Source: Synergistaceae bacterium (GTDB lineage Bacteria > Synergistota > Synergistia > Synergistales > Aminobacteriaceae). From it: 64,000 nucleotides of DNA. Both the position numbers and the translations under genes were made by a program. The notes beneath the pieces are model-generated. The model was not told the origin of the DNA. It ran no database searches and worked only from the letters and a program-made list of their open reading frames with translations. This document shows, piece by piece, positions 1-64,000 of this stretch. The DNA lies in assembly GCA_017540085.1 (NCBI GenBank), contig JAFYBQ010000030.1, positions 1 to 64,000 of the forward strand, written 5' to 3'. The first letter of the stretch is position 1; each line of letters begins with the position of its first letter.

Positions 1-294
<294 letters not shown>

Positions 295-356
295 ACACTT
301 GTTCTTTCTTTCATGGCTGTGTTATGTGTTAATTGAAAGTGTGTTCAGGGAAAAAT

Positions 357-474
357 TATTGGTGACAAATGCGGCAGGGTCATACCCGGAAACATGCCGA
401 ACCCGGAAGTCAAGCCTGCGAGCGTTGATGGTACTGTGCGGGGTACGCACGGGAGAGCAAACCGTTGCCAGTTT
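357..474 (+). rRNA. 5S ribosomal RNA
   Basis: A stretch of about 118 nt carries the 5S hallmarks GCGGCAGGGTCATACCCGG and ATGCCGAACCCGGAAG, followed by a conserved 3' arm containing GGGAGAGCA. It sits about 60 nt after the 23S 3' end, in the normal 23S-5S order, and is followed by a rho-independent terminator. The ends were set by approximate pairing of TGG near the start with CCA near the end, so they may be off by a few bases. Confidence 0.93.
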
Positions 475-489
475 AGATTACATACAAGA

Positions 490-523
490 GAGGAAGTTCA
501 CTTATTGGGCTTCCTCTTTTTTT
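490..523 (+). terminator. rRNA operon terminator
   Basis: A 7-bp perfect stem (GAGGAAG at 490-496 with CTTCCTC at 510-516) and a 13-nt loop are followed by a run of seven T (517-523). It lies 16 nt after the 5S gene and would end the rRNA transcript. Confidence 0.9.
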
Positions 524-628
524 GTGTCACGCAATGTCATTGCATAAGCCTTCTGCGTAACTCTCATTGAATTGCACGGAGTCTTCATCACTCGGCTAAG
601 GATAATCGGCAACGAGGGACATATAGAT

Positions 629-3178
629 TTATGCAAAGATATTCCCGCTTGTAATGTCCTGCTCTGTATATAGGCGGTATTTTATTCCGCTTGCCCCGGC
701 AATTTCGCGAGTCGCATCAGTTTTCGCCTTAATCACAGAGCTGTCTATCATGTCTTCCCGCTTTACTTCTATGAGCCTGTAAGAGCCATCGTCCATTCTC
801 GCGCAGAAGTCAGGATAGTATTTCCGCAGCCTTCCCGATTCGGGGTCATAGTAGTACACCGACAAATCCCCCTGATCAGACGTGAACATTCCCGTGAAAT
901 ATATCTCTTTCACTTTATCGCTTGCTATTGCAATCCTCAAAAAATTTTTTCTCCGGCTTTGAGTCAAAACAATATGTATCGGCATGAAAACTTTTCGCGG
1001 CCTGTTCCTGTGAAAATTCGTCCCTCTTCACAACAAGATCATCTCTCGCGGAAAACTCATAACAGCCAGCATTACGCGGTTCACGCAGCAGGATAATTTC
1101 TTTGTCCTCGCTCTTCTGTTCTGATGTTACCTCAAACAATGCGCTGAATATTGCAGGAATGATAAAGTCATATATCACCTGATTGTATTGGTTGACGGCC
1201 TCAAGAACCGCATTAATCCCGTCTGCTGACTCCCGCAGAATTTTCGCCGTAAGAATGCAGGATATATTGAGATACCTCGCAATCTCTCCCGCTAGTGTCA
1301 ATTCGCTGTACTTCATGTTGTCCCGGAGACCGTCTGCGTTTTCCTTCTGCTGTGTCTTTTCATGGCCGAGAGTCCCGGCTGTGTATATTGTCGACTCGTA
1401 ACGGGACAAATCAGCGTCCCTCAAGCCGAAATCTACAGGCCCGGAATATTTTTTCTCCCTGAGCGTGTACTCATGCCATACCCTTTTCATAGTTATCTTT
1501 CTCAGCGGAGGTACAACACGCACTTGATACTTGCTACGACTCACTCCTGAAGTGCTGCCCAGTTCTTTTATGTCCATGTTGAAATTTTTGTGAAGCTCAT
1601 CATTCAGGGTGTCGAAATTTTCCTTTGACAGAAATACTGAAGCCGTTTGTCTTTCTCCCGTTATTGAACGTAAGCACCTCATTGTTGCCTGAAGGACAAA
1701 AATTTTTGAGCGCGGACTACGAAACATCGCGACTCCGAACAATGAACGGCAGTTCCATCCCTCTTTGCCCCTCTCAACAAGAATAATAAACTGCTTTTCG
1801 TTCCCGTCCGAGTCCTTCACGTCTAAATTGTTGAAGTCCCTGATGTCTGTATTGCTTGTGTATTTCGAGTCTCCCACATTCACGAGGATTTTTGACAGCG
1901 GTATATCAAGCTCCGACAAAATTTCCTCAAGCACAGGACGCACGATTTTTACAGCCTCATCAATTCCTGACGCATAAATAGCAAGTTTAGGGTTAAGCCC
2001 CTCGTATGTTTCACCGCCGTAAGAGTCCCAGAATCTTTTTACAGCAGCACGGAGAAATTCAGAGTCTTTCACGTTCTCGAACCCGATAGGCTTTGCGTCT
2101 TTGAGATAACCGCTCTGTATTGACTCCCTCAATCCGTAAGCATATACGACTTCAGGCAGTATTTGACTCTCAATGTACGGCGTTCCAGTGTAGTTATAGC
2201 ACCCGACAATTGATGTCTGTGCAGCAAGCGCATTTATTGTGTCGCGCAGGCTCGTTTTTTTCCCGCCCCCTGAGCGTATCTGCTTCTCAAGATCCGCGCC
2301 GAACAAGTGATGTGCCTCATCAACATAAACTCCCAGCTGCGGAAGCCTGCATAATTTCTCGAACCTCTGATTTCCCATGAGCGCAGAATCATCGCCCCCG
2401 CTTATCCCGTAAACCTCGGACAATATCGGAGTCTCAAAAAGTATTTGCGCTGATGCCGGCTGTTTGTGTCTCTTCCTCAGAATAATCTTCTGCGTGTTCG
2501 ATAGATTATGTTGAAGCGTGAACCGTCAAGAATGTTTAGAGTCGTTGCTGAGTCGTCAAGAAAATGAAAGGCAATATCCTCCAATATTCTGAGATACTCA
2601 GGCGGGACTACTTTCACTTTGTCGAAATTCTGAATCTCCCGCAGTGATTGAAGCACGGTTTTGTCAGGCGCAAAAATTAATGCGTTGTGGCAGAAAAGTT
2701 TGTCATCAGGATATTGATTAGCAAGCAGAAATTCATAAAATATGCACGCCGCCATGAGAATCGTTTTTCCGAGTCCCATCGTCAGCGCGTAAATGTAATT
2801 CGGGTAATCCTCCCGGTACTGCTTCATTCTGTTGAAAAGTGTGTCCGTCTGAAAGCTCACGGAAGCGTCAAACAGTCCGAGCTGCCCCCCGTCCCCGTAA
2901 TATGAAGCCTCCGAAAATTTCCCCCGGCGGTTTCTCCAATCGTCAAACATTTCGTAGACTTGCGCGTTCTGCATGAACTCCTTTATGAATATATACATGC
3001 TCAACGCCTCGAACTGCGGCCGCCTCAGAAACGCCGACTCGTTTTCCTCCGGGTCATTGTACGCGAGAAATTTTTTCGTCAGTGTCCTGTAGCTGCGTCT
3101 GATTCTCTTTCTGTCGTGTCGGTAAAATCCATAAAGTTGCATGTAAAATGAAAACTCGCTGTCAAATACCCCGGCCAT
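629..3178 (-). pseudogene. type III restriction enzyme Res subunit, frameshifted
   Basis: This is a DEAD/DEAH-box helicase-endonuclease subunit of a type III restriction system, broken into three frames. The first piece (3178 to about 2500) holds the Walker A-like motif MGLGKT. The second (about 2499 to 935) holds the DEAH box, with YVDEAHHLFG just after the break. The third (about 930 to 629) has the C-terminal nuclease signature YYPDF...YRLIEVKRED (PD-(D/E)xK type). Joining them needs one base at about 2499-2502 and one at about 925-945; the joined protein would be roughly 850 residues, normal for Res. ATG 3178 was chosen for the GGAGG 9 nt upstream; a TTG at 3199 is also open. The Mod remnant ends 1 nt before it. 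It is probably inactive, unless the two breaks are sequencing errors. Confidence 0.85.
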
Positions 3179-3179
3179 G

Positions 3180-3660
3180 TCATCGTACCTCCATTTCAAG
3201 AGACTCCGAGATGAGATCCGTTATCTTCACGCGAATCGTCCCGGCTCCGTCGGGTATCTCGTAGACTCCTGCGACTAATTCATTCTTTGCTGGTATGTCA
3301 ATCACAGAAGGCTGCATCACTGCCCCATCATAATTTTAATCTATCATGACAGAATGTCTTTTATCTCAACATCAATCTTGTATTTTGACAGTTCGCGCTG
3401 AAATGTCGCTTTCAAGTCAGGCTCATGACCCATGCAGACAATCAGCACTCTTTCTACTGGCTCATTCGGATTCTCGTCTTTCCTCTTCTCGTAGTCCTTG
3501 TAGGGGAGATTCGCTATCAGCTCGCTTAAATCTGCCTTAGTCGCGATTCTGTTGACGGGCATGATTTTTACCATTCTGCCGTCAAGCTCTCCGTCCCATA
3601 TGCTACTGCCCTGCGGAAATTCCTGAATGTCGAGTGCCTGAATGAGAATGCTCCGCGCCT
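3180..3660 (-). pseudogene. type III DNA methyltransferase Mod, C-terminal remnant
   Basis: Only the tail of the modification methylase survives. The piece at 3660-3344 encodes a stretch ending VERVLIVCMGHEPDLKA...IDVEIKDILS and then stops. The piece at 3337-3180 resumes with NYDGAVMQPSVIDIPAKNEL...AGTIRVKITDLISESLE, which is the usual Mod C-terminus directly upstream of res. From memory of the family, about 40-50 residues normally lie between the two pieces, so an internal deletion is inferred. The catalytic N-terminal part with the DPPY motif is absent, and nothing like it occurs before the esterase at 3899. It was once an operon with res and cannot now methylate. Confidence 0.75.
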
Positions 3661-3833
3661 AAAGCGGTAACGGCTTCTTTCTGCCGTGAGTTAGCATTCA
3701 CTGAATTATGCGCTCCCTTATGCGGTTGATTTATCCTGAAAGTTTGAGGAGACTTTATCATCAACACAACACTGTAAAGCACTTCAAAGGCTGAAACTCA
3801 CGAATGAATCCGGGTGCTTTTTTCTTTCCCTAA
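3661..3833. other. intergenic stretch without a recognisable gene
   Basis: Between the Mod remnant and the esterase no coding frame is convincing. A weak plus-strand hairpin (AAAGCAC at 3776-3782 with GTGCTTT at 3814-3820, then Ts) has a 31-nt loop and no obvious gene to serve. This may be leftover DNA from loss of the mod N-terminal part. Confidence 0.5.
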
Positions 3834-3870
3834 CAAAATAAAATCGGCTCCGACATTAATCAAGGCCGAC
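3834..3870 (-). terminator. esterase terminator
   Basis: On the minus strand, about 30 nt after the esterase stop, a TCGGC...GCCGA stem with a 16-nt loop is followed by TTTTATTTTG. Stem arms are at 3865-3869 and 3844-3848. The loop is long, so strength is uncertain. Confidence 0.55.
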
Positions 3871-3898
3871 TCGTAAAATTCTCTCTTCCCGCTATGCT

Positions 3899-4891
3899 CT
3901 ACTTCATGCCCTCTTTCAGCGCGTTCACATATTCATTCACAGCCCTAACGCTTATTGCCGCGTCAGTGAATATGGCCTCAAAAGCGTGAGTCCCTCCCGG
4001 AATCACATGCAGCTCAACAGGCACTCCCGCTGTCATGAGCCTTTGCGCGTAAGTTATTGCCTCATCCCTTAACGGGTCAAGCATCCCTACCATGATATAC
4101 GCAGGAGGAAGCCCGGACAAATCTTCAGCCAGCGCAGGCGACGCATACGCCGGAACATCATTGCTCACTCCGGCAAGATACATTTTCCACGCAAAAATGT
4201 TGAAGTCCCTGCACCATGAAACGCGGTGATCCTGAAGCTGATACGATGACGGCGTTATGCTCCTGTAGTCTAACATCGGGTACAGCGGCATCTGAAAGTG
4301 AATCGCCGGGCCTTTATTATCACGCGCCATAAGCGCAACGGAAGCGGCTAATCCTCCTCCTGCGCTCTGTCCTGCAACGGCAACACGGTCTTTTCTCACC
4401 GGCAGTTTTTCCGTCATCCACACTAAAGCCCCGTAACAGTCATCAACGTCAGCGGGGTAAGGGTGCTCAGGTGCCAGACGGTAATCAGGAGCTGCGACAA
4501 TAAAGCCGAGTCCGTCAGCAATCCTCAGCGATAAAGCCTCGTCTATCTCAGGAGTCCCAAGAATATGCCCGCCTCCGTGAAGCCACAGCAGCGCAGGATA
4601 TTCCTTCATGACCGTTTTCGGCGTGTAGACTCTGACGCGGAGTCCTGAAGGGAGAGTCTCATTGCGGACATTGACTCGTTCATTTTTGGGCAGCGATTCG
4701 GGAGACGGCGACATTCCCCGGCGCAGGGAGGGGAGAGTCTCATTGTTCAGCATGAGGGGGGAGCTTGCTTTGATGGACTGCTTAATCTCAGGGGCGGCCA
4801 TGTCAACAATATCCCAGGCAGGGAAATTTTCTGCTGACGTTATGCCGCAAAACAGCGCAAGTAATAATAATACAGTGCAAACTTTTTTCAT
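3899..4891 (-). CDS. secreted alpha/beta-hydrolase (HSL-family esterase)
   Basis: A 330-residue carboxylesterase/lipase of the hormone-sensitive-lipase (bacterial family IV) type. A Sec signal peptide occupies residues 1-20 (MKK start, hydrophobic core, cleavage near TSA/EN). The oxyanion-hole HGGG is at 105-108, the nucleophile elbow GQSAGG at 174-179 (Ser176), and the likely acid and base are Asp272 and His302 (in GGTHAFE). The family hydrolyses short-chain esters of acyl alcohols; the substrate here is unknown. The protein probably acts in the periplasm. AAGGAGG lies 12 nt before the ATG, a slightly long spacing. It stands alone between two pseudogenes and looks intact, so it is probably under selection. 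Confidence 0.9.
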   Translation of the reverse strand: MKKVCTVLLLLALFCGITSAENFPAWDIVDMAAPEIKQSIKASSPLMLNNETLPSLRRGMSPSPESLPKNERVNVRNETLPSGLRVRVYTPKTVMKEYPALLWLHGGGHILGTPEIDEALSLRIADGLGFIVAAPDYRLAPEHPYPADVDDCYGALVWMTEKLPVRKDRVAVAGQSAGGGLAASVALMARDNKGPAIHFQMPLYPMLDYRSITPSSYQLQDHRVSWCRDFNIFAWKMYLAGVSNDVPAYASPALAEDLSGLPPAYIMVGMLDPLRDEAITYAQRLMTAGVPVELHVIPGGTHAFEAIFTDAAISVRAVNEYVNALKEGMK

Positions 4892-4985
4892 GTTAATTCA
4901 GTGCCTCCTTTAGTACGCTGATATATTTGCCCATAATTTTAACGCAAATAGGCGCGTCCGGGAAAATAAATTCACACGCGAGTCA

Positions 4986-5686
4986 TTAATCTGATGATGG
5001 GACGGATAATCGTTCACGAAATCTGTCTGAGGGTACACAAGACTCCGGGGTGAGGTCAAAATATGGGACTTTTCCGGCTGAATCATGCTGTTGAGATTCC
5101 ATTCGGTGAAAGTTTCCGCTGACTATATTCCCGCCGTGAGGACTAGAATATTGTGATTTCTCCGCCGTGAAACAGATATAAGCACACAGGGGCTTCACGT
5201 GAAGAATGTACATTAGGCAGTCCCAGCACAGAGAGATTAACCCGAAAGGAACGAAAAACGAGAAATAATACGACTGGTTATAGTCAAACATGAAATCAAT
5301 ATTGCTGAAGCCGCAGCGGGACAATAAATTTTTCAGCGCAGGATAATAACAGCGGTCATAGTACGCGGGACGCTTTTCCCTGACGCAAGGTCAAACACTA
5401 TCTTTTCGTCAGAGTCATGATTATACGCAAGCTCTTCCGCCGAAATATCAAGCGCAACAATCTTTATGCCCGTAAAATTCCTGCATTCCCCGGCAAAAGC
5501 GCAGTGTTTCCCTCCGCCGATGTCAAGAACTGTTATTCCGTCAGCAAGATTTTTCTTTATCTGTCCGCAGTAATGGCTGAATGAGCTGTATTTTGTGTTC
5601 GGGAAAATTTTTGCGATTAATTTTTGCGATTAGTGAATGGCACTTCTTGTTGAAGTTTATAAACGCTCTGAGAGGGCTACTCATGG
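4986..5686 (-). pseudogene. class I SAM-dependent methyltransferase, disrupted
   Basis: The frame starts at ATG 5686, is broken by a 13-bp tandem duplication (5606-5631), and then resumes with a clear SAM-binding motif I (VLDIGGGKHCAFAGE) and LDISAEEL. Near 5390 the frame changes again: DLASGKSVP is followed in another frame by AYYDRCYYPALKNLLSRCGF, FDYNQSYYFSFFVPF and a KPLCAYICFTAEK end typical of sugar/lipid-associated methyltransferases. The middle of the domain (motifs II-IV, perhaps 80-90 residues by memory of the family) is missing. The tail after AEK looks like read-through. Only the 112-residue 3' fragment is open (4986-5324). The gene is dead as read. Confidence 0.7.
5606..5631. repeat. 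13-bp perfect tandem duplication
   Basis: AATTTTTGCGATT occurs twice back to back (5606-5618 and 5619-5631). Removing one copy restores an open frame from ATG 5686 through the SAM-binding motif of the methyltransferase pseudogene, so the duplication is the frameshifting lesion. Such duplications can revert by slippage. Confidence 0.9.
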
Positions 5687-5741
5687 CCAATCCCATCCAG
5701 CATTCAGACAGATACGCTACTACTAATTACACTATATAACA

Positions 5742-5771
5742 GAAAAAAACAGCCCCGGAAAATCCCGGAGC
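5742..5771 (-). terminator. argG terminator
   Basis: Read on the minus strand, GCTCCGG-GATTTT-CCGGGGC (7-bp stem with one G-T pair) is followed by TGTTTTTTT. It starts 13 nt after the argG stop codon. Confidence 0.88.
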
Positions 5772-5784
5772 CGCCGCAAAATCT

Positions 5785-7017
5785 CTACGCCTCTATCGGT
5801 ATTTCGGCCTCATCCTGACGCGGCCATGTCGATGTCCATGTCCTTACGGGCAATCCCCAGATGTTGATGAACCCGACAGCCGCAGAATGATCGAACGTGT
5901 CGCCATCCGAATATGTCGCAAGGTCGTGGCGGTAAATGCTCTTGGCCGTCTTGAGTCCCCTCACAACGCACTGACCCTTGAAGAGCCGCATTTTCACGAC
6001 TCCGTTCACATATCGCTGTGTGTCATTCACGAATGCGTTAATCGCGTCGCGCAGAGGCGAGAACCAGTAGCCCTCGTAGGTTAATTCCGCGAATCTCACC
6101 TCAAGCTCGCGCTTTGTCTTCAGCACCTGCTTGTCGAGCGTAAGAGTCTCCATTGCCCTGTGAGCCGCAAGAAGCACCGTTGAGCCGGGACACTCGTAGC
6201 ACTCGCGGGACTTGAAGCCCACTAGTCTGTCCTCAATCATGTCAATACGCCCGATTCCATGCCGGCCGGCTATCTTGTTGAGCCTCAGAATCAAATCCGC
6301 ACCGCTCATCCTTTCGCCGTTCATGGCCGCGGGAATCCCTCCCTCAAATTCTATCTCTATATATTCGGGAGTGTCGGGGGCTTCTAGTGGGTTGGCGGTC
6401 ATCTCGTAAGCGTCCTCCGGGGGTTCGTTCCACGGATCTTCAAGCAGCCCGCATTCTATCGAGCGTCCCCAGAGATTGTCGTCTATGCTGTAGGGGGATG
6501 ACGCTGTAGCCTTTACGGGGATTCCGTGCTTCTGCGCGTATTCTATTTCGGCCTCCCGCGTGAAATGCCAGTCTCTTACGGGGGCTAACACTTTGATTTT
6601 GGGATTTAGTGCCGTGGCGCAGACTTCTATTCTTACCTGATCCTGACCCTTTCCCGTACAGCCGTGGGCTACTGCTACTGCTCCTTCCTTGTTGGCGATG
6701 TCTACGAGGGTTTTTGCGATTAACGGGCGCGACAGTGCCGACACAAGCGGGTACGTTCCCTGATACATAGCGTTTGCCTTCAGCGCGGGATAAACGTAAT
6801 TCTCGGTAAATGTCTTCTTCAGGTCAAATATATATGCCTTCACCGCTCCGCTGTGCAATGCTTTCGATTTTGCGGCCCGAAGGTCTACATCCTTCTGCCC
6901 TACGTCAGCAGTCATTGTGATAACGTCATATCCCTGCTCTGTCAGCCACATTACTGCTACTGAGGTGTCAAGCCCCCCGCTGTAGGCTAATACCGCTTTT
7001 CCTTTCTTTTCCGGCAT
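5785..7017 (-). CDS. argG: argininosuccinate synthase
   Basis: This 410-residue cytosolic enzyme joins citrulline and aspartate using ATP, the penultimate step of arginine synthesis. The N-type pyrophosphatase P-loop AYSGGLDTS lies at residues 10-18, followed by the ITMTADVGQ segment. Family motifs AHGCTGKGQDQVR, NLWGRSIECG and YECPGSTVLL are present, and the length matches the family. GGAGGAAGG lies 8-10 nt before the ATG. It follows the site-2 protease gene by 68 nt; argH and the other arg genes are not in the window. No ARG-box-like operator was recognised in the 68-nt gap. Confidence 0.97.
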   Translation of the reverse strand: MPEKKGKAVLAYSGGLDTSVAVMWLTEQGYDVITMTADVGQKDVDLRAAKSKALHSGAVKAYIFDLKKTFTENYVYPALKANAMYQGTYPLVSALSRPLIAKTLVDIANKEGAVAVAHGCTGKGQDQVRIEVCATALNPKIKVLAPVRDWHFTREAEIEYAQKHGIPVKATASSPYSIDDNLWGRSIECGLLEDPWNEPPEDAYEMTANPLEAPDTPEYIEIEFEGGIPAAMNGERMSGADLILRLNKIAGRHGIGRIDMIEDRLVGFKSRECYECPGSTVLLAAHRAMETLTLDKQVLKTKRELEVRFAELTYEGYWFSPLRDAINAFVNDTQRYVNGVVKMRLFKGQCVVRGLKTAKSIYRHDLATYSDGDTFDHSAAVGFINIWGLPVRTWTSTWPRQDEAEIPIEA

Positions 7018-7085
7018 GTGATGATTCCTTCCTCCAATGAAATATTTTTGTGCTGTGTAATGATAATATCATACGGGGCGCAGTC

Positions 7086-7700
7086 CTAAAACGGCAGGAA
7101 GTACCACAAAATATTCATTATCGGCTCAAATATCACGTTGATTATTCCCGTCATCAGTAACACTAACAGTATAATCATCCCGTAACGCTCAAGCCAGTAA
7201 TAATATTCCATGTACCTGTACGGCAGGAACGCCTCAAGAACCCGCGAGCCGTCAAGAGGCGGAATCGGTATCAGGTTGAACGCCGCAAGTCCCATGTTTA
7301 TGCTTATCATCTGAATAATGACAGTAAGCCCCGCCCGGCCCGTCAGACCGTACCACCATTCCCCGAAATATCGCAGGAACAGCACCGATATTATTGCCGT
7401 CAGAATATTCCCCGCAACGCCCGCAAGCGAGACAATAATCAAATCCCGCTTAGGGTGCCTGAAATACCGCGTGTTAATCGGCACAGGCTTTGCCCATCCG
7501 AATCCCACGAACAATAACATCAATGTCCCGACAACATCAAAATGCGCCAGCGGGTTAAGCGTCAAGCGTCCGTATCTCTCCGCTGTCCTGTCGCCCACAA
7601 GGTATGCCGCAAGCCCGTGGCAAAATTCATGGAACGACAGTGCCCACAATAACGCCGGAACAGTCAGCAATAACGTAACAGGATCACGCAATAATCTCAT
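7086..7700 (-). CDS. small site-2 protease family (M50) membrane metalloprotease
   Basis: A 204-residue multi-spanning membrane protein of the compact M50 type. The zinc-binding HEFCH (HExxH) is at residues 24-28, and the second signature NLIPIPPLDGSR (NxxPxPPLDG, supplying the Asp ligand) lies near residue 142. Six hydrophobic segments can be seen and there is no PDZ domain. The family cleaves within membranes; the substrate is unknown. Its start overlaps the stop of the large AsmA-like gene by 4 nt, so the two are translationally coupled. That suggests envelope work rather than a link with argG. Confidence 0.92.
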   Translation of the reverse strand: MRLLRDPVTLLLTVPALLWALSFHEFCHGLAAYLVGDRTAERYGRLTLNPLAHFDVVGTLMLLFVGFGWAKPVPINTRYFRHPKRDLIIVSLAGVAGNILTAIISVLFLRYFGEWWYGLTGRAGLTVIIQMISINMGLAAFNLIPIPPLDGSRVLEAFLPYRYMEYYYWLERYGMIILLVLLMTGIINVIFEPIMNILWYFLPF

Positions 7701-10700
7701 CTTCTGAATAAATCCCCCAGTCCTTTCTGTATTCCCTTCCGCAGTTCTTCCTTCAGGCGGTCTTCTATTTTCTCACGTGTCGTTTGATCCGGCTGAGTCT
7801 GAGTCGGAGCAGGCGTATTCGTCTGAGGCTGTGAAGGCGTTTTCGGCTTGACGTTGAGAATCTCTGTTGCCTTGTCGATTACTTTGTCCCGGAGGCTTTC
7901 GGGCTTCTTCTCCTGTTTCTGCTGACTGGTGGACGGTGCCGGAGTCGTCTGTTTAGCGTCCTGTTTTGCGGCAGGCTTTGCGTCAGTCTTCACTGTTGAT
8001 TCGCCAATCTTCAGCCCGGAGAACGCGAGACTGTCCGCACGTCCGTGAATCCTCAGAGTTATGACCCGGAAATCTCCCGCAGAGGCATTCTCCTGCGCTC
8101 CTTTGAGTCCGCCCTTCAGGAAGGCTTTTACGCTGTCCCCGAATCCTGAAACGCCCCCCTTCAGCAATGACTCTATTCCGCCTTTCGCCCCTCCCTGTAT
8201 CGCGTTGATTAGCTGGTAATTCACGCTCGACTCTGTCATGAAGTCCATCGTCATTTTCTCACCCGCAAAATTTATTGTCCCATCGCGGGAAAGTTTTGCG
8301 TACTTATACAGCGCGTCATTCTTCACGGCGTTCACTATTGCCCCGGCCCTTACGGTTAATTTTCCCGTCTGAAGCATCATAGGGGCGTTCACGTTCGCGA
8401 ATCTCAGGCCATCAGATTTATGTATTCTCGTGAAGAGGTCAAGCCATTTGAACCCCGTAATTTTCCCCTCGCCCATCGAGAAATTACCAGTGCCGGAATA
8501 TGTCAGCTTGTCTTTTGCCGACCCTGCAATCTTGAACGTTAATTTTCCCGCGCCCGAAATTTTACCCTCAAGAGGCCCGGCCATGTCCTGAATCAGGCTG
8601 TTGATGTCGAGTCCGTCAGCAGAAATTTCATCCGTGAATTTCATTGTGCCTGTGCCAAACGTGAGACTGTTATTCAGAGTCCCGCCGTAAAATTTCGCCG
8701 TTCCTCCCTTTGACGCAAGACTATTCCCCGAAAATGTCAGCGGTATGTTCACGTCCGACAGCTTGAGGCCGTTTGCTGAGACTGACGGAGATTTGAGCGT
8801 CCCCGAAAGTTTGCTGATGTTACCGGAAATTTCAGCCGTGAGATTTTCCGCCGTGATACCTGACGCAGTGAGAGCAGGAATATTCGCCGATAACGTCATG
8901 GCCAGGTCAGCGTTTTTCCCAGCAAGACGGAGAGTCCCGGAAAGTTTCCCCCTCACATCAAGCCCGGACGAACCCGCGAGCGTCTCAAGAGACAGCCCCG
9001 AAAATTTGAAGCTGAAATCAAGCGGAGATTTCCCCGACATTGATGCCGTTCCCGCTCCCGTGATTGTGCCTTCACCGCTGTGTGCTGTGAGTCCTCCGAG
9101 AATTATATTGTCGCCGTTCTTGCTGACGTTCGCATTTGCCCCCGTGAAGGTTATCCCGTTTGCTGTTATGGATTTGGCCGAGAGATTCGCGCTTATCTTC
9201 TCCATTTTCGACAAATCTCCGTCAAGCGCGGTGGTAACCTCTAAACCTTTGGCCGTGATTATGTGCATTGCCTGCAAGTTTTCTGACTGTGCCAAGAGTC
9301 TCACAGAGGGGTTATTGATGTCCCCGGTGATTCTGAGTCCGGCGTTGATTGAGCCTTTGAGCTTGTAGCCGTCAATATCGGGCACGTATTCTCTGAGGGC
9401 TGAAGGTGTCATTGTGATTGTCGCGCTGAGGTCAAGCACGGGATTTGAGGGTATGCCGGAGATTTTCCCGGAGACTTTTACGGGCATTCCGTTTAGTGTG
9501 CCTTCCGTCTTTCTGATGGTTAATGTGTTTCCTGAGTACGCGAAATTTATTGCCGGGTTCATGATTTTCTGATCCCATCCGCTGAACTCAGGACTGTTAA
9601 TCGCTCCCGTAACATTCGGTTTTGAGGCAGTACCTTTCACCGTAACAGAGGCCGTAATTTTCCCGGCTAACTTGTGCTGAGGCGCGTCAGGTATCATGCT
9701 TTCGATCCGTTTTACGTCAAGCCCGGCGATTTTTGCGGTGAGATTCATATTCGGCACTGTGAGAATTGATGAGACTTTCCCGTTGATATATCCCTGCGCC
9801 CCCTCGAACGTGAATTTTCCGTCAACGTTGGCCGTGTCGCTTTTCGACAGCTTCATTTGTGCGCGTATGTCCGTCAGCGTATGGCCGTCATATGACACTT
9901 TCGGGGCGGTGAGGTTCACCAGTCCGCTTAACGACTCAGGAGTCCCGCTTATGTTCACGCTGAAGACCGAGACTTTTCCGCCTAACGCTTTAAGTCCGGG
10001 AACGCCTAATATCTTGTCCATGTCATTCAATGCTGCCTCGCTGCCGTCAAGTTTTACAATCATTGAGACTGGCTGACCCGTACGGAACGCCGCGGCTATT
10101 TCGCCCTGAAGCGGAATGTTGAACGCGCTGGCCTGAATGTTGCTGACTGATATACGGTTCTGCGAGTATATGATATTCGCGCTGGCACGTTCGACGGGAT
10201 AGCCGTAAAATTTCGCGCCCATGTAGTCGAACGCCCCGGAGACTCTCGGATCGTCCGCAGTCCCGGAAATGTCCGCAGTAAAATCTGCCTTCCCGGAAAA
10301 ATCTTCAGCCCTCAGCAATGCAGGGTACAATGCGGTGATTTCGGCCATGTCTAACTCTTCCGCCGACATATGAACGTCAAGACTCGCGCCGTTAATGCCC
10401 CCGGTGGCGATAATCTTCCCGGAGCCTAAATACATCTCGGAACGGTTGACCGCTGTCAGGCTCTCCATGTCAATATTGCCGTTAAGGGGAAGACCGTTGA
10501 TTTCAGCGTCAACATCAACATTCAGATTCACGACATCAGCAATGATTCTGCGGACACCGAGAACCCCTAGCCGCGAGGAAAAACGGCTGTCCATAACGCT
10601 CACACGGTCGACAGGGAGATTCGGCATTCCGTCTTCAGCATAAGCAGGTGAGGCCGTGAATGATGATGAGATTTCTGCGGGGGCTGACGGCGATTGAAGG

Positions 10701-11146
10701 TCTAATTTCCGTACGGCTGACATAAATTCGTCAACGTCCATGCTAATGCCGCCAAGCGAAATTTCAGCGAGCCGGAGATTTCCCGCAAGCAATGCCGAGA
10801 GATTCACATTGACCGAGAGGAAGCCCGCCGAAAATATGTCGGTGCTTGATATATTGTCCGACAGGCTGAAATTGTGAAGGGTGTAGCCTTTTACGGGATT
10901 GCCTGTGATTTTCTCAGCGTTAAGGGCGATGCCGTAATTTTTGCTGAGATGGCTTTTTGCGATTGACAGGGCAATATTCCCGCCGATGTCAGCAAACGTA
11001 AACAGCCCTACAGAAACCGCAAGCATTATCACAATCATAACAATGAACTTCATTAAGCCGCTTCCTTTTTTCATGGGTCTTCGCCACGGCTTTTTCTTCC
11101 TGTAAAGTTCAGGCAATAATATATTATCCGCAAGCAATAATTTCAC
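7697..11146 (-). CDS. large AsmA/TamB-like envelope protein
   Basis: An 1149-residue protein with one signal-anchor helix at about 33-52, then some 950 residues of repetitive beta-rich sequence of the AsmA/TamB/DUF-type (many 'DVHMSAEELD', 'GKISGIPSNP', 'GKLSGTLRLAGKN'-style strands with Gly-Asn turns). It ends in a Pro/Gln/Thr-rich linker (about 1040-1120) and a charged tail. Such proteins form hydrophobic grooves bridging inner and outer membrane and move phospholipids or help assembly, which fits a diderm. The GTG at 11146 has AAGGAG only 1 nt upstream; a TTG nine bases further in (11137) has a better spacing and may be the true start. It is coupled to the M50 protease. Confidence 0.75.
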   Translation of the reverse strand: MKLLLADNILLPELYRKKKPWRRPMKKGSGLMKFIVMIVIMLAVSVGLFTFADIGGNIALSIAKSHLSKNYGIALNAEKITGNPVKGYTLHNFSLSDNISSTDIFSAGFLSVNVNLSALLAGNLRLAEISLGGISMDVDEFMSAVRKLDLQSPSAPAEISSSFTASPAYAEDGMPNLPVDRVSVMDSRFSSRLGVLGVRRIIADVVNLNVDVDAEINGLPLNGNIDMESLTAVNRSEMYLGSGKIIATGGINGASLDVHMSAEELDMAEITALYPALLRAEDFSGKADFTADISGTADDPRVSGAFDYMGAKFYGYPVERASANIIYSQNRISVSNIQASAFNIPLQGEIAAAFRTGQPVSMIVKLDGSEAALNDMDKILGVPGLKALGGKVSVFSVNISGTPESLSGLVNLTAPKVSYDGHTLTDIRAQMKLSKSDTANVDGKFTFEGAQGYINGKVSSILTVPNMNLTAKIAGLDVKRIESMIPDAPQHKLAGKITASVTVKGTASKPNVTGAINSPEFSGWDQKIMNPAINFAYSGNTLTIRKTEGTLNGMPVKVSGKISGIPSNPVLDLSATITMTPSALREYVPDIDGYKLKGSINAGLRITGDINNPSVRLLAQSENLQAMHIITAKGLEVTTALDGDLSKMEKISANLSAKSITANGITFTGANANVSKNGDNIILGGLTAHSGEGTITGAGTASMSGKSPLDFSFKFSGLSLETLAGSSGLDVRGKLSGTLRLAGKNADLAMTLSANIPALTASGITAENLTAEISGNISKLSGTLKSPSVSANGLKLSDVNIPLTFSGNSLASKGGTAKFYGGTLNNSLTFGTGTMKFTDEISADGLDINSLIQDMAGPLEGKISGAGKLTFKIAGSAKDKLTYSGTGNFSMGEGKITGFKWLDLFTRIHKSDGLRFANVNAPMMLQTGKLTVRAGAIVNAVKNDALYKYAKLSRDGTINFAGEKMTMDFMTESSVNYQLINAIQGGAKGGIESLLKGGVSGFGDSVKAFLKGGLKGAQENASAGDFRVITLRIHGRADSLAFSGLKIGESTVKTDAKPAAKQDAKQTTPAPSTSQQKQEKKPESLRDKVIDKATEILNVKPKTPSQPQTNTPAPTQTQPDQTTREKIEDRLKEELRKGIQKGLGDLFRR

Positions 11147-11250
11147 GCTCCTTATGATTTGGGATTAGTGCCGTAATTATAAGGCAGAAAACATGATATA
11201 GTTACCGACAATAAGAACATCAGCAAAAATTTCACTCAGGAGATTTTCAC

Positions 11251-13026
11251 ATGACACTAATTTTTCACGCGGCAATATTCCTGTTTACACTCGTAATTTT
11301 CCTCAGAGCCTCGCAATCTCACGCATGTATGACAATTCTTGTCGGCAAAAACGCTTCAGCAACGGGCGAGGTCCTCGTGGGACACAATGAGGACGCTCCC
11401 GGAAGATGTACAATGCAGACTCACTTAGTCGGCAAGCTCAGACGGAAATCCGGCGCGAAATCACGCTTTGAGCCTTCACTCGCTGAAGTCGGCCTGCCTG
11501 AAACACGTACGAGTCTTTTATGGGCTGAGGCAAAACGCTATGACCGGGGGGAAAAAGATTCGGGGCTGTCATTCTGCGACTCATTCGTCAACGGGAACGG
11601 AGTCGTAATAGTCTCGAACAACTGCGAGAAATCCCGCGAAGACTCCCCGGAGCTTACTGACGGCGGAATAGGCTGGGCACTCCGGCGCATAGTGGCAGAG
11701 TCCGCACACACCGCAAAAGAGGCCGTAGAAATCGCGTCCCGTCTCATCGATAAATACGGCTATGCGTCAAGCGGACGGAGCTATTCATTTGCCGACAAGG
11801 AAGAAATTTACGTCATGCAGATAGTTCACGGGAAACATTATGCCGTCCATAGAGTCCCGGATGACGAAGCCGCCGTAATCCCGAATCACTACACAATTCA
11901 CGAGCCTGACAGGAAAGCGCACGGATATAGGGAGCTTGTAGAGTATGCCGTAAAACGCGGATGGCACAATCCTGACGGAGTATTTGACTTCAAGAGGGCG
12001 TATCAGGCTGAGGAGTCATACGCTGAGGACAGGAATACGCATAGGCATGTCAGAGCGTTTCAGATGCTTCTTGATATTGACCTGTCGCCGCTTCTCATGC
12101 AGGAATGGGAGCCGCTGCCCTTCTCGATAAAACCCGCCCGCCCCGTAACAATTGACATGCTCAAGAAAATTCTGCGGACACATTTCGAGGGGTCATCATC
12201 ATACACTGCCGGGAAAAATACGCCTCACTTCAGCAAGCCTCTTACCGTCTGCAACGCCGAGACATTAGAGTCGTCAATCTTCCAGATTCGCCACAACCCC
12301 GACAGGATAATCATCCGCAAATCTCTCGGAAGCCCCTGCTGTTCGCCCTATATAGCGTGGTACATGGGCATTCCCTCAATCCCTGAAGGCTACGAGGACA
12401 GAGACGCGGACACGTCATTAGCCGAACATTTCGCGACAACGCCGGGCGATATGTCATGGCGTGATAATGCGTGGTACAGGGCAATGGAAATCAAAGCGGC
12501 CTGCGATATTCTTTACGCGGAAAAATCAGAGACGGTACACGAGAGAGTCAGAGCCTTTGAGGACGAGCAGGAGCGGAAACTTTCACCGCTTGACGCACAG
12601 ATAGAATTGCGGATACGGAACAACCCCGATATAGCGCGGGCAATGATGGAAGGAGCTGTGATTGGTCAGGCTGAAGACCTGCGGAATTTCACGGATGACT
12701 TGAGGCGGGAGCTTGGGATTATCGCGGGGGAGGCTCTGAATGACATTGAGGCGGGGAAAAATTTCGGCGTGAGGATTCCGGCGGGGAGTATGTCTGCTGA
12801 CGGTCTGAATGTCGCGGAATGTTCCTGCGGGCCGTCATATGTCGGTTTCGGGAAGCGGTCAGCGTGCGCGGGAGTCGCGGAGCATGACGGGTATATAGAT
12901 TTCACGTTCAGCGGCGGAGAATGGCGGAATGACGCAGTACCCTGCCTGAATGATTTGTACATGGCCGTAACAGAAAACTCCGGCAGGAAACACGCCGTAA
13001 CCGTAAAAATCAACGTGAGGAGTTAG
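11251..13026 (+). CDS. secreted C69-family dipeptidase
   Basis: A 591-residue Ntn-hydrolase of peptidase family C69 (PepD-like). The signal peptide covers residues 1-25 and cleavage after SHA would expose Cys26 of CMTILVGKNAS as the N-terminal nucleophile; the GHNEDAPGRC segment that follows is typical. The family removes dipeptides, and a secreted form fits peptide scavenging in an amino-acid-fermenting organism. Start: CAGGAGAT 7-8 nt before the ATG. The thermonuclease-like gene follows after 4 nt. It is divergent from the AsmA-like gene across a 104-bp gap where no strong promoter was recognised. Confidence 0.9.
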   Translation: MTLIFHAAIFLFTLVIFLRASQSHACMTILVGKNASATGEVLVGHNEDAPGRCTMQTHLVGKLRRKSGAKSRFEPSLAEVGLPETRTSLLWAEAKRYDRGEKDSGLSFCDSFVNGNGVVIVSNNCEKSREDSPELTDGGIGWALRRIVAESAHTAKEAVEIASRLIDKYGYASSGRSYSFADKEEIYVMQIVHGKHYAVHRVPDDEAAVIPNHYTIHEPDRKAHGYRELVEYAVKRGWHNPDGVFDFKRAYQAEESYAEDRNTHRHVRAFQMLLDIDLSPLLMQEWEPLPFSIKPARPVTIDMLKKILRTHFEGSSSYTAGKNTPHFSKPLTVCNAETLESSIFQIRHNPDRIIIRKSLGSPCCSPYIAWYMGIPSIPEGYEDRDADTSLAEHFATTPGDMSWRDNAWYRAMEIKAACDILYAEKSETVHERVRAFEDEQERKLSPLDAQIELRIRNNPDIARAMMEGAVIGQAEDLRNFTDDLRRELGIIAGEALNDIEAGKNFGVRIPAGSMSADGLNVAECSCGPSYVGFGKRSACAGVAEHDGYIDFTFSGGEWRNDAVPCLNDLYMAVTENSGRKHAVTVKINVRS

Positions 13027-13030
13027 GGAC

Positions 13031-13627
13031 ATGGCAAGGAAGAAAAATACCGCTGATGCTCTCTATGAGTTAATCAGAATGAATCCAAAGCAGGCAATAA
13101 TAATCATCATCATCGCCGGGATTGCGTACTTTTTCGGCGGGGACTCTGTGCTGAACTTTTCCGGGAATGAGTCGGGAAATCAGGATTTCGTTCAGGCTGT
13201 GATAGTCCGGGCTGTTGACGGTGATACGGCTGTCGTGAAAGTTGACGGGCAGGAAAGGCGCGTGAGATTCTTGGGCGTTGATACTCCTGAGACGGTACAC
13301 CCGAACAAGCCAGTTCAGTTTTTCGGGAAGGAGGCCAGCAATTTCACGAAAGAGTCGCTAAACGGTCGGCGGGTGTGGCTTGAGTATGACGCAAATCCGC
13401 AGGACAGGTACGGGCGGCACTTGGCGTATATATGGCTGAACAATCCCAAGACGATAAACGAGTCATCAATCCGGGGAAATATGTTCAACGCAAAATTATT
13501 GCTTGGCGGGTATGCGAAAGTAATGATAATAAAGCCGAATAAGCGGTATGAATCCGAGTTCAGAAAATTTCAGGAAGAGGCGAGAAACAAAAAATTAGGA
13601 GTCTGGAGTCAGCAGCGGAAATATTGA
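13031..13627 (+). CDS. membrane-anchored thermonuclease-like (SNase) protein
   Basis: A 198-residue protein with one N-terminal membrane anchor (about 22-37, Ile-rich) followed by a staphylococcal-nuclease fold. Matching signatures are VRAVDGDTAVVKVDG, RVRFLGVDTPET (catalytic Arg/Asp region), GKEAS and YDANPQDRYGRHLAY. SNase-like enzymes cut DNA or RNA with calcium; this one probably sits on the outer face of the inner membrane and may help scavenge nucleic acids. It lies 4 nt after the dipeptidase stop, so co-transcription is likely. Confidence 0.9.
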   Translation: MARKKNTADALYELIRMNPKQAIIIIIIAGIAYFFGGDSVLNFSGNESGNQDFVQAVIVRAVDGDTAVVKVDGQERRVRFLGVDTPETVHPNKPVQFFGKEASNFTKESLNGRRVWLEYDANPQDRYGRHLAYIWLNNPKTINESSIRGNMFNAKLLLGGYAKVMIIKPNKRYESEFRKFQEEARNKKLGVWSQQRKY

Positions 13628-13702
13628 GTGTGATAATTCCTCCCCGTGATTGTGCTATGCTATACTCAATTTTCACGAAAAAAATCACAGGAGGAATTTT
13701 TC

Positions 13703-14395
13703 ATGTTAGGTTACGGACTAGACCCTACTATGATTGTGATTGTCCCGGCGTTATTGCTCTCAATGTGGGCGCAGCACAAAGTACAGTCAACCTTCAGCGA
13801 GTACAGCAGAATCCCGGCAAGGGGAAATGTTACAGCCGACAGCGTTGCGCGTATGCTCCTCACTCTTTACGGGATGGCGAACATGCCCATCAATCACGTA
13901 GCAGGAAACCTCACAGATCATTATGACCCCCGGAATAAGACGCTTAATCTTTCGGATAACGTTTACGGAAGCAGGAGCATTGCTTCAATCGGAGTCGCCG
14001 CCCATGAAGTAGGCCATGCGATTCAGCATCATGAATCATATTCCCCGCTCATATTTCGGAATGCCATAGTCCCAGCCGTCAATATATGCTCTACAGCGTC
14101 AATGCCTCTGTTTATTCTTGGGCTGATTATGGGAAATTTCATGCTCGTGAACATCGGCATAATGCTTTTCACGGGCGCGCTTGTCTTCCACCTCGTAACG
14201 CTCCCCGTTGAGATAAACGCAAGCTCGCGGGCTTTGGCACTTCTTGAAGAGACTCATACATTGTCCCCTGATGAGCTTTCCGGGGCTAAGAAGGTTCTGA
14301 CGGCGGCGGCATGGACATATATCGCGGCGGCATTGATGGCACTGCTTCAGCTTGTGAGACTGATATTAATCAGCAGGTCTTCACGGAGGGACTAA
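13703..14395 (+). CDS. neutral zinc metallopeptidase, YugP type (PF04298)
   Basis: A 230-residue membrane protein with the zinc motif HEVGH at 101-105 inside AAHEVGHAIQHHE. A hydrophobic segment lies at 8-22 and three more after 120. The reading frame opens earlier (13646), but ATG 13703 is preceded by AGGAGGAA at 7 nt and gives the usual family N-terminus (MLGYGLDPTMI). The family's function is unknown. In many Firmicutes it lies beside fmt and rsmB, as here: the rsmB start directly abuts its stop codon. Confidence 0.9.
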   Translation: MLGYGLDPTMIVIVPALLLSMWAQHKVQSTFSEYSRIPARGNVTADSVARMLLTLYGMANMPINHVAGNLTDHYDPRNKTLNLSDNVYGSRSIASIGVAAHEVGHAIQHHESYSPLIFRNAIVPAVNICSTASMPLFILGLIMGNFMLVNIGIMLFTGALVFHLVTLPVEINASSRALALLEETHTLSPDELSGAKKVLTAAAWTYIAAALMALLQLVRLILISRSSRRD

Positions 14396-15730
14396 TTGCG
14401 CGGAATCGAAGCGGCATTGACCGTATTAACGTCAGAACTCGACAAAAAGCCGGGCAAGTTTTCTTCCGAGTCTCTGAGGATTCTTGCTGACAGGGAGAGA
14501 ATGAAAGCCCCTGACATTTCGCTTGCCTCGTCATTAATATATATCGTCATGAGGCGTAAAGAGCTGTGGGAAAAAATTTCGTCCGACTATCTCCGCTCAA
14601 AGGAGAAATTACCGCCCGCCGTGAACATGGCCGTGTTAATGGGTACAGGGGGATTGCTTGAGCTTAGGAGGTTTTCCGGGGGAGTCCTCGTCAACGGAAT
14701 AATAGAGTACCTACGGCGCGACAAATCAACCGCAAAATATGCCGGACTCGTCAACGCTGTACTCCACAAAGTAATCGAGAACGGAGCCGGGATTCTCGGC
14801 AAATTCCGCGACTCTTCCTCTCTTGACGGACGCGCAATGTATGCCGGGATTCCGCTGTGGACTCTCCCCGCTTGGACTCGGACATGGACTCGCCCGGAGC
14901 TTAACGCCATTTTCGACATGGCCGGGCTTCCGTCATATTCTGCGCTGAGAGTGTCGCCGGGAAAACGTGAGGAAGTCTCGCGCATTCTTGACGCTCAGGA
15001 AATCCGCCACTCAGACTCGGACATGTCGCCCGCAATCCGCCTGAATGAATCCGTAATGCCCGCAAGGATTCCGGGGTTCGCTGAGGGACTCTTCACGGCT
15101 CAGGCTGAAGGCTCAATCCTGGCGGCTTCACTGGCCGGAAAATTTTACGGAGGCGGGAACATTCTCGACATGTGTTCAGGGCGCGGGGTAAAGGCCGGGC
15201 AAATGCTCCAAGAATGTCCGTCAGCAAAAATTGAGTGCTGGGAAGTCTCCGAGTCCCGGTCAAAATCGGCAGTCCGTGAGCTTGAACGGCTCGGCGTAAT
15301 CTCTCGTGCGGTTCTCAGGGCGGGTAATGCGCTGTCCCTAGTGCCGGAAAATTCGCCGGGGTTCGTTGTGCTTGACGCTCCTTGCTCAGGGTCAGGGACG
15401 TGGAACAGGAAGCCGGAGTCAAAATGGCGTTTGACGTGGGACAAGCTCGACTCCCTCGTCATGACTCAGAAAAGATTGTTGCGCCGGGCTGTGAGTCTCT
15501 GCGAATCCGGCGGGCATATTCTGTACATAACATGCTCACTGCTGAAGCAGGAGAATGAGTCCGTCGTGGCTGAAGTGCTTTCGGCTAATTCTGACTGCGC
15601 GGAGATTTCCGGGCTTGTTGACTGGCGCGGGGAATTTTTCCGGCGGGGAAAGCCCTACGGAATATATATCTTGCCGGGAAATTCGTGGCTTGACGGCTTT
15701 TATTGTTCGCTGATTCTGAAAAGGGGGTAA
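14396..15730 (+). CDS. rsmB: 16S rRNA (cytosine-5) methyltransferase, RsmB/Sun family
   Basis: A 444-residue two-domain enzyme. Residues 1-145 form a NusB-like RNA-binding domain. The C-terminal Rossmann domain has motif I (ILDMCSGRGVKAGQ, near 255), motif IV (LDAPCSGSGTWNRKP, near 326) and motif VI with the catalytic cysteine (YITCSLLKQENE, near 376). The family makes m5C967 in 16S rRNA. It starts at TTG 14396, immediately after the previous stop codon, with ACGGAGGG upstream. Divergence from E. coli RsmB in the N-terminal half is notable, but the family call is firm. Confidence 0.92.
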   Translation: MRGIEAALTVLTSELDKKPGKFSSESLRILADRERMKAPDISLASSLIYIVMRRKELWEKISSDYLRSKEKLPPAVNMAVLMGTGGLLELRRFSGGVLVNGIIEYLRRDKSTAKYAGLVNAVLHKVIENGAGILGKFRDSSSLDGRAMYAGIPLWTLPAWTRTWTRPELNAIFDMAGLPSYSALRVSPGKREEVSRILDAQEIRHSDSDMSPAIRLNESVMPARIPGFAEGLFTAQAEGSILAASLAGKFYGGGNILDMCSGRGVKAGQMLQECPSAKIECWEVSESRSKSAVRELERLGVISRAVLRAGNALSLVPENSPGFVVLDAPCSGSGTWNRKPESKWRLTWDKLDSLVMTQKRLLRRAVSLCESGGHILYITCSLLKQENESVVAEVLSANSDCAEISGLVDWRGEFFRRGKPYGIYILPGNSWLDGFYCSLILKRG

Positions 15731-15739
15731 CATTTTTCC

Positions 15740-16447
15740 ATGCCTAATTTCTACAAGACAATCATAGATATGTTCATAGATTTCTGCTCTACAGCCACGG
15801 CGAAAGATATTCTTGACGCTGTTCACGCCGCTGACGATATACGGAAGGAGTTTGACGCAAGCCACGCCCTTATAGCCGCGTCCGCAAAGAACACGCCGGA
15901 AGTGATTTCCGCGCTGATTTCCGCCGGAATGAATCCTAACGCACGCTCTTATGACGGAAGTACACCCCTTATGTGGGCGGCAATGGGAAATTCTGCGGAG
16001 GCTGTGAGCGTTCTCCTAAAGGCAGGGGCTAACGTGAACGCCTCTAGGCCGGACGGACTGAACGCACTTATAGCCGCCTCGAAAAAGAATACTACCGCCG
16101 TAATATCACTCCTCCTGAAAGCCGGAGCGAATATTCACGCAAAAGACTCCAACGGAATGACCGCATTACACCACGCCGCAATGAATAACCCTGACCCCGA
16201 AGCCGTGAAGACTCTAATTGACGCAGGCGCGGAAGATTCACCTACTTCAACAGGAAAGACAGCATTAATTTTGGCGGCAATGCTCAACTCTCCCGATGTT
16301 GTTTCGGCACTGGCTGATTCAGGGTCAGACATTGGCGCGAAAGATTCAGACGGGAAAACGGCACTTGACTACGCGAAAGACAATCCCAAAATTTTCGGGA
16401 CTCCTGTGATGTTTACACTTGAGAAAATGACAGAAAAGAGAGGCTAA
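15740..16447 (+). CDS. ankyrin-repeat protein 1 of 3
   Basis: A 235-residue protein of about six ankyrin repeats (DGSTPLMWAAMGNSAEAVSVLLKAGANVN-type units, each about 33 residues), with no signal peptide or other domain. It would be a cytosolic protein-binding scaffold; the partner is unknown. It begins 9 nt after rsmB and is followed by two paralogues at 6-nt intervals, so all three are in one transcript. A segment at 16134-16206 is almost identical to 16860-16932 in the second copy, pointing to recent duplication or gene conversion. Confidence 0.85.
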   Translation: MPNFYKTIIDMFIDFCSTATAKDILDAVHAADDIRKEFDASHALIAASAKNTPEVISALISAGMNPNARSYDGSTPLMWAAMGNSAEAVSVLLKAGANVNASRPDGLNALIAASKKNTTAVISLLLKAGANIHAKDSNGMTALHHAAMNNPDPEAVKTLIDAGAEDSPTSTGKTALILAAMLNSPDVVSALADSGSDIGAKDSDGKTALDYAKDNPKIFGTPVMFTLEKMTEKRG

Positions 16448-16453
16448 ATACAT

Positions 16454-17173
16454 TTGGCGACATTCAGCAAAATAAAAAGACATAATTTCCTCGACATTTG
16501 CAGAAAAGGAACTCCGCAGGAAATTCTTGACGCTGTAAACTGGGGTGCAGATGTAAATTACCGCAATGAAAATGAAGATTTCGGACTCACTGCCCTTTCG
16601 ATGGCTTCACGCGAAAACACAGCAGAGGCCGTAAAAATTCTCATTGACGCGGGCGCGAACGTCAACGCACAGACTAATGACGGCAATACGGCTCTTATGT
16701 GGTCGTCAACAAGGAATGACGAAAAGTTAATTACGACTCTGATAAATGCCGGAGCTGATGTGAATATTCCCCGCACTGACGGACTCACGGTTTTAATGGG
16801 AGCGGCAAAGAAAAGCAGTCCCGGAATAATATCATTATTGCTCAAAGCCGGAGCCGATGTTCACGCAAAAGACTCCAACGGAATGACCGCCCTTCACCAC
16901 GCCGCAATGAATAACCCTGACCCCGAAGCCGTAAACGTCCTCATTGAAGCGGGAGCGGAAGATTCACCGACTTCAACGGGAAAGACAGCTTTAATTTTGG
17001 CGGTAATGCTCAATAATTCACAGGTTGTTACGGCTCTGATTAATGCAGGGGCTGACGTTCACGCAAAAGATTCAGACGGACACACAGCACTTGACTACGC
17101 GAAAGATAATCCCAAAATTTCCGGGACTCCAGTTATGATTACACTTGAGGAAATGATAAAGAGAGGGGAATAA
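16454..17173 (+). CDS. ankyrin-repeat protein 2 of 3
   Basis: A 239-residue ankyrin protein that starts with TTG (16454) and has about six repeats. Its C-terminal half (AKDSNGMTALHHAAMNNPD and AKDSDGHTALDYAKDNPK) nearly matches protein 1, while its N-terminal half is closer in style to protein 3. The first bases (TTGGCGACATTC) are identical to the start of the third gene, supporting tandem duplication. It has no signal peptide. The function is unknown. Confidence 0.85.
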   Translation: MATFSKIKRHNFLDICRKGTPQEILDAVNWGADVNYRNENEDFGLTALSMASRENTAEAVKILIDAGANVNAQTNDGNTALMWSSTRNDEKLITTLINAGADVNIPRTDGLTVLMGAAKKSSPGIISLLLKAGADVHAKDSNGMTALHHAAMNNPDPEAVNVLIEAGAEDSPTSTGKTALILAVMLNNSQVVTALINAGADVHAKDSDGHTALDYAKDNPKISGTPVMITLEEMIKRGE

Positions 17174-17179
17174 TTTTAC

Positions 17180-17893
17180 TTGGCGACATTCAAGAAAGTA
17201 CAGGAACAGAATTTTATCGACTACTGCGCGGACGCTTCACCCGAAAATATCCGCATGGCTCTGAAGTCCGTGAAAGACATCAACGCCGCTAACGAGTTCG
17301 GCTCTACAGCTCTTTTCATGGCCGCAAGAGAGAATACCCCCGAAGCCGTGAAGCTCCTGATTGACTCCGGGGCTGACGTAAACAGCAGGGCTTTTGACGG
17401 CGCAACGTCTCTCTTCTGGGCTGCCCTGAGCAATTCGGCGCAGGTCGTTGACGTTCTCATAGGGGCAGGGGCTGATGCCAACTCAGCGCGTTATGACGGC
17501 GTTACGGTGCTTATGGCCGCGGCAAGGAGGAATACCCCTGAAACTGTAACGACTCTCATCAGCGCAGGTGCTACAGTGAATGCTTCCGACACAAACGGAA
17601 TGACTCCGCTTCTTTATGCGGCTATGGACAATCATAATCCCGATGTCATTAATACCCTCATTGACGCAGGAGCGGACGACTCATCAAACAGGCTTGGGCG
17701 GACAGCGTTAATTCTCGCGGCCATGATGAACAATCCGGCGGTTGTCGGCGCACTTCTTGACGCGGGGGCAGACGTTCACGCAAAAGACTCGGACGGGAAG
17801 ACAGCATTATTTTACGCAAGAGACAATGACAAGCTCAAAGGCTCGGAGTCATTATTGAGGCTTGAGAAATTATACGGGGAGGCGGTAATGTGA
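17180..17893 (+). CDS. ankyrin-repeat protein 3 of 3
   Basis: A 237-residue ankyrin protein starting at TTG 17180 after GAGAGGGGAA. It is the most diverged copy (NASDTNGMTPLLYAAMDNHNPD, AKDSDGKTALFYARDN) but keeps the same repeat phase and length. Its stop codon overlaps the GTG start of the PASTA gene by 4 nt, so the ankyrin genes are embedded in the operon and not simply parked next to it. The function is unknown. Confidence 0.85.
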   Translation: MATFKKVQEQNFIDYCADASPENIRMALKSVKDINAANEFGSTALFMAARENTPEAVKLLIDSGADVNSRAFDGATSLFWAALSNSAQVVDVLIGAGADANSARYDGVTVLMAAARRNTPETVTTLISAGATVNASDTNGMTPLLYAAMDNHNPDVINTLIDAGADDSSNRLGRTALILAAMMNNPAVVGALLDAGADVHAKDSDGKTALFYARDNDKLKGSESLLRLEKLYGEAVM

Positions 17894-19155
17894 GAAGACA
17901 TAGCGGAGGAATCGTATTGACCACGCTGTTTGTCGTTTCGGCGGTAATATTTGCGTCAGGAGCTGTAGCAGTTTATACAGTCTTCATGAAACCTGAAGGG
18001 CGTACAGAGATTCCCGAACTCACGGGAAAATCATCGGTTGACGCTGTAGCGGAGGCAGAAAGGCTCGGACTCGTTGTTCAGTTGGAGCAGGCCGCTTCTA
18101 CATTGCAGGAAGGACTCGTGTTGGCGCAGTCGCCCGAACCCGGCACGGAATTACGCAAAGGGCAAGTAATTGTGCTGCAGGTCAGCAAAGGCGGAGAGCT
18201 TCACGCAGTCCCGGACGTTAAGGGAATGACTCTGACGGAGGCGCAGAACGAAATCAAGACTCAGGGCTTCACCCTCGGTGATGTCGTCAAAATCCGGGAA
18301 CGCGGCGTAAAAGCAGGGCAGGTAATAGCGCAGAGTCCCTCATCACCCGCGAAAGTATCATCAGGCCGGAAAATAGATCTGCTAGTTCAGGACGGAGCGA
18401 ACGCAGACGGAGTAATAACAGTCCCGGACGTGAACAGGATGACAGAGAAAGAAGCCCGCGAGACACTCACAGCCGCCGGACTCAAGATTCAGGGCGTTGA
18501 CCGGGCATATAGTCCGCTTCTGCCGGAAGGACTCGCAATTGAGACACGCCCCGGAGCAGGCAGCACTTTACGCGCAGGGCAGGGGGTAATTCTTAAACTT
18601 GCCACTCAGAGAAGACCCGCAGGATTCATGGACTCCGACTCAAAGTCAACATCAACCGCAAACGGAACAGCACGCCGCGTTACCAGCCGCAAAGACGATG
18701 ACGACGACAAAAAGCCATCACAGTCCGCAAAGACTCCCGCAAAAGAGTCCCCGCCCAAAGAGTCAGAGTCCCAGCCCGCTAAAACCGCAGAGACTCCCCC
18801 CGCCCCGAAACAGGAAGAGGAATTTACCGGGGATGACTATCTCACAGCACGCACGGGAAATTCTCAGCCCGCAAAGACATCACAGACTCCCGCGAAAACT
18901 TCACAGCCCGCAAACACACAGCAGGCTTCATCATCAGGAGGCACAAAGACCGCCCGAATACGCTACATGATTCCGCCTATAGTCAGACCGATGGACTTCC
19001 GCATAGAAATCACTGACCCTGCCGGAAGACGCACAATCCTAAACAGGCAGGTAAGGGGCGGGGAAAGTATAAGCCTCAGCGCAAGCTACACGAAAGAATG
19101 CCTCATAACATACTATCTCGGCGGGGAATCTGTCGGCCAGGAAAGGAAAAATTAG
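17890..19155 (+). CDS. membrane-anchored PASTA-domain protein without a kinase
   Basis: A 421-residue protein with one membrane helix at about 8-32, then three PASTA domains (about 37-100, 103-170 and 177-240; TEIPELTGKSSVDAVAEAE, AVPDVKGMTLTEAQNE, TVPDVNRMTEKEARE). These are followed by a long Lys/Pro/Ser/Thr-rich linker and a small C-terminal beta domain (about 355-421). PASTA domains bind peptidoglycan or muropeptides. It stands directly upstream of rpe, where Firmicutes have the PASTA Ser/Thr kinase PrkC, but no kinase domain is present. It starts at GTG 17890 and ends 2 nt before rpe. Confidence 0.9.
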   Translation: MRRHSGGIVLTTLFVVSAVIFASGAVAVYTVFMKPEGRTEIPELTGKSSVDAVAEAERLGLVVQLEQAASTLQEGLVLAQSPEPGTELRKGQVIVLQVSKGGELHAVPDVKGMTLTEAQNEIKTQGFTLGDVVKIRERGVKAGQVIAQSPSSPAKVSSGRKIDLLVQDGANADGVITVPDVNRMTEKEARETLTAAGLKIQGVDRAYSPLLPEGLAIETRPGAGSTLRAGQGVILKLATQRRPAGFMDSDSKSTSTANGTARRVTSRKDDDDDKKPSQSAKTPAKESPPKESESQPAKTAETPPAPKQEEEFTGDDYLTARTGNSQPAKTSQTPAKTSQPANTQQASSSGGTKTARIRYMIPPIVRPMDFRIEITDPAGRRTILNRQVRGGESISLSASYTKECLITYYLGGESVGQERKN

Positions 19156-19157
19156 CC

Positions 19158-19838
19158 GTGAGGAAAATTATTTTTGCACCTTCCCTGCTCGGAGCTGACC
19201 CCCTGAATATCGCCCATGATATTAACCGTCTCGGCGGTAATTTCGACTGGCTTCACCTCGACATAATGGACGGTCATTTTGTGCGTAATCTCTCGTTCGG
19301 CCCGGAGTTTTCGCGGGCTTTGCGAAAAAAATTCCCGGACGCTTTCATTGACGCTCATTTGATGACGGACAATCTTCAGACAGTCCTGCCGCTGTTCACG
19401 GACTCGGCCTCATTAATCACCGTTCACGCCGAGACAGAGCCGCATTTGCTTCACGCTACACTTTCAGCCATAAAGAGCGCGGGAATAAAGGCGGGCGTAT
19501 CATTATGCCCCCCGACTCCTGTCTCAATGATTGAGAATGTATTGGAGCTTGCTGATCTTGTGCTTGTGATGTCGGTTACGCCCGGTTTCGGAGGACAGAA
19601 ATTCATAGAGTCGTCGCTTGAGAAAGTCAGGGAGCTTGCCAGCGTCAGAGAAGCAGGGAAATATAATTACCTGATTGAAATTGACGGCGGAATAAACGAG
19701 AATACTATAACACGTGCGGTAAAAGCAGGCTGTGATGTTCTTGTCATGGGCAGCGCGGTTTTCAGGAATGATAATCCGGGCAAATGGCTTTCGGAAATGC
19801 GCGGAAAAATTAAGGAGGCACTGAAGGATTTTGACTGA
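19158..19838 (+). CDS. rpe: ribulose-phosphate 3-epimerase
   Basis: A 226-residue TIM-barrel enzyme interconverting ribulose-5-phosphate and xylulose-5-phosphate in the pentose phosphate pathway. Motifs include FAPSLLGADP, WLHLDIMDGHFVRNLSFGP (metal-binding His/Asp), IDAHLMT, VMSVTPGFGGQKF and IEIDGGIN. The frame is open from 19098, but GTG 19158, just after the PASTA stop, gives the family N-terminus (MRKIIFAPS). The rpe stop overlaps the next gene's TTG start region by 8 nt. Confidence 0.96.
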   Translation: MRKIIFAPSLLGADPLNIAHDINRLGGNFDWLHLDIMDGHFVRNLSFGPEFSRALRKKFPDAFIDAHLMTDNLQTVLPLFTDSASLITVHAETEPHLLHATLSAIKSAGIKAGVSLCPPTPVSMIENVLELADLVLVMSVTPGFGGQKFIESSLEKVRELASVREAGKYNYLIEIDGGINENTITRAVKAGCDVLVMGSAVFRNDNPGKWLSEMRGKIKEALKDFD

Positions 19839-20742
19839 GCAGAATGAAGCCCTCGTAGAGCTTGGGCGGATGATAACGGAACGGCGCGAAAGTTTAGGGA
19901 TGACTCTTGAGACAGTTTTCGACAGGACAAAGATACGCCCCGAATATTTGCGCGGGATTGAGGCGGGAGACTACCGAAATTTCCCGGAGGTAGTATACAT
20001 AAAAGGCTTTGTGCGGACGTACCTGAAATTAATCGGCGCGGAAGATTTGCAGGAAGATTTCATGTCTCAGCTTGACAGGTCATTGAACCCTCAGCAGAGT
20101 ATGCAGATGCACAGCCGGAAGAAGCAGCCCGACCCTAAGCAGAAGCCCAAGAACATGAACAGCATACTCGGCAACGGCTCAAACATGCCGCAGGGATTCA
20201 AGCCCACGAGTCATTTCTGGCTGTTCCTCGTTCTGTTGCTGGCTCTTGCCGGGACTGGCGCATACGTCTGGTACGCGGTGAGCTACGGCGGGTTAGACCT
20301 GCGGAATCTAAAGCTCTTCAGTTTTTCGGGCGGGAACACGGCGGTTACACCTGCGGGGACTCTCTCGGCTGACTTAGGCTTGCCCGACACAAATGTCCCT
20401 GTTCCTGTTGCGGTCTCAATCGATGAGCCTGTGTCAGAAGAGCCGGAGCCGGAGCCGGAAATTTCACCCTATCTTGAGATTCACGCGGTCAATGATGTGT
20501 GGCTCAGTGTGTCATTCGGGGGAGGCCAGCCCGTTTTCAGGCGGACACTAAGACGCGGGGAGGTCATGCGCTGGGACTTGAACGAGCAGGCGCGAGTCGT
20601 AGTAGGCCGTCCCACAGCCGCGCAGGTAATCCTCAACGGCAAAGATCTTGGCATCGCTAACCCAACGGCGAGACGCTCAGAAACATACCTGTACAACCCT
20701 GACGGAACTTACAGCACAGTACAGAGACGCAGCAGAAACTAG
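19831..20742 (+). CDS. RodZ-like helix-turn-helix membrane protein
   Basis: A 303-residue protein: a cytoplasmic HTH_25 domain at about 8-80 (LGMTLETVFDRTKIRPEYLRGIEAGDY), a Pro/Lys/Gln linker, one membrane helix at about 130-150 (FWLFLVLLLALAGTGAYVW), an acidic Glu-Pro spacer, and a C-terminal DUF4115-type beta domain near 210-290. This is the layout of RodZ, which links MreB to the wall-elongation machinery. TTG 19831 overlaps rpe by 8 nt. The run of GAGCCG triplets at 20440-20460 encodes the EPEPE spacer and is not a separate feature. Confidence 0.85.
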   Translation: MTEQNEALVELGRMITERRESLGMTLETVFDRTKIRPEYLRGIEAGDYRNFPEVVYIKGFVRTYLKLIGAEDLQEDFMSQLDRSLNPQQSMQMHSRKKQPDPKQKPKNMNSILGNGSNMPQGFKPTSHFWLFLVLLLALAGTGAYVWYAVSYGGLDLRNLKLFSFSGGNTAVTPAGTLSADLGLPDTNVPVPVAVSIDEPVSEEPEPEPEISPYLEIHAVNDVWLSVSFGGGQPVFRRTLRRGEVMRWDLNEQARVVVGRPTAAQVILNGKDLGIANPTARRSETYLYNPDGTYSTVQRRSRN

Positions 20743-20752
20743 CAAAATTCGC

Positions 20753-20786
20753 GGGACAGGGGGCGGATTTGTTCCTTGTCCCTTTT
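20753..20786 (+). terminator. terminator after the rsmB-rodZ run
   Basis: GGGACA (20753-20758) pairs with TGTCCC (20777-20782), with possible extra GGG/TCC pairs inside, and is followed by TTTT. It separates the RodZ-like gene from lepB. Confidence 0.65.
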
Positions 20787-20887
20787 CGCTTGTTACCTTC
20801 CCCGAAAATTCTTGCGCGATAAACTTTCAGGCGTTATCATTTACCATTGAAAATTTTACACTACAATCAATAGAGGAGTTTTGCACA

Positions 20888-21433
20888 ATGGCAGCAGAGG
20901 CAGTAAAGCCCTGGTGGCGCGAGGCAGTCGAGACTATAGTCTGGGCGTTTGTCCTTGCGATGATTATACGTACGTTCATTATTCAGGCGTTCTGGATTCC
21001 AAGCGGCTCAATGATTCCCACTCTCGAAATCAACGACCGCGTTTTAGTCGCCAAATTTTGGAATCTCTTTTTCCCTCCGTCAAGAGGCTCTCTCTACGTA
21101 TTCCGCTATCCTGTTGACCCAAGCCGGGACTTTGTGAAAAGAGTCATAGCCATCCCCGGCGACACCGTTGACATCAAAAACGGAGTCGTATACATCAACG
21201 GCAATCCTACAGAAGAAGCCTACGTAAAGAATCATGACCGCTACACGCTTAGGCAGAGCAGCATATTTCCGCAGGTGCCGTTCACAGTCCCGGAAGGAAA
21301 ATATTTCATGCTCGGCGACAACCGCGGAAACTCTCAGGACAGCCGCTTCTGGGGATTCGCTGACATCAGCGACATGCGGGGACCTGTGTTTTTCCGTTAC
21401 TGGCCGCTTAACCGAATCGGTATCCCGAAATAG
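20888..21433 (+). CDS. lepB: signal peptidase I
   Basis: A 181-residue membrane protease (S26) that removes Sec signal peptides on the outer face of the inner membrane. One membrane helix covers about 15-36. The catalytic Ser41 is in PSGSMIPTL and the general base Lys84 in FVKRVIAIPGD; box E GDNRGNSQDSR is near the C-terminus. The open frame reaches back to 20648, but GAGGAG 8-9 nt before ATG 20888 and the family N-terminus settle the start. A possible promoter lies at 20840-20867 (TTTACC, 16 nt, TACAAT). The rbgA gene follows after 4 nt. Confidence 0.95.
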   Translation: MAAEAVKPWWREAVETIVWAFVLAMIIRTFIIQAFWIPSGSMIPTLEINDRVLVAKFWNLFFPPSRGSLYVFRYPVDPSRDFVKRVIAIPGDTVDIKNGVVYINGNPTEEAYVKNHDRYTLRQSSIFPQVPFTVPEGKYFMLGDNRGNSQDSRFWGFADISDMRGPVFFRYWPLNRIGIPK

Positions 21434-21437
21434 CGAC

Positions 21438-22277
21438 ATGCCCCGCACAGTTTGGTACCCCGGCCACATGGCCAAAGGAACGCGCAGACTATTCGAGCTT
21501 GCCGGGCGGCTTGATGTCATCGTTGAAGTGAGAGACTCCCGCGCTCCCGCGTCAACGTCTTCCCCTCTCATGAAGAGACTCGCGAAAATGAAGCCGATTA
21601 TCCGCGTTTTTTCCCGCAAAGATTTGGCTGACCCGGAGAAATTAGCACTGTGGCTTGACGCGGTGAAGTTCTCATACCCTGCTGACCTGCGAAAACGCGA
21701 GGGGCTGACTCAGATTCGCCGGGCGATAATGAGATTCAAGCCCTCTCACAGGGAAGCGCGTATAGCCGTTGCGGGCATTCCGAACGTGGGAAAGTCTCTG
21801 CTCCTGAACATTCTTGCGGGGAAATCATCGGCAAAAGTCGCGAACGTTCCGGGCGTAACAAAGTCCGTGAGCTGGTACAAGAGCGGGGATATTCTGATTG
21901 TCGACAGCCCCGGGATATTAGACCCTCACGCCGAGCCGGGAGCGCACATGATGCTGTCGTGGCTTGGGTGCGCGAAGGCCGAAATTGTCGGAGGCTGGGA
22001 GAACGCCGCAATATCGCTGATAAAATTTCTGACACATAACGGAATGGCCGGGATGATTCCTGCTGACGCTGACGAAATTCCCGCGCTTACCCTCGAAAAC
22101 ATCGGGCGGAAATTCGGCTGTCTCATTACAGGCGGGCGCGTGAACATGGAGCTTGCCGGGCAGAAACTCATAGAGGCGTTCAGCTCCGGGAGATTAGGCC
22201 GCGTATGCCTCGAAATTCCGGGCGGTGAAAGGGCGGTTGACTTCAGCAGGGATGAGGCAGCTAACATTGTTTCCTGA
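21438..22277 (+). CDS. rbgA: ribosome biogenesis GTPase RbgA/YlqF
   Basis: A 279-residue circularly permuted GTPase that acts late in 50S subunit assembly. The N-terminal signature WYPGHMAKGTRR and the VIVEVRDSRAPAS segment are typical. G1 (GIPNVGKS) lies at about 115-122 and G3 (DSPG) near 160, after the position of G4, as expected for the permuted order. G4, normally NKxD, reads SRKD here (VFSRKDLADP), an unusual substitution for guanine recognition. ATG 21438 follows lepB by 4 nt. The order rbgA-rnhB-fliK-like-flhB-like is also seen in Bacillus. Confidence 0.93.
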   Translation: MPRTVWYPGHMAKGTRRLFELAGRLDVIVEVRDSRAPASTSSPLMKRLAKMKPIIRVFSRKDLADPEKLALWLDAVKFSYPADLRKREGLTQIRRAIMRFKPSHREARIAVAGIPNVGKSLLLNILAGKSSAKVANVPGVTKSVSWYKSGDILIVDSPGILDPHAEPGAHMMLSWLGCAKAEIVGGWENAAISLIKFLTHNGMAGMIPADADEIPALTLENIGRKFGCLITGGRVNMELAGQKLIEAFSSGRLGRVCLEIPGGERAVDFSRDEAANIVS

Positions 22278-22947
22278 CGACATAATTCCCCCTATGCGCT
22301 GTGATCATGACGAGGCTATGTATCATCTTGGGCGGCTGAAGGAGCGCGGAGTCATAATCGGAACAGACGAGGCCGGGCGGGGAGCATTGGCCGGGCCAGT
22401 CGCGGCGGCGGCGGTATATCTCACTCAGGAGCAGGAAGACTCACTAATGGCAATGGGACTCCGGGACTCCAAGCGAATATCTCACAATGTCAGGGAGAGA
22501 CTTTTCGCGGCCATGAATGATTTGGGCGTGATATGGCGCGTGAGGATGGGCGACAATTTGAGGGTTGACCGGGACAACGTGCTTAACGCGGCACTGTGGG
22601 CAATGGGTGAGTCAGTCTCAGCAGTCGCAAAAAGAACAGGCCGGGCGGATTATGTCATTGTTGACGGAAACGAGCGAATCCCGGACATCAATATTCCTCA
22701 GTGGGTATTGATTCGCGGGGATGACCTGATTCCGTGCGTGTCGGCGGCTTCCGTTGTCGCAAAAGTAATCCGGGACAGGTACATGGTGATAATGTCAGCG
22801 AGGTACCCCGGCTACGGCCTCAAACAGAACAAGGGCTATCCTACGCGCTATCATATGGAGTCGGTTATGCGCTTGGGACTGAGCGAGATACACCGGGTAA
22901 CATTCTGCCGTAAAATTTTTATGCGTCGTGAAAGGGGGAAATATTAA
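22252..22947 (+). CDS. rnhB: ribonuclease HII
   Basis: A 231-residue endonuclease that cuts the RNA strand of RNA-DNA hybrids and removes misincorporated ribonucleotides. The active-site motif GTDEAGRGALAGP (Asp and Glu), then RDSKRIS, and IVDGNERIP with later Asp residues support the call. ATG 22252 (MRQLTLFPDD) overlaps rbgA by 26 nt; the frame is open back to 22225 and ATG 22294 is another option. The stop codon shares a base with the ATG of the next gene (TAATG). Confidence 0.93.
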   Translation: MRQLTLFPDDIIPPMRCDHDEAMYHLGRLKERGVIIGTDEAGRGALAGPVAAAAVYLTQEQEDSLMAMGLRDSKRISHNVRERLFAAMNDLGVIWRVRMGDNLRVDRDNVLNAALWAMGESVSAVAKRTGRADYVIVDGNERIPDINIPQWVLIRGDDLIPCVSAASVVAKVIRDRYMVIMSARYPGYGLKQNKGYPTRYHMESVMRLGLSEIHRVTFCRKIFMRRERGKY

Positions 22948-24053
22948 TGCCGTCAATAAACGTAAATGTAGACAGCGGATACAGCCAGAGCCAGACGAAC
23001 ATCAGCACGAACACAGGCCAGGGGCGAATCTCGACACAGCCGCAGATTCAGACACCTTCACAGATTGCGGCGCGTCTTGCGGGAGTCAGGCCGGGGCAGA
23101 TTGTTGAAGGAAGTGTGCTGGGACAGAATCAGGACGGCACATATTTAGTGCGCGTTGACGTGAACGGAGTCCCGCAGGAGTTACGCGCAAGGGCTACAGT
23201 GTCATTGATACCTGGTGAACATTTCCGGGCATTGTGGGACGCTTCCGGGGCTGACGGTGTGCCGGTTCTGAGGTTGTCGCAGGGTGAACTGTCGTTCCTG
23301 ACTCAGATTCCCGCGAAAGACAGGGAGCTTGCTACGGCGTTATTGTCGCGGGGGTTGCCCCTAAGCAGCGAGGTATTGACGGCGATAAAGGACGCATGGC
23401 GGAAGGCGGGCGGTACGGAAAATCTTTCGTCATTCATTGAGCTTTGGGCGCGTGATGTCCCTATGACGCTTGAGAATGCCTCACTGTTATCACAATATGC
23501 GGCCATGAATGGAGCAGAGGCCACAGAAATGTGGAACAGGATACGCCGCGAGCTTAAAGAACGCACAAAGGAAGGCGGAGACCCCGTGAAGGCTCTGAAG
23601 TCAATGAAAGAAGGAAATGATGACGTTGCGAAATTCCTTCAGGCACAATCCCTCCTAATGAAATCCCCCCGCAATGACGTGAACCCGGCGCTTTTGGCGG
23701 CACCTTTCTGGCCGTTGATGGACAGCACACAGCAGAATATGACGGCGAAAATTTATGTCGGGCGGGCTGTTTCTGACGAGGCGCAAAAATATTGGCAGGT
23801 AGGATTCGGGATTACAGGGTCAGCGTTGGGCGAGGTCGGCGGATTAGTCGAAAGCGACGGAAAAAGCTGTAACCTAACACTCAGCGCGGAAAAGGCTTCA
23901 ACGTGCAGGCTAATCGAGAAACGCAGAAGAGAATTACGGCGCGAGCTTCAGGGCGTAGGGATCCCAGTAACATTTATCGGAGTCGCACAGAAGACACAGG
24001 AAACGGCGCGGGATGTACTTTCAGCCGGGCGCGGTCTTGACATAACGGTGTGA
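22947..24053 (+). CDS. FliK-like protein (YlqG-type)
   Basis: A 368-residue protein with a Gln/Ser/Thr-rich N-terminus, a small beta domain (about 45-115, RPGQIVEGSVLGQNQDGTYLV) resembling the N-terminal part of FliK-like proteins, an alpha-helical middle, and a C-terminal region (about 255-365) ending with GIPVTFIGVAQK. The call leans on position: it sits between rnhB and an FlhB-like gene, as the FliK-family gene does in many Firmicutes. FliK measures hook length and talks to FlhB. GGGGGAAA precedes the ATG. A precise role is not proven. Confidence 0.6.
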   Translation: MPSINVNVDSGYSQSQTNISTNTGQGRISTQPQIQTPSQIAARLAGVRPGQIVEGSVLGQNQDGTYLVRVDVNGVPQELRARATVSLIPGEHFRALWDASGADGVPVLRLSQGELSFLTQIPAKDRELATALLSRGLPLSSEVLTAIKDAWRKAGGTENLSSFIELWARDVPMTLENASLLSQYAAMNGAEATEMWNRIRRELKERTKEGGDPVKALKSMKEGNDDVAKFLQAQSLLMKSPRNDVNPALLAAPFWPLMDSTQQNMTAKIYVGRAVSDEAQKYWQVGFGITGSALGEVGGLVESDGKSCNLTLSAEKASTCRLIEKRRRELRRELQGVGIPVTFIGVAQKTQETARDVLSAGRGLDITV

Positions 24054-24056
24054 GAA

Positions 24057-24347
24057 ATGGCAGACGGAAAACCCGACAAGGCAGTAGCAATAAAGTACGA
24101 CAACAAATCAATGGCGGCTCCTGAAGTCGTAGCAAAGGGAGAAGGATTTATCGCCCGCAAAATCGTGGAAAAGGCTGTTGAAGCTGACGTGCCTATAGTG
24201 GAGGATGCCGCGTTAGTCTCGGCGTTAATATCGCTGGAACTGGGAGAGGAAATCCCCTCGGAGCTGTACGAGGTTGTAGCGCGTGTATTGGCGTGGGTCT
24301 ACAAGCTAGACAAGGAAGCCTCATCCGCCCCGCCCCGTATGAGATGA
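24057..24347 (+). CDS. FlhB C-terminal-domain-like protein (YlqH-type)
   Basis: A 96-residue protein matching the cytoplasmic switch domain of FlhB/EscU export proteins: AVAIKYDNKSMAAPEVVAKGEG, then VEADVPIVEDAALVSAL. It lacks the membrane part, and the NPTH autocleavage motif that normally precedes this segment is absent, so it cannot act as a full export switch. Free-standing copies beside rbgA-rnhB are common in Gram-positive genomes. It overlaps yraN by 4 nt. Confidence 0.85.
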   Translation: MADGKPDKAVAIKYDNKSMAAPEVVAKGEGFIARKIVEKAVEADVPIVEDAALVSALISLELGEEIPSELYEVVARVLAWVYKLDKEASSAPPRMR

Positions 24348-24727
24348 GCGAGTCGCAAAAGTTAGGGCGTTACGCTGAGGACTTAGCCGCGAAATATTTG
24401 GTGTCGTTAGGGTGGAAGATTCTTGCGCGAAATGTCAGGAACAAATACGGCGAGTTAGACATAATTTCAGCAGACCCGAAAGACAAAGAGCTAGTAATTG
24501 TAGAAGTACGCTGCCGGACAAAGAATAACATTCAGGACGCAATAGACTCCGTTGACCGCAGAAAACTCCGCGCCCTTCTCAGAGCGTCAAATGAGTATGT
24601 CGGCGCAATCGGCTACAATGGCTTCTGGCGTATTGACCTTATCGCGGTAACGATTGACACACGCGGGACTCTTGATGACTGGACTCTTGAACACCTCCGG
24701 GACATTACAGCGGGGCTTTACGTTTGA
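24344..24727 (+). CDS. yraN: YraN/UPF0102 family nuclease-fold protein
   Basis: A 127-residue protein with a PD-(D/E)xK-like fold. Signatures are GRYAEDLAAKYLVSLGWKIL, NKYGELDIIS (Glu, Asp) and LVIVEVRCRT (ExK-like position has ExR). The function is unproven; the family is usually listed as a putative Holliday-junction-resolvase-related endonuclease. The frame is open upstream to 24293, but ATG 24344, overlapping the previous stop, gives the family start. Its stop codon lies within the -35 box of the cstA promoter. Confidence 0.9.
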   Translation: MSESQKLGRYAEDLAAKYLVSLGWKILARNVRNKYGELDIISADPKDKELVIVEVRCRTKNNIQDAIDSVDRRKLRALLRASNEYVGAIGYNGFWRIDLIAVTIDTRGTLDDWTLEHLRDITAGLYV

Positions 24728-24752
24728 CAGAAAATTTTGACAGTGCTATATT
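24724..24752 (+). promoter_or_regulatory. consensus sigma-70 promoter of cstA
   Basis: TTGACA at 24724-24729 is followed after exactly 17 nt by TATATT at 24747-24752. The -35 box overlaps the last codon and stop of yraN. The predicted start near 24759 leaves a 5' leader of about 35 nt ahead of the cstA ATG at 24795. Confidence 0.85.
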
Positions 24753-24794
24753 CCGTAAAATTTTTTCCTAAACGAAAGAAGGAATATATACCTT

Positions 24795-26477
24795 ATGAAC
24801 GGATTGACTCTCGTAGGTATAGCGATAGTTGTGCTTGGGCTTGCGTATCTTCTCTACGGCCGCTGGCTCGTCAAAACATGGGGCATTGACCCTTCAGCCA
24901 AGACTCCCGCATACCGCTTTGAGGACGGGCAAGACTACGTACCCGCTTCACGCTTCACGGTATTTTCGCACCAGTTCAACAGCATAGCCGGGGCAGGCCC
25001 GGTAACAGGCCCGATTATCGCTGCGATGTTCGGATGGCTTCCGGCGTTCCTGTGGCTACTTGTCGGCGGAATATTTTTCGGGGCGGTTCAGGATTTCACT
25101 GCTCTTTATGCTTCCGTCAAGAATGAGGGCAAGTCAATGGGACTCATAATCGAGCGTTATATCGGCAAGACGGGACGCAAATTATTTCTCATGTTCTGCT
25201 GGCTGTTTACCCTGCTGGTAATTGCGGCGTTCGCTGACATTCTCGCGGGTACGTTCAACGGGTTCACTAAGGACGGCGGGCAGAATGTTCCGGGAGCGTC
25301 GGCGGCTTCAATCTCGGTGATATACATTTTCGCGGCGTTAGCGTTCGGAGTGTTCATGCGGTTCGTGAAGTCAGGCGAGATGACAAAATTCCTCGTGGGA
25401 GTCGTCCTTGTTGTCGGGATGCTGTGGGCGGGAATCGCTAACCCTATGTATTATAACGGCCATACGTGGCGGCTTGTCGTGTTCGCGTACTGCTTTGTAG
25501 CGTCAGTATTGCCCATGTGGCTCCTGAAACACCCTCGCGATTATCTCAGCATATTTCTTTTGCTGGGAATGATATTCGGCGGGGCAGTCGGAATAATCAT
25601 CGCCAACCCTGAAATACAGATGCCCATGTTCGCGGGGTGGACGGTGAAGAATCAGCCGCTTTTCCCGATACTGTTCATTACGATAGCCTGCGGGGCGGTC
25701 TCAGGATTCCACAGCCTTGTGTCATCAGGTACATCATCAAAATCAATCTCGAACGAGACGGATATGCTTCCTGTAGGCTACGGGGCTATGCTAGTTGAGA
25801 CTCTTCTCGGAGTTGTCGCGCTTGTGATTGCGTGTTCGGCCTCGAAAGACGGCGGACTACCTGCGGGGACTCCGTTTCAGATTTTCGGGAACGCTGTCGG
25901 GGGATTCTTTACGATGTTCGGGCTTCCGGCTCATATATCAGCCTGCGTGATTATGATGTGCGTTAGTGCGCTTGCCATGACGACAATAGACGCTGTTACG
26001 AGAATAAGCAGAATGTCATTGCAGGAATTATTATTGTCAGCAGAAGGCGAGAAACCCGGCGCACTCGTGAAGTTCGTAACAAATGACTATGTAGCAACCA
26101 TTATTTCACTGTTGCTTGCGTATGCTCTGTGCCTTGCGGGGTACGCCAGCATATGGCCGTTATTCGGCGCGGCGAATCAATTGCTGTCGGCTCTTGTGCT
26201 TACGTCTCTTGCGGTGTTCCTGCGGGTAACGGGGCGAAAAGGATGGATGCTGTACGTTCCCATGACGTTTATGTTTGTCGTAACAATGTCGGCGTTAATC
26301 ATAAGCGTGTACAACATTGTGCTGAAGCTCGGCGCGGGGAGTTTCGTTTTCATGGTTGACGGACTCCAGCTGATAATAGCGGTTGCGCTGATGACTCTTG
26401 CGGTGCTTGTAGTGTCTCACTGCTGGAAGGAATTATTTACGGCGAAAGTGAACAAGGACATAGCCGCGGCGCATTAA
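24795..26477 (+). CDS. cstA: CstA-family peptide/pyruvate transporter
   Basis: A 560-residue polytopic membrane protein with about 14-16 hydrophobic segments. Signatures of the carbon-starvation protein family are GIDPSAKTPAYRFEDGQDYV, GAGPVTGPIIAA and VQDFTALYASVK, with SGFHSLVSSGTSSKSI in the middle. It is shorter than E. coli CstA (about 700) and lacks the long C-terminal extension, like many Gram-positive forms. The family imports peptides or pyruvate, sensible for an amino-acid fermenter. It has its own strong promoter and a terminator. GAAAGAAGGAA precedes the ATG. Confidence 0.94.
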   Translation: MNGLTLVGIAIVVLGLAYLLYGRWLVKTWGIDPSAKTPAYRFEDGQDYVPASRFTVFSHQFNSIAGAGPVTGPIIAAMFGWLPAFLWLLVGGIFFGAVQDFTALYASVKNEGKSMGLIIERYIGKTGRKLFLMFCWLFTLLVIAAFADILAGTFNGFTKDGGQNVPGASAASISVIYIFAALAFGVFMRFVKSGEMTKFLVGVVLVVGMLWAGIANPMYYNGHTWRLVVFAYCFVASVLPMWLLKHPRDYLSIFLLLGMIFGGAVGIIIANPEIQMPMFAGWTVKNQPLFPILFITIACGAVSGFHSLVSSGTSSKSISNETDMLPVGYGAMLVETLLGVVALVIACSASKDGGLPAGTPFQIFGNAVGGFFTMFGLPAHISACVIMMCVSALAMTTIDAVTRISRMSLQELLLSAEGEKPGALVKFVTNDYVATIISLLLAYALCLAGYASIWPLFGAANQLLSALVLTSLAVFLRVTGRKGWMLYVPMTFMFVVTMSALIISVYNIVLKLGAGSFVFMVDGLQLIIAVALMTLAVLVVSHCWKELFTAKVNKDIAAAH

Positions 26478-26491
26478 GTTACAGAAATTAT

Positions 26492-26518
26492 GCCCTCTCT
26501 GAAAACGGGAGGGCTTTT
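26492..26518 (+). terminator. cstA terminator
   Basis: GCCCTC (26492-26497) pairs with GAGGGC (26509-26514), followed by TTTTG and a further T run. It ends 14-40 nt after the cstA stop. Confidence 0.85.
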
Positions 26519-26549
26519 GTTGTTTTTTGACGGAGGGGAAAATTTCAGC

Positions 26550-27413
26550 GTGAAGAGAATATTAATCACAGGCGAAAACAGCTACACAGGCCGGGCAATC
26601 ATTCAGCACCTTTCAGCATGGCCGCAGAAATATCACGTCTCAGCAATCAGCCTCCGGGGAGATTCGTGGAAGTCGGAAAATTTCGGGGCGTTCGACACCG
26701 TGATTCACACAGCAGGAATCGCCCACGACAGCACGAAATCAAGCGACAAGGAGGACTATTTCCGGGTCAACACGCAACTCACATTTGACACAGCGCGCAA
26801 GGCCATGAATGACGGCGCAAGGCAGTTTATCTTCATGAGTTCGTCAATTGTCTACGGAGCTTCCGCCCCTGTCGGCCATGAGAAAATCATAACGCGCTCG
26901 ACTCCCGTCAGCCCTGAGAGTTATTACGGTGAAAGCAAAGTACGCGCTGAAGATATGATTACATCGCTTGACGGGGAAAATTTCCGGGTATGTATATTGA
27001 GATGCCCTATGATTTACGGGAAGGGGTGCAGGGGGAATTACCCGGTATTGTCGAAAATTGCCCGGCGTATTCCGCTTTTCCCGAACGTCAAGAATACGCG
27101 CTCAATGCTTTACGTGAAGAATTTTGCGGAGTTCGTCCGGCTGATGACTGATGACTGTACGCACGGAGTCTTCTGGCCTCAGAACGGGGAATATACCTGC
27201 ACGGCTGAAATGGTGAGAATGATTGCGGAGTCTCACGGGAAAAATATCGCGCTGATTCGTGGCTTTGAGATTCCGCTGAAGATTGCCGCAAAATTTTCGG
27301 GACTCATCAATAAGGCGTTCGGGTCATTGGCCTATGATATGAGCCTGAGCGGTTACCGGGAAAATTACAGGCTGTATACTCTGCGCGAAAGTATCACCGA
27401 CACGGAGCTATGA
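26550..27413 (+). CDS. NAD-dependent sugar epimerase/dehydratase
   Basis: A 287-residue short-chain dehydrogenase of the extended type. The dinucleotide motif is RILITGENSYTGRA (Gly-rich, somewhat unusual GxxSYTG), with VIHTAGIAHD, MSSSIVYG, and the catalytic YYGESK (YxxxK). It resembles UDP-glucose 4-epimerase-like enzymes of polysaccharide synthesis; the exact sugar is unknown. GTG 26550 follows GGAGGGG by 9-10 nt; the frame opens earlier at 26490, inside the cstA terminator. It converges with the glycosyltransferase gene, their stops overlapping by 6 nt. Confidence 0.88.
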   Translation: MKRILITGENSYTGRAIIQHLSAWPQKYHVSAISLRGDSWKSENFGAFDTVIHTAGIAHDSTKSSDKEDYFRVNTQLTFDTARKAMNDGARQFIFMSSSIVYGASAPVGHEKIITRSTPVSPESYYGESKVRAEDMITSLDGENFRVCILRCPMIYGKGCRGNYPVLSKIARRIPLFPNVKNTRSMLYVKNFAEFVRLMTDDCTHGVFWPQNGEYTCTAEMVRMIAESHGKNIALIRGFEIPLKIAAKFSGLINKAFGSLAYDMSLSGYRENYRLYTLRESITDTEL

Positions 27414-28400
27414 GTCCTTCCTGTGAACGTTTCGTATGATGAAGTCCGCGAACGGCGCAAAGTCTCCCGGATTGAGTCTGCCGAAAATCCTGCGCTCATC
27501 CTCCGGGCTTAGGGGGCGCGTGATGAAGTCCGTATCAATCTCAGAAGGATCGCGGAAGACCTGCACGAACTCAGGATCATAGAACCATTCTGACGGGGCA
27601 TTGAGATTTGTCGTCAGGAGCTTCCTGTGATATGTGAGAGCCTCAAGCGGGCGCACTGAGCTGTAATTCTGTCCATACGGCAACACTTCAAGCACACATT
27701 TTGCGTTGGCTGACTTCTGGCACGTCTCATCATAGGGAATCGGGCTGTTGTAGTGAATCTTGTCGGAATATTTCTGCTCACTCTCAGGAACTCCCGCAAT
27801 CCAGAAATCACACTTTAGCCCAGAATCTGTCAGACGCTCATAGACTTTCAGCAGGAAGGGAAGACGGTCTTTCGCTGTTCCCACGAAAAATATATCGCTT
27901 GCGTTCTCCGGCTGGTATTCTTTCGCGGGAAGGAGTCCCGGCCATCGGTCTGTGTAAAGGAGTCCGAATTTCTCCGCGTCCGGCCTGTTAAAGGTTATGC
28001 CCGCGTCAAAATATTTCCTCAGCTGACACCACCATTTTGACATTGAAGCCTGCCTGCCTGCAACTGAATCCCGGAACATGAACACAAGTTTTGCCCGCCT
28101 GTATTTTTTCCTGAGATACGACAAGTACACCCTTGACTGCGAGAGCGTGTAATTCTGGCAGAAGAGAAAATATATATCGTCATCATCATGAAGAGTCCCC
28201 GGCCTGAACATTACCCTATGCCAGAAAGCAGCCATAAAGCCCGGAAGCGGAAGACAGTTGAATCGTCTCGACATTGAATAGTACATCGCAGTCATCATAA
28301 CCGGGCGGCCTAATATATCGCGGTTCAGTATCGCGCCGTAAGCCTCAGCCGAATCAAGCAAGCCTCCCCAGGTTTTTCCGATTACGACAAATTTACGCAT
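27408..28400 (-). CDS. putative glycosyltransferase
   Basis: A 330-residue protein with no signal peptide. The layout looks like a GT-B glycosyltransferase: N-terminal KFVVIGKTWGG, a mid-linker, then DIFFVGTAKDR and a C-terminal segment LEVLPYGQNYSSVRPLEAL with the Glu of the family's nucleotide-sugar site. No close family was recognised, so donor and acceptor are unknown. ATG 28400 overlaps the stop of the sugar transferase by 8 nt, so the two are translated together and probably act one after the other in surface-glycan assembly. The frame is open to 28439. Confidence 0.65.
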   Translation of the reverse strand: MRKFVVIGKTWGGLLDSAEAYGAILNRDILGRPVMMTAMYYSMSRRFNCLPLPGFMAAFWHRVMFRPGTLHDDDDIYFLFCQNYTLSQSRVYLSYLRKKYRRAKLVFMFRDSVAGRQASMSKWWCQLRKYFDAGITFNRPDAEKFGLLYTDRWPGLLPAKEYQPENASDIFFVGTAKDRLPFLLKVYERLTDSGLKCDFWIAGVPESEQKYSDKIHYNSPIPYDETCQKSANAKCVLEVLPYGQNYSSVRPLEALTYHRKLLTTNLNAPSEWFYDPEFVQVFRDPSEIDTDFITRPLSPEDERRIFGRLNPGDFAPFADFIIRNVHRKDS

Positions 28401-28998
28401 TGCGCCCCGCCCCCGTACCGCCTTCAACGACTCCCTCATGACGCGCCGCCTTGAACACCGTCCGCCACACGCACATCACATCAAACGCGAAGCCCTCACG
28501 CATGACATATTCGCCGTCAAATCTTGCCTTCTCCGAAATCTCAAGCTCATCACGGCCGTTTATCTGCGCCCAGCCCGTTAGCCCCGGCCTTATGTCATTG
28601 GCTCCGTACCTGTCCCGCTCGGCTATAAGGTCATACTGATTCCACAGTGCCGGCCTCGGCCCGACAAATGACATGTCGCCCATAAGAATATTCACGAACT
28701 GCGGAAGCTCATCAAGCGAATATTTCCTCATCCATTTACCGCACCGCAGAATATACTGCTCCGGGTTCGCGAGAAGGTGAGTCGGAATGTCATGCGGGGT
28801 ATCCATCTTCATGGAACGAAATTTATACATGCTGAACGGCTTTTTGTGGAGGCCGATTCTTTTCTGCGTGAAAAACGCCGGGCCGCTGTCCTCGCGCTTT
28901 ATGATGAGAATACATGCAATCATTGCGGGACTGAGTATCAACAGCGCAAAGAGGCTCAGAATTATATCAAGCAATCTTTTTCCGAACAGCTTATACAT
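28393..28998 (-). CDS. bacterial sugar-phosphate transferase (initiating PGT)
   Basis: A 201-residue monotopic phosphoglycosyl transferase (PF02397). It has one N-terminal hydrophobic re-entrant helix (about 8-33), the conserved MYKFRSM, DELPQFVNILMGDMSFVGPRP (catalytic Asp-Glu dyad region) and RPGLTGWAQINGR. These enzymes move a sugar-1-phosphate to undecaprenyl phosphate and begin O-antigen, capsule or glycoprotein glycan synthesis. It is the first gene of a two-gene minus-strand unit with the glycosyltransferase. Confidence 0.93.
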   Translation of the reverse strand: MYKLFGKRLLDIILSLFALLILSPAMIACILIIKREDSGPAFFTQKRIGLHKKPFSMYKFRSMKMDTPHDIPTHLLANPEQYILRCGKWMRKYSLDELPQFVNILMGDMSFVGPRPALWNQYDLIAERDRYGANDIRPGLTGWAQINGRDELEISEKARFDGEYVMREGFAFDVMCVWRTVFKAARHEGVVEGGTGAGRNA

Positions 28999-29059
28999 AA
29001 TCGGCTTGCGGAATCCTTTCCTGTGTGTGAAATTTTTACGGATGATTATAGCAGTGTTG

Positions 29060-29087
29060 TTGACATTTTCGGGGTTGATGATAAAAT
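29060..29087 (+). promoter_or_regulatory. probable promoter of tRNA-Gln
   Basis: TTGACA (29060-29065), a 16-nt spacer and TAAAAT (29082-29087) lie about 38 nt before the tRNA 5' end. The boxes match sigma-70 consensus at 6/6 and 5/6. Confidence 0.7.
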
Positions 29088-29125
29088 TTCCCAGTGCTTG
29101 AAATTAATCGGCGCATTCACAACGC

Positions 29126-29199
29126 TGGGAATTGGTGCAACGGCAGCACGCTTGACTCTGGATCAAGTAATTGGGGTTCGAATCCCTGATTCCCAGCCA
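29126..29199 (+). tRNA. tRNA-Gln (anticodon CTG)
   Basis: The acceptor stem TGGGAAT (29126-29132) pairs with ATTCCCA (29189-29195). The anticodon arm CTTGA-CTCTGGA-TCAAG gives anticodon CTG (glutamine, CAG codons). The T arm GGGGTTCGAATCCCT is standard. A discriminator G and an encoded CCA (29197-29199) finish the 74-nt gene. Confidence 0.95.
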
Positions 29200-29231
29200 A
29201 AACACTCTAAAAGATGACGGATGAAATTAAA

Positions 29232-29269
29232 CCCTGTTCAGACGCTAAAATCTGAGCAGGGATATTTTT
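29232..29269 (+). terminator. tRNA-Gln terminator
   Basis: CCCTGTTCAGA pairs with TCTGAGCAGGG (one mismatch in 11 bp) around an 8-nt loop, followed by ATATTTTT. It also precedes the symporter gene by 20 nt, so that gene must be read through or have its own start. Confidence 0.88.
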
Positions 29270-29288
29270 ATGTACGGGAGAAAATCTC

Positions 29289-30677
29289 ATGTTAGCATTC
29301 ATATTCGTGTACGCAATAATTCTCGTGGCAGTCGGCGCGGTAATCGGGCGGAAGGCAAAATCAGCCTCAGATTTCTTTGTGGGCGGACGGAAATTCGGAG
29401 CGGGATTGCTTTTCACGTCATTAATTGCCGCCAATCTCGGAGCAGGGTCAACCGTCGGAGTCTCGGCACTGGCATATACGCACGGAGTCTCGGCGTGGTG
29501 GTGGATAGGCAGTGCGGGAATAGGCTCGCTGATTCTTGCGTACATTGTCGGGCCAAAGATATGGCGAATTTCCCGCGAGAAGAATTATTACACGCTGAGT
29601 GATTATCTTGATGACCGTTACAGCCGGGCATTTTCCGGGCTGATTTCCGTGATGATGGCGGCGGGTACTCTTGCGCTTTTCGCGGGTCAATTATTGGGCA
29701 TAGCGTGGATTCTTGAAGTTGCCGCGGGAATCCCGAAAGAACACGGCGTAATCATCGGTGCTGTTGTAACGACATTATATTTTGCGGCGGGCGGTCTTCT
29801 CTCTAGTGCTGTCGTGAATATTGTCGAGGTCGCTGTGATTCTGGCGGGCTTTCTCGTTGCTGTGCCTTATGCGCTGAGTTACGCTGGCGGGATTGATGGC
29901 ATAAAGTCAGCCGTAAGCAATCCGGGATATTTTGACGCTTTCGGGATGGGAGCGGGCGCGATTATCGGCTATATAGTCATGCTTGTGCCGTCATTCTTCA
30001 TTTCGCCGGGCTTAATCGGAAAAGTATTCGCGGCAAAAGATGAGAAGTCTGTCAAAACTGGGACAGCGTTAAACGGACTCGTTCAGTTAGCGTTCGCGGT
30101 TATCCCGGTAATCATAGGGATGTGCGCGGGGGCGTGTCTTCCGGGACTGAGCCGGGCGGATCTTGCGCTTCCGTCGGCCATGAAGGAGATGATGCCGTTT
30201 TTCGTGGCCAGTCTTGCGCTTGCGGGGATATTCGCGGCTGAGGTAAGCACGGCTGATACTGTACTGTACATGCTCGCGGGGTCAGTAACGAATGACATAT
30301 ACAAACGCTTCATGAATCCCGGCATAAGCGACAGAAATTTATTGCGGCTCTCACGAATCGTAACAATAATATGCGGAGTAGTCGGTGTGATTCTTGCGCT
30401 GAGGCTTGAGAGCATAATATCCGCGCTGACTATATTTTACTCGCTAATGAGCGTATCACTTTCCGCGCCGCTTTTGTTCGGTCTTTTCACGAGTCGGGCG
30501 AATAATGCGGGGGCAGTTATGTCGGCTGTTCTTGGAGCGGGTCTCACGGTGTATATGACATTCGGCGGTTTCGGGGGCTTCATTGAGGTTTTCGGGGTGA
30601 GGCTGAACGCTTCAACCTGCGGGATAATATTATCGTTTGCGGTCATGGCCGTGTCGTTATTTTGGAGCAGGGATTAG
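29289..30677 (+). CDS. sodium:solute symporter (SSS family)
   Basis: A 462-residue inner-membrane transporter with about 13 helices. Family signatures are SASDFFVGGRKFGAG near residue 27, GAGSTVGVSALAY, and AAEVSTADTVLYMLAGSVTNDI (sodium-site Ser/Thr in helix 8). SSS carriers import sugars, amino acids, nucleosides or vitamins with sodium; the substrate cannot be told from sequence. CGGGAGA precedes ATG 29289. It is a single gene between a tRNA terminator and a bidirectional terminator. Confidence 0.92.
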   Translation: MLAFIFVYAIILVAVGAVIGRKAKSASDFFVGGRKFGAGLLFTSLIAANLGAGSTVGVSALAYTHGVSAWWWIGSAGIGSLILAYIVGPKIWRISREKNYYTLSDYLDDRYSRAFSGLISVMMAAGTLALFAGQLLGIAWILEVAAGIPKEHGVIIGAVVTTLYFAAGGLLSSAVVNIVEVAVILAGFLVAVPYALSYAGGIDGIKSAVSNPGYFDAFGMGAGAIIGYIVMLVPSFFISPGLIGKVFAAKDEKSVKTGTALNGLVQLAFAVIPVIIGMCAGACLPGLSRADLALPSAMKEMMPFFVASLALAGIFAAEVSTADTVLYMLAGSVTNDIYKRFMNPGISDRNLLRLSRIVTIICGVVGVILALRLESIISALTIFYSLMSVSLSAPLLFGLFTSRANNAGAVMSAVLGAGLTVYMTFGGFGGFIEVFGVRLNASTCGIILSFAVMAVSLFWSRD

Positions 30678-30682
30678 GGAGC

Positions 30683-30720
30683 GGGGGCAGGGATATGCGC
30701 TTGTAGTACCCTGTCCCCTG
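30683..30720. terminator. bidirectional terminator
   Basis: GGGGGCAGGG pairs with CCCTGTCCCC (30683-30692 with 30709-30718), a near-perfect 10-bp stem with one G-T. It lies between the converging symporter and FAD-protein genes. T-rich DNA follows on the plus side (TGTTTACCTTTC). Confidence 0.7.
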
Positions 30721-30732
30721 TTTACCTTTCTT

Positions 30733-32928
30733 TCACTCGCCCAAAGCCGCGACACACGCCCTCACTATAATGTCGCAGGCTTCTCCTTTTGTTACCGGGT
30801 ATCCGTAATGAAAATTATTGTCTATGCTGTATATGCTCAGTATTCCGAGCTTCCCTAAAATTTCGGCATACTTTGCGTTTCTGTTCTTGCCGAGCTTGAA
30901 CGGAAGCCGGGAATTTTTCGGGAGCTTTATCTTATTCAGTGCCGGGAAAGCATCGCACACTGCCTTCACGAAATCGCTTCTTGATATAGTGTTTCCGGGT
31001 TTCTCTACGGTGATTTCCGGGGGCTTCTTCATGTTTGCGGCCTTCTGCGCCCGCTTGAGGATTTCTATAACGTCATTTCCCGTCATGATGTCATCCACGC
31101 CGAAAAGCCCCTTGTCCGCGCCCTTAATGATGGCCATCTCTAACACAGGGTTGTCCATAAGCTCAATGTTGAATGACGGCGCGTGAGGATACTCATTCGG
31201 AGTAATAAGCCCGTACATGTTCGAGATCTGCACAGTTCTGTTTACGCTGTGTTCCGGGGGAATGTCGGAGTATTTGCACAGCGACAGCGACACGCCCGAA
31301 TTTAGCAGCTCCCACTGAACGCGCATAGGGTGAACCTGCCTAGGCTGCTTTTTGTCCCTGACACAGACAGCGGCCAAAGCTCCGGCGGCCTGCCCTGTCA
31401 TCATTGTGATTGGCTGAAGCCTGAGACTCCCGGCGGCAAGCCTCGACATCGATAAATTTTTCTCGGCGGCTATGAGTCCGTCAGTCTCATTCGGAATCAA
31501 TATGTTCATTGGCACTTGGAACGGCCCCCGCGGCCTGTTAAGCTCCTGATGCCTCATTGTTTCGTCAAGATCATATTCCGTATCAGCGTCCGTATTTGCC
31601 CCGTGAAGGTCGAGAATATATCCCCCGATTGCAATCGCGTCAGAAAATTCCCGGCTCGTATGTCCGTCTCTGTAGCTCAGGGAATTATATGCGAGTTCGT
31701 TTGAAGTCAGCGTATGCGCTCCGATAATCCTGCGGGACTCTCTCACGTATGGTATTACGGGCATTCGCCTGGCAATTTCCTGCCACTCACGCGGAAGAGT
31801 CCGGGCTGCTTCGGGAAGTATCCTGTTTGTGTACTCGTCATCCGGGACTGACCAAGACTCGCCGAGTTCGTTCTGTATGTAGTAAATCAGGTGAAGAGTC
31901 TTGATGAGGGCTTCCCGCTCAACCTGAAGGCGCAAATTTCTGTCCTCAAGATATGATACTGGGAGTCCCCTTCTGCCGTTAATCCACCCGTAAGCACCGG
32001 GATAATCATTGCCCCAGTTAAGCCCGGTTTTTGTGATGTATTGGCGGTATTCCTTTGACGCATCGTAGCTGTAGGGGTTGGAGCTGTCCGGGATTCCCCT
32101 GTAGGCGGCGTAGGTAATGAAATTCACGGGAGTTTCAACGGGGTAAACGTTCCTGAAATTTTTGCCGTCAGCAGTGAGGAAGCTCTCATAGTTGCGCCTT
32201 GCGAGGTCATATCCGGGCAGGGGTGTTTCCGGCTTGAGATGATCTGGGATTCCGCCGGGATATTTCTTGATGACCGCCGTCCATGTTATGTCCTGAATCA
32301 TAGCGTCATTGTTGATGTATTCTGAGACGGAGTTCCCCGCCCTGTAGGGAGTTTTCGTGATGGGCAGAATGTCGCCGTATTCCGTTGCGTCAATGAGTAT
32401 CTTGCAGTCGTAATCGCGTTTCCCTGAAGGTGTCTTAACGGTAACGCCTGCAACAGACCGCCGGGACATTTTCACGCCGATGATTTCCGAGTTCATGAGA
32501 AATTCGAGAGTTCCGCGCCTGCGAGCCTCGTTTATCATGGATATGAATGCTTCCTGCCCTATTCGCGGCTCAAATGCCAGTGTTGCCGGATGCCAGTAGC
32601 ATGTTCCCATTGATTTGCCCCGTGCATCGTAATAGCTCTTTATGCGGCGTATGTATTCCTCGTATATTCCGCTCTTCTGCCGACTCATGTCGTCCATTGT
32701 CGAAACTCCTGCGGCGGTTGCCTGTCCTCCGATCCATGTTGAAGACTCTACGACGAGAACGCTTGCTCCCATTCTGGCGGCCTGAATCGCTGCGGAGATT
32801 CCCCCGGTGCCGCCTCCGGCTATGATTATGTCGTATGAGCTTTTCTGCGAGCTTGTACGTGAAGCCGCTGACGTGATTAATATTAATGCGGTTAATGAGA
32901 CTGCTAGGAAAAATTTTCTGACACTCAA
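30733..32928 (-). CDS. secreted FAD-dependent oxidoreductase with SLH-like C-terminus
   Basis: A 731-residue exported protein. A signal peptide (about 1-26, ending TSAAS) precedes an FAD/GxGxxG domain (DIIIAGGGTGGISAAIQAA, then VLVVESSTWIGGQATAAGV), typical of the PF12831 FAD-dependent oxidoreductase family. The last 150 residues hold repeats resembling S-layer-homology units (RSDFVKAVCDAFP..., TKGEACDIIVRAC), which would tie it to the cell envelope. The substrate is unknown. The frame opens at 32991, but TTG 32928 has AGGAGGCAGG 8 nt upstream and starts the signal peptide exactly. It is divergent from the DUF533 gene. Confidence 0.85.
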   Translation of the reverse strand: MSVRKFFLAVSLTALILITSAASRTSSQKSSYDIIIAGGGTGGISAAIQAARMGASVLVVESSTWIGGQATAAGVSTMDDMSRQKSGIYEEYIRRIKSYYDARGKSMGTCYWHPATLAFEPRIGQEAFISMINEARRRGTLEFLMNSEIIGVKMSRRSVAGVTVKTPSGKRDYDCKILIDATEYGDILPITKTPYRAGNSVSEYINNDAMIQDITWTAVIKKYPGGIPDHLKPETPLPGYDLARRNYESFLTADGKNFRNVYPVETPVNFITYAAYRGIPDSSNPYSYDASKEYRQYITKTGLNWGNDYPGAYGWINGRRGLPVSYLEDRNLRLQVEREALIKTLHLIYYIQNELGESWSVPDDEYTNRILPEAARTLPREWQEIARRMPVIPYVRESRRIIGAHTLTSNELAYNSLSYRDGHTSREFSDAIAIGGYILDLHGANTDADTEYDLDETMRHQELNRPRGPFQVPMNILIPNETDGLIAAEKNLSMSRLAAGSLRLQPITMMTGQAAGALAAVCVRDKKQPRQVHPMRVQWELLNSGVSLSLCKYSDIPPEHSVNRTVQISNMYGLITPNEYPHAPSFNIELMDNPVLEMAIIKGADKGLFGVDDIMTGNDVIEILKRAQKAANMKKPPEITVEKPGNTISRSDFVKAVCDAFPALNKIKLPKNSRLPFKLGKNRNAKYAEILGKLGILSIYSIDNNFHYGYPVTKGEACDIIVRACVAALGE

Positions 32929-32989
32929 AATATTAACCTGCCTCCTGAAAATAATTGTCAATAATACACCACAAAGGCGCGGGAAACGC

Positions 32990-33040
32990 AAAACTTTTCA
33001 CAAGCTCATGCTAAAATTTCCACGTTCATAAAACTTTTCA
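32990..33040. repeat. two direct repeats of AAAACTTTTCA upstream of the DUF533 gene
   Basis: AAAACTTTTCA occurs at 32990-33000 and again at 33030-33040, 40 nt apart (about four helical turns), in the gap between the divergent FAD-protein and DUF533 genes. The core AAAACTTTT is a near-palindrome. It could be a regulator site, but it is also AT-rich background. Confidence 0.4.
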
Positions 33041-33058
33041 TGAAGGGAGAAATTTATC

Positions 33059-33775
33059 TTGGCACTAAACTTTATGGATCTTCTCGGCTCAGTCATTCAG
33101 GGTACAACAGGCTCATCACCTGCGGCAAGCTCACGGGTATCGAACGCGGGAAACAGCCTTCAGGGACTCCTAGGCTCACTCATGGGAGCAGGGCAGAGCA
33201 TGAAGCAGAGAGTTGGCGGCGACAATCTCGCGGCGGGCGGAATAGGCGCGCTGCTCGGTGCGCTCATGGGAGGCTCAAACAGTCCCACAATGAACACCCT
33301 GGGCGGGAGCATGATGGGGCTTCTCGGAATGATGGCGTATAAGGCTCTCAGCGGGTCAATGTCGGGCAGCTCCGGCGCAGTCTCGCAGGCTCAGTACACA
33401 CCGCCTTCACCGCAGCAGCAGAACAGCGACGCAGAAATTATCCTCACGGCCATGATTGACGCGGCAAAATCTGACGGGCAGATTGATTCCGATGAGATGA
33501 GGAAAATTATGGACACGATGAAATCATCAGGCACAGGGCAGGAAGGAATGAACTACGTAATCGCCAAGCTACAAGGGCCAATGGAGACGGGCAAAATTGT
33601 CGCGGCTGTTCAGGGAAGGCCGGATCTTGCGGCGCAGGTGTATTCGGCTTCATTGATGGCGATTGATGTTGACACTGACGCGGAAAGAATGTACCTCGAC
33701 AAATTAGCGCGGGCTATGGGATTGTCCCCGGCGGTCGTGCGGAATATAGAGCAGCTCACCGGGGCGCAGGGTTAA
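33059..33775 (+). CDS. DUF533 (YebE-like) inner-membrane protein
   Basis: A 238-residue protein. Residues 1-110 are Gly/Ser/Met-rich with two hydrophobic stretches (about 58-70 and 82-98), then a Gln/Pro linker. A helical TerB-like domain follows at about 125-235 (LTAMIDAAKSDGQIDSDEMRKI, ..MAIDVDTDAERMYLDKLA), which is the DUF533/YebE pattern. The function is unknown. TTG 33059 follows AGGGAGAAA by about 9 nt. Its TAA stop shares the TTAA at 33772-33775 with the stop of the converging XRE gene. Confidence 0.8.
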   Translation: MALNFMDLLGSVIQGTTGSSPAASSRVSNAGNSLQGLLGSLMGAGQSMKQRVGGDNLAAGGIGALLGALMGGSNSPTMNTLGGSMMGLLGMMAYKALSGSMSGSSGAVSQAQYTPPSPQQQNSDAEIILTAMIDAAKSDGQIDSDEMRKIMDTMKSSGTGQEGMNYVIAKLQGPMETGKIVAAVQGRPDLAAQVYSASLMAIDVDTDAERMYLDKLARAMGLSPAVVRNIEQLTGAQG

Positions 33776-34143
33776 GCACCGGGCGTTACGTTCCTCCGGG
33801 CTAATAGGTTCTCAAGAAGTTTGCCGAAAAGCTCGTAGCCTTTATCTGTAGGGGGCAGTTCGATTCTTGTTCCGTCCCCCTCAAACACTAACATACCGTT
33901 TGACCTCTCGCCGGCAGGAAGTATCACCCGCGCCGGGCCTGTTCCGTCAGCACCTGCTACAATCTCATCGGGCGAAACTTTGAGGACATTGGCAAGCTCG
34001 ATGATTCTTGTTCCATTCGGGGCGGTCTCTCCCGCTTCCCAGCGTCTTAGAGTAGCTATTGACACGTCTAATTTTTCGGCAAGCTCTATCTGCGTGTAGT
34101 GCGCCTTCTTTCTCAGCTGCCTTATGTTTGACGATATTGGCAT
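33772..34143 (-). CDS. XRE-family transcriptional regulator
   Basis: A 123-residue protein with an N-terminal Cro/C1-type helix-turn-helix (about 5-60: IRQLRKKAHYTQIELAEKLDVSIATLRRWEAGE) and a small C-terminal segment with no recognised domain. It would bind operator DNA as a dimer. The frame is open to 34212, but ATG 34143 has AGAGGTG upstream and gives the HTH N-terminus. It is divergent from birA across about 145 bp. Targets are unknown. Confidence 0.9.
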   Translation of the reverse strand: MPISSNIRQLRKKAHYTQIELAEKLDVSIATLRRWEAGETAPNGTRIIELANVLKVSPDEIVAGADGTGPARVILPAGERSNGMLVFEGDGTRIELPPTDKGYELFGKLLENLLARRNVTPGA

Positions 34144-34251
34144 AATTATATGACACCTCTTCAGAAAAGATTGAATGACCGAATTATACCCATAAAAATA
34201 TCTTTCATGCAAGAATACCGCCCAATGTAAACCGCTGAAACCTTCAGAAAG

Positions 34252-34280
34252 TTTACAGACAAAAATTTATGTGCTATATA
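34252..34280 (+). promoter_or_regulatory. birA promoter, predicted to give a leaderless mRNA
   Basis: TTTACA (34252-34257), a 17-nt spacer and TATATA (34275-34280) lie so close to ATG 34289 that the predicted transcription start (34286-34289) is at or just before the start codon. No ribosome-binding site is present. Confidence 0.65.
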
Positions 34281-34288
34281 TACCCGCC

Positions 34289-35272
34289 ATGAAGGCAGAA
34301 ATTCTACATGCCCTTGAATCAAAACGGGGCGAATATATTTCAGGCGAGGAATTAGCCGGGATGCTCGGAGTAACGCGGGCGGCGGTGTGGAAGGCAGCAG
34401 AGTCGCTGAGGAAGGAAGGACACATAATTTCAGCGTCAACAAAAAAAGGCTACATGCTCGAAACACACAGCGACATTCTCACAGCAGAGGGGATAAAATC
34501 TCACCTCAAAGCCGGGACAGAGATACAGCGCGTTATATGTCTCGGCGAAATTGATTCGACCAACAATTACGCCAAGAAGCTGGCCATGTCAGGGGAGCCT
34601 CACGGGACATTAATCGCGGCAAACCGACAGACAGCCGGAAGAGGCCGCCGGGGTCATAAATTCGAGTCGCCCGCAGGAACAGGGCTGTATATGTCTCTGA
34701 TACTCCGGCCAAACTGCGACGCGGGAAAATTTCAGATGATAACAATTGCTGACGCTGTATCAGTATGCCTAGCCATCGAGGATTTGTACCCAGACTCACG
34801 CGGCAAGCTCGGAATAAAGTGGGTCAACGATGTCTATTTTCACGGCAGGAAAATCTGCGGGATTCTCACGGAAGCCGTAACAGGAGTCGAGAGCGGAGAA
34901 ATTGAGAGCGTAATAACAGGAATCGGGGTCAACGTTTCGACAAAGAAATTCAGCGAGGAAATATCACAGACAGCCGGGGCAATATTCGCGGGCGGAGATA
35001 TTCGATTCGGGCGTGATGAGCTTTGCGCCAAGATTGCCGACTATATTATGACGTTCGCGGGGAATCTCGATGACCCTGAAATAATCCGTGCTTACCGCGA
35101 GCGGTCAATATTAACGGGGCGGGAAATATCCTACATGGCCGGGCGCAGGAAATGTTACGGCTGTGTTCAGGACATTGACGACTCCGGGGGGCTTGTTGTT
35201 CGTAATGATGAGGGTGAAATTGAGACTCTCAGATCCGGGGAAGTCTCTATGATTCGCAGCGAGGAGGAATAA
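34289..35272 (+). CDS. birA: bifunctional biotin-[acetyl-CoA-carboxylase] ligase/repressor
   Basis: A 327-residue class II BirA. Residues 1-65 form a winged-helix DNA-binding domain (SGEELAGMLGVTRAAVWKAAESL). The ligase domain has the biotin-AMP loop GRGRRGHKF (near 119-127), IDSTNNYAK and KWVNDVYFHGRKICGILTE, then a C-terminal SH3-like domain. It attaches biotin to carboxylases or decarboxylases and can repress biotin genes. The start at ATG 34289 lies only 9 nt after the -10 box; GTG 34271 is an upstream alternative, without a clear ribosome site. It forms an operon with bioY (gap 2 nt). Confidence 0.95.
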   Translation: MKAEILHALESKRGEYISGEELAGMLGVTRAAVWKAAESLRKEGHIISASTKKGYMLETHSDILTAEGIKSHLKAGTEIQRVICLGEIDSTNNYAKKLAMSGEPHGTLIAANRQTAGRGRRGHKFESPAGTGLYMSLILRPNCDAGKFQMITIADAVSVCLAIEDLYPDSRGKLGIKWVNDVYFHGRKICGILTEAVTGVESGEIESVITGIGVNVSTKKFSEEISQTAGAIFAGGDIRFGRDELCAKIADYIMTFAGNLDDPEIIRAYRERSILTGREISYMAGRRKCYGCVQDIDDSGGLVVRNDEGEIETLRSGEVSMIRSEEE

Positions 35273-35274
35273 TT

Positions 35275-35814
35275 ATGACAGCCACAAAGAAAATCACGTT
35301 ATGCGCCCTTTTCGCGGCATTAATCGCAATAGGGACTCACATAAGAATCCCGACACCGTTACTGCCGCTGACGTTCCAGACTCTTTTTGTCGTCATGGCC
35401 GGGCTTGTTCTTGGGCGGAAACTTGGAGCGTTGAGCGTCTGCGTTTACGTCATGGCCGGGCTTATAGGGCTTCCGGTCTTCACGGGGTCTGCGCTTAACC
35501 CGACATTCGGCTACATTATCGGGTTCATTCCGGGGGCGTGGCTTGCGGGATATGCCGCAGAAAAATTCAGGCCGTGTTTCATTACGTGGACGCTTGGAGC
35601 TGTGGCGGGGATTGCTGTGATTTATGCGTTCGGGATTCCGTATTACTATTTTATGTCGAAATATTATCTCGGGAATGAGCTGGGCGCAAAAACGCTGATG
35701 ATATATTTCGTCCTAATGCCCATTCCCGGGGACATCGCGAAAAGTATTCTTGCGGGGCTTTCGGTGAAGAGGCTTGCGGCGTTTTTCCCTGAGAGTTTTA
35801 CGTGGAAGAGATAA
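35275..35814 (+). CDS. bioY: biotin transporter substrate-binding subunit
   Basis: A 179-residue integral membrane protein with six helices, the S-component of the energy-coupling-factor biotin transporter. IRIPTPLLPLTFQTLFVVMAGLVLG and NPTFGYIIGFIPGAWLAGY are typical BioY segments. The ATPase and EcfT genes are not nearby, so it probably uses shared modules or works alone. It directly follows birA, giving a biotin uptake-and-use unit; no biotin-synthesis genes are in the window. It converges with a lipoprotein gene 2 nt away. Confidence 0.95.
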   Translation: MTATKKITLCALFAALIAIGTHIRIPTPLLPLTFQTLFVVMAGLVLGRKLGALSVCVYVMAGLIGLPVFTGSALNPTFGYIIGFIPGAWLAGYAAEKFRPCFITWTLGAVAGIAVIYAFGIPYYYFMSKYYLGNELGAKTLMIYFVLMPIPGDIAKSILAGLSVKRLAAFFPESFTWKR

Positions 35815-35816
35815 TA

Positions 35817-36335
35817 TCAGAGCTGCCAGCGGGACAATATTCCGCGTGTGAGGCGTGATACCCTGTATTCATCGCTGTGCCTGTAAGTTATGACGAGGCA
35901 GAAAGTTTTTCCCCTGTGAGTGAAGGCCGTAACTTTCTGATCATTCTCGCTGTCAATTCTGTATGTTACTGTCGAGGCGCGTATGACTCCTATCTTCATT
36001 TCGCTGTTTGTCGGGCGGGACTTTGAGCCGTAGCGGAGCATGAGTGATTCTGCAATGTCCGAGGCGAATTTCTGTGCGCTGTCCCCGCTATAAGGCCAGT
36101 AGAGTAAGACCGCCATCAATGCGTCAGAAGCCTGCGTGCTGAGAAGAGTCCGGCATGAAACGCCCTTGCCGTATGCATTCTCTATTACGGAGGAGTCTTG
36201 CGCGAGAACGTTCCAATGCTGCGGAATTGAGATTGTCCCGGCATCTGTGAGGCGTATGCGTTTCCATGTCATTCCGGCGGCGGAGCATGAAATCACGAGG
36301 ACAGCCAGCAAAAGAGCGCAGTAAACCTTTCTCAT
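35817..36335 (-). CDS. putative lipoprotein, no recognised family
   Basis: A 172-residue exported protein. The N-terminus MRKVYCALLLAVLVISC fits a lipoprotein signal with a lipobox VISC at 14-17, so Cys17 would carry lipid. The remainder is beta-rich (SIPQHWNVLAQDSSVI, SRPTNSEMKIGVIRASTVTYRI) and resembles the small PsbP/DUF1795-like folds only in style. The function is unknown. It is a single gene between bioY and the parA terminator. Confidence 0.7.
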   Translation of the reverse strand: MRKVYCALLLAVLVISCSAAGMTWKRIRLTDAGTISIPQHWNVLAQDSSVIENAYGKGVSCRTLLSTQASDALMAVLLYWPYSGDSAQKFASDIAESLMLRYGSKSRPTNSEMKIGVIRASTVTYRIDSENDQKVTAFTHRGKTFCLVITYRHSDEYRVSRLTRGILSRWQL

Positions 36336-36488
36336 GATGATGTGAGTCTCCTTGCATAAAAATTTTCCTGTGTGGAATCAGTCAAAATTATAGCACAGTG
36401 TTAATTTCAGGGGTGCTATATGCCTTAATGTGAAAGAAATTCGGCGCATAATGCCTGAAGCTCGCGGACTATTTTGCGGCCGGGACGA

Positions 36489-36520
36489 AAAATTTACCCC
36501 CGGAGAAATTCCCGGGGGCG
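36489..36520 (-). terminator. parA terminator
   Basis: On the minus strand CCCCCGG-GAATTTCT-CCGGGGG (7-bp GC stem) is followed by TAAATTTTT. It begins 8 nt after the parA stop. Confidence 0.85.
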
Positions 36521-36527
36521 TTATTCT

Positions 36528-37868
36528 TTACATGAACACTTCAGCGGAGCCGTACTCGTCCCACTTTATGACGCACCTTAGCGGCTCTATTATCTGGTCA
36601 GAGTACATCACCGGCCAGAATGAGTCCGACTCGTCGTTCAGAACGTAGAATGTATACCTGTCCTTGTCGCAGTCCTCAAAGTCAGCACGCAGAGACCTCA
36701 CATCAATTTCTCCCCGCGAAATGTCCGTAACAGACCCAAGAAGCTGCGTCCACATTGCTTTCTCCGCCTCCGGGAGCATGTCGAGAACATCCTGCTTTAT
36801 GCTCTCCTCATACGCTCCGAGCGTTACGCGCTTTTCGCCCGGCACAGGCACAACCGGGGAAGGGAACGCGGTTTTTTGTTCCGGCTCAGGCTCAGGGGGT
36901 ACAATAATTTCCGGGGCTGTTTCGGGTTCGGGAGTCGGCACTGTCTCTTGAGTCACGGATTGCATTGCCTCTTCTATGTCAGCGCGTATTTGGGCTTCAT
37001 CTACGGGGGTTACGTCAGGGGGCATGTGAATCTTAGGGGGCGTATAAGTATCCGGCGCAGGCTCAATGAGAATTTCAGCCTCAACAGACTTAATGACAGC
37101 AAGATTATCACTGCCGAATCTCCGCAAAAACTCATCTGTAACCGCCCTGTAGCACTCAGCACCCTTTGACCTAGGCTCGTAGGCAAATATTGACAGCCCT
37201 GTGCTTGACGCTTCAACAATGCTTATATTCTGCCGTATGTAGCTCTCGAAAAGCAAATCCCCGAACTGTTTGCGGACTTCCTCATAGATTTGACGCGAGA
37301 TATACAGCCGCGGATTGTAGTTCGTCATGAGTATGCCGCCGATTTCAAGAGTCGGATTCAGCCTTTCCCGGAACGTTCCCATTGACCTGTCGAGAAGCCT
37401 TAACCCGAACAGGCTATAGAATCCGCCGTCCATAGGGACAATGATTTTATCGCTTGCCCCTAAAACATTCTGCGTGAAGATTCCCAGCTGAGGAGGGCTG
37501 TCGAGTAATATATAGTCGTAGCGGTCAGCAGCAATTTTTGCGAGAGCGTCGCGGAGTGCCGTGCGCCTGCTTGTAGGGCCGCTGTCGCTCAGTTCAGCCA
37601 TTACCAGACTCAATGAGCTTGGCACGATGTCTATACCCTCGCGCTTTGTGATAACGTCATCCCATTCCGCCGCACCCGAAAGAAGGTCAAACACCTGCGG
37701 GTCAGTCGGAGAAGGATTGAGTCCGAATCCCGCGCTGAGGTTGCTTTGAGGATCCATGTCAACAGCGGCGACTCTCTTCCCGGATTTTGACAGAGCCGCG
37801 GCTATGTTCTGGCATGAAGTTGTCTTGCCGACTCCGCCTTTGAGGTTGCAGAAGCCTATTATCATCAT
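36528..37868 (-). CDS. ParA-family ATPase with an extra C-terminal domain
   Basis: A 446-residue protein. Residues 1-250 are a complete ParA/MinD ATPase: deviant Walker A KGGVGKTT (10-17), Walker A' DMDPQSN, Walker B ILLDSPPQLG. Residues about 265-335 form a Pro/Glu/Val-rich linker. The final 110 residues (VTLGAYEESIKQDVLDMLPEAEK...DRYTFYVLNDESDSFWPVMYSD) look folded and acidic but match nothing I know. No parB and no parS-like site is nearby, so chromosome partition is unlikely; placing a surface or scaffold complex is possible. It overlaps the upstream TPR gene by 4 nt (ATGA). Confidence 0.85.
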   Translation of the reverse strand: MMIIGFCNLKGGVGKTTSCQNIAAALSKSGKRVAAVDMDPQSNLSAGFGLNPSPTDPQVFDLLSGAAEWDDVITKREGIDIVPSSLSLVMAELSDSGPTSRRTALRDALAKIAADRYDYILLDSPPQLGIFTQNVLGASDKIIVPMDGGFYSLFGLRLLDRSMGTFRERLNPTLEIGGILMTNYNPRLYISRQIYEEVRKQFGDLLFESYIRQNISIVEASSTGLSIFAYEPRSKGAECYRAVTDEFLRRFGSDNLAVIKSVEAEILIEPAPDTYTPPKIHMPPDVTPVDEAQIRADIEEAMQSVTQETVPTPEPETAPEIIVPPEPEPEQKTAFPSPVVPVPGEKRVTLGAYEESIKQDVLDMLPEAEKAMWTQLLGSVTDISRGEIDVRSLRADFEDCDKDRYTFYVLNDESDSFWPVMYSDQIIEPLRCVIKWDEYGSAEVFM

Positions 37869-39715
37869 TTAGATGTCGCCTGCCTTCTGAGGAATGATTC
37901 TATTTCCGCGTTCTTGTGAGTCTTCAGGCTGTCCCGGTAAAGCTCTAGGGCTTCCTTTGTTTTTCCTGCCCTGAAAAGCGCGTTTGCCTCCGAGATTTGA
38001 CGGTTTGCGGCGTTCACTGCATCGCGTTCTTTGAGTACAGCGTCAAGCCGGGCAACCCATCGGCGCATTTCGTCAGAGGGTGCTATCTGCTGGGCTTTCT
38101 TGTAGAGCGCGGCGGCCTGGTCAATATTTCCGTCAGCATAAAGATTATCCGCTTCCTGAATGATTTTCTGCGCGTCATACCTTGTGCCTATCCCGAAATC
38201 CTCCGGCCCTCGTATTACGGTGTCGGGCGGAAGTTTTACCCTGCTTAACTGCTGGAGTCTCTGCCGTGCGCGGTCTGTCGGCCAAACGTTAATGCTTTCG
38301 GTGAAACGCTTGAGGGCTTCCTGATTCTGATTGCGCCTCATGAGGTCGTCCCCCTCGCGGTTTAATGCGTTGGCTTGTCTTTCGCGGCGGGAAATTACGC
38401 TCTGCAATTCCTCTATGTGCTGACGGAGTGTAGCGTCGGGGTTGCTTCTTACGCTGGCGACATAGTTATTCATGGCCTCCTGAAGTTTTCCCTCGCGTTC
38501 GCGTGCGCTTCCTTCACCGGCGTAGCGGTCTGCATCGGCTATAAGTGTCAGCCTGTTTCGGATTCTCTCCATTCGGTCAAGAACTGCATCGCTTGACATG
38601 ACTGCGATACTTTTTGCGTAATACTCTAATGCGTCCTCGTACATGTTTTCATTGTCATATGCGCTTGCGGTGTCCCTGAGCCAGTTTGCTTCCTGCTGTA
38701 ATTTCCGCTGTCGGTCTACTTTTTCTTCTGCTGACTTTATTATTCTCGCGCCGTCATCAACAGGCCATATCACCTGCGCGATTCGCAGATTCTTCAATGC
38801 ATCGTCAAATCTCCCGGCTTTGTCGAAATTTACAGCGTCCTCACGGAGTTTCTGCGCCTTGTTGTAGCGGGCAAAATTTGCGGATATCGCCCGGAGTCCG
38901 TCAGCAATCTCAGTATCCCGCGGGGAAAGCTCCACCGCTCTGCGTGCTGTGTCTACTGCCTCTGCGTAATTCCCGGACTCCCATAAGCCTTGTGCTGTCT
39001 TCCAGTTCTGCCACGCTTCCCGCTCCATCGATGACTCCTCGTATGTCGAAACAGGAAGATTAATGCTCACTATGCTGTCCCCTGCGCCGAGCCTGACTCC
39101 CTGAGCGTTGAAGGCTGTTACTGTGATTTCGCTTGCGCCGATACTGCCGCGCCGTATGAGTATGTCTTCATTGTCCTGGCTGATTATCGCCGTAGCCGCG
39201 TCAGAGTTCCACGTGAAAGAATGCTTGCCGCTGAAACTGGGATTGAGGGAAGCGCGGAGCCTCACGGGAGTATTTGCCATAAGCACATCAGGACTCAGGG
39301 CGTAATCAGACCTGCTTGACGAGTCCCACAGCGTAACGGGGTTTTCGACAACAACCGCAATGTCAATCACAAACTCTTTAGGGGCTACCAGTTTTTCAGA
39401 TGACGAAATAATATCGCCGTTCCTGTCGGCAAACTCAGCTATGACTCTCACCGGCTCAGTGTCAAGAGGTGTGAAGGCACACTCACGCCCCCCCGCCCTG
39501 ACAGAGAAACGCGCAGGAGTCTTTCCTGATGTAGGGACTACTGACCATATTACAGAGCCGCCCGGGGGAATCTGGGAGGCCTCGACAGAAAGAACTGCCT
39601 GCTCTCCCACATGAGCCTCTCCGTTCATGTTTAAGGACGGGGAAGCCGCAAATGATGAGCCTGCAAATACCAGCATAAACAAAACTGTACATGCAGGGAA
39701 AAATTTTACGCGCAT
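37865..39715 (-). CDS. exported TPR-repeat protein with N-terminal beta domain
   Basis: A 616-residue protein with a Sec signal peptide (1-24, ending GSSFA). Residues about 25-235 are beta-rich (Ig/PKD-like: VIWSVVPTSGKTPARFSVRAG, HSFTWNSDAATAI). From 240 to the end at least eight TPR-like helical pairs follow (LWESGNYAEAVDTARRAVELSP, FDKAGRFDDALKNLRIAQVIWP, NLYADGNIDQAAALYKKAQQIAP). It should be a periplasmic or outer-face scaffold. ATG 39715 has AAGGAGGA 10 nt upstream. It is the first gene of a coupled pair with the ParA-like ATPase. Confidence 0.85.
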   Translation of the reverse strand: MRVKFFPACTVLFMLVFAGSSFAASPSLNMNGEAHVGEQAVLSVEASQIPPGGSVIWSVVPTSGKTPARFSVRAGGRECAFTPLDTEPVRVIAEFADRNGDIISSSEKLVAPKEFVIDIAVVVENPVTLWDSSSRSDYALSPDVLMANTPVRLRASLNPSFSGKHSFTWNSDAATAIISQDNEDILIRRGSIGASEITVTAFNAQGVRLGAGDSIVSINLPVSTYEESSMEREAWQNWKTAQGLWESGNYAEAVDTARRAVELSPRDTEIADGLRAISANFARYNKAQKLREDAVNFDKAGRFDDALKNLRIAQVIWPVDDGARIIKSAEEKVDRQRKLQQEANWLRDTASAYDNENMYEDALEYYAKSIAVMSSDAVLDRMERIRNRLTLIADADRYAGEGSAREREGKLQEAMNNYVASVRSNPDATLRQHIEELQSVISRRERQANALNREGDDLMRRNQNQEALKRFTESINVWPTDRARQRLQQLSRVKLPPDTVIRGPEDFGIGTRYDAQKIIQEADNLYADGNIDQAAALYKKAQQIAPSDEMRRWVARLDAVLKERDAVNAANRQISEANALFRAGKTKEALELYRDSLKTHKNAEIESFLRRQATSK

Positions 39716-39906
39716 GAATCTTTTTCCTCCTTCTGTGAAATAAAGCGTGTGAAAGTTTATGTGTATATCGTGATTGTAATTATACATTGAAATATCCTGA
39801 ACACATTACAGTGTTTCGCAGTCTCTCAGGCAGAGCGGCCAAAACAGAATATAATATACTCAATCACACAAACAACAAACAATCCATTTCAGGAGGGAAA
39901 AAATCC

Positions 39907-41880
39907 ATGAGGGGAAATTATGCGCTTCTTTTCCTCGTATTGTGGCCTATGGCAGGGGGGATTTTGTCGTATTACGCCGGGAAAAAGAGCAGGCTTGTAC
40001 GTGATATTGCGGCTGATATTGTCTGCGTGATAGAGCTTGCCGCTGTCCTGATGTTGTCCGGGAGTCTGGGAAGTGAGCTGATTATTCCGGGTGTCTGCGG
40101 GCTGGGAATGAAGCTGAAACTTGACGGATTCAGGCTCATTTATGCCGTGATTATCGCGTTCATGTGGGCGGCGACAACAATATTTTCCCGCGAATATTTG
40201 CGCCATCATCATAACCGTAACCGCTATTACCTGTATGTATTGCTGACTCTCGGCTCAATCATGGGAGTGTTTATTTCCGGGGACTTGTTCACTACATTCA
40301 TGTTTTTCGAGATGATGTCGCTTTTCTCGTACATTATGGTCGTTCAGGACGAAACGCCTGACGCACAGAGAGCCGCGCAGACATACTTAGCCATTGCGAT
40401 AATCGGGGGGCTTGTTACTCTTACGGGATTAATCCTGCTGTATAACTATACCGGGACTCTTGACATTGACGCGCTCGCAAAGTTCACGCTTCAGGACAAA
40501 TCACCGCTGTATGTTCCCGGCTTCCTTGTGTTTGTCGGGTTCGCCGCAAAGGCCGCTATATTCCCGTCTCACATATGGCTGCCGACCGCCCACACCGCCG
40601 CCCCGGCTCCGTCAAGCGCATTGTTGTCGGGACTCCTCACAAAGTCCGGGCTTTTCGGGATAATCGTGCTGTCGTCAGGACTCTTCATGCACGACTCACG
40701 CTGGGGCTTCATGCTCTTGATTCTCGCCGTCATCACTATGGTACTAGGGGCAGTGCTTGCTGTCTTCTCCGTCAACATAAAGAGGACTCTCGCGTGTTCG
40801 TCAATGTCTCAGCTTGGATTCATTCTCACGGGAATCGCTATGCAGTGCTTTCTTGGACGTGAAAATGATTTGGCCGTACGCGGAACAATTCTGTACATGG
40901 TCGGGCATTCGCTGATTAAACTGGTATTATTCCTCTGCGCGGGAGTCGTACACATGAACACGCACAAATTAAACCTCAACGACATTCGCGGATTCGGGCG
41001 TGGAAAGAAAGTTTTGATGTTCGCGTTTGTGATGGGCGGACTCGGCTTGATGGGCTTCCCGCTGATTAACGGGTACTTAGGGAAGACTCTAATCCATGAG
41101 GCGATCGTTGAGCATTTGCACACGTTATCACACGGAGCGGGGACTCTCCCGTTCATGACGGCGGGCGCGGAAAAATTCATGTTCTCTGTGTGTGAATGGC
41201 TGTTCCTGATTTCCGGCGGTCTCACTACTGCTTACGTGATGAAATTGTTCGTGGCTCTGTTTGTCGCAAAACCCGCTGAAGGAATGCACGAGAAAGAAAT
41301 ATATATCTCATGGCCGAACGCGATAATATTAACCCTGTCGGCATTAATTCTCCCCGCTATAGGAATATTCACGTCAGAAATCGGCGACAGTATAGCGTTC
41401 CTAGGCTCGACATTCATGCACGGCCCGGAACATCATCACGCTGTGCATTATTTTGTGTTCGCGAATCTTGAAGGGGCGTTAATTTCTCTGACGATTGGAG
41501 TCGCGGTATACTTCCTGTTTGTGCGGAGGGTGCTACAGTCTGAGACGGTGAAAGGGGAAATCGTGTACCGTGATTTGTGGCCTTCATGGCTGAACATTGA
41601 GAACGCTATTTTCCGTCCCGTTATCGGATTGATTCTGCCGTTCATGGGTTCATTGTTTGCGAAAATTGTTGACCTAATCACCGCCGGCCCTGTAACGCTG
41701 TTGCTGTCTCAAGCCTCGCGAATCAAATTCATTCGTCCGCCGGAAGATACAGACTTCGGATATTATCAGGAAGAGCCGAAACAGGAAACTATTGGGATGT
41801 TGTTGCCGTCGAGTCTTGCTTACGGGCTAATGACATTTGCGGCGGGATTGCTATTTGTGATCGGCTTCATGATGCTGTAG
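39907..41880 (+). CDS. stand-alone proton-antiporter subunit (NuoL/MrpD/HyfB-like)
   Basis: A 657-residue membrane protein with about 16-18 helices. The core (about 80-370) is the proton-conducting domain shared by NuoL/M/N and MrpA/D: SGDLFTTFMFFEMMSLFSYI with the conserved Glu, AAIFPSHIWLPTAHTAAPAPSS with the conserved Lys and His, and GTILYMVGHSLIKLVLFLCAG. The C-terminal part is an extension with fewer matches. No other complex I or Mrp genes are adjacent. It may be one subunit of a split antiporter or a lone Na+/H+ exchanger. ATG 39907 follows AGGAGGGAA; earlier starts are ruled out by that site. Confidence 0.88.
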   Translation: MRGNYALLFLVLWPMAGGILSYYAGKKSRLVRDIAADIVCVIELAAVLMLSGSLGSELIIPGVCGLGMKLKLDGFRLIYAVIIAFMWAATTIFSREYLRHHHNRNRYYLYVLLTLGSIMGVFISGDLFTTFMFFEMMSLFSYIMVVQDETPDAQRAAQTYLAIAIIGGLVTLTGLILLYNYTGTLDIDALAKFTLQDKSPLYVPGFLVFVGFAAKAAIFPSHIWLPTAHTAAPAPSSALLSGLLTKSGLFGIIVLSSGLFMHDSRWGFMLLILAVITMVLGAVLAVFSVNIKRTLACSSMSQLGFILTGIAMQCFLGRENDLAVRGTILYMVGHSLIKLVLFLCAGVVHMNTHKLNLNDIRGFGRGKKVLMFAFVMGGLGLMGFPLINGYLGKTLIHEAIVEHLHTLSHGAGTLPFMTAGAEKFMFSVCEWLFLISGGLTTAYVMKLFVALFVAKPAEGMHEKEIYISWPNAIILTLSALILPAIGIFTSEIGDSIAFLGSTFMHGPEHHHAVHYFVFANLEGALISLTIGVAVYFLFVRRVLQSETVKGEIVYRDLWPSWLNIENAIFRPVIGLILPFMGSLFAKIVDLITAGPVTLLLSQASRIKFIRPPEDTDFGYYQEEPKQETIGMLLPSSLAYGLMTFAAGLLFVIGFMML

Positions 41881-41896
41881 GCGCAAAAAAACAAAA

Positions 41897-41936
41897 ACAG
41901 GCTTTCCCCGCTTTGAGGATGGCCTGTCATTTTTCC
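41897..41936 (+). terminator. terminator of the antiporter gene
   Basis: ACAGGC pairs with GCCTGT (41897-41902 with 41922-41927), with CATTTTT following. The loop is 19 nt. It lies 16 nt after the stop codon. Confidence 0.6.
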
Positions 41937-41946
41937 CGCGTGAAAA

Positions 41947-42267
41947 TCAGTGCAGAACTCCCGCGCCCCTGCATGTGTAGCAAAGCCCGGTGTCCTGGCA
42001 GGCGTTGCAGTGAGTGTAGCCGTCTGTGAAAATATTAGGCCGTCCTCCTGTGCCGTAGCAGGCAGGGCATACCCCGGAGCCGTTACAGCGTGGGCAGATA
42101 TTCTGATTACGTCCGGGGGCAACTCCTCTGTTCTGAACGGGAGCCTGAGGTGAAATCATGTTGCCGAACATGCCGAAAGCCGTACTCATTCCGATTTCCT
42201 CCCTCATCTTACGTGCATCCGGATGTCCGTTGTCCTCCGCAAGTTTAAGCCAGCTCATAGCCGTCAT
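41947..42267 (-). CDS. small cysteine-rich zinc protein with Sel1-like N-terminus
   Basis: A 106-residue protein. Residues 5-22 (SWLKLAEDNGHPDARKM) look like the end of a Sel1/TPR repeat. After a Gln/Pro linker, four CxxC pairs follow: CPRCNGSGVCPACYGTGG and CNACQDTGLCYTCRGAG, the pattern of the DnaJ zinc-finger domain (CxxCxGxG) without a J domain. It would bind two zinc ions and may help fold proteins. The true start could lie a few codons upstream at a non-ATG codon, since the frame is open to a TAA about 50 nt upstream. Confidence 0.7.
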   Translation of the reverse strand: MTAMSWLKLAEDNGHPDARKMREEIGMSTAFGMFGNMISPQAPVQNRGVAPGRNQNICPRCNGSGVCPACYGTGGRPNIFTDGYTHCNACQDTGLCYTCRGAGVLH

Positions 42268-42312
42268 AACTAATTGCGCTGATATTGTGAGACTTGCGTT
42301 AATTTGCCGGAT

Positions 42313-42339
42313 TTATTTTTTCTGCCTCATGCCCGATAA
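42313..42339 (+). promoter_or_regulatory. possible sigma-28-type flagellin promoter
   Basis: CCCGATAA (42332-42339) matches the sigma-28 -10 box GCCGATAA at 7/8, 45 nt before the flagellin ATG. The -35 region at the right spacing (TTATTTTT, 42313-42320) is a poor match to TAAAGTTT. A TATAAT at 42344-42349 lacks a -35 box. Confidence 0.45.
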
Positions 42340-42383
42340 TTAATATAATTACCCTGAAAATTTATGCTGGAGGAATGTCAGCC

Positions 42384-44084
42384 ATGATAATCAATAACAA
42401 TCTCACAGCATTGTCGGCACTCAGCGCAACAAAGGCCGCCAGTGATATGGTCAGCAAATCCATAAAGCCGTTAGCGAGCGGGCTGAAGATTAATTCTGCC
42501 TCCGATGACGCTTCCGGGCTGTCGATAAGTGAGAAAATGCGCTCACAGATAAAGGGTGCTGACATGGCCGTGAAAAATGCCCAAGACGGTATATCATTGC
42601 TCAGGGTTGCAGACGGGGCATTAAGCAATACGGACGGCATACTCCACAGGATGAGGGAGCTTTCAGTTCAGGCAGGCAATGACACTCTCACATTGCAGGA
42701 CAGGACTCACATACAGGAAGAAATAGACGGCCTTCGGAATCAGTTGGACGAAATATCACGGTACACAGACTTCAACAAAAAGAAACTCCTTAACGGCTCG
42801 GCGGGCGCGTTATGGTCATCGGATGACATAAAAGTAAAAGTGCGCGTTCACGGAAGTCTTCTTACCTTCAACAGCGAGGGCAATAATCATAATACAGTAA
42901 ACGCCGGGGCAAATTACAGAATAGAAGTCCGCTCTGACCCGGGAAAAGCACAGGTGCAGAAAAGCAACATCATGAGCGTAACCGAAACAATGCTTATACA
43001 AACCGGCGATGATGATGATGACCCTATAGAAGTGTATTACGATAAAGCATTAAGCGAGATTTCACAGTTTTATGACAGTGAGGGGAAATTTATTGTCGCA
43101 GAGCCTCAGAAATTAACGCTCGTTCAGGGGAACGGGAAAACGGCGGGCGTTGTGATTTACGGCGAGGATACTTTGAGGGACACTGCCGCGAAAATCAATA
43201 ATGCTATAGCATTCGGACTCGGACAGTCAGAATACACCGATGACGCGCAGAAGTTTGCAGTGATTTCTGACGGCACCGGGATGACCTCGGAGTCAGTCTA
43301 TTCACGCTCGGCAATGTATGACACTGACGGAAATATGACAGGCTACGACATAAAATCAACGCTCGTAATCCGCAGTGCTGTACAGGGCCGTGAAGGAGAA
43401 ATATATTTTGCGGGAAATGAAGAGCTGATTAAGGCGTTCGGGCTGAACACGATACAGGACTCGCGGGAGGGGACATTCAATGTCTCAGTGTACAACGCCC
43501 ACACCGGCGAGACTTTAGCGACTGACATAAAGATTACAGGCCATGAGCTTGCCGGGATAATTCACCCGAATGTTGATGTCGATTTTGACCCTATGGCCGG
43601 GACTGTCGCAGAATGGAACGAGAGCGGGAAAGAGTACATGATGATTTCTGACGGGGTATATACCGCAAATATTCACCTTGCGAACAACGGCATACTCTTT
43701 CAGACAGGCGCGAATCAAGATGAGTCATTCGCCGTTCAGCTTGGGAATGTCTCAGCGGAGACTCTCGGAGTTGACCGCGTGAATGTCATGACCGGGGATC
43801 TTGCCCGCAGGTCTGTCGGCTATATTGACTCGGCAATTGACAGCGTAGTCAGGCAGCGGACTCAGATTGTCGCATACGGGGACGCACTAGAGCATACACT
43901 ACAGAGCGTGAACACCGCCGGGGAGAATCTCAATGACTCAGTGAGCAGGATAACTGATGCCGATTACGCGCAGTCGACAATGAGATTCATAGAGTTCCAG
44001 ATTCTGAGCCGGGCAGGTGAAGCTATGCTGTCCCAGGCAAACCAGCAGCCCGAAGCAGTTTTTAGCCTTCTCGGAAATTCATAG
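42384..44084 (+). CDS. fliC: flagellin
   Basis: A 566-residue flagellin that forms the flagellar filament. The conserved N-terminal D0/D1 region (IINNNLTALSALSATKAAS...SGLKINSASDDASGLSISEKM...AQDGISLLRVADGALS) and the C-terminal region (IDSVVRQRTQIVAYGDALEH...MLSQANQQPEAVFSLLG) are complete. The centre (about 150-470) carries a flagellin-IN-like segment (EDTLRDTAAKINNAIA) and a variable, acidic surface part. ATG 42384 is chosen over 42375 because GGAGGA lies 9 nt before it and directly abuts the other. Single gene; no other flagellar genes follow. Confidence 0.94.
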   Translation: MIINNNLTALSALSATKAASDMVSKSIKPLASGLKINSASDDASGLSISEKMRSQIKGADMAVKNAQDGISLLRVADGALSNTDGILHRMRELSVQAGNDTLTLQDRTHIQEEIDGLRNQLDEISRYTDFNKKKLLNGSAGALWSSDDIKVKVRVHGSLLTFNSEGNNHNTVNAGANYRIEVRSDPGKAQVQKSNIMSVTETMLIQTGDDDDDPIEVYYDKALSEISQFYDSEGKFIVAEPQKLTLVQGNGKTAGVVIYGEDTLRDTAAKINNAIAFGLGQSEYTDDAQKFAVISDGTGMTSESVYSRSAMYDTDGNMTGYDIKSTLVIRSAVQGREGEIYFAGNEELIKAFGLNTIQDSREGTFNVSVYNAHTGETLATDIKITGHELAGIIHPNVDVDFDPMAGTVAEWNESGKEYMMISDGVYTANIHLANNGILFQTGANQDESFAVQLGNVSAETLGVDRVNVMTGDLARRSVGYIDSAIDSVVRQRTQIVAYGDALEHTLQSVNTAGENLNDSVSRITDADYAQSTMRFIEFQILSRAGEAMLSQANQQPEAVFSLLGNS

Positions 44085-44086
44085 CC

Positions 44087-45934
44087 TCATGGACGGGTGC
44101 GCCTTCTGACAAGCAGCAATAGTATCACGCATGACATACCCGGCAGATTACATCCCTGACTCCCGCGGCTTTCTCCCGGTGCTGTGTCCTCCGTTATATT
44201 AACCCTCGCTGTAATTACAGGCTCATACCTGACTCCGCCCTCAAGATATGTCCTTACCGTGATTTTCCTGTTGGCAGGGACTGCGCTGACCTCGCGCCCG
44301 GAAGTATCGACAAACGTATAATTCTCGCCCTCCGCCTCAATGCCATATGGGAATGAGTGATACTCTATGTATGTCCCTTCAGGAATCCAACTGTCAAAGC
44401 TCACGTAGAAATCATATCTTCCGTCCTCGCTAACTGTTACAGGGGGGATTATTGCGGCTGTGATGTATTTATGCGGAGCGTCCTCGGATATTGACAGCGA
44501 ATATCTCCGCGAGGCTTTCCCGCCGGGGTTTTCCGCTGAAATTATGAGTGAGAAACGCCCGGCCTCCTCCGGGACTCCCTCAAGCACTCCCGCTTTGCTG
44601 AACGTGAGTCCCTTCGGCAGTTTCCCGCGAAGACTCCACACTGTGCCAGCTCCGCCCGAATACATGAAATCAGCGTGATAATATTCCCCCTTGAAGCCGT
44701 CCGGGATTGTCTCCGTCTTTATCTGCGGCTTTAGTGTCCTTATGCTGAACGGAATATGCCGGGAGGATTTGCCTTCTTCTGTTGAAGCATATACTGTTAT
44801 GCGCCCGTCAAAATCTTTTGCGGGAACTCCTGAGATTATCCCCGTATCAGCGTCAAGAGTCAGACCTTCAGGGAGAATATCACTGCTCCATTTCACCGGG
44901 CCGCGGCTTGAAGCCCTCAGCCTGAAACTGTAGCGCATTCCCGTGTAGCCTTGCCGTAGTGATGATGTCGATATTGCCGGAATATCTCCCCTCACCGAAA
45001 GCGTGTAGTCCCTCCGTGCGAATACAGCCCCGTTGCCAGCGTCAACAGTCAGCAGAAATTTCCCGGTCTCACGCGGAGTCCCCGAAAGAGTCCCAGAGTC
45101 AAACGACAGCCCGCGCGGAATATCCCCGGAGACCCGCCAAATATCACCCTCAATCCCGGACACCTTCAGCGCGCATTTATACGCCCTGCCGTAATTGCCA
45201 TCGCTTAACGTCTCAGGGGTAATCATTATGTCAGTGCTTGAGACTGTCAGCGCGACTCTTGCTGACGATTCCCCGGCCTCGTTCGCGGCTGTTACGTCAA
45301 TGATATATTCTCCCGGCTCTGAGGGAGTCCCGGAGATTCGCCCGTTGCTGTCCATCGTGAGTCCTTCAGGAAGAGTCCCGGCCATGATTACGGAGGAGGG
45401 CGAGTCGTTCATGGCAAGCGCGAAATCATAGGAGGCATTCACGACAGCGGAAGGCAATACGGGAGTCATGACACGCGGAAGAGAGTCGGCAAAAACTTTC
45501 AGCGGGAAGACATCCGAGACTTTCCCGGCACTGTTCGAGGCTGTAATGTCAACGCTGAATACCCCGAAAATTTTCGGAACGCCTGAAATTTTCCCGGGGG
45601 CTGAACACGTGAGTCCATCGGGGAGTCCTTCTGCTGACCACCGCGCCGGGGCTGAGGCCGTGAGGGTGTACGAATAACTTTCGCCCGAAATGCCCGGCCA
45701 TAATTTATTGTGTGAAATGTCGGGGATAACCTGCGGAGCCTCGTCAAGCGTCCACGTTCCGGGAATGTCTATCTTCATGGGCGGAATGTCGCCCGCGTTC
45801 GCGCCTTCCCGCCGAAAAATCACGGCATCGCGGGAGTCCGTGTAGCTGAGTATGAGAATGTCGCCGGAAATTTCGAGCCTTGTCGCGGCGTTGAGTGAAA
45901 AGAGAACGCAAAGAAGAAGGATAATCCGCCGCAT
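44087..45934 (-). CDS. surface protein of Ig-like repeats with Synerg-CTERM-type tail
   Basis: A 615-residue exported protein. A signal peptide (1-17) is followed by at least five putative-Ig (He_PIG-type) repeats of about 75-80 residues, each with an LPxGLTxxxxGxISGxP core (LPDGLTCSAPGKISGVP, LPEGLTMDSNGRISGTP). The C-terminal tail (SRGSQGCNLPGMSCVILLLLVRRRTRP region) has a Gly-Cys motif, a hydrophobic helix and basic end, like the Synerg-CTERM sorting signal of Synergistota. It should be cell-surface anchored. It lies 17 nt after arnT on the same strand. Confidence 0.8.
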   Translation of the reverse strand: MRRIILLLCVLFSLNAATRLEISGDILILSYTDSRDAVIFRREGANAGDIPPMKIDIPGTWTLDEAPQVIPDISHNKLWPGISGESYSYTLTASAPARWSAEGLPDGLTCSAPGKISGVPKIFGVFSVDITASNSAGKVSDVFPLKVFADSLPRVMTPVLPSAVVNASYDFALAMNDSPSSVIMAGTLPEGLTMDSNGRISGTPSEPGEYIIDVTAANEAGESSARVALTVSSTDIMITPETLSDGNYGRAYKCALKVSGIEGDIWRVSGDIPRGLSFDSGTLSGTPRETGKFLLTVDAGNGAVFARRDYTLSVRGDIPAISTSSLRQGYTGMRYSFRLRASSRGPVKWSSDILPEGLTLDADTGIISGVPAKDFDGRITVYASTEEGKSSRHIPFSIRTLKPQIKTETIPDGFKGEYYHADFMYSGGAGTVWSLRGKLPKGLTFSKAGVLEGVPEEAGRFSLIISAENPGGKASRRYSLSISEDAPHKYITAAIIPPVTVSEDGRYDFYVSFDSWIPEGTYIEYHSFPYGIEAEGENYTFVDTSGREVSAVPANRKITVRTYLEGGVRYEPVITARVNITEDTAPGESRGSQGCNLPGMSCVILLLLVRRRTRP

Positions 45935-45951
45935 GAAATCACGCCTTCACC

Positions 45952-47547
45952 CTAGAAATTCAGCATGACAATATCCGCGCTAGTCGTCCATTCACGGACA
46001 GGAGAGTCCAAAATCTCGCGCATTCCCGAATCTTTTCGCCGGGAAATCACTGCGACTTTCTTCCCGGAATGCCACAGATCCCGCAGGCCGTCATTGCCGA
46101 TAAACCACCGCCCGCGCTCCGGGTCATGTTCCATCCCGAACTCAAGCTCATTCACAGCCTCAGCCGTTACAGTCCTGCGCCCCGTGTAGAAGCTCATACC
46201 CTGCATCAAATTTCCGTAAACTACAACCGAGTCAGCCTCAGCGGGAATCATCATGGCCGAGTCTTTCCGGGACAGTAATTTTCCCTCTACCTGAAACGCC
46301 CCCGATGCCGCCCACATTGCCGCAATACCTGCTATCACCATGAGGGCGGGAATATTTTTCCTTCCGGCAAACAGCGACAGCACCCAGAACGCAAGCAGCA
46401 TGACCGCCAGGCACATGGCCGGGAAAATCATCGCGTGAAAATCGGGGTCATTCTTGACGGACGGGAGTATTAAGCCCGTAACAGCGACAGGGATTAATAT
46501 TGCTGACGTGATTATGACGAAACGCCGAAGATTTTTCCCCTCAAGAGCGGACATTGACGCGCCCGAAAGAACCGCTAAAGGAGGCATACAGGGAAGTATG
46601 TACGTTATGAGCTTTGAGCCTGAAGCCGAGAAGAACAGAAACGGAAGCCCCGCCCACAGTCCCAGGAATGCACCCGAATTTCTGTCGATGAGCCTGCATT
46701 TTCCGAACACTGCGCGGAATGCGTCCCATAATATTCCCGTCCAAGGAATGAATCCTGCTATGATTATCGGAATGAAGAACCAGAACGGCTCGTAGCGGGC
46801 GTGAATTGTTGTCGTGTACCTCAAAAAATGCTCGCGTATAAAGAAAAAGTGAAAGTAATCAGGATTCCTCCGGCAGACTTCCACAAAGTAAGGCGAGACA
46901 ATCACGAAAAATAATATTATTGCTGACGGTGAAAACAGCCCGGGAATTTTCCTGTACTGCCTTGTGATAATGAGATGGATTAACGCAATCCCCCCCGGAA
47001 GAACAACGCCGATTAAGCCCTTTGTGAGGACTGACAGAGCCATGAACGAATAGAATAATAATATGGCTGACTTTTTCCCGTTCACGCTCCAAAAGTAATA
47101 GCTTGCCATAGCTGCCGTGAAGAAAAATGTCAATGTCATATCCGTGATATTGATACGGCTTGTACCGTACCACAATACAGAAGACGCAAGCATTAACCCC
47201 GCAAGGGCAGAGGCATATTTTGACCGCGTAATCTTCAGCGCAATGGCATACGCGAGAACGCAGCACCCTAATCCGGCCATGACAGGGAAGAATCTTCCGG
47301 CAAACTCATTTTCCCCGAACGCAAGAAACGCCCCCGCCGTAAGCCAGTAATGCAGGGGAGGCTTCTCGAAATACAGAACGTAATTCAGTCTCGGCGTAAT
47401 ATAGTCGCCCGCCTCTATCATCTCGCGGGGAATTTCTGAGTATCTCCCCTCGTCAGGGTCAATGAATCCGTAATCCCCTAATCCGCAGAAATATACGCAC
47501 ACCGCCAGGACTGCCCCGGCCATGAGGATTATTGCGCGTCTACTCAT
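45952..47547 (-). CDS. arnT: ArnT-like lipid A aminoarabinose transferase (GT83)
   Basis: A 531-residue membrane glycosyltransferase with about 11-12 helices. The N-terminal periplasmic loop has the PMT/GT83 signature DPDEGRYSEIPREMIEAGDYITP, with the catalytic Asp, and PPLHYWLTAGAF. ArnT moves 4-amino-4-deoxy-L-arabinose from undecaprenyl phosphate to lipid A phosphates at the periplasmic face. It is the last biosynthetic gene of the six-gene unit; ATG 47547 overlaps the arnA decarboxylase stop by 8 nt (TTG 47559 is an alternative). The substrate is inferred from the neighbours. Confidence 0.85.
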   Translation of the reverse strand: MSRRAIILMAGAVLAVCVYFCGLGDYGFIDPDEGRYSEIPREMIEAGDYITPRLNYVLYFEKPPLHYWLTAGAFLAFGENEFAGRFFPVMAGLGCCVLAYAIALKITRSKYASALAGLMLASSVLWYGTSRINITDMTLTFFFTAAMASYYFWSVNGKKSAILLFYSFMALSVLTKGLIGVVLPGGIALIHLIITRQYRKIPGLFSPSAIILFFVIVSPYFVEVCRRNPDYFHFFFIREHFLRYTTTIHARYEPFWFFIPIIIAGFIPWTGILWDAFRAVFGKCRLIDRNSGAFLGLWAGLPFLFFSASGSKLITYILPCMPPLAVLSGASMSALEGKNLRRFVIITSAILIPVAVTGLILPSVKNDPDFHAMIFPAMCLAVMLLAFWVLSLFAGRKNIPALMVIAGIAAMWAASGAFQVEGKLLSRKDSAMMIPAEADSVVVYGNLMQGMSFYTGRRTVTAEAVNELEFGMEHDPERGRWFIGNDGLRDLWHSGKKVAVISRRKDSGMREILDSPVREWTTSADIVMLNF

Positions 47548-48547
47548 GATAGGCTTCAAGAGTCATTCTCACAGCATCGCGGAGTGATACGGACGGTTGC
47601 CAGCCGAGAGACTTTATTTTGTCGATTGATGGAATACGGTTCATTGTGTCGTCGTAGCTGTCTGAGTAATAATTTTCCGGCGATACTGTGATTAGCTTTG
47701 CGCTTTCAGCCTGCTCTCTGAATTTCGGAAATCTCTTCATTTCGTCAATGACAATCTCGGCAAGCTCGCGGATTGAATAATTGTTGTCGGGGTTGCCTAC
47801 GTTGAAGATCTGCGAGTCTGCCTGCCCTTTGTGATTCTTGAGGATGAGCATTAATGCGTCAACGCCATCGCCTATCCACGTAAAACTCCTGCGCTGTGAG
47901 CCTCCGCCGACAAGTTTTATTTCCCCGCGGTGAAGTATGTCGTATATGAACTGAGTTATTGACCTTGCCCGGTGAAGTTTCGCGTCCTCCATTGTGTCGA
48001 GTCCCGGCCCGATCCAGTTGAACGGCCTGAAAAGCGTGTACTGTAATCCCTTCTCGGCGTTGTAGGCGGTAATTACACGGTCAAGCATTTGCTTTGAGCA
48101 GCTGTATATCCATCTCATTTTGCCTACAGGGCCTGTTACGAGGGGGCTTTCGTCCTCCTTCAAAATATTCTCGTTGGCCAGTCCGTAAACTTCTGAGGTT
48201 GACGGGAAAATCACGCGCTTCTTGTACTTCAGGCACATTCGGACAATCTTCAAGTTCTGCTCGAAATCAAGCTCGAACGTCCACAAAGGTTTTGCCAGAT
48301 AAATCGCGGGCATTGCGACTCCGGCAAAGGGCAGCACTACATCACACGCCGCAACCTGTTCGCGGATATAGTCAGTCTCTTTGAATATATCACCCTGAAA
48401 GCATGTGAAGCGTTTGTTTCCGATGAATTTTTCGAGGCGCGATGTATTTATGTCGAACGCGCTTATTTCGTAGTCTGATGTCTCCAAAACTTTCCGCACA
48501 AGATGACTCCCAATAAAGCCCCCTGCGCCCAGCAGAAATATTTTCAC
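47540..48547 (-). CDS. arnA: ArnA-type UDP-glucuronic acid decarboxylase (separate gene)
   Basis: A 335-residue SDR enzyme matching the C-terminal half of E. coli ArnA, which oxidatively decarboxylates UDP-glucuronate to UDP-4-keto-pentose. The NAD motif GAGGFIGSH (8-16) is followed by PSTSEVYG (with the ArnA-specific Ser-Glu), RWIYSCSKQMLDR (Tyr and Lys), LFRPFNWIGPGLD and GSQRRSFTWIGDG (ArnA-specific Arg). UXS decarboxylases lack the Ser-Glu and Arg. In E. coli this domain is fused to the formyltransferase; here it stands alone, between the aminotransferase and arnT. Confidence 0.9.
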   Translation of the reverse strand: MKIFLLGAGGFIGSHLVRKVLETSDYEISAFDINTSRLEKFIGNKRFTCFQGDIFKETDYIREQVAACDVVLPFAGVAMPAIYLAKPLWTFELDFEQNLKIVRMCLKYKKRVIFPSTSEVYGLANENILKEDESPLVTGPVGKMRWIYSCSKQMLDRVITAYNAEKGLQYTLFRPFNWIGPGLDTMEDAKLHRARSITQFIYDILHRGEIKLVGGGSQRRSFTWIGDGVDALMLILKNHKGQADSQIFNVGNPDNNYSIRELAEIVIDEMKRFPKFREQAESAKLITVSPENYYSDSYDDTMNRIPSIDKIKSLGWQPSVSLRDAVRMTLEAYHE

Positions 48548-48552
48548 TTAAT

Positions 48553-49689
48553 CTATCTCCATGCAAAATTTTTGATTACACTGCATACCCTCATAGCGTC
48601 ATCATCAGTCATGAGCGGGAAAATTGGCAGTGAGACCGCCTGACTGTAATAACGTTCGGCCATCGGGAAATCTCCGGGCTTGTAGCCATATTTCTCCCGG
48701 TAATATGGCTGCAAGGGAACCGGCCTGTAATGAACCTGAAGCCTTATATCATTATCACGGAGATACGCGAAAAATTCGCCCTGCTGATTCTCTTTCACCC
48801 TCGCTATGAACAAGTGCCACGCATGGCCGGGTTTGTCCGGGGGCAAAGTGAGTCCGTCAAGCCCTGAGAGCTGAGAGAAATATATCCGTGCAATTTCGCG
48901 CCGTCTCGCGACAAAATCATCAAGCCGCTTCATCTGGCTGAGTCCCAAAGCGCAGTGTACTTCCGACAGTCTGTAATTGTACCCTAAAAACTGCATTTCA
49001 CTATGCCACGGGCCGGGTGCTTCGTCAACAAATTCAGCGGGATTCCGTGTCATTCCGTGATTCCTGAACATGCGTAATTTCCTGGCGTACTCGTCATTGT
49101 CCGTGAGAACCGCTCCGCCTTCAGCCGTTGTTATGTGCTTGACGGGGTGAAAGCTAAGAGTCGTCATGTCTGCATCATGGCCGATTTTGTGATTTCCCCT
49201 GTCCCCGCCCAATGAATGACTCGCGTCCTCAATCAGTACGGCGTTATGTTCGTCAGCAATTTTCCTGAACGGCTCAATGTCGAAAGGATAACCCGCAAAG
49301 CTCACGGGGATTACTGCTTTGACCTTCCCGCCGTGTGAGGCGATTGCGCGCTCTGCCTCGTCAGGATTCATGCAGAGGGTAGAGTCAATATCCGCGAAAA
49401 TCGGCGTTGCTCCCGTATATATTACGCTGTTTGACGTTGCGACAAATGTTAATGCTGTTGTTACTGCGAAATCTCCTGCGCCCATTCCTGAAGCGAACAT
49501 AGCACCGTGTAATGCCGCTGTCCCGCTTGAGAATGTTACGGCGTGTTTGACTCCGGCATAATCGGCTAATGATTTCTCGAAAGCGTCAACAGTCGGCCCC
49601 ATTGTGAGCCAGTCGCCCCGCAGGACTTTCACGACTTCCGCAATATCGTCATCATTAATCCATTGCCGACCATATGATAATGTCTTCAT
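48553..49689 (-). CDS. PLP-dependent sugar aminotransferase in the ArnB position (PseC-like)
   Basis: A 378-residue DegT/DnrJ/EryC1-family aminotransferase. The PLP lysine is in SFHPVKHITTAEGGAV (near residue 185); other motifs are TFSSGTAALHGA, IEDASHSLGG and the Asp/Arg-rich RMFRNHGMTRNP. The sequence style, including the N-terminal GRQWINDDDIAEVV and HPVKHITTAEGG, looks closer to PseC (UDP-4-keto-sugar to altrosamine) than to E. coli ArnB, but no other pseudaminic genes are present. Its place between arnD and the decarboxylase makes it the likely maker of UDP-L-Ara4N. It shares one base with the arnD stop. Confidence 0.75.
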   Translation of the reverse strand: MKTLSYGRQWINDDDIAEVVKVLRGDWLTMGPTVDAFEKSLADYAGVKHAVTFSSGTAALHGAMFASGMGAGDFAVTTALTFVATSNSVIYTGATPIFADIDSTLCMNPDEAERAIASHGGKVKAVIPVSFAGYPFDIEPFRKIADEHNAVLIEDASHSLGGDRGNHKIGHDADMTTLSFHPVKHITTAEGGAVLTDNDEYARKLRMFRNHGMTRNPAEFVDEAPGPWHSEMQFLGYNYRLSEVHCALGLSQMKRLDDFVARRREIARIYFSQLSGLDGLTLPPDKPGHAWHLFIARVKENQQGEFFAYLRDNDIRLQVHYRPVPLQPYYREKYGYKPGDFPMAERYYSQAVSLPIFPLMTDDDAMRVCSVIKNFAWR

Positions 49690-50621
49690 TATTTTTCCTC
49701 CTGTAATGCTACTTTTCCCGCTCTGCCCTGAATTTCGCTCATGATAATTTTACACTTTGGGAAAGCTGAAATTTTCTTCACGGCCTCTTTCAGTGTCAGA
49801 AATTTGACTCCCATGTCCCTGCACCTGTCAAGAAATTCGCTAAATGCCCCGGACATCATTCCGCCTTCCATTTCAGTGTGAATAGTGTGTACGTTGAGAC
49901 CGTCATGAAGGAGTCCGGCGTAATATGAGCTGACATTTTCCGGCTTGACCGTTCCGAGTACCTCATCAAGAGTCGGGAGCGTTGAAGGTATCTGCGGAGT
50001 GCTGAACGTAATATCGCCCATTTCAGGAATGAAGGGTGAATATCCCCGTGAGTCGGAGCAGTATTTGAGTCCGAGTTTGTCTTGTACCATCAGGCTGTCG
50101 GGGGTAACCTGCCACCCCGGCGCGGCGCATGACTCCGGCCTGAAGTGTGCGTAATCCTCAAACTGTGAGAATGCCCGCTCAAGCTCGGCGCGAATCTGTT
50201 CACGGCTGAGAGTCGGAAGATTGTCCTGCCAGTAGACATGATCCCATGAGTGAATCCCGCAGTCGTGTCCCTCGTCAGCAGTCCTCCGAATCAAATCGGG
50301 ATTGGCCGCCGTAATCATCGGGGCGGGAAGCAGTGTGCCGTAAAATAATGTCTTGAGGCCGTAAGCTGTAGGGGCTTTCGTTCGGAACATCTTGCTGATG
50401 AAACCTTTGCGGAAGATTCTGCGGATAGCTTTCCCGGAATTGTCCGGTCCCATCGAGAAAAATACGGACGCTCTAACGCCGTGAGCCTTCAGAATATCGA
50501 GGAGTCTCGGCAGTCCCTCAAGATAGCCTTTGAGCGTGTCAATGTCGATCTTTATGGCAAGCGTTGTAGTTCCTGAGAACGCTATTTTTTCCGCGATTTT
50601 TGGCTTATGCTCGCGCTTCAT
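49689..50621 (-). CDS. arnD: ArnD-type undecaprenyl-phosphate Ara4FN deformylase
   Basis: A 310-residue NodB-fold polysaccharide deacetylase. KIDIDTLKGYLEGLPRLLD and HGVRASVFFSMGPDNSGKA match ArnD closely (IDVDTxxGxxxGVPxLL, HGVRASFFxxGPDN), and EGHDCGIHSWDH holds the zinc histidines. ArnD removes the formyl group from undecaprenyl-phospho-L-Ara4FN so that ArnT can use it. ATG 50621 (GGGAG upstream) overlaps the formyltransferase stop by 4 nt; a further ATG at 50633 is possible. It ends where arnB-like begins (TAATG). Confidence 0.92.
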   Translation of the reverse strand: MKREHKPKIAEKIAFSGTTTLAIKIDIDTLKGYLEGLPRLLDILKAHGVRASVFFSMGPDNSGKAIRRIFRKGFISKMFRTKAPTAYGLKTLFYGTLLPAPMITAANPDLIRRTADEGHDCGIHSWDHVYWQDNLPTLSREQIRAELERAFSQFEDYAHFRPESCAAPGWQVTPDSLMVQDKLGLKYCSDSRGYSPFIPEMGDITFSTPQIPSTLPTLDEVLGTVKPENVSSYYAGLLHDGLNVHTIHTEMEGGMMSGAFSEFLDRCRDMGVKFLTLKEAVKKISAFPKCKIIMSEIQGRAGKVALQEEK

Positions 50622-51433
50622 ATTATCTCCCATTCGAGAATCTCTATAATGCCGTCTGAAGTCTTCACGAGCAGGGCAGGAGTCCTCTCCGTATTTCCGT
50701 CATATATGCGCGTCTTCCACACCATAATTTTTTTGCCGTCATGGTACGTGAAAGCACCGGGGAAAGGTTTTGCGACAGCCCGCACAAGGTTGTGAATCTC
50801 GCGTGCAGATTTCGACCAGTCTATGAGGCCGTCAGCGGGAGTCCTCCGTCCGAATTTCGTGGCCTCTGACTCATTCTGCGGAGTCCCCTCGGCGTTTCCC
50901 GAAAGAATATCGCCTAAGCACCTATCGAGGAGTCGCCCCGCGGCCGGAATAATCTTCATGAAAACGTCATGGGCTGTTTCGTCCGGGCCGATGTCAACAG
51001 CTTCCTGCCCTACGATATTTCCCGCGTCAGCCCTGGCTGTCATATGATGGAGCGTAACGCCCGCTTTAGTCTCGCCGTTCAGCACAGCCCAGTTGACGCA
51101 CGCCCTGCCCCTGTACTTAGGCAGTAATGACCCGTGCATGTTGAACGCTCCGAGGGGGGCAAGGTCAAGAATGTTCATGTCAATCATCGCCCTGTAGTAG
51201 AACGAGAATATGACATCGGGATTCGCATTGCGTACAATTTCTGCTGACGGTGAGTCTGTCTTCACGGGGATATTGTTGGACTCCGCGAGGCTCTTCACTG
51301 AACTGAACCATTGATTTTCGCCGGGGTCATCGTCATGCGTGTATACGAGCTTCACATTCACGCCGCGTTTCAGCAGGACAGAAAGACATTCATATCCCAC
51401 CGAGCTGTACGCGAAAACTACAGCATTTGCCAT
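50618..51433 (-). CDS. ArnA-type UDP-L-Ara4N formyltransferase (separate gene)
   Basis: A 271-residue formyltransferase matching the N-terminal half of E. coli ArnA. The catalytic triad region is present: Asn and His in FNMHGSLLPKYRGRACVNWAVLNGE and Asp in TARADAGNIVGQE. It transfers a formyl group from N10-formyl-tetrahydrofolate to UDP-L-Ara4N, a step that precedes undecaprenyl transfer. In most enterobacteria it is fused to the decarboxylase; here the two halves are separate and separated by arnD and the aminotransferase. It begins 1 nt after arnC. Confidence 0.92.
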   Translation of the reverse strand: MANAVVFAYSSVGYECLSVLLKRGVNVKLVYTHDDDPGENQWFSSVKSLAESNNIPVKTDSPSAEIVRNANPDVIFSFYYRAMIDMNILDLAPLGAFNMHGSLLPKYRGRACVNWAVLNGETKAGVTLHHMTARADAGNIVGQEAVDIGPDETAHDVFMKIIPAAGRLLDRCLGDILSGNAEGTPQNESEATKFGRRTPADGLIDWSKSAREIHNLVRAVAKPFPGAFTYHDGKKIMVWKTRIYDGNTERTPALLVKTSDGIIEILEWEII

Positions 51434-52327
51434 CTAATTATCTCCTTCGTAAATTTTCCTGATTACGTAGCGCGGTCTCTTCCTGACTTCCTGATAAATT
51501 CTGCCGGTGTACTCGCCTGTTATCCCTGTGCATGTTACTGTGATTCCAGCCAGCAGAAAATTCACCGCATGGCCGAATATCCCGAACGCGCCGAGAATTA
51601 CCCCGGCCATGAAGATTATCATTCCCAGAATCGTAATCATCTGCAGGGGGAAAAGTGAGAACGCCGTCATAAGGTCAAACTGAAGACGAATGAGCCGGAA
51701 GAGGCTGTATTTTGACTCTCCCTTTGTTCTTGCCTCGTGGGAGACTTCAATCTCAGCGGGATTGACCGCGAATTTCTGAGCCAGCGCGGGAATAAATGTA
51801 GAGACTTCCCCGCAGTCGTTGATGATGTTGATGATGTCCCTGCTGTAGCCGCGTAACATGCAGCCGTAATCGTGAATGCTGAATCCTGTAACGCCGTTCA
51901 TGATTCTGTTGACAATGCGCGACGCATAACGCCGGAAAAATGAGTCCTTCCGTTTCTGTCTGACTGTGCCGACTACATCATGGCCGGAGTCTAATTCTGC
52001 GACTAAGCGCGGGATCTCCTCCGGGGGATTCTGCAAATCTGCGTCAAGCGTGATGACGTAACTCCCCCTTGCGGCTTTGAACCCGGCAAGAATGGCGGTG
52101 TGCTGTCCGAAATTCCCGTTGAAGTCTATTACGCGGAGTGCGGGATGATTTTTGCGTTCCTCTAACATTATGGGAAGTGAAGAGTCTTTGCTGCCGTCAT
52201 TGATGAGGATTAATTCATAGGGGCAGGATAAATTTTCCATGACGGGAAAAAGTCGCCTGAACAATTCCGGGAGATTATCTGCTTCATTGTAAACGGGGAT
52301 AACTATAGAAATTATATTATTGTCCAA
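51434..52327 (-). CDS. arnC: ArnC-type undecaprenyl-phosphate Ara4FN transferase
   Basis: A 297-residue GT2 family glycosyltransferase with two C-terminal membrane helices (about 233-283). Motifs are IVIPVYNEADNLPEL, YELILINDGSKDSS, GQHTAILAGFKAA and the DxD-containing TLDADLQNPPEEIPRL. ArnC transfers L-Ara4FN from UDP to undecaprenyl phosphate at the cytoplasmic face. Dolichyl-phosphate-mannose-like relatives share the fold, but the surrounding genes fix the call. It is the first gene of the arn unit; the 330 bp upstream hold no other gene. Confidence 0.9.
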   Translation of the reverse strand: MDNNIISIVIPVYNEADNLPELFRRLFPVMENLSCPYELILINDGSKDSSLPIMLEERKNHPALRVIDFNGNFGQHTAILAGFKAARGSYVITLDADLQNPPEEIPRLVAELDSGHDVVGTVRQKRKDSFFRRYASRIVNRIMNGVTGFSIHDYGCMLRGYSRDIINIINDCGEVSTFIPALAQKFAVNPAEIEVSHEARTKGESKYSLFRLIRLQFDLMTAFSLFPLQMITILGMIIFMAGVILGAFGIFGHAVNFLLAGITVTCTGITGEYTGRIYQEVRKRPRYVIRKIYEGDN

Positions 52328-52576
52328 AATTTAACGGCCTAGCTTTCAGGGATTTATTTTTGGTATTCTACAACATGATAATAAATGCGGTCAACGAAAA
52401 CAGTTTTTCACAGGCAGCCGGGCGCGGGATAAAATATACGCAGGAAAATCAGCATTGTCGGCTCAGGCGGATTCGTCAAGCATGAGAACACTCTACGAGA
52501 TTCCTAGCGGGGCTTCCTGAGTTCTTCATCAAATTTCTGACTGATGATTGGGAATTTAGAATAAGCGTGCGAGACC
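52328..52576. other. intergenic region with a possible coding remnant
   Basis: No full gene was found between arnC and the IS element. A short plus-strand frame near 52495-52570 (reading LPEFFIKFLTDDWEFRIS) has a coding-like composition but is bounded by stops and matches nothing I recognise. The arnC promoter should be here on the minus strand, but no clear boxes were seen. Confidence 0.4.
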
Positions 52577-52598
52577 CCCCAAATGCTTTAGCTTGGGG
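52577..52598 (+). other. terminal hairpin of IS200/IS605-type element
   Basis: CCCCAA (52577-52582) pairs with TTGGGG (52593-52598); the inner GC-TTTA-GC adds two pairs. A small hairpin just ahead of tnpA is what the Y1 transposase recognises as the left end of IS200/IS605 elements. About 60 nt separate it from the tnpA start. Confidence 0.6.
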
Positions 52599-52659
52599 AT
52601 GAAAGCGCGCCTATTTTATTATTATTCAAATACATAGATTTTTGGTATAATACTTATTT

Positions 52660-53072
52660 ATGAACAAGTACAGAACAACTGAAAAAACTGTATATTGCTG
52701 TAGATATTACATTATATTCTGTCCGAAGTATAGGCGGAAAGTTTTACGTGAACCTATCGCTGAACGTTTCAAGCAAATCGTTATGTCTATGCAGCATGAA
52801 CAAAATTTCTATGTTCTTGGTATGGAAGTTATGCCTGACCATGTTCATTTATTGCTCGATATTGACCCAACTATAGGAGTTAATGTAGTAGTAACCCGAA
52901 TAAAATGAAAACAGCACATATTCTGAACCGAGAATTTCCAGAGCTAACAAGAAAGTTACCAACGCTTTGGACAAGAAGTAAATTTATAGCCACAGTAGGA
53001 AGTGCATCGCTTGAAGTTGTGAAGAAATACATAGAGGAACAGAAAACGAATGAGCAGTGCCGCAAAAAATGA
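52660..53072 (+). pseudogene. tnpA: IS200/IS605 transposase TnpA (Y1), frameshifted
   Basis: A short HUH/Y1 transposase of about 137 residues, split by a frameshift. The first frame (52660-52908) contains KYRTTEKTVYCCRYYIIFCPKYRRK and the HUH motif PDHVHLLLDI. The second frame (52905-53072) contains LPTLWTRSKFIATVGSASLEVVKKYIEEQK with the catalytic tyrosine. Adding one A to the run of four A at about 52902-52905 joins them. The promoter-like TGGTATAAT at 52641-52649 precedes the ATG. Unless the frameshift is programmed or an error, the copy cannot move. Confidence 0.85.
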
Positions 53073-53600
53073 AAAAATAAAGCTAACTATGCAAGCAACC
53101 CGTGAAATACACAAGAATATGACATGTATGGTGTTTGAACTCAAACTGAATACGCGAAAGATGTCTAAGCCTCAAAGAGAGCAGTTGACAACAATATTTT
53201 CGTGAAGCGAAATGGCGGCGTAATGATATAGTTGCGGATTTCTCAAAAGCCAGCAGAAACGCGAAAAGTGCAACAGTAAAAGTTGGAGACAGTTTTGAAC
53301 AACGGCAGTTTACTATACTTGGCTCGCAAGTTATTCAAGATATTTACGACAGCATAAAGACAGACTTAAAAATACTCCACACAAAATAAAGGAAAAGGCG
53401 AAAAAATTGGCAGACTAAAATTCAAAAGTGTCTGCAATTGCATATCTCTTAGACAATACAATACAACATATAGAATAGATTTTGTTCGCAGGCTTGTTCA
53501 CATTCAAAATATACGAAAAAGTTTCGCAGTACATGGGCTAGAGCAAATCCCACAAGAAGCTGATATAACTAATGCTAAATTACTCATTCTCACTCATTAT
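53073..53600 (+). pseudogene. tnpB: TnpB N-terminal fragment of the IS605-type element
   Basis: From ATG 53089 the text reads like the N-terminus of an IS605 OrfB/TnpB (RNA-guided nuclease): KLNTRKMSKPQREQLTTIF, then FREAKWRRNDIVADF, then FTILGSQVIQDIYDSIK, then GRLKFKSVCNCISLRQYN and the NAKLL segment. At least two frameshifts interrupt it (near 53200 and 53388). It stops at the region just before the deoxynucleoside kinase; the RuvC-like catalytic part is missing. The DNA is clearly AT-richer than its surroundings, as expected for foreign DNA. Confidence 0.8.
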
Positions 53601-53625
53601 ATTTTCATCAAGGAGCTGTGTTTTC

Positions 53626-54279
53626 TTGGGACAAATTCAAATCATCGTTGAAGGAATGACAGCAAGCGGGAAATCTACAGTCGTTAATCTCCTCTCTGAG
53701 CGTCTCGGATTTCAGGTTATGCCGGAAGAGTTCCGCGACCCTCTCGACCTCCTCGGACGTTTCCACCACAATCGCAAATGGGCGTTCCCTATGCAGTTAA
53801 ACTTTCTTGTTACCCGTTTCGCGCAGTACTTATGCGCCAGCGAGGAGGATAATTACATTCTTGACCGCTCTGTGTTCGGGGATAAAGTTTACGCCATGCT
53901 GTATTACCGGGACGGATATTTCCGGGACAGTCAGCTAGGGTGCTATTTGACGCTGTACGACTCACTTCTCCGCTATGTCATGAAGCCTAAGCTGTTTGTG
54001 ATTGTGCGCTGTGAGTTCGGCGAAATCATGAGGCGCATACATTCTCGCGGAAGGCAGGACGAAATTGACGCGGGCGAGTCTTACTGGCGCAATCTCTATG
54101 ACGCTTACATGCCGTTTCTTGACTTCCTGAAATCTGAATTGCCCGGAGATATTGACTTCATAGAGCTGAATCTCTCTGACCCGAAATTTATCACGACTCC
54201 TTCAATGGTTGATGACTTCCTCGGACAAGTCGCAAGATATTTCCCCGAAAGAAGGATACTTCCCGGCCATGAAAGTTAG
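53626..54279 (+). CDS. deoxynucleoside kinase
   Basis: A 217-residue P-loop kinase of the dCK/dGK-like deoxynucleoside kinase family. P-loop GMTASGKST (near residue 9), the DRS motif DRSVFGDK (about 83), and the LID-type arginines RRIHSRGRQDE are present. It phosphorylates deoxynucleosides in salvage; the preferred base is not clear. TTG 53626 is chosen because AAGGAG lies 10 nt upstream; the frame runs back to 53572 into the IS remnant. It overlaps the Nif3-like gene by 11 nt. Confidence 0.88.
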   Translation: MGQIQIIVEGMTASGKSTVVNLLSERLGFQVMPEEFRDPLDLLGRFHHNRKWAFPMQLNFLVTRFAQYLCASEEDNYILDRSVFGDKVYAMLYYRDGYFRDSQLGCYLTLYDSLLRYVMKPKLFVIVRCEFGEIMRRIHSRGRQDEIDAGESYWRNLYDAYMPFLDFLKSELPGDIDFIELNLSDPKFITTPSMVDDFLGQVARYFPERRILPGHES

Positions 54280-55027
54280 CGGACTATTGCGGCATATTGA
54301 CACGTTCGCGCCGTTCTCGCTGTGTGAAGAGTGGGACAATTCCGGGCTTCTTGTCGGGAATGCTGATGACGAAATCAAGCGCATAGGCGTATGTCTCGAC
54401 GCTGTAACGGAGGCAGTAACGGAGGCTGACGGACTCGGCTGTAATGTCATTGTCGCTCATCACCCGGTAATATTCCGCCCCGTCAAAGCCATCACCGCAA
54501 ACACAGAGCAGGGGCGCGCCATAATGGAGGCCGTTAGACATAACATCAGCATAATCGCCGCCCATACGAACTGGGACAAGGCCGCAGGGGGAGTGAATGA
54601 CATTCTCGGAGCGTTAATCGGCCTGAAGCACCCTGAGTCCCTCGGCGCGTTCGGCGTATGCGGAGTGATTTCCCCCCGGATGAAGCTGAATGCGTTTGCC
54701 GAACACGTAAAATCCTCGTGGAGTCTGTCGCGGCTTGACGTTTACCCGGGAGGCTCAAAGACAGTATCACGTGTTGCGCTCTGCGGTGGATCGGGCGCGG
54801 AGTTCTGGCGGTCTGCGAAAAATATCGGGGCTGATGTCTATATCACGGCGGATATGAAGTATCATGAAATTTCTGACGCTGTGAATGACGGAATGACAAT
54901 CGCACTTTGTGATCACGGGGAAATGGAGCGGGTATCAGTGAGACAGCTCGCACACAAGATAGAGGGCTGCGGGATTGAGACAGTAATACTTGACGCGAAA
55001 GCCCTTCCCCCGGTAATCAGAATATAA
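54269..55027 (+). CDS. Nif3-like dinuclear metal centre protein
   Basis: A 252-residue protein of the Nif3/GTP cyclohydrolase 1 type 2 family. The metal-binding segments are EEWDNSGLLVG, VIVAHHPVIFR (His-His), HTNWDKAAGGVND and the C-terminal CDHGEMERVSV. The exact activity is unknown for this family. ATG 54269 overlaps the kinase stop by 11 nt; the frame opens earlier but inside the kinase gene. trpS follows after 22 nt, so the group is probably one transcript. Confidence 0.9.
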   Translation: MKVSGLLRHIDTFAPFSLCEEWDNSGLLVGNADDEIKRIGVCLDAVTEAVTEADGLGCNVIVAHHPVIFRPVKAITANTEQGRAIMEAVRHNISIIAAHTNWDKAAGGVNDILGALIGLKHPESLGAFGVCGVISPRMKLNAFAEHVKSSWSLSRLDVYPGGSKTVSRVALCGGSGAEFWRSAKNIGADVYITADMKYHEISDAVNDGMTIALCDHGEMERVSVRQLAHKIEGCGIETVILDAKALPPVIRI

Positions 55028-55049
55028 ATCACAGGAGATATACCACAAA

Positions 55050-56060
55050 TTGAAGAAAAGAGTATTAAGCGCAATGAGACCAACCGGCCCGCTTCACTTG
55101 GGACACATGGCCGGGGCTTTAAGCAATTTCATCAAGTTACAGAATGATGACGGCTACGAGTGCTTCTACGCAATTGCGGACTGGCACGCGCTCACGTCAA
55201 ACTATGCTGACAGCGAGAACACCGGGGAATTTTGCTACACGGCTCTTCTTGACTGGCTGGCGGTCGGGCTTGACCCGGAGAAATCCCCGCTGTTCATTCA
55301 GTCCCATGTTCCACAGCACGCGGAATTAGCTCTTGCCCTCGGAATGATTACCCCGCTGGGCTGGCTGTATCGTAATCCCACGTACAAAGAGCAGCTCTTC
55401 AATATACGCAACAGGGATTTGGGTACATACGGCTTCCTAGGCTATCCCGTACTCATGGCCGCAGATATATTGCTGTACAAGGCTGAATTAGTCCCGGTAG
55501 GAGAAGATCAGAGCGCACACCTCGAAATTTCCCGCGAGTTAGTCAGGCACTTCAACAATATTTTCGGTGAAGGATTGCTTGTTGAGCCTCAGCCCCTTTT
55601 CACGCAGACTCCCAAAGTACCAGGCACAGACGGCCGCAAGATGAGCAAGTCTTACGGTAACGCCCTCGAAATCTCAGAGAGTGCCGACTCAATGTGGCAG
55701 AAGCTCCGCACAATGATGACTGACCCCGCCCGAATGAGACGCAAAGACCCCGGAGACCCCGAAAAGTGTCCCGTTTGGGACTTGCACAAAGTCTTCAACC
55801 CTGACGAAAACGAGAAGGCAGAAATTTGCGAGGGCTGCAAGTCCGCCGGTATTGGCTGTATCGACTGCAAGAAGAAACTTAACGCGCATATTCAGGAAAT
55901 CATGACTCCCGTGAGAGAGCGCAGAGCGAAATACGAGGGGAAGAAGTCCCTGCTTGATGAAATTCTTGCTGACGGGGCAGAACGTGCCGGGAAAGTCGCA
56001 CGTGAGACTATGAGCGAAATTTATCCGGCTATGGGACTTTTGCCGAACCCGAAACGATGA
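55050..56060 (+). CDS. trpS: tryptophanyl-tRNA synthetase
   Basis: A 336-residue class I aminoacyl-tRNA synthetase. HIGH-type HLGHMAG (near 17) and KMSKS (GRKMSKSYGNA, near 196) are present, with ADILLYKAELVPVGEDQ between them. A four-cysteine cluster near residues 269-281 (EGCKSAGIGCIDCKKKL) may bind a metal or iron-sulfur group, as in some bacterial TrpRS. TTG 55050 is preceded by CAGGAGA 10 nt upstream. It overlaps the next gene by 4 nt (ATGA). Confidence 0.95.
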   Translation: MKKRVLSAMRPTGPLHLGHMAGALSNFIKLQNDDGYECFYAIADWHALTSNYADSENTGEFCYTALLDWLAVGLDPEKSPLFIQSHVPQHAELALALGMITPLGWLYRNPTYKEQLFNIRNRDLGTYGFLGYPVLMAADILLYKAELVPVGEDQSAHLEISRELVRHFNNIFGEGLLVEPQPLFTQTPKVPGTDGRKMSKSYGNALEISESADSMWQKLRTMMTDPARMRRKDPGDPEKCPVWDLHKVFNPDENEKAEICEGCKSAGIGCIDCKKKLNAHIQEIMTPVRERRAKYEGKKSLLDEILADGAERAGKVARETMSEIYPAMGLLPNPKR

Positions 56061-56773
56061 GGCTTAATGCTTATCTCTCATCATGCGGAGTCGCTTCCAG
56101 GCGGAAATCTGAGACAATAATTCTTAGCGGGCGAGTCCAGGTCAGCGGGAAAATTGTCCTCGCTCCTTTCTTTGATGTCGACACTGAGAATGATACTGTT
56201 ACTCTTGACGGAAAGCCCCTGAAACTTTCGCGGCATGAGTATTACGTCATCAGCAAGCCCGCCGGGTATGTCTGCGCCGCAAGTGATAAGTATTACCCCG
56301 TTGTTGTTGACCTTATTCCCGGCCATGAAGGGAGGCTCTACCCTGTCGGAAGGCTTGATCGTGAGTCAGAAGGACTCTTAATCCTCACGAATGACGGCCA
56401 ATTTACGCAGAATATCATTCACCCGTCAAAGGAAGTCCCAAAAGAGTATGAAGCCTTGCTGAACATTCCCATTAACGCGAGACAGTTAGACCGATGGCGC
56501 AGAGGATTCGAGATTGAACCTGGGCGCGTAGTTAAGCCGATAAGCATTAGTGTAATGGATAAAGAGCCTGCGAATCAATGGGTGAATATCGTGATAGGCG
56601 AGGGGTTGAAGCGTGAGATAAGATTGATGGCAAAAAGCGCGGGCTTCAGGGTTGAGAGGCTCATACGGCGGAGCATAGGAAAAATGCGGCTTGAGACGCT
56701 GAAGAGCGGGAAATATGTGAGTTTGTCATTTTCTGAACTGTACACTAAAATATTTAATGGCGGTACAGTATGA
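56057..56773 (+). CDS. rRNA pseudouridine synthase (RsuA/RluB family)
   Basis: A 238-residue enzyme. An S4 RNA-binding domain (1-60: MRLNAYLSSCGVASRRKSETIILSG) precedes the catalytic domain with the Asp-bearing motif VGRLDRESEGLLILTNDG and the LKREIRLMAKSAGF segment. The family pseudouridylates 16S (RsuA) or 23S rRNA (RluB/E/F); S4 plus this length cannot separate them. It starts within the trpS stop region. A 27-nt gap separates it from the HDOD gene. Confidence 0.92.
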   Translation: MRLNAYLSSCGVASRRKSETIILSGRVQVSGKIVLAPFFDVDTENDTVTLDGKPLKLSRHEYYVISKPAGYVCAASDKYYPVVVDLIPGHEGRLYPVGRLDRESEGLLILTNDGQFTQNIIHPSKEVPKEYEALLNIPINARQLDRWRRGFEIEPGRVVKPISISVMDKEPANQWVNIVIGEGLKREIRLMAKSAGFRVERLIRRSIGKMRLETLKSGKYVSLSFSELYTKIFNGGTV

Positions 56774-56800
56774 TTTTTACGGGAAAAGGGGGTTAAGTCC

Positions 56801-57694
56801 GTGAGTGAAATCGATGAGAAATCCAGAGAGTTAATCAAGACGCGAATATTAAGCAACATGGAGAACATAAAATCCTTCCCTCAGTTTGTGCTTGAGACAA
56901 TGAGAAAACTTAATGACCCCGAAAGCAATGCGGCGGACGTTGCTCAGAGTCTCTCACGCGATGAAGGGCTAGTCCTGCGTATACTCAAGCTCGCTAACTC
57001 TGCGGCTTACGGCGTAAGGAGCCGGAGTATCTCGAACATCTCCGAGGCAATTGCGCTTCTCGGCTATAAGTCGGTCAGCAACATAATCCTTGCGGCTACG
57101 GTCTATTCAGCGATGGACAAGGGATTGACGGGTTACGCTCTTGACCGCGGGGAGCTGTGGCGGCATTCTCTCATGGTCGCGTATTCAGCTAGGCACTTGG
57201 CCGGGATTACGGGAAAAGTCAGCACTGAGGACGCTTACGTGGGCGGACTTCTTCACGACATCGGAAAAGTTATCCTGAATGATTATGTCCATTTCGGCTA
57301 CGGGATAATTGTCAAAATGGTGGAGGAGAAGCACATACCCTTCACGGAGGCTGAGACAAAAGTTTTGGGATTTGACCACGCCGCAATAGGTGAATTGCTT
57401 GTAGAGAAATGGGCAATGCCGGACTCTTACCGTGTGCCTATTGCGTACCATCACAAGCCGAATGACCTTCCCGCCGACAAAATTCAGTATCAGCCGCTTC
57501 TTGACGTTGTAACAGTGGCTAACTCAATATGCCTGATGTTAGGGATCGGGCTGGGTGCTGACGGCTTGCAGGCGTATATGTTCCCTGAGCCGATAGAGAG
57601 ACTCGGAATAACGAATTTCGACAGCCTTTTGTCCGAGATGATAGACTTTGCCGGGAGCGTTTCGGGCGACATGGGCGACATGGCCGGGCTTTAG
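56801..57694 (+). CDS. HDOD-domain signalling protein
   Basis: A 297-residue protein with an N-terminal HDOD domain (about 22-210: FPQFVLETMRKLNDPESNAADVAQSLSRDEGLVLRILKLANSA) in which a real HD pair remains (GGLLHDIGKV, near 148-152). HDOD proteins act in regulatory circuits, often linked to cyclic-di-GMP or stress; no second domain was seen. GTG 56801 follows AGGGGG. It sits between a translation gene and cmk, with no obvious functional link. Confidence 0.85.
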   Translation: MSEIDEKSRELIKTRILSNMENIKSFPQFVLETMRKLNDPESNAADVAQSLSRDEGLVLRILKLANSAAYGVRSRSISNISEAIALLGYKSVSNIILAATVYSAMDKGLTGYALDRGELWRHSLMVAYSARHLAGITGKVSTEDAYVGGLLHDIGKVILNDYVHFGYGIIVKMVEEKHIPFTEAETKVLGFDHAAIGELLVEKWAMPDSYRVPIAYHHKPNDLPADKIQYQPLLDVVTVANSICLMLGIGLGADGLQAYMFPEPIERLGITNFDSLLSEMIDFAGSVSGDMGDMAGL

Positions 57695-57700
57695 CGCATA

Positions 57701-58369
57701 ATGTCATACGTTATCACGATTGACGGGCCTGCGGGTGCGGGCAAAAGCACTGTGGCGAAAGACGTTGCGCGGAGGCTCGGAATAAATTACCTCGACACGG
57801 GCGCGATTTACCGGGCTATTGCGCTGATACTCTATGAGTCAGAAGTCAGGCCGATTGATGACTATATCATGCGGGAAGCCCTGACCAAGATAAATATACA
57901 GCTTGACGGGAAATCGGTGCTTGTGAACGGCTTTGATGTTACAGGGGAAATTAGGACTCCGCTTGTTGACGAATTAGCCTCGATGTACTCGGCGATTCCT
58001 TCAGTCCGAAAAGCTCTCCTCAGTCTGCAAAAGGAACAGGAGACTCACGGCTCAATTGTGGCGGAAGGCCGCGATGTAGGGAGCGTAGTTTTTCCCGGAG
58101 CTGTGGCAAAATTTTTCCTGACAGCAAACCCAGAAGCACGCGCAAAACGCCGCTATGCCGAGAGAGTCGCAAAAGGGAAGCCCGCCGATTATGACGAAAT
58201 ATTACAGGCCATCATTGAGCGCGACAAGAACGACTCATCCCGCGAAACAGCCCCCCTCACTGTCCCTGAAGGCGCAATCTACATAGACACATCAGACATG
58301 ACAGAACAAGAAGCAGTACAATTCATACTCGACAAAGTGAAAGAAGTCATCCCAAATGAAGCAAAGTAA
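57701..58369 (+). CDS. cmk: cytidylate kinase
   Basis: A 222-residue enzyme that phosphorylates CMP and dCMP with ATP. P-loop DGPAGAGKSTVAK (8-20), the NMP-binding YLDTGAIYRAIAL, the bacterial insert region, GSIVAEGRDVGSVVFP and RAKRRYAERV are all present. ATG 57701 follows HDOD by 6 nt, but no strong ribosome site is visible. It overlaps plsC by 14 nt. Confidence 0.96.
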   Translation: MSYVITIDGPAGAGKSTVAKDVARRLGINYLDTGAIYRAIALILYESEVRPIDDYIMREALTKINIQLDGKSVLVNGFDVTGEIRTPLVDELASMYSAIPSVRKALLSLQKEQETHGSIVAEGRDVGSVVFPGAVAKFFLTANPEARAKRRYAERVAKGKPADYDEILQAIIERDKNDSSRETAPLTVPEGAIYIDTSDMTEQEAVQFILDKVKEVIPNEAK

Positions 58370-58982
58370 AGTATTCTATTTCATCGTCAAAAATTTCTTC
58401 AAGCTCCTGCTGATAATATATAACCGCTGTTCGGCGAAATGGCTCGCGAAACTTCCCGACAATGAGAAATTCATAGTGGCCTGCAATCACGCCAGCAATT
58501 TAGACCCCCTCATAGTAGGCTGCTTTTTCCCGCGTTTGTTACGCTATCTCGCGAAAGAGGAGTTATTCGAGGGCTGGTTTCTTGGGACATGTATCCGCGC
58601 ATTGGGTGCAGTCCCGGTATCACGCACAACGAACGCCTCAGCCGCCGGAGCGTTGAAGGGATTCATGAAGCTCTACCAGGAAGGAAGCGACGTTCTCATA
58701 TTCCCGGAAGGAGGACGGACTCTTGACGGCAAACTTCAGCCGCTTGAAGCCGGAGTCGCGTTAATCGCCGCACACACTCACGCGCCAATTCTGCCGGTGT
58801 TCATTCACGGATCATTCCGGGCAATGCCGCCTAATTCGTTTTTCGTCAAGCCCACAAAACTCCGCGTAACATTCGGTGAGCCTCTGAGATTTTCGGATGA
58901 GGTTTACGACAGCAAATCAGGCCGCCAAATCATAATGGACGCTCTTACGGAGAAATTCCGGGAGCTTGAAGCGGGAGAATAG
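58356..58982 (+). CDS. plsC: 1-acyl-sn-glycerol-3-phosphate acyltransferase
   Basis: A 208-residue membrane-associated acyltransferase of phospholipid synthesis (makes phosphatidic acid). It has the NHxxxxD catalytic motif NHASNLD and the substrate motif FPEGGRT (FPEGxR), plus an N-terminal hydrophobic segment (about 3-22). The cmk-plsC order is common in Firmicutes and relatives. yicC begins 6 nt after the stop. Confidence 0.93.
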   Translation: MKQSKVFYFIVKNFFKLLLIIYNRCSAKWLAKLPDNEKFIVACNHASNLDPLIVGCFFPRLLRYLAKEELFEGWFLGTCIRALGAVPVSRTTNASAAGALKGFMKLYQEGSDVLIFPEGGRTLDGKLQPLEAGVALIAAHTHAPILPVFIHGSFRAMPPNSFFVKPTKLRVTFGEPLRFSDEVYDSKSGRQIIMDALTEKFRELEAGE

Positions 58983-58988
58983 CGGAAA

Positions 58989-59873
58989 ATGTTTGTCAGC
59001 ATGACAGGATTCGGGAGCGTGTCATACACATTCCCATGGGGGACAGTGAAACTTGACATTAATTCGGTCAACCATAAATATCAGGATTTCAGCGTGAAAC
59101 TTCCGCATGAATTGTTGTCGCTTGAGAACAGAATACTGGCTATACTGCGCGAGAGAATAGCCCGCGGGAAAGTGAAGCTGTCAGCCGAAATAACCTGGAA
59201 TCCGGGCGCGAAAATTCCATCCCTCGACAATGACAGCCTGCGGATATTCATCAATCAGGTACGCACAATCGCCAAGCGCAACAGCCTCGATACAGCCAAA
59301 GACATAACCAGCTTCCTTATGATTCCGGGAGTGCTTGACGGCGCAAGCAATGTAGCAGAACAGACAGCAAGAGAGTCCCCGGAGATTTGGGACAAGCTCA
59401 CAATTGAAGCCGTTGACGCAATGCAGGAAATGAAGAGATCCGAGGGCGAAAAGTTACAGTCAAAAGTAGAGTCAGACCTCGCCGAGCTGGTACGCATAAC
59501 AGGAATACTGCAGGAGCGGTGGAAAGTCGCAAGCTCGGACGCAATAGAGGGACTCCGGGCAAGAATTGAGAGTGTCATGGAACACTACAATCTTGAGATT
59601 GACGAGGCCAGAATCGCGCAGGAAGTCTCTTTGCTGTCCGACAAGTGGGACGTATCAGAGGAAGTAGCCCGGCTTGAGGCTCATACGGGGAAATTCCGTC
59701 AGGTTATGGACGAGGCTTTTTGCGGTAAGAAGCTCGACTTTCTCATTCAGGAAATGAACCGGGAAATTAACACGATGGGCAGCAAGGTCAGCGATGCCGA
59801 ATTTCGCTGGCAGGTAGTAGAGGCAAAGACATATATCGAGCGCATAAGGGAGCAAATACAAAACATAGAATGA
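58989..59873 (+). CDS. yicC: YicC/YloC endoribonuclease family protein
   Basis: A 294-residue protein with the full YicC layout: MTGFGSVSYTFPWGTVKLDINSVNHKYQD at the start, LENRILAILRERIARGKVKL, an internal helical part, and the C-terminal signature EVARLEAHTGKFRQVMDE...KLDFLIQEMNREINTMGSK. Members are endoribonucleases linked to RNA turnover. It sits directly before gmk (4-nt overlap), the usual order in many phyla. Confidence 0.93.
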   Translation: MFVSMTGFGSVSYTFPWGTVKLDINSVNHKYQDFSVKLPHELLSLENRILAILRERIARGKVKLSAEITWNPGAKIPSLDNDSLRIFINQVRTIAKRNSLDTAKDITSFLMIPGVLDGASNVAEQTARESPEIWDKLTIEAVDAMQEMKRSEGEKLQSKVESDLAELVRITGILQERWKVASSDAIEGLRARIESVMEHYNLEIDEARIAQEVSLLSDKWDVSEEVARLEAHTGKFRQVMDEAFCGKKLDFLIQEMNREINTMGSKVSDAEFRWQVVEAKTYIERIREQIQNIE

Positions 59874-60418
59874 AGACGGGAAAATTATTCGTGCTTTCAG
59901 GGCCTAGCGGAGTCGGAAAAGGTACTCTCAGGGAACACGCTTTGAAGGACGCGCCCAACCTGAAATACTCAATATCATGCACCACAAGACAGCCCAGAGA
60001 CGGCGAAACGGACGGAGTAGAATACCGCTTCATATCGCGGGAAAAATTCCGGGAAGACATTTCGCGGGGTATGTTCCTCGAATACGCGCATGTTCACGAG
60101 GACTATTACGGCACACTGAAGGCCGATGTCGTGAATGAGCTTGAGTCCGGCCATGATGTATTGCTTGAGATTGATGTTCAGGGAGCGTTGCAGGTCAAAG
60201 AGAAAATGCCCGGCGCGGTGCTGATATTCGTAGCACCTCCAAGCACCGAAGTGTTAGAACGCCGACTCAGGGGACGAGGCACGGAAGCGGACAAGAGTCT
60301 TCATGTCAGACTCGAAAACGCCGTGAAGGAGCTTGCGCTGAAAGATAGGTATGATTATGTCATCGTGAATGATGATTTAGACTCTGCGTCTGATGAGCTG
60401 AGGAAGATAATACTATGA
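59870..60418 (+). CDS. gmk: guanylate kinase
   Basis: A 182-residue kinase converting GMP to GDP. The P-loop is SGPSGVGKGTL (9-19); the GMP-binding segments SISCTTRQPRDGETDGVEYRFIS and EYAHVHEDYYGTLK and the LID arginines in LRGRGTEADKSL match. It overlaps yicC by 4 nt and the following small gene by 4 nt (ATGA), so translation is coupled across three genes. In many genomes rpoZ (omega) follows gmk; here it does not. Confidence 0.96.
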   Translation: MKTGKLFVLSGPSGVGKGTLREHALKDAPNLKYSISCTTRQPRDGETDGVEYRFISREKFREDISRGMFLEYAHVHEDYYGTLKADVVNELESGHDVLLEIDVQGALQVKEKMPGAVLIFVAPPSTEVLERRLRGRGTEADKSLHVRLENAVKELALKDRYDYVIVNDDLDSASDELRKIIL

Positions 60419-60858
60419 CGGCTGACAGATTTTTGCGCTGGGTGCTTTTCTGCGCGGGGATAATCACGGCTATATTCGCCGGGTACATGTTCAGCGGGGG
60501 GAAAATCGACTGGGGCGCGGCGTGGCTGTCTGTTACGGTGGGATTCTTATGTTTCGCCACGAGGATTAAGCCCGCAAAGAGTCAGGACTCATCATCAGAT
60601 GACACAAGCAAAGAGCTTCACGACATGGCAATATTAATCGCTCACACAGCAGTAGCAAGCCTCAAGAACATTGGCAGGACAGTCCCGCCCGGAACAAAGG
60701 AGATTGACGAGCTTCAAGAGAAAGTGAATGATTTTCTTGACGCAATGCCGTTAGAGCAGTCAGAAAGGGATGACATCACAGAAGAATTTGACCGCCTCAG
60801 AAACAGAACAAGGCGCAATGAAGGCGGCAGGGCATTAATGAGAAGCGCACGACTCTAA
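60415..60858 (+). CDS. small membrane protein of unknown family
   Basis: A 147-residue protein with two N-terminal membrane helices (about 6-25 and 32-50) in a hairpin, then a hydrophilic, acidic, probably helical tail (60-147) with a coiled-coil-like stretch (IDELQEKVNDFLDAM...RDDITEEFDRLRNRT). I do not recognise a family. It is locked into the operon by a 4-nt overlap with gmk and lies 21 nt before ftsH, so a link with the cell membrane or FtsH complex is possible but unproven. Confidence 0.75.
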   Translation: MTADRFLRWVLFCAGIITAIFAGYMFSGGKIDWGAAWLSVTVGFLCFATRIKPAKSQDSSSDDTSKELHDMAILIAHTAVASLKNIGRTVPPGTKEIDELQEKVNDFLDAMPLEQSERDDITEEFDRLRNRTRRNEGGRALMRSARL

Positions 60859-60879
60859 CATTTCACAGGAGATTTTCAC

Positions 60880-62790
60880 ATGAACAAAGGACAGAAATTT
60901 TCAGCCTGGTACTTTATCGCGGCTCTGATAATTGCCTGGCTTTTCTCAGAATATATCTACAAACCTTACACCGAGAGCAAATCCGAAGTCCCGTACAGCG
61001 AATTTCTCGCAGACCTTAACGCAGGGAAAATAGAGAATGTAGACATATCAGACTCGCGGATAATTTACGCTCTCAAAGAAGACATCAGCCCCGACAAGCG
61101 TCCGATAGTCGGCGGGAAAATTCTCACGGACAAACGCCCGAAATCCCCGGACAGCGTGAAAAGCGCGGTGAAACTCTCTGACCCGTTTTTGATTGAGAGG
61201 CTCGCCAGCTCTGATATAAAGTTCGGAGGCATTGCCCGCAGGGACAGCATTATAGATTTGCTGATGGGTATACTTCTGCCAATGCTGCCGCTGATAATAA
61301 TATGGTACTTCATATTCAGGAACATGCACGGGGGCGGAGGCGGTATATTCACGTTCGGGCGGAGCCGGGCGAAAGAACTTCAGGGCGAAATGAGCGGGGT
61401 ACACTTCAGCGACATAGGCGGGGCAGGTGAGGCTGAAGTAGAATTGCGCGAGATTATCGACTTCCTGAAAGACCCGAAACGTTTCGACAAGTTCGGGGCG
61501 AAATTGCCGCGGGGAGTCCTCCTCGTAGGCCCTCCCGGAACAGGCAAGACTCTTCTTGCGAAAGCCTGCGCGGGTGAGGCGGGCGTTCCGTTCTTCTTCA
61601 TTACTGGGTCAAGTTTCGTTGAAATGTTCGTTGGAGTCGGAGCCGCAAGAGTGAGAGATTTATTTGACCAGGCCAAAAAGAAAGCTCCCTGCATTATCTT
61701 TGTTGACGAAATTGACGCTATAGGACAGTCGAGAATGCGTAACTTCAACAGCAACTCAGAGCAGGAAGCAACGCTGAATCAGTTGCTCGCGGAAATGGAC
61801 GGATTCGAGCCGAACAACGGAGTCGTAATCATGGGAGCGACAAACAGGCCGGAGATACTCGACCAGGCACTATTGAGGCCGGGAAGGTTCGACAGGCAAA
61901 TTCAGGTAGTTTTGCCGACAGAGGAAGGGCGCGAGGAGATATTACGCATTCACACAAAGAAATTACCGCTTGACCCGGCAATAAATCTCAAGTCAATCGC
62001 AAAAGTTACGCCCGGTTTCTCAGGTGCTGACCTCGCAAATATCGCCAATGAAGCCTCGCTCTTAGCCGCAAGACGGAAGGCCGACAAGGTTTCAATGAAT
62101 GATTTTGACCTCGCAATAGAACGAGTCGTAGCAGGACTCCAGCGCAAAACGCCATTAACGCCGGAAGTCCGCAAGAAAGTGGCCTATCATGAGTCCGGCC
62201 ATGCCCTAGTGTCATGCTACCTTCCCGGCTCTGACCCAGTGCACAAAGTCAGCATAATTCCCACGACAAAAGGCGCACTGGGATATACGCTGAACATGCC
62301 TGCGGAGGATAAGTATCTTGTTACGGAGGCTGAGTTACGCACCCGCATGGCTGTCATGTTAGGCGGAAGGGCGGCGGAGCTTCTGATTTTCGGGGAGGCT
62401 TCAACGGGAGCGTCAAATGACCTCGAACGCGCTACCGAGACTGCCCGGAGAATGGTTACGGAGTTCGGCATGTCCGGCAAGCTCGGCCCCGTGCGCTATG
62501 CGTCGCCGTCAATGATGTACCTTAACGGAAGCTCAGAAGTCCGCAATGACATCGGCGATGGTACAGCCGACATTATCGACAACGAAATCAAGCGGCTTGT
62601 CATTGAGGCGCAGGAGAAAGCAGAGTCAATCCTCCGCGAGCATGAGAAAATACTTCATGAGGTCGCCGGAGTCCTTCAGGAAAAGGAAGTAATCAACAGC
62701 GACGAGATTAAAGCCATTGTTGACCGGGAAAAATCACAGGCCGAGTCAGAATCAAAGTCAGCAGAAAAAGAAGCAGTGTCTCAAGAGTAA
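60880..62790 (+). CDS. ftsH: ATP-dependent zinc metalloprotease FtsH
   Basis: A 636-residue membrane AAA+ protease that degrades unassembled and regulatory membrane proteins. Two helices (about 8-24 and 128-147) flank a periplasmic domain. Walker A GPPGTGKT is near 216, Walker [13 protein letters not shown] near 270, the SRH with [18 protein letters not shown] near 325, and the zinc site HESGH near 436. GGGGGI in the linker (about 150) is typical. CAGGAGAT precedes the ATG. A terminator follows. Confidence 0.97.
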
Positions 62791-62802
62791 AGCGGAAATT
62801 TT

Positions 62803-62835
62803 TACGGGGGGTATCTTAATCGGTACTCCCCTTTA
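62803..62835. terminator. terminator between ftsH and pgeF
   Basis: GGGGGTA pairs with TACTCCCC (one bulge) in an ACGGGGGG...TCCCCTTT hairpin, with TTTATTTTT after it on the plus strand. It overlaps the end of the minus-strand pgeF gene and would stop ftsH transcripts. Confidence 0.55.
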
Positions 62836-63469
62836 TTTTTGCCGTCAATGTCATGCGCTCATGAATATCCCCGTTCCTGTACGAACAACAGCGCGAATCA
62901 GTCAGCGTATTTATCCCTGAGACAATAATATTTTCCCGCCTCATACCCCCGTCAAGAAGCTGGCTCACAATCTCCCCGGCAAGGTCAAAATACACTCTCT
63001 CCCCGTCAATGTCGTAATTCTCACGGTGAAACGCCTCAATCCCTTTTTCTGTCCATTCCTCGCCCCGCTTCCTGAAATATTCACGCCCTATGCAAGGCCC
63101 AACCCACGCGCAAGCCCCGCCGATGTCAGCAAAAATTTCACGCGCAATCCTGAGTCCCGCGCCGGAAATGTTCAGGGCTGTACCCTTGTAGCCCGAATGC
63201 AGAATCATCACCCACGAATCTCCGCATATCATTACCGGGACGCAGTCAGCAAAACGCAATGAGGCCGTAACATTTGGGACGGTCAGCAAAATTCCGTCAG
63301 CCTCCGGGCGCAAAGGGAGCGCGTAATCTGAGACGTTCGAGGCATTGACGACAAGAATATTTTTCCCGTGAACCTGCGAGGGCATTATGTGAGGTGCTGA
63401 GACATGGCCGGAAGTCTCTCCCTTCATGAAGAAATTTGCGGAAATGTTTTCGGGGGTACGTATGAGCAT
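62816..63469 (-). CDS. pgeF: peptidoglycan editing factor / YfiH laccase-domain protein
   Basis: A 217-residue YfiH-type protein. Signatures are PSQVHGKNILVV, RFADCVPVMI, ILHSGYKGTALN (HSGxxG), VGPCIGREYF and SRCCSYRNGD. The family removes misplaced amino acids from peptidoglycan precursors or acts on nucleosides; copper oxidase activity has also been reported. ATG 63469 is taken because it gives the family N-terminus (MLIRTPENISANF). It is divergent from the AEC transporter. Confidence 0.88.
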   Translation of the reverse strand: MLIRTPENISANFFMKGETSGHVSAPHIMPSQVHGKNILVVNASNVSDYALPLRPEADGILLTVPNVTASLRFADCVPVMICGDSWVMILHSGYKGTALNISGAGLRIAREIFADIGGACAWVGPCIGREYFRKRGEEWTEKGIEAFHRENYDIDGERVYFDLAGEIVSQLLDGGMRRENIIVSGINTLTDSRCCSYRNGDIHERMTLTAKIKGSTD

Positions 63470-63531
63470 TATTATTCGTCCTTTGTGTGCTAAGATTGTC
63501 AGAAAAATTTTGTTGCGGGGGAAATTCTACA

Positions 63532-64000
63532 ATGAGCCTTGATTTTTTCACAGTAGCTTCTAACCTTGTCAGCCTTTTCGCGTTAATCGCCGCCGGATAT
63601 ATCGCCGTCAAAACAGGAGTCTTAAAGCCGGAAGCCTCTCCGCATTTCTCCGCGCTCCTGCTGAAAATCACGCTCCCATGTACTATATTTGTGTCTCTTG
63701 TTACACGTGAATATGATCCGGCGTTTGCACGGGACGGAGTAACTATCATCATTGCGGGGATTATAGCGTTCCCGGCCATGATGTATATATCGCGGGGGCT
63801 TTCGGGAGTCTTTCACGTGCCTGAAGGCAGGCGGGGAGTCTGGGCGTTCATTACGGCATACAGCAATTCCGGGTTCATGGGATTCCCGATTGCGCTGGCT
63901 CTTTTCGGGACTGAGGGACTTGCGCTGTCAGTCATGCTCAATGTAGCGTTCAACATTACGCTGTACACCCTCGGAGCTATGGAGCTTATCCGCGACAATC
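63532..64000 (+). CDS. AEC-family transporter, N-terminal part
   Basis: The frame starts at ATG 63532 (GCGGGGGAAA upstream), runs without a stop to the window edge (about 156 residues), and reads SLFALIAAGYIAVKTGVL, ITLPCTIFVSL and AYSNSGFMGFPIALALFG. These are signatures of the auxin-efflux-carrier (AEC/PF03547) permeases, often malonate or organic-acid carriers in bacteria. The rest lies outside the window. Confidence 0.88.
   Translation, partial: MSLDFFTVASNLVSLFALIAAGYIAVKTGVLKPEASPHFSALLLKITLPCTIFVSLVTREYDPAFARDGVTIIIAGIIAFPAMMYISRGLSGVFHVPEGRRGVWAFITAYSNSGFMGFPIALALFGTEGLALSVMLNVAFNITLYTLGAMELIRDN

Follow-up and report, generated by a model that had tools for sequence, protein, structure and literature searches.

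A ParA/MinD-type ATPase and its candidate cargo adaptor, fused into one protein in a genus of Synergistaceae

Many ParA/MinD ATPases are regarded as 'orphans', since their partners are too diverse to be recognised (PMC10241942). In the PomZ-PomX and PpfA-TlpT / ParC-ParP systems, the partner is a cargo domain preceded by a positively charged N-terminal segment (PMC7993993). The McdA-McdB system comprises a ParA-type ATPase and a small partner with a lysine/arginine-rich N-terminal peptide, and has no ParB; the Walker A motif of McdA is SGGQGKT (PMC9178275). In Soj-ParB (ParABS) systems, a ParB with a ParB_N/CTPase domain is encoded beside ParA.

We analysed an operon of two minus-strand genes (Table 1) in the window, by which we mean the whole 64,000-nucleotide stretch of Synergistaceae DNA under analysis. 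The product of the upstream gene is exported and has Ig-like domains and tetratricopeptide repeats (TPRs); the downstream gene encodes a ParA-type ATPase. Comparison with relatives suggests, with a probability of about 0.6, that the downstream product (36528–37868) is a positioning ATPase of the ParA/MinD type fused to its own cargo adaptor, which would belong to a new adaptor family. We read the C-terminal domain (CTD) of this protein as an adaptor because its counterparts in relatives are separate partner proteins that share the layout of known ParA/MinD adaptors (McdB, PomX).

Table 1. Features of the operon, with coordinates in the window
Feature	Coordinates	Strand	Evidence
ParA-adaptor fusion protein (candidate), 446 aa	36528..37868	-	ORF; Pfam AAA_31 6e-45
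ParA/Soj-type ATPase core, aa 1–250, deviant Walker A KGGVGKT	37119..37868	-	Pfam, PDB match, motifs
Hypervariable Pro/Glu linker, about 100 aa	36819..37118	-	Orthologue comparison
CTD, 96 aa, putative adaptor domain (separate protein in relatives)	36531..36818	-	Profile search; predicted fold
Product of the upstream operon gene: exported Ig-like/TPR protein, 616 aa	37865..39715	-	ORF; Pfam TPR models; relatives
Signal peptide, SPase I type, AFA-A	39647..39715	-	Read from sequence by eye
N-terminal Ig-like beta domains	39009..39646	-	Model pLDDT 88.8; PDB matches to tandem Ig modules, E 1e-6
Tetratricopeptide repeats	37868..39008	-	TPR_2 1.1e-19 and related models
Shine-Dalgarno sequence AAGGAGG of the TPR gene	39726..39732	-	Sequence
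Intrinsic terminator of the operon	36496..36519	-	Hairpin of 9 pairs and T tract

The initial annotation had given the boundaries of the two genes and their 4-nt overlap correctly: the TGA stop of the TPR gene sits within the ATGA at the ATPase start. We preferred the TPR-gene start at 39715 to an upstream option that would yield 640 aa, because GAAGGAGG lies 10 nt 5' of this ATG. The terminator that had been assigned to the pair was also recovered (36519–36496, minus strand), and a hairpin with a T tract recurs 3' of the ATPase gene in most relatives of the same genus; in a scan for terminators, the number found was not above the number in shuffled sequences. The Ig/TPR gene and the ATPase gene are probably co-transcribed.

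The ATPase matches Pfam AAA_31 over residues 2–176, and residues 3–250 give a Soj-type match in the PDB, with solved Soj/ParA proteins reaching 4e-46 (7e-43 for Thermus Soj). The deviant Walker A (KGGVGKT, versus SGGQGKT in McdA) and Walker B motifs place the protein in the ParA/MinD family, and both KGGVGKT and a DxDPQ motif are invariant across the ATPase family described here. Although the core resembles Soj, the system differs from ParABS in that the partners in relatives have no ParB_N domain and in that, in a tree of ParA cores, the whole family branches apart from the phylum's own Soj proteins (100/100). The absence of ParB noted initially was borne out, with no match to ParB_N in the 99.8% complete genome.

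FlhG/FleN and MinD belong to the same superfamily and share the KGGVGKT/S motif. We classify the ATPase as ParA and not as MinD or FlhG because the genome has a separate MinD and a separate FlhF-FlhG pair: an FlhG-type gene lies beside an FlhF-type gene on another contig (identified by reading the sequences), and a MinD-type gene lies beside a MinC-like gene (by eye). The protein also ends in the CTD and not in the amphipathic helix of MinD. An assignment to BcsQ was rejected, as the NCBIfam model TIGR03371 scored 70 bits against a cut-off of 158. A second ParA-like protein of about 306–310 aa (MK.VSVIN.KGGVGKT) is encoded directly 3' of the fused ParA in five genomes of the genus (loci L005, L007, L008, L028 and L056); in the window's genome it is encoded on another contig (L165; G000:C37:106384-107001).

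The linker between the core and the CTD ranges from 9 to 144 aa among orthologues (median 86), with a median Pro plus Glu content of 41% (33 sequences). The C-terminal domain, initially described as 110 residues that could not be matched, is indeed without a match but is smaller, at about 96 residues. It matched nothing in Pfam or NCBIfam, and its sequence found nothing credible in the PDB (best E 0.046). The predicted model (pLDDT 91, pTM 0.81) consists of helix-helix-strand-helix followed by three strands. Comparison of this fold with the PDB gave a best E of 0.31, with query-normalised TM-scores of at most 0.36 among the matches listed, and comparison with viral models gave a best E of 0.29. 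These profile and structure searches, which the initial annotation had proposed, returned no known family and rule out a known domain within Pfam, the PDB (sequence and fold) and the viral models; going by the PDB and viral-model comparisons, the predicted domain may be a new fold.

The CTD profile matched 60 of 188 Synergistota genomes, distributed over 13 genera; outside its own genus the domain occurs in other Synergistaceae and in one further family. Searches of plasmids (with a separate partner as the query) and of phages (with the CTD of the window) gave no match. A scan of the whole collection for the adaptor family, which used a single pattern and so probes the limits outside Synergistota weakly, returned eight loci, all from Synergistetes/Synergistaceae (named matches: Fretibacterium sp. 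and MAGs of Synergistaceae and Synergistetes).

Outside the fused clade, the CTD is found at the C-terminus of a stand-alone protein whose gene lies directly 3' of that for an unfused ParA. These partners are 132–460 aa long, mostly overlap the ParA stop by 8 nt, and gave no Pfam match among the 11 searched. Each partner sampled begins with a near-invariant basic peptide, K/R-x-RPSLKDYL-x-TG (also written M-x-K-K-x-RPSLKDYL-x-TG), which is followed by a linker of variable composition. The R, L, Y, L and G of the motif are invariant in 20/20 sampled partners, in which K/R residues precede them; a 21st partner (in L119) has the same peptide with F for Y. The adaptor of genus g11 (L051, L093, L101, L103 and L107) has about 90 extra residues; by eye these resemble either a degenerate duplicate of the CTD start or a winged helix.

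The layout of the separate partners is the same as in PomZ-PomX and PpfA-TlpT / ParC-ParP, but we saw no recognisable division or chemoreceptor domain and no such adjoining genes. In McdAB-type systems an adjacent small partner binds ParA through a basic N-terminal peptide; going by sequence, the unfused relatives have a candidate for such a partner, and the fused form has lost the peptide. The system differs further from McdA-McdB in its CTD, which matches nothing in Pfam, in the fusion itself, and in that microcompartment genes are missing from nearly all genomes of the genus (g1). A partner and a simple signature (RPSLKDYL) are now assigned to one orphan family of ParA/MinD ATPases.

The fused form is represented by 31 sequences of the same genus, which form one clade in the ParA-core tree (99/99). 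Its sister is the ParA of G015, a member of the same genus that is still unfused and whose partner has the peptide MPIKDRPSLRGYL. The basic peptide is missing from all 30-odd fused proteins. A single fusion event within this genus, accompanied by loss of the peptide, is therefore the most likely history. Two acidic ParA positions, E95 and D101, are conserved in 21 of 22 unfused ParAs and variable in the fused proteins, a post hoc and weak observation that would be expected if the basic peptide stops binding. We found no precedent in the open-access literature for a natural ParA-adaptor fusion.

These comparisons suggest a mechanism whose overall function we infer to be positioning. In the two-gene ancestor, ParA would bind the nucleoid as an ATP dimer, as its family relationships imply. 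The small partner would dock on ParA and trigger ATP hydrolysis through its basic N-terminal peptide, the putative activator, while its folded CTD, which follows a disordered linker, would hold the cargo. Merging of the two frames in this genus would then have left the CTD tethered to the ATPase by the Pro/Glu linker; the docking peptide would have been lost, we propose, because fusion makes docking unnecessary. The exported Ig/TPR protein may contribute to this process on the outer side of the membrane. Several points weigh against this account. A protein without the activating peptide should complete the usual ATPase cycle poorly; the fused form would therefore need other activation or would work differently. 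In addition, the predicted CTD has no structural relative suggesting a binding function. We consider it a tentative and rather unlikely proposition that the fused protein is a one-polypeptide positioning machine that dispenses with the activating peptide required in comparable systems, with covalent cargo capture, an ATPase cycle driven in another way and a CTD of unseen fold. The locus nonetheless amounts to a natural experiment, in which ATPase and adaptor were fused once and the presumed docking peptide was discarded, and the docking-peptide rule thereby becomes testable.

The partner of the ATPase in the initial annotation was the product of the upstream gene, correctly described as exported with Ig-like and TPR domains. 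The two genes are adjacent on one contig in 35 genomes of the same genus, where the measured gaps run from -4 to +4 nt, and the same order recurs in a further seven genera of this family (G082, G084, G087, G093, G106, G108 and G109; TPR identity 35–46%). With eight genera in total, the pairing in relatives that the initial annotation had proposed to check is upheld, and conservation of the pair is, on these gene orders, far beyond chance. In several sister genera, an exported Ig/TPR giant of 1,470–1,530 aa follows the ParA-adaptor pair or directly follows the TPR gene; individual giants (e.g. L097:2852-7444 and L100:8097-12536) have two Ig-plus-TPR sections each.

This adjacency, and the location of the ParA-adaptor pair in several genera, with the TPR gene on one side and the giant on the other, could mean that the ATPase places an envelope assembly with the Ig/TPR protein (and the giant, in sister genera) as its outer part. 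The two genes can, however, be separated in either direction. TPR genes without an adjoining ParA, with or without the giant, occur in G104, G107, G113, G114, G116, g25, G112, G117, G019, G025, G097 and G098. The last four belong to the same genus and have something other than the ATPase after the TPR gene; in G098, BioY follows directly, as though the ATPase had been excised. Conversely, the ParA-adaptor pair occurs without a TPR gene in g11, g16, g21 and g23. The pair is found in three settings: it follows the TPR gene, is flanked by c-di-GMP genes in g16, g21 and g23, or follows an exported LmeA-like protein in g11. Because the TPR protein is restricted to one of these settings and survives alone in several lineages, we consider it a frequent but separable neighbour, and the conserved functional unit, as far as gene content indicates, is ParA with its adaptor (CTD). 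Coupling of the two proteins would also need a membrane link, since the ATPase is cytosolic and the TPR protein exported, and the operon encodes no linking membrane protein; coupling across the membrane is a guess. Placement of an envelope machine is accordingly an unlikely reading. The initial proposal of an unrecognised system thus stands in that a conserved system without a known match exists, but in a different form, as ParA plus an adaptor domain; coupling of the ATPase to an envelope scaffold is conjectural. Its suggested role, placement of a surface machine, agrees with the best reading in invoking a positioning-type ATPase; a surface machine as its cargo is possible but conjectural.

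A search for cargo by co-occurrence revealed only a loose dependence on chemotaxis and flagella. Chemotaxis-positioning ParAs exist (PMC10241942, PMC5706961), and a specific form of the preferred reading, fusion to a cargo adaptor, is a ParC/PpfA-like placer in which ParA distributes the chemotaxis array, or the flagellar/motility apparatus, between the poles or along the nucleoid, with the CTD as the part that binds it. CheW is present in 60/60 CTD-bearing genomes and flagellin in 59/60, and within the two families that have the system, 0/10 CheW-less genomes have it (Fisher p 3e-5), although the genomes are non-independent and only about four lineages lack CheW. On the other hand, many chemotactic flagellates do without the ATPase, including G019, G025, G097 and G098 of the same genus; none of the neighbourhoods inspected has a chemotaxis gene adjoining the ATPase, and Pfam gives no CheW-family match for the CTD. 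We regard this form as improbable, and treat the co-occurrence as a lead that may point to cargo in motility or chemotaxis.

The same ATPase fold is also used for regulation instead of positioning, as in FleN and BcsQ, and the ATP-bound ParA-CTD could act as an on/off switch for an enzyme or regulator. The location of the pair beside c-di-GMP genes would fit such a role, but this context is confined to g16, g21 and g23, and cargo systems are marked by a separate adaptor that starts with a basic peptide. A regulatory function is, in our judgement, doubtful.

Chromosomal-type ParB was not found in Synergistaceae genera g1, g18, g25–g28, g30, g31, g33 and g34 (some members of the same genus have weak or mobile-type matches), so a large part of the family is without a recognisable ParB, and ParABS has apparently been lost widely in one part of the Synergistaceae. 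That the Soj-like ParA took over nucleoid segregation when the genus lost ParB is very improbable and was rejected, since g11, g16, g19 and g21–g24 have both ParB and the unfused system, the ParB-less genera g25, g26, g30, g31 and g33 are also without the system, and, apart from its ParA core, the fused protein has no DNA-binding domain that we could detect.

Microcompartments were judged unlikely as a general cargo, most CTD-positive genomes having no BMC protein. Only two members of the genus, G019 and G097, have microcompartment shell proteins, and both have the TPR gene without ParA-CTD. A mobile or defence cassette was likewise judged unlikely, as the tree follows the genera and the BioY/BirA neighbourhood is shared. 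Between the operon and BioY, the window encodes a 172-aa exported protein (35817–36335, minus strand) that has no Pfam match and is absent from this position in most relatives. Also close to the operon is a gene judged flagellin-like by sequence (42375–44084, plus strand), in a genome with five flagellin matches. A further gene of the window (44087–45934, minus strand) encodes an exported protein of 615 aa in which Pfam recognises five or more He_PIG Ig-like repeats (1.8e-43).
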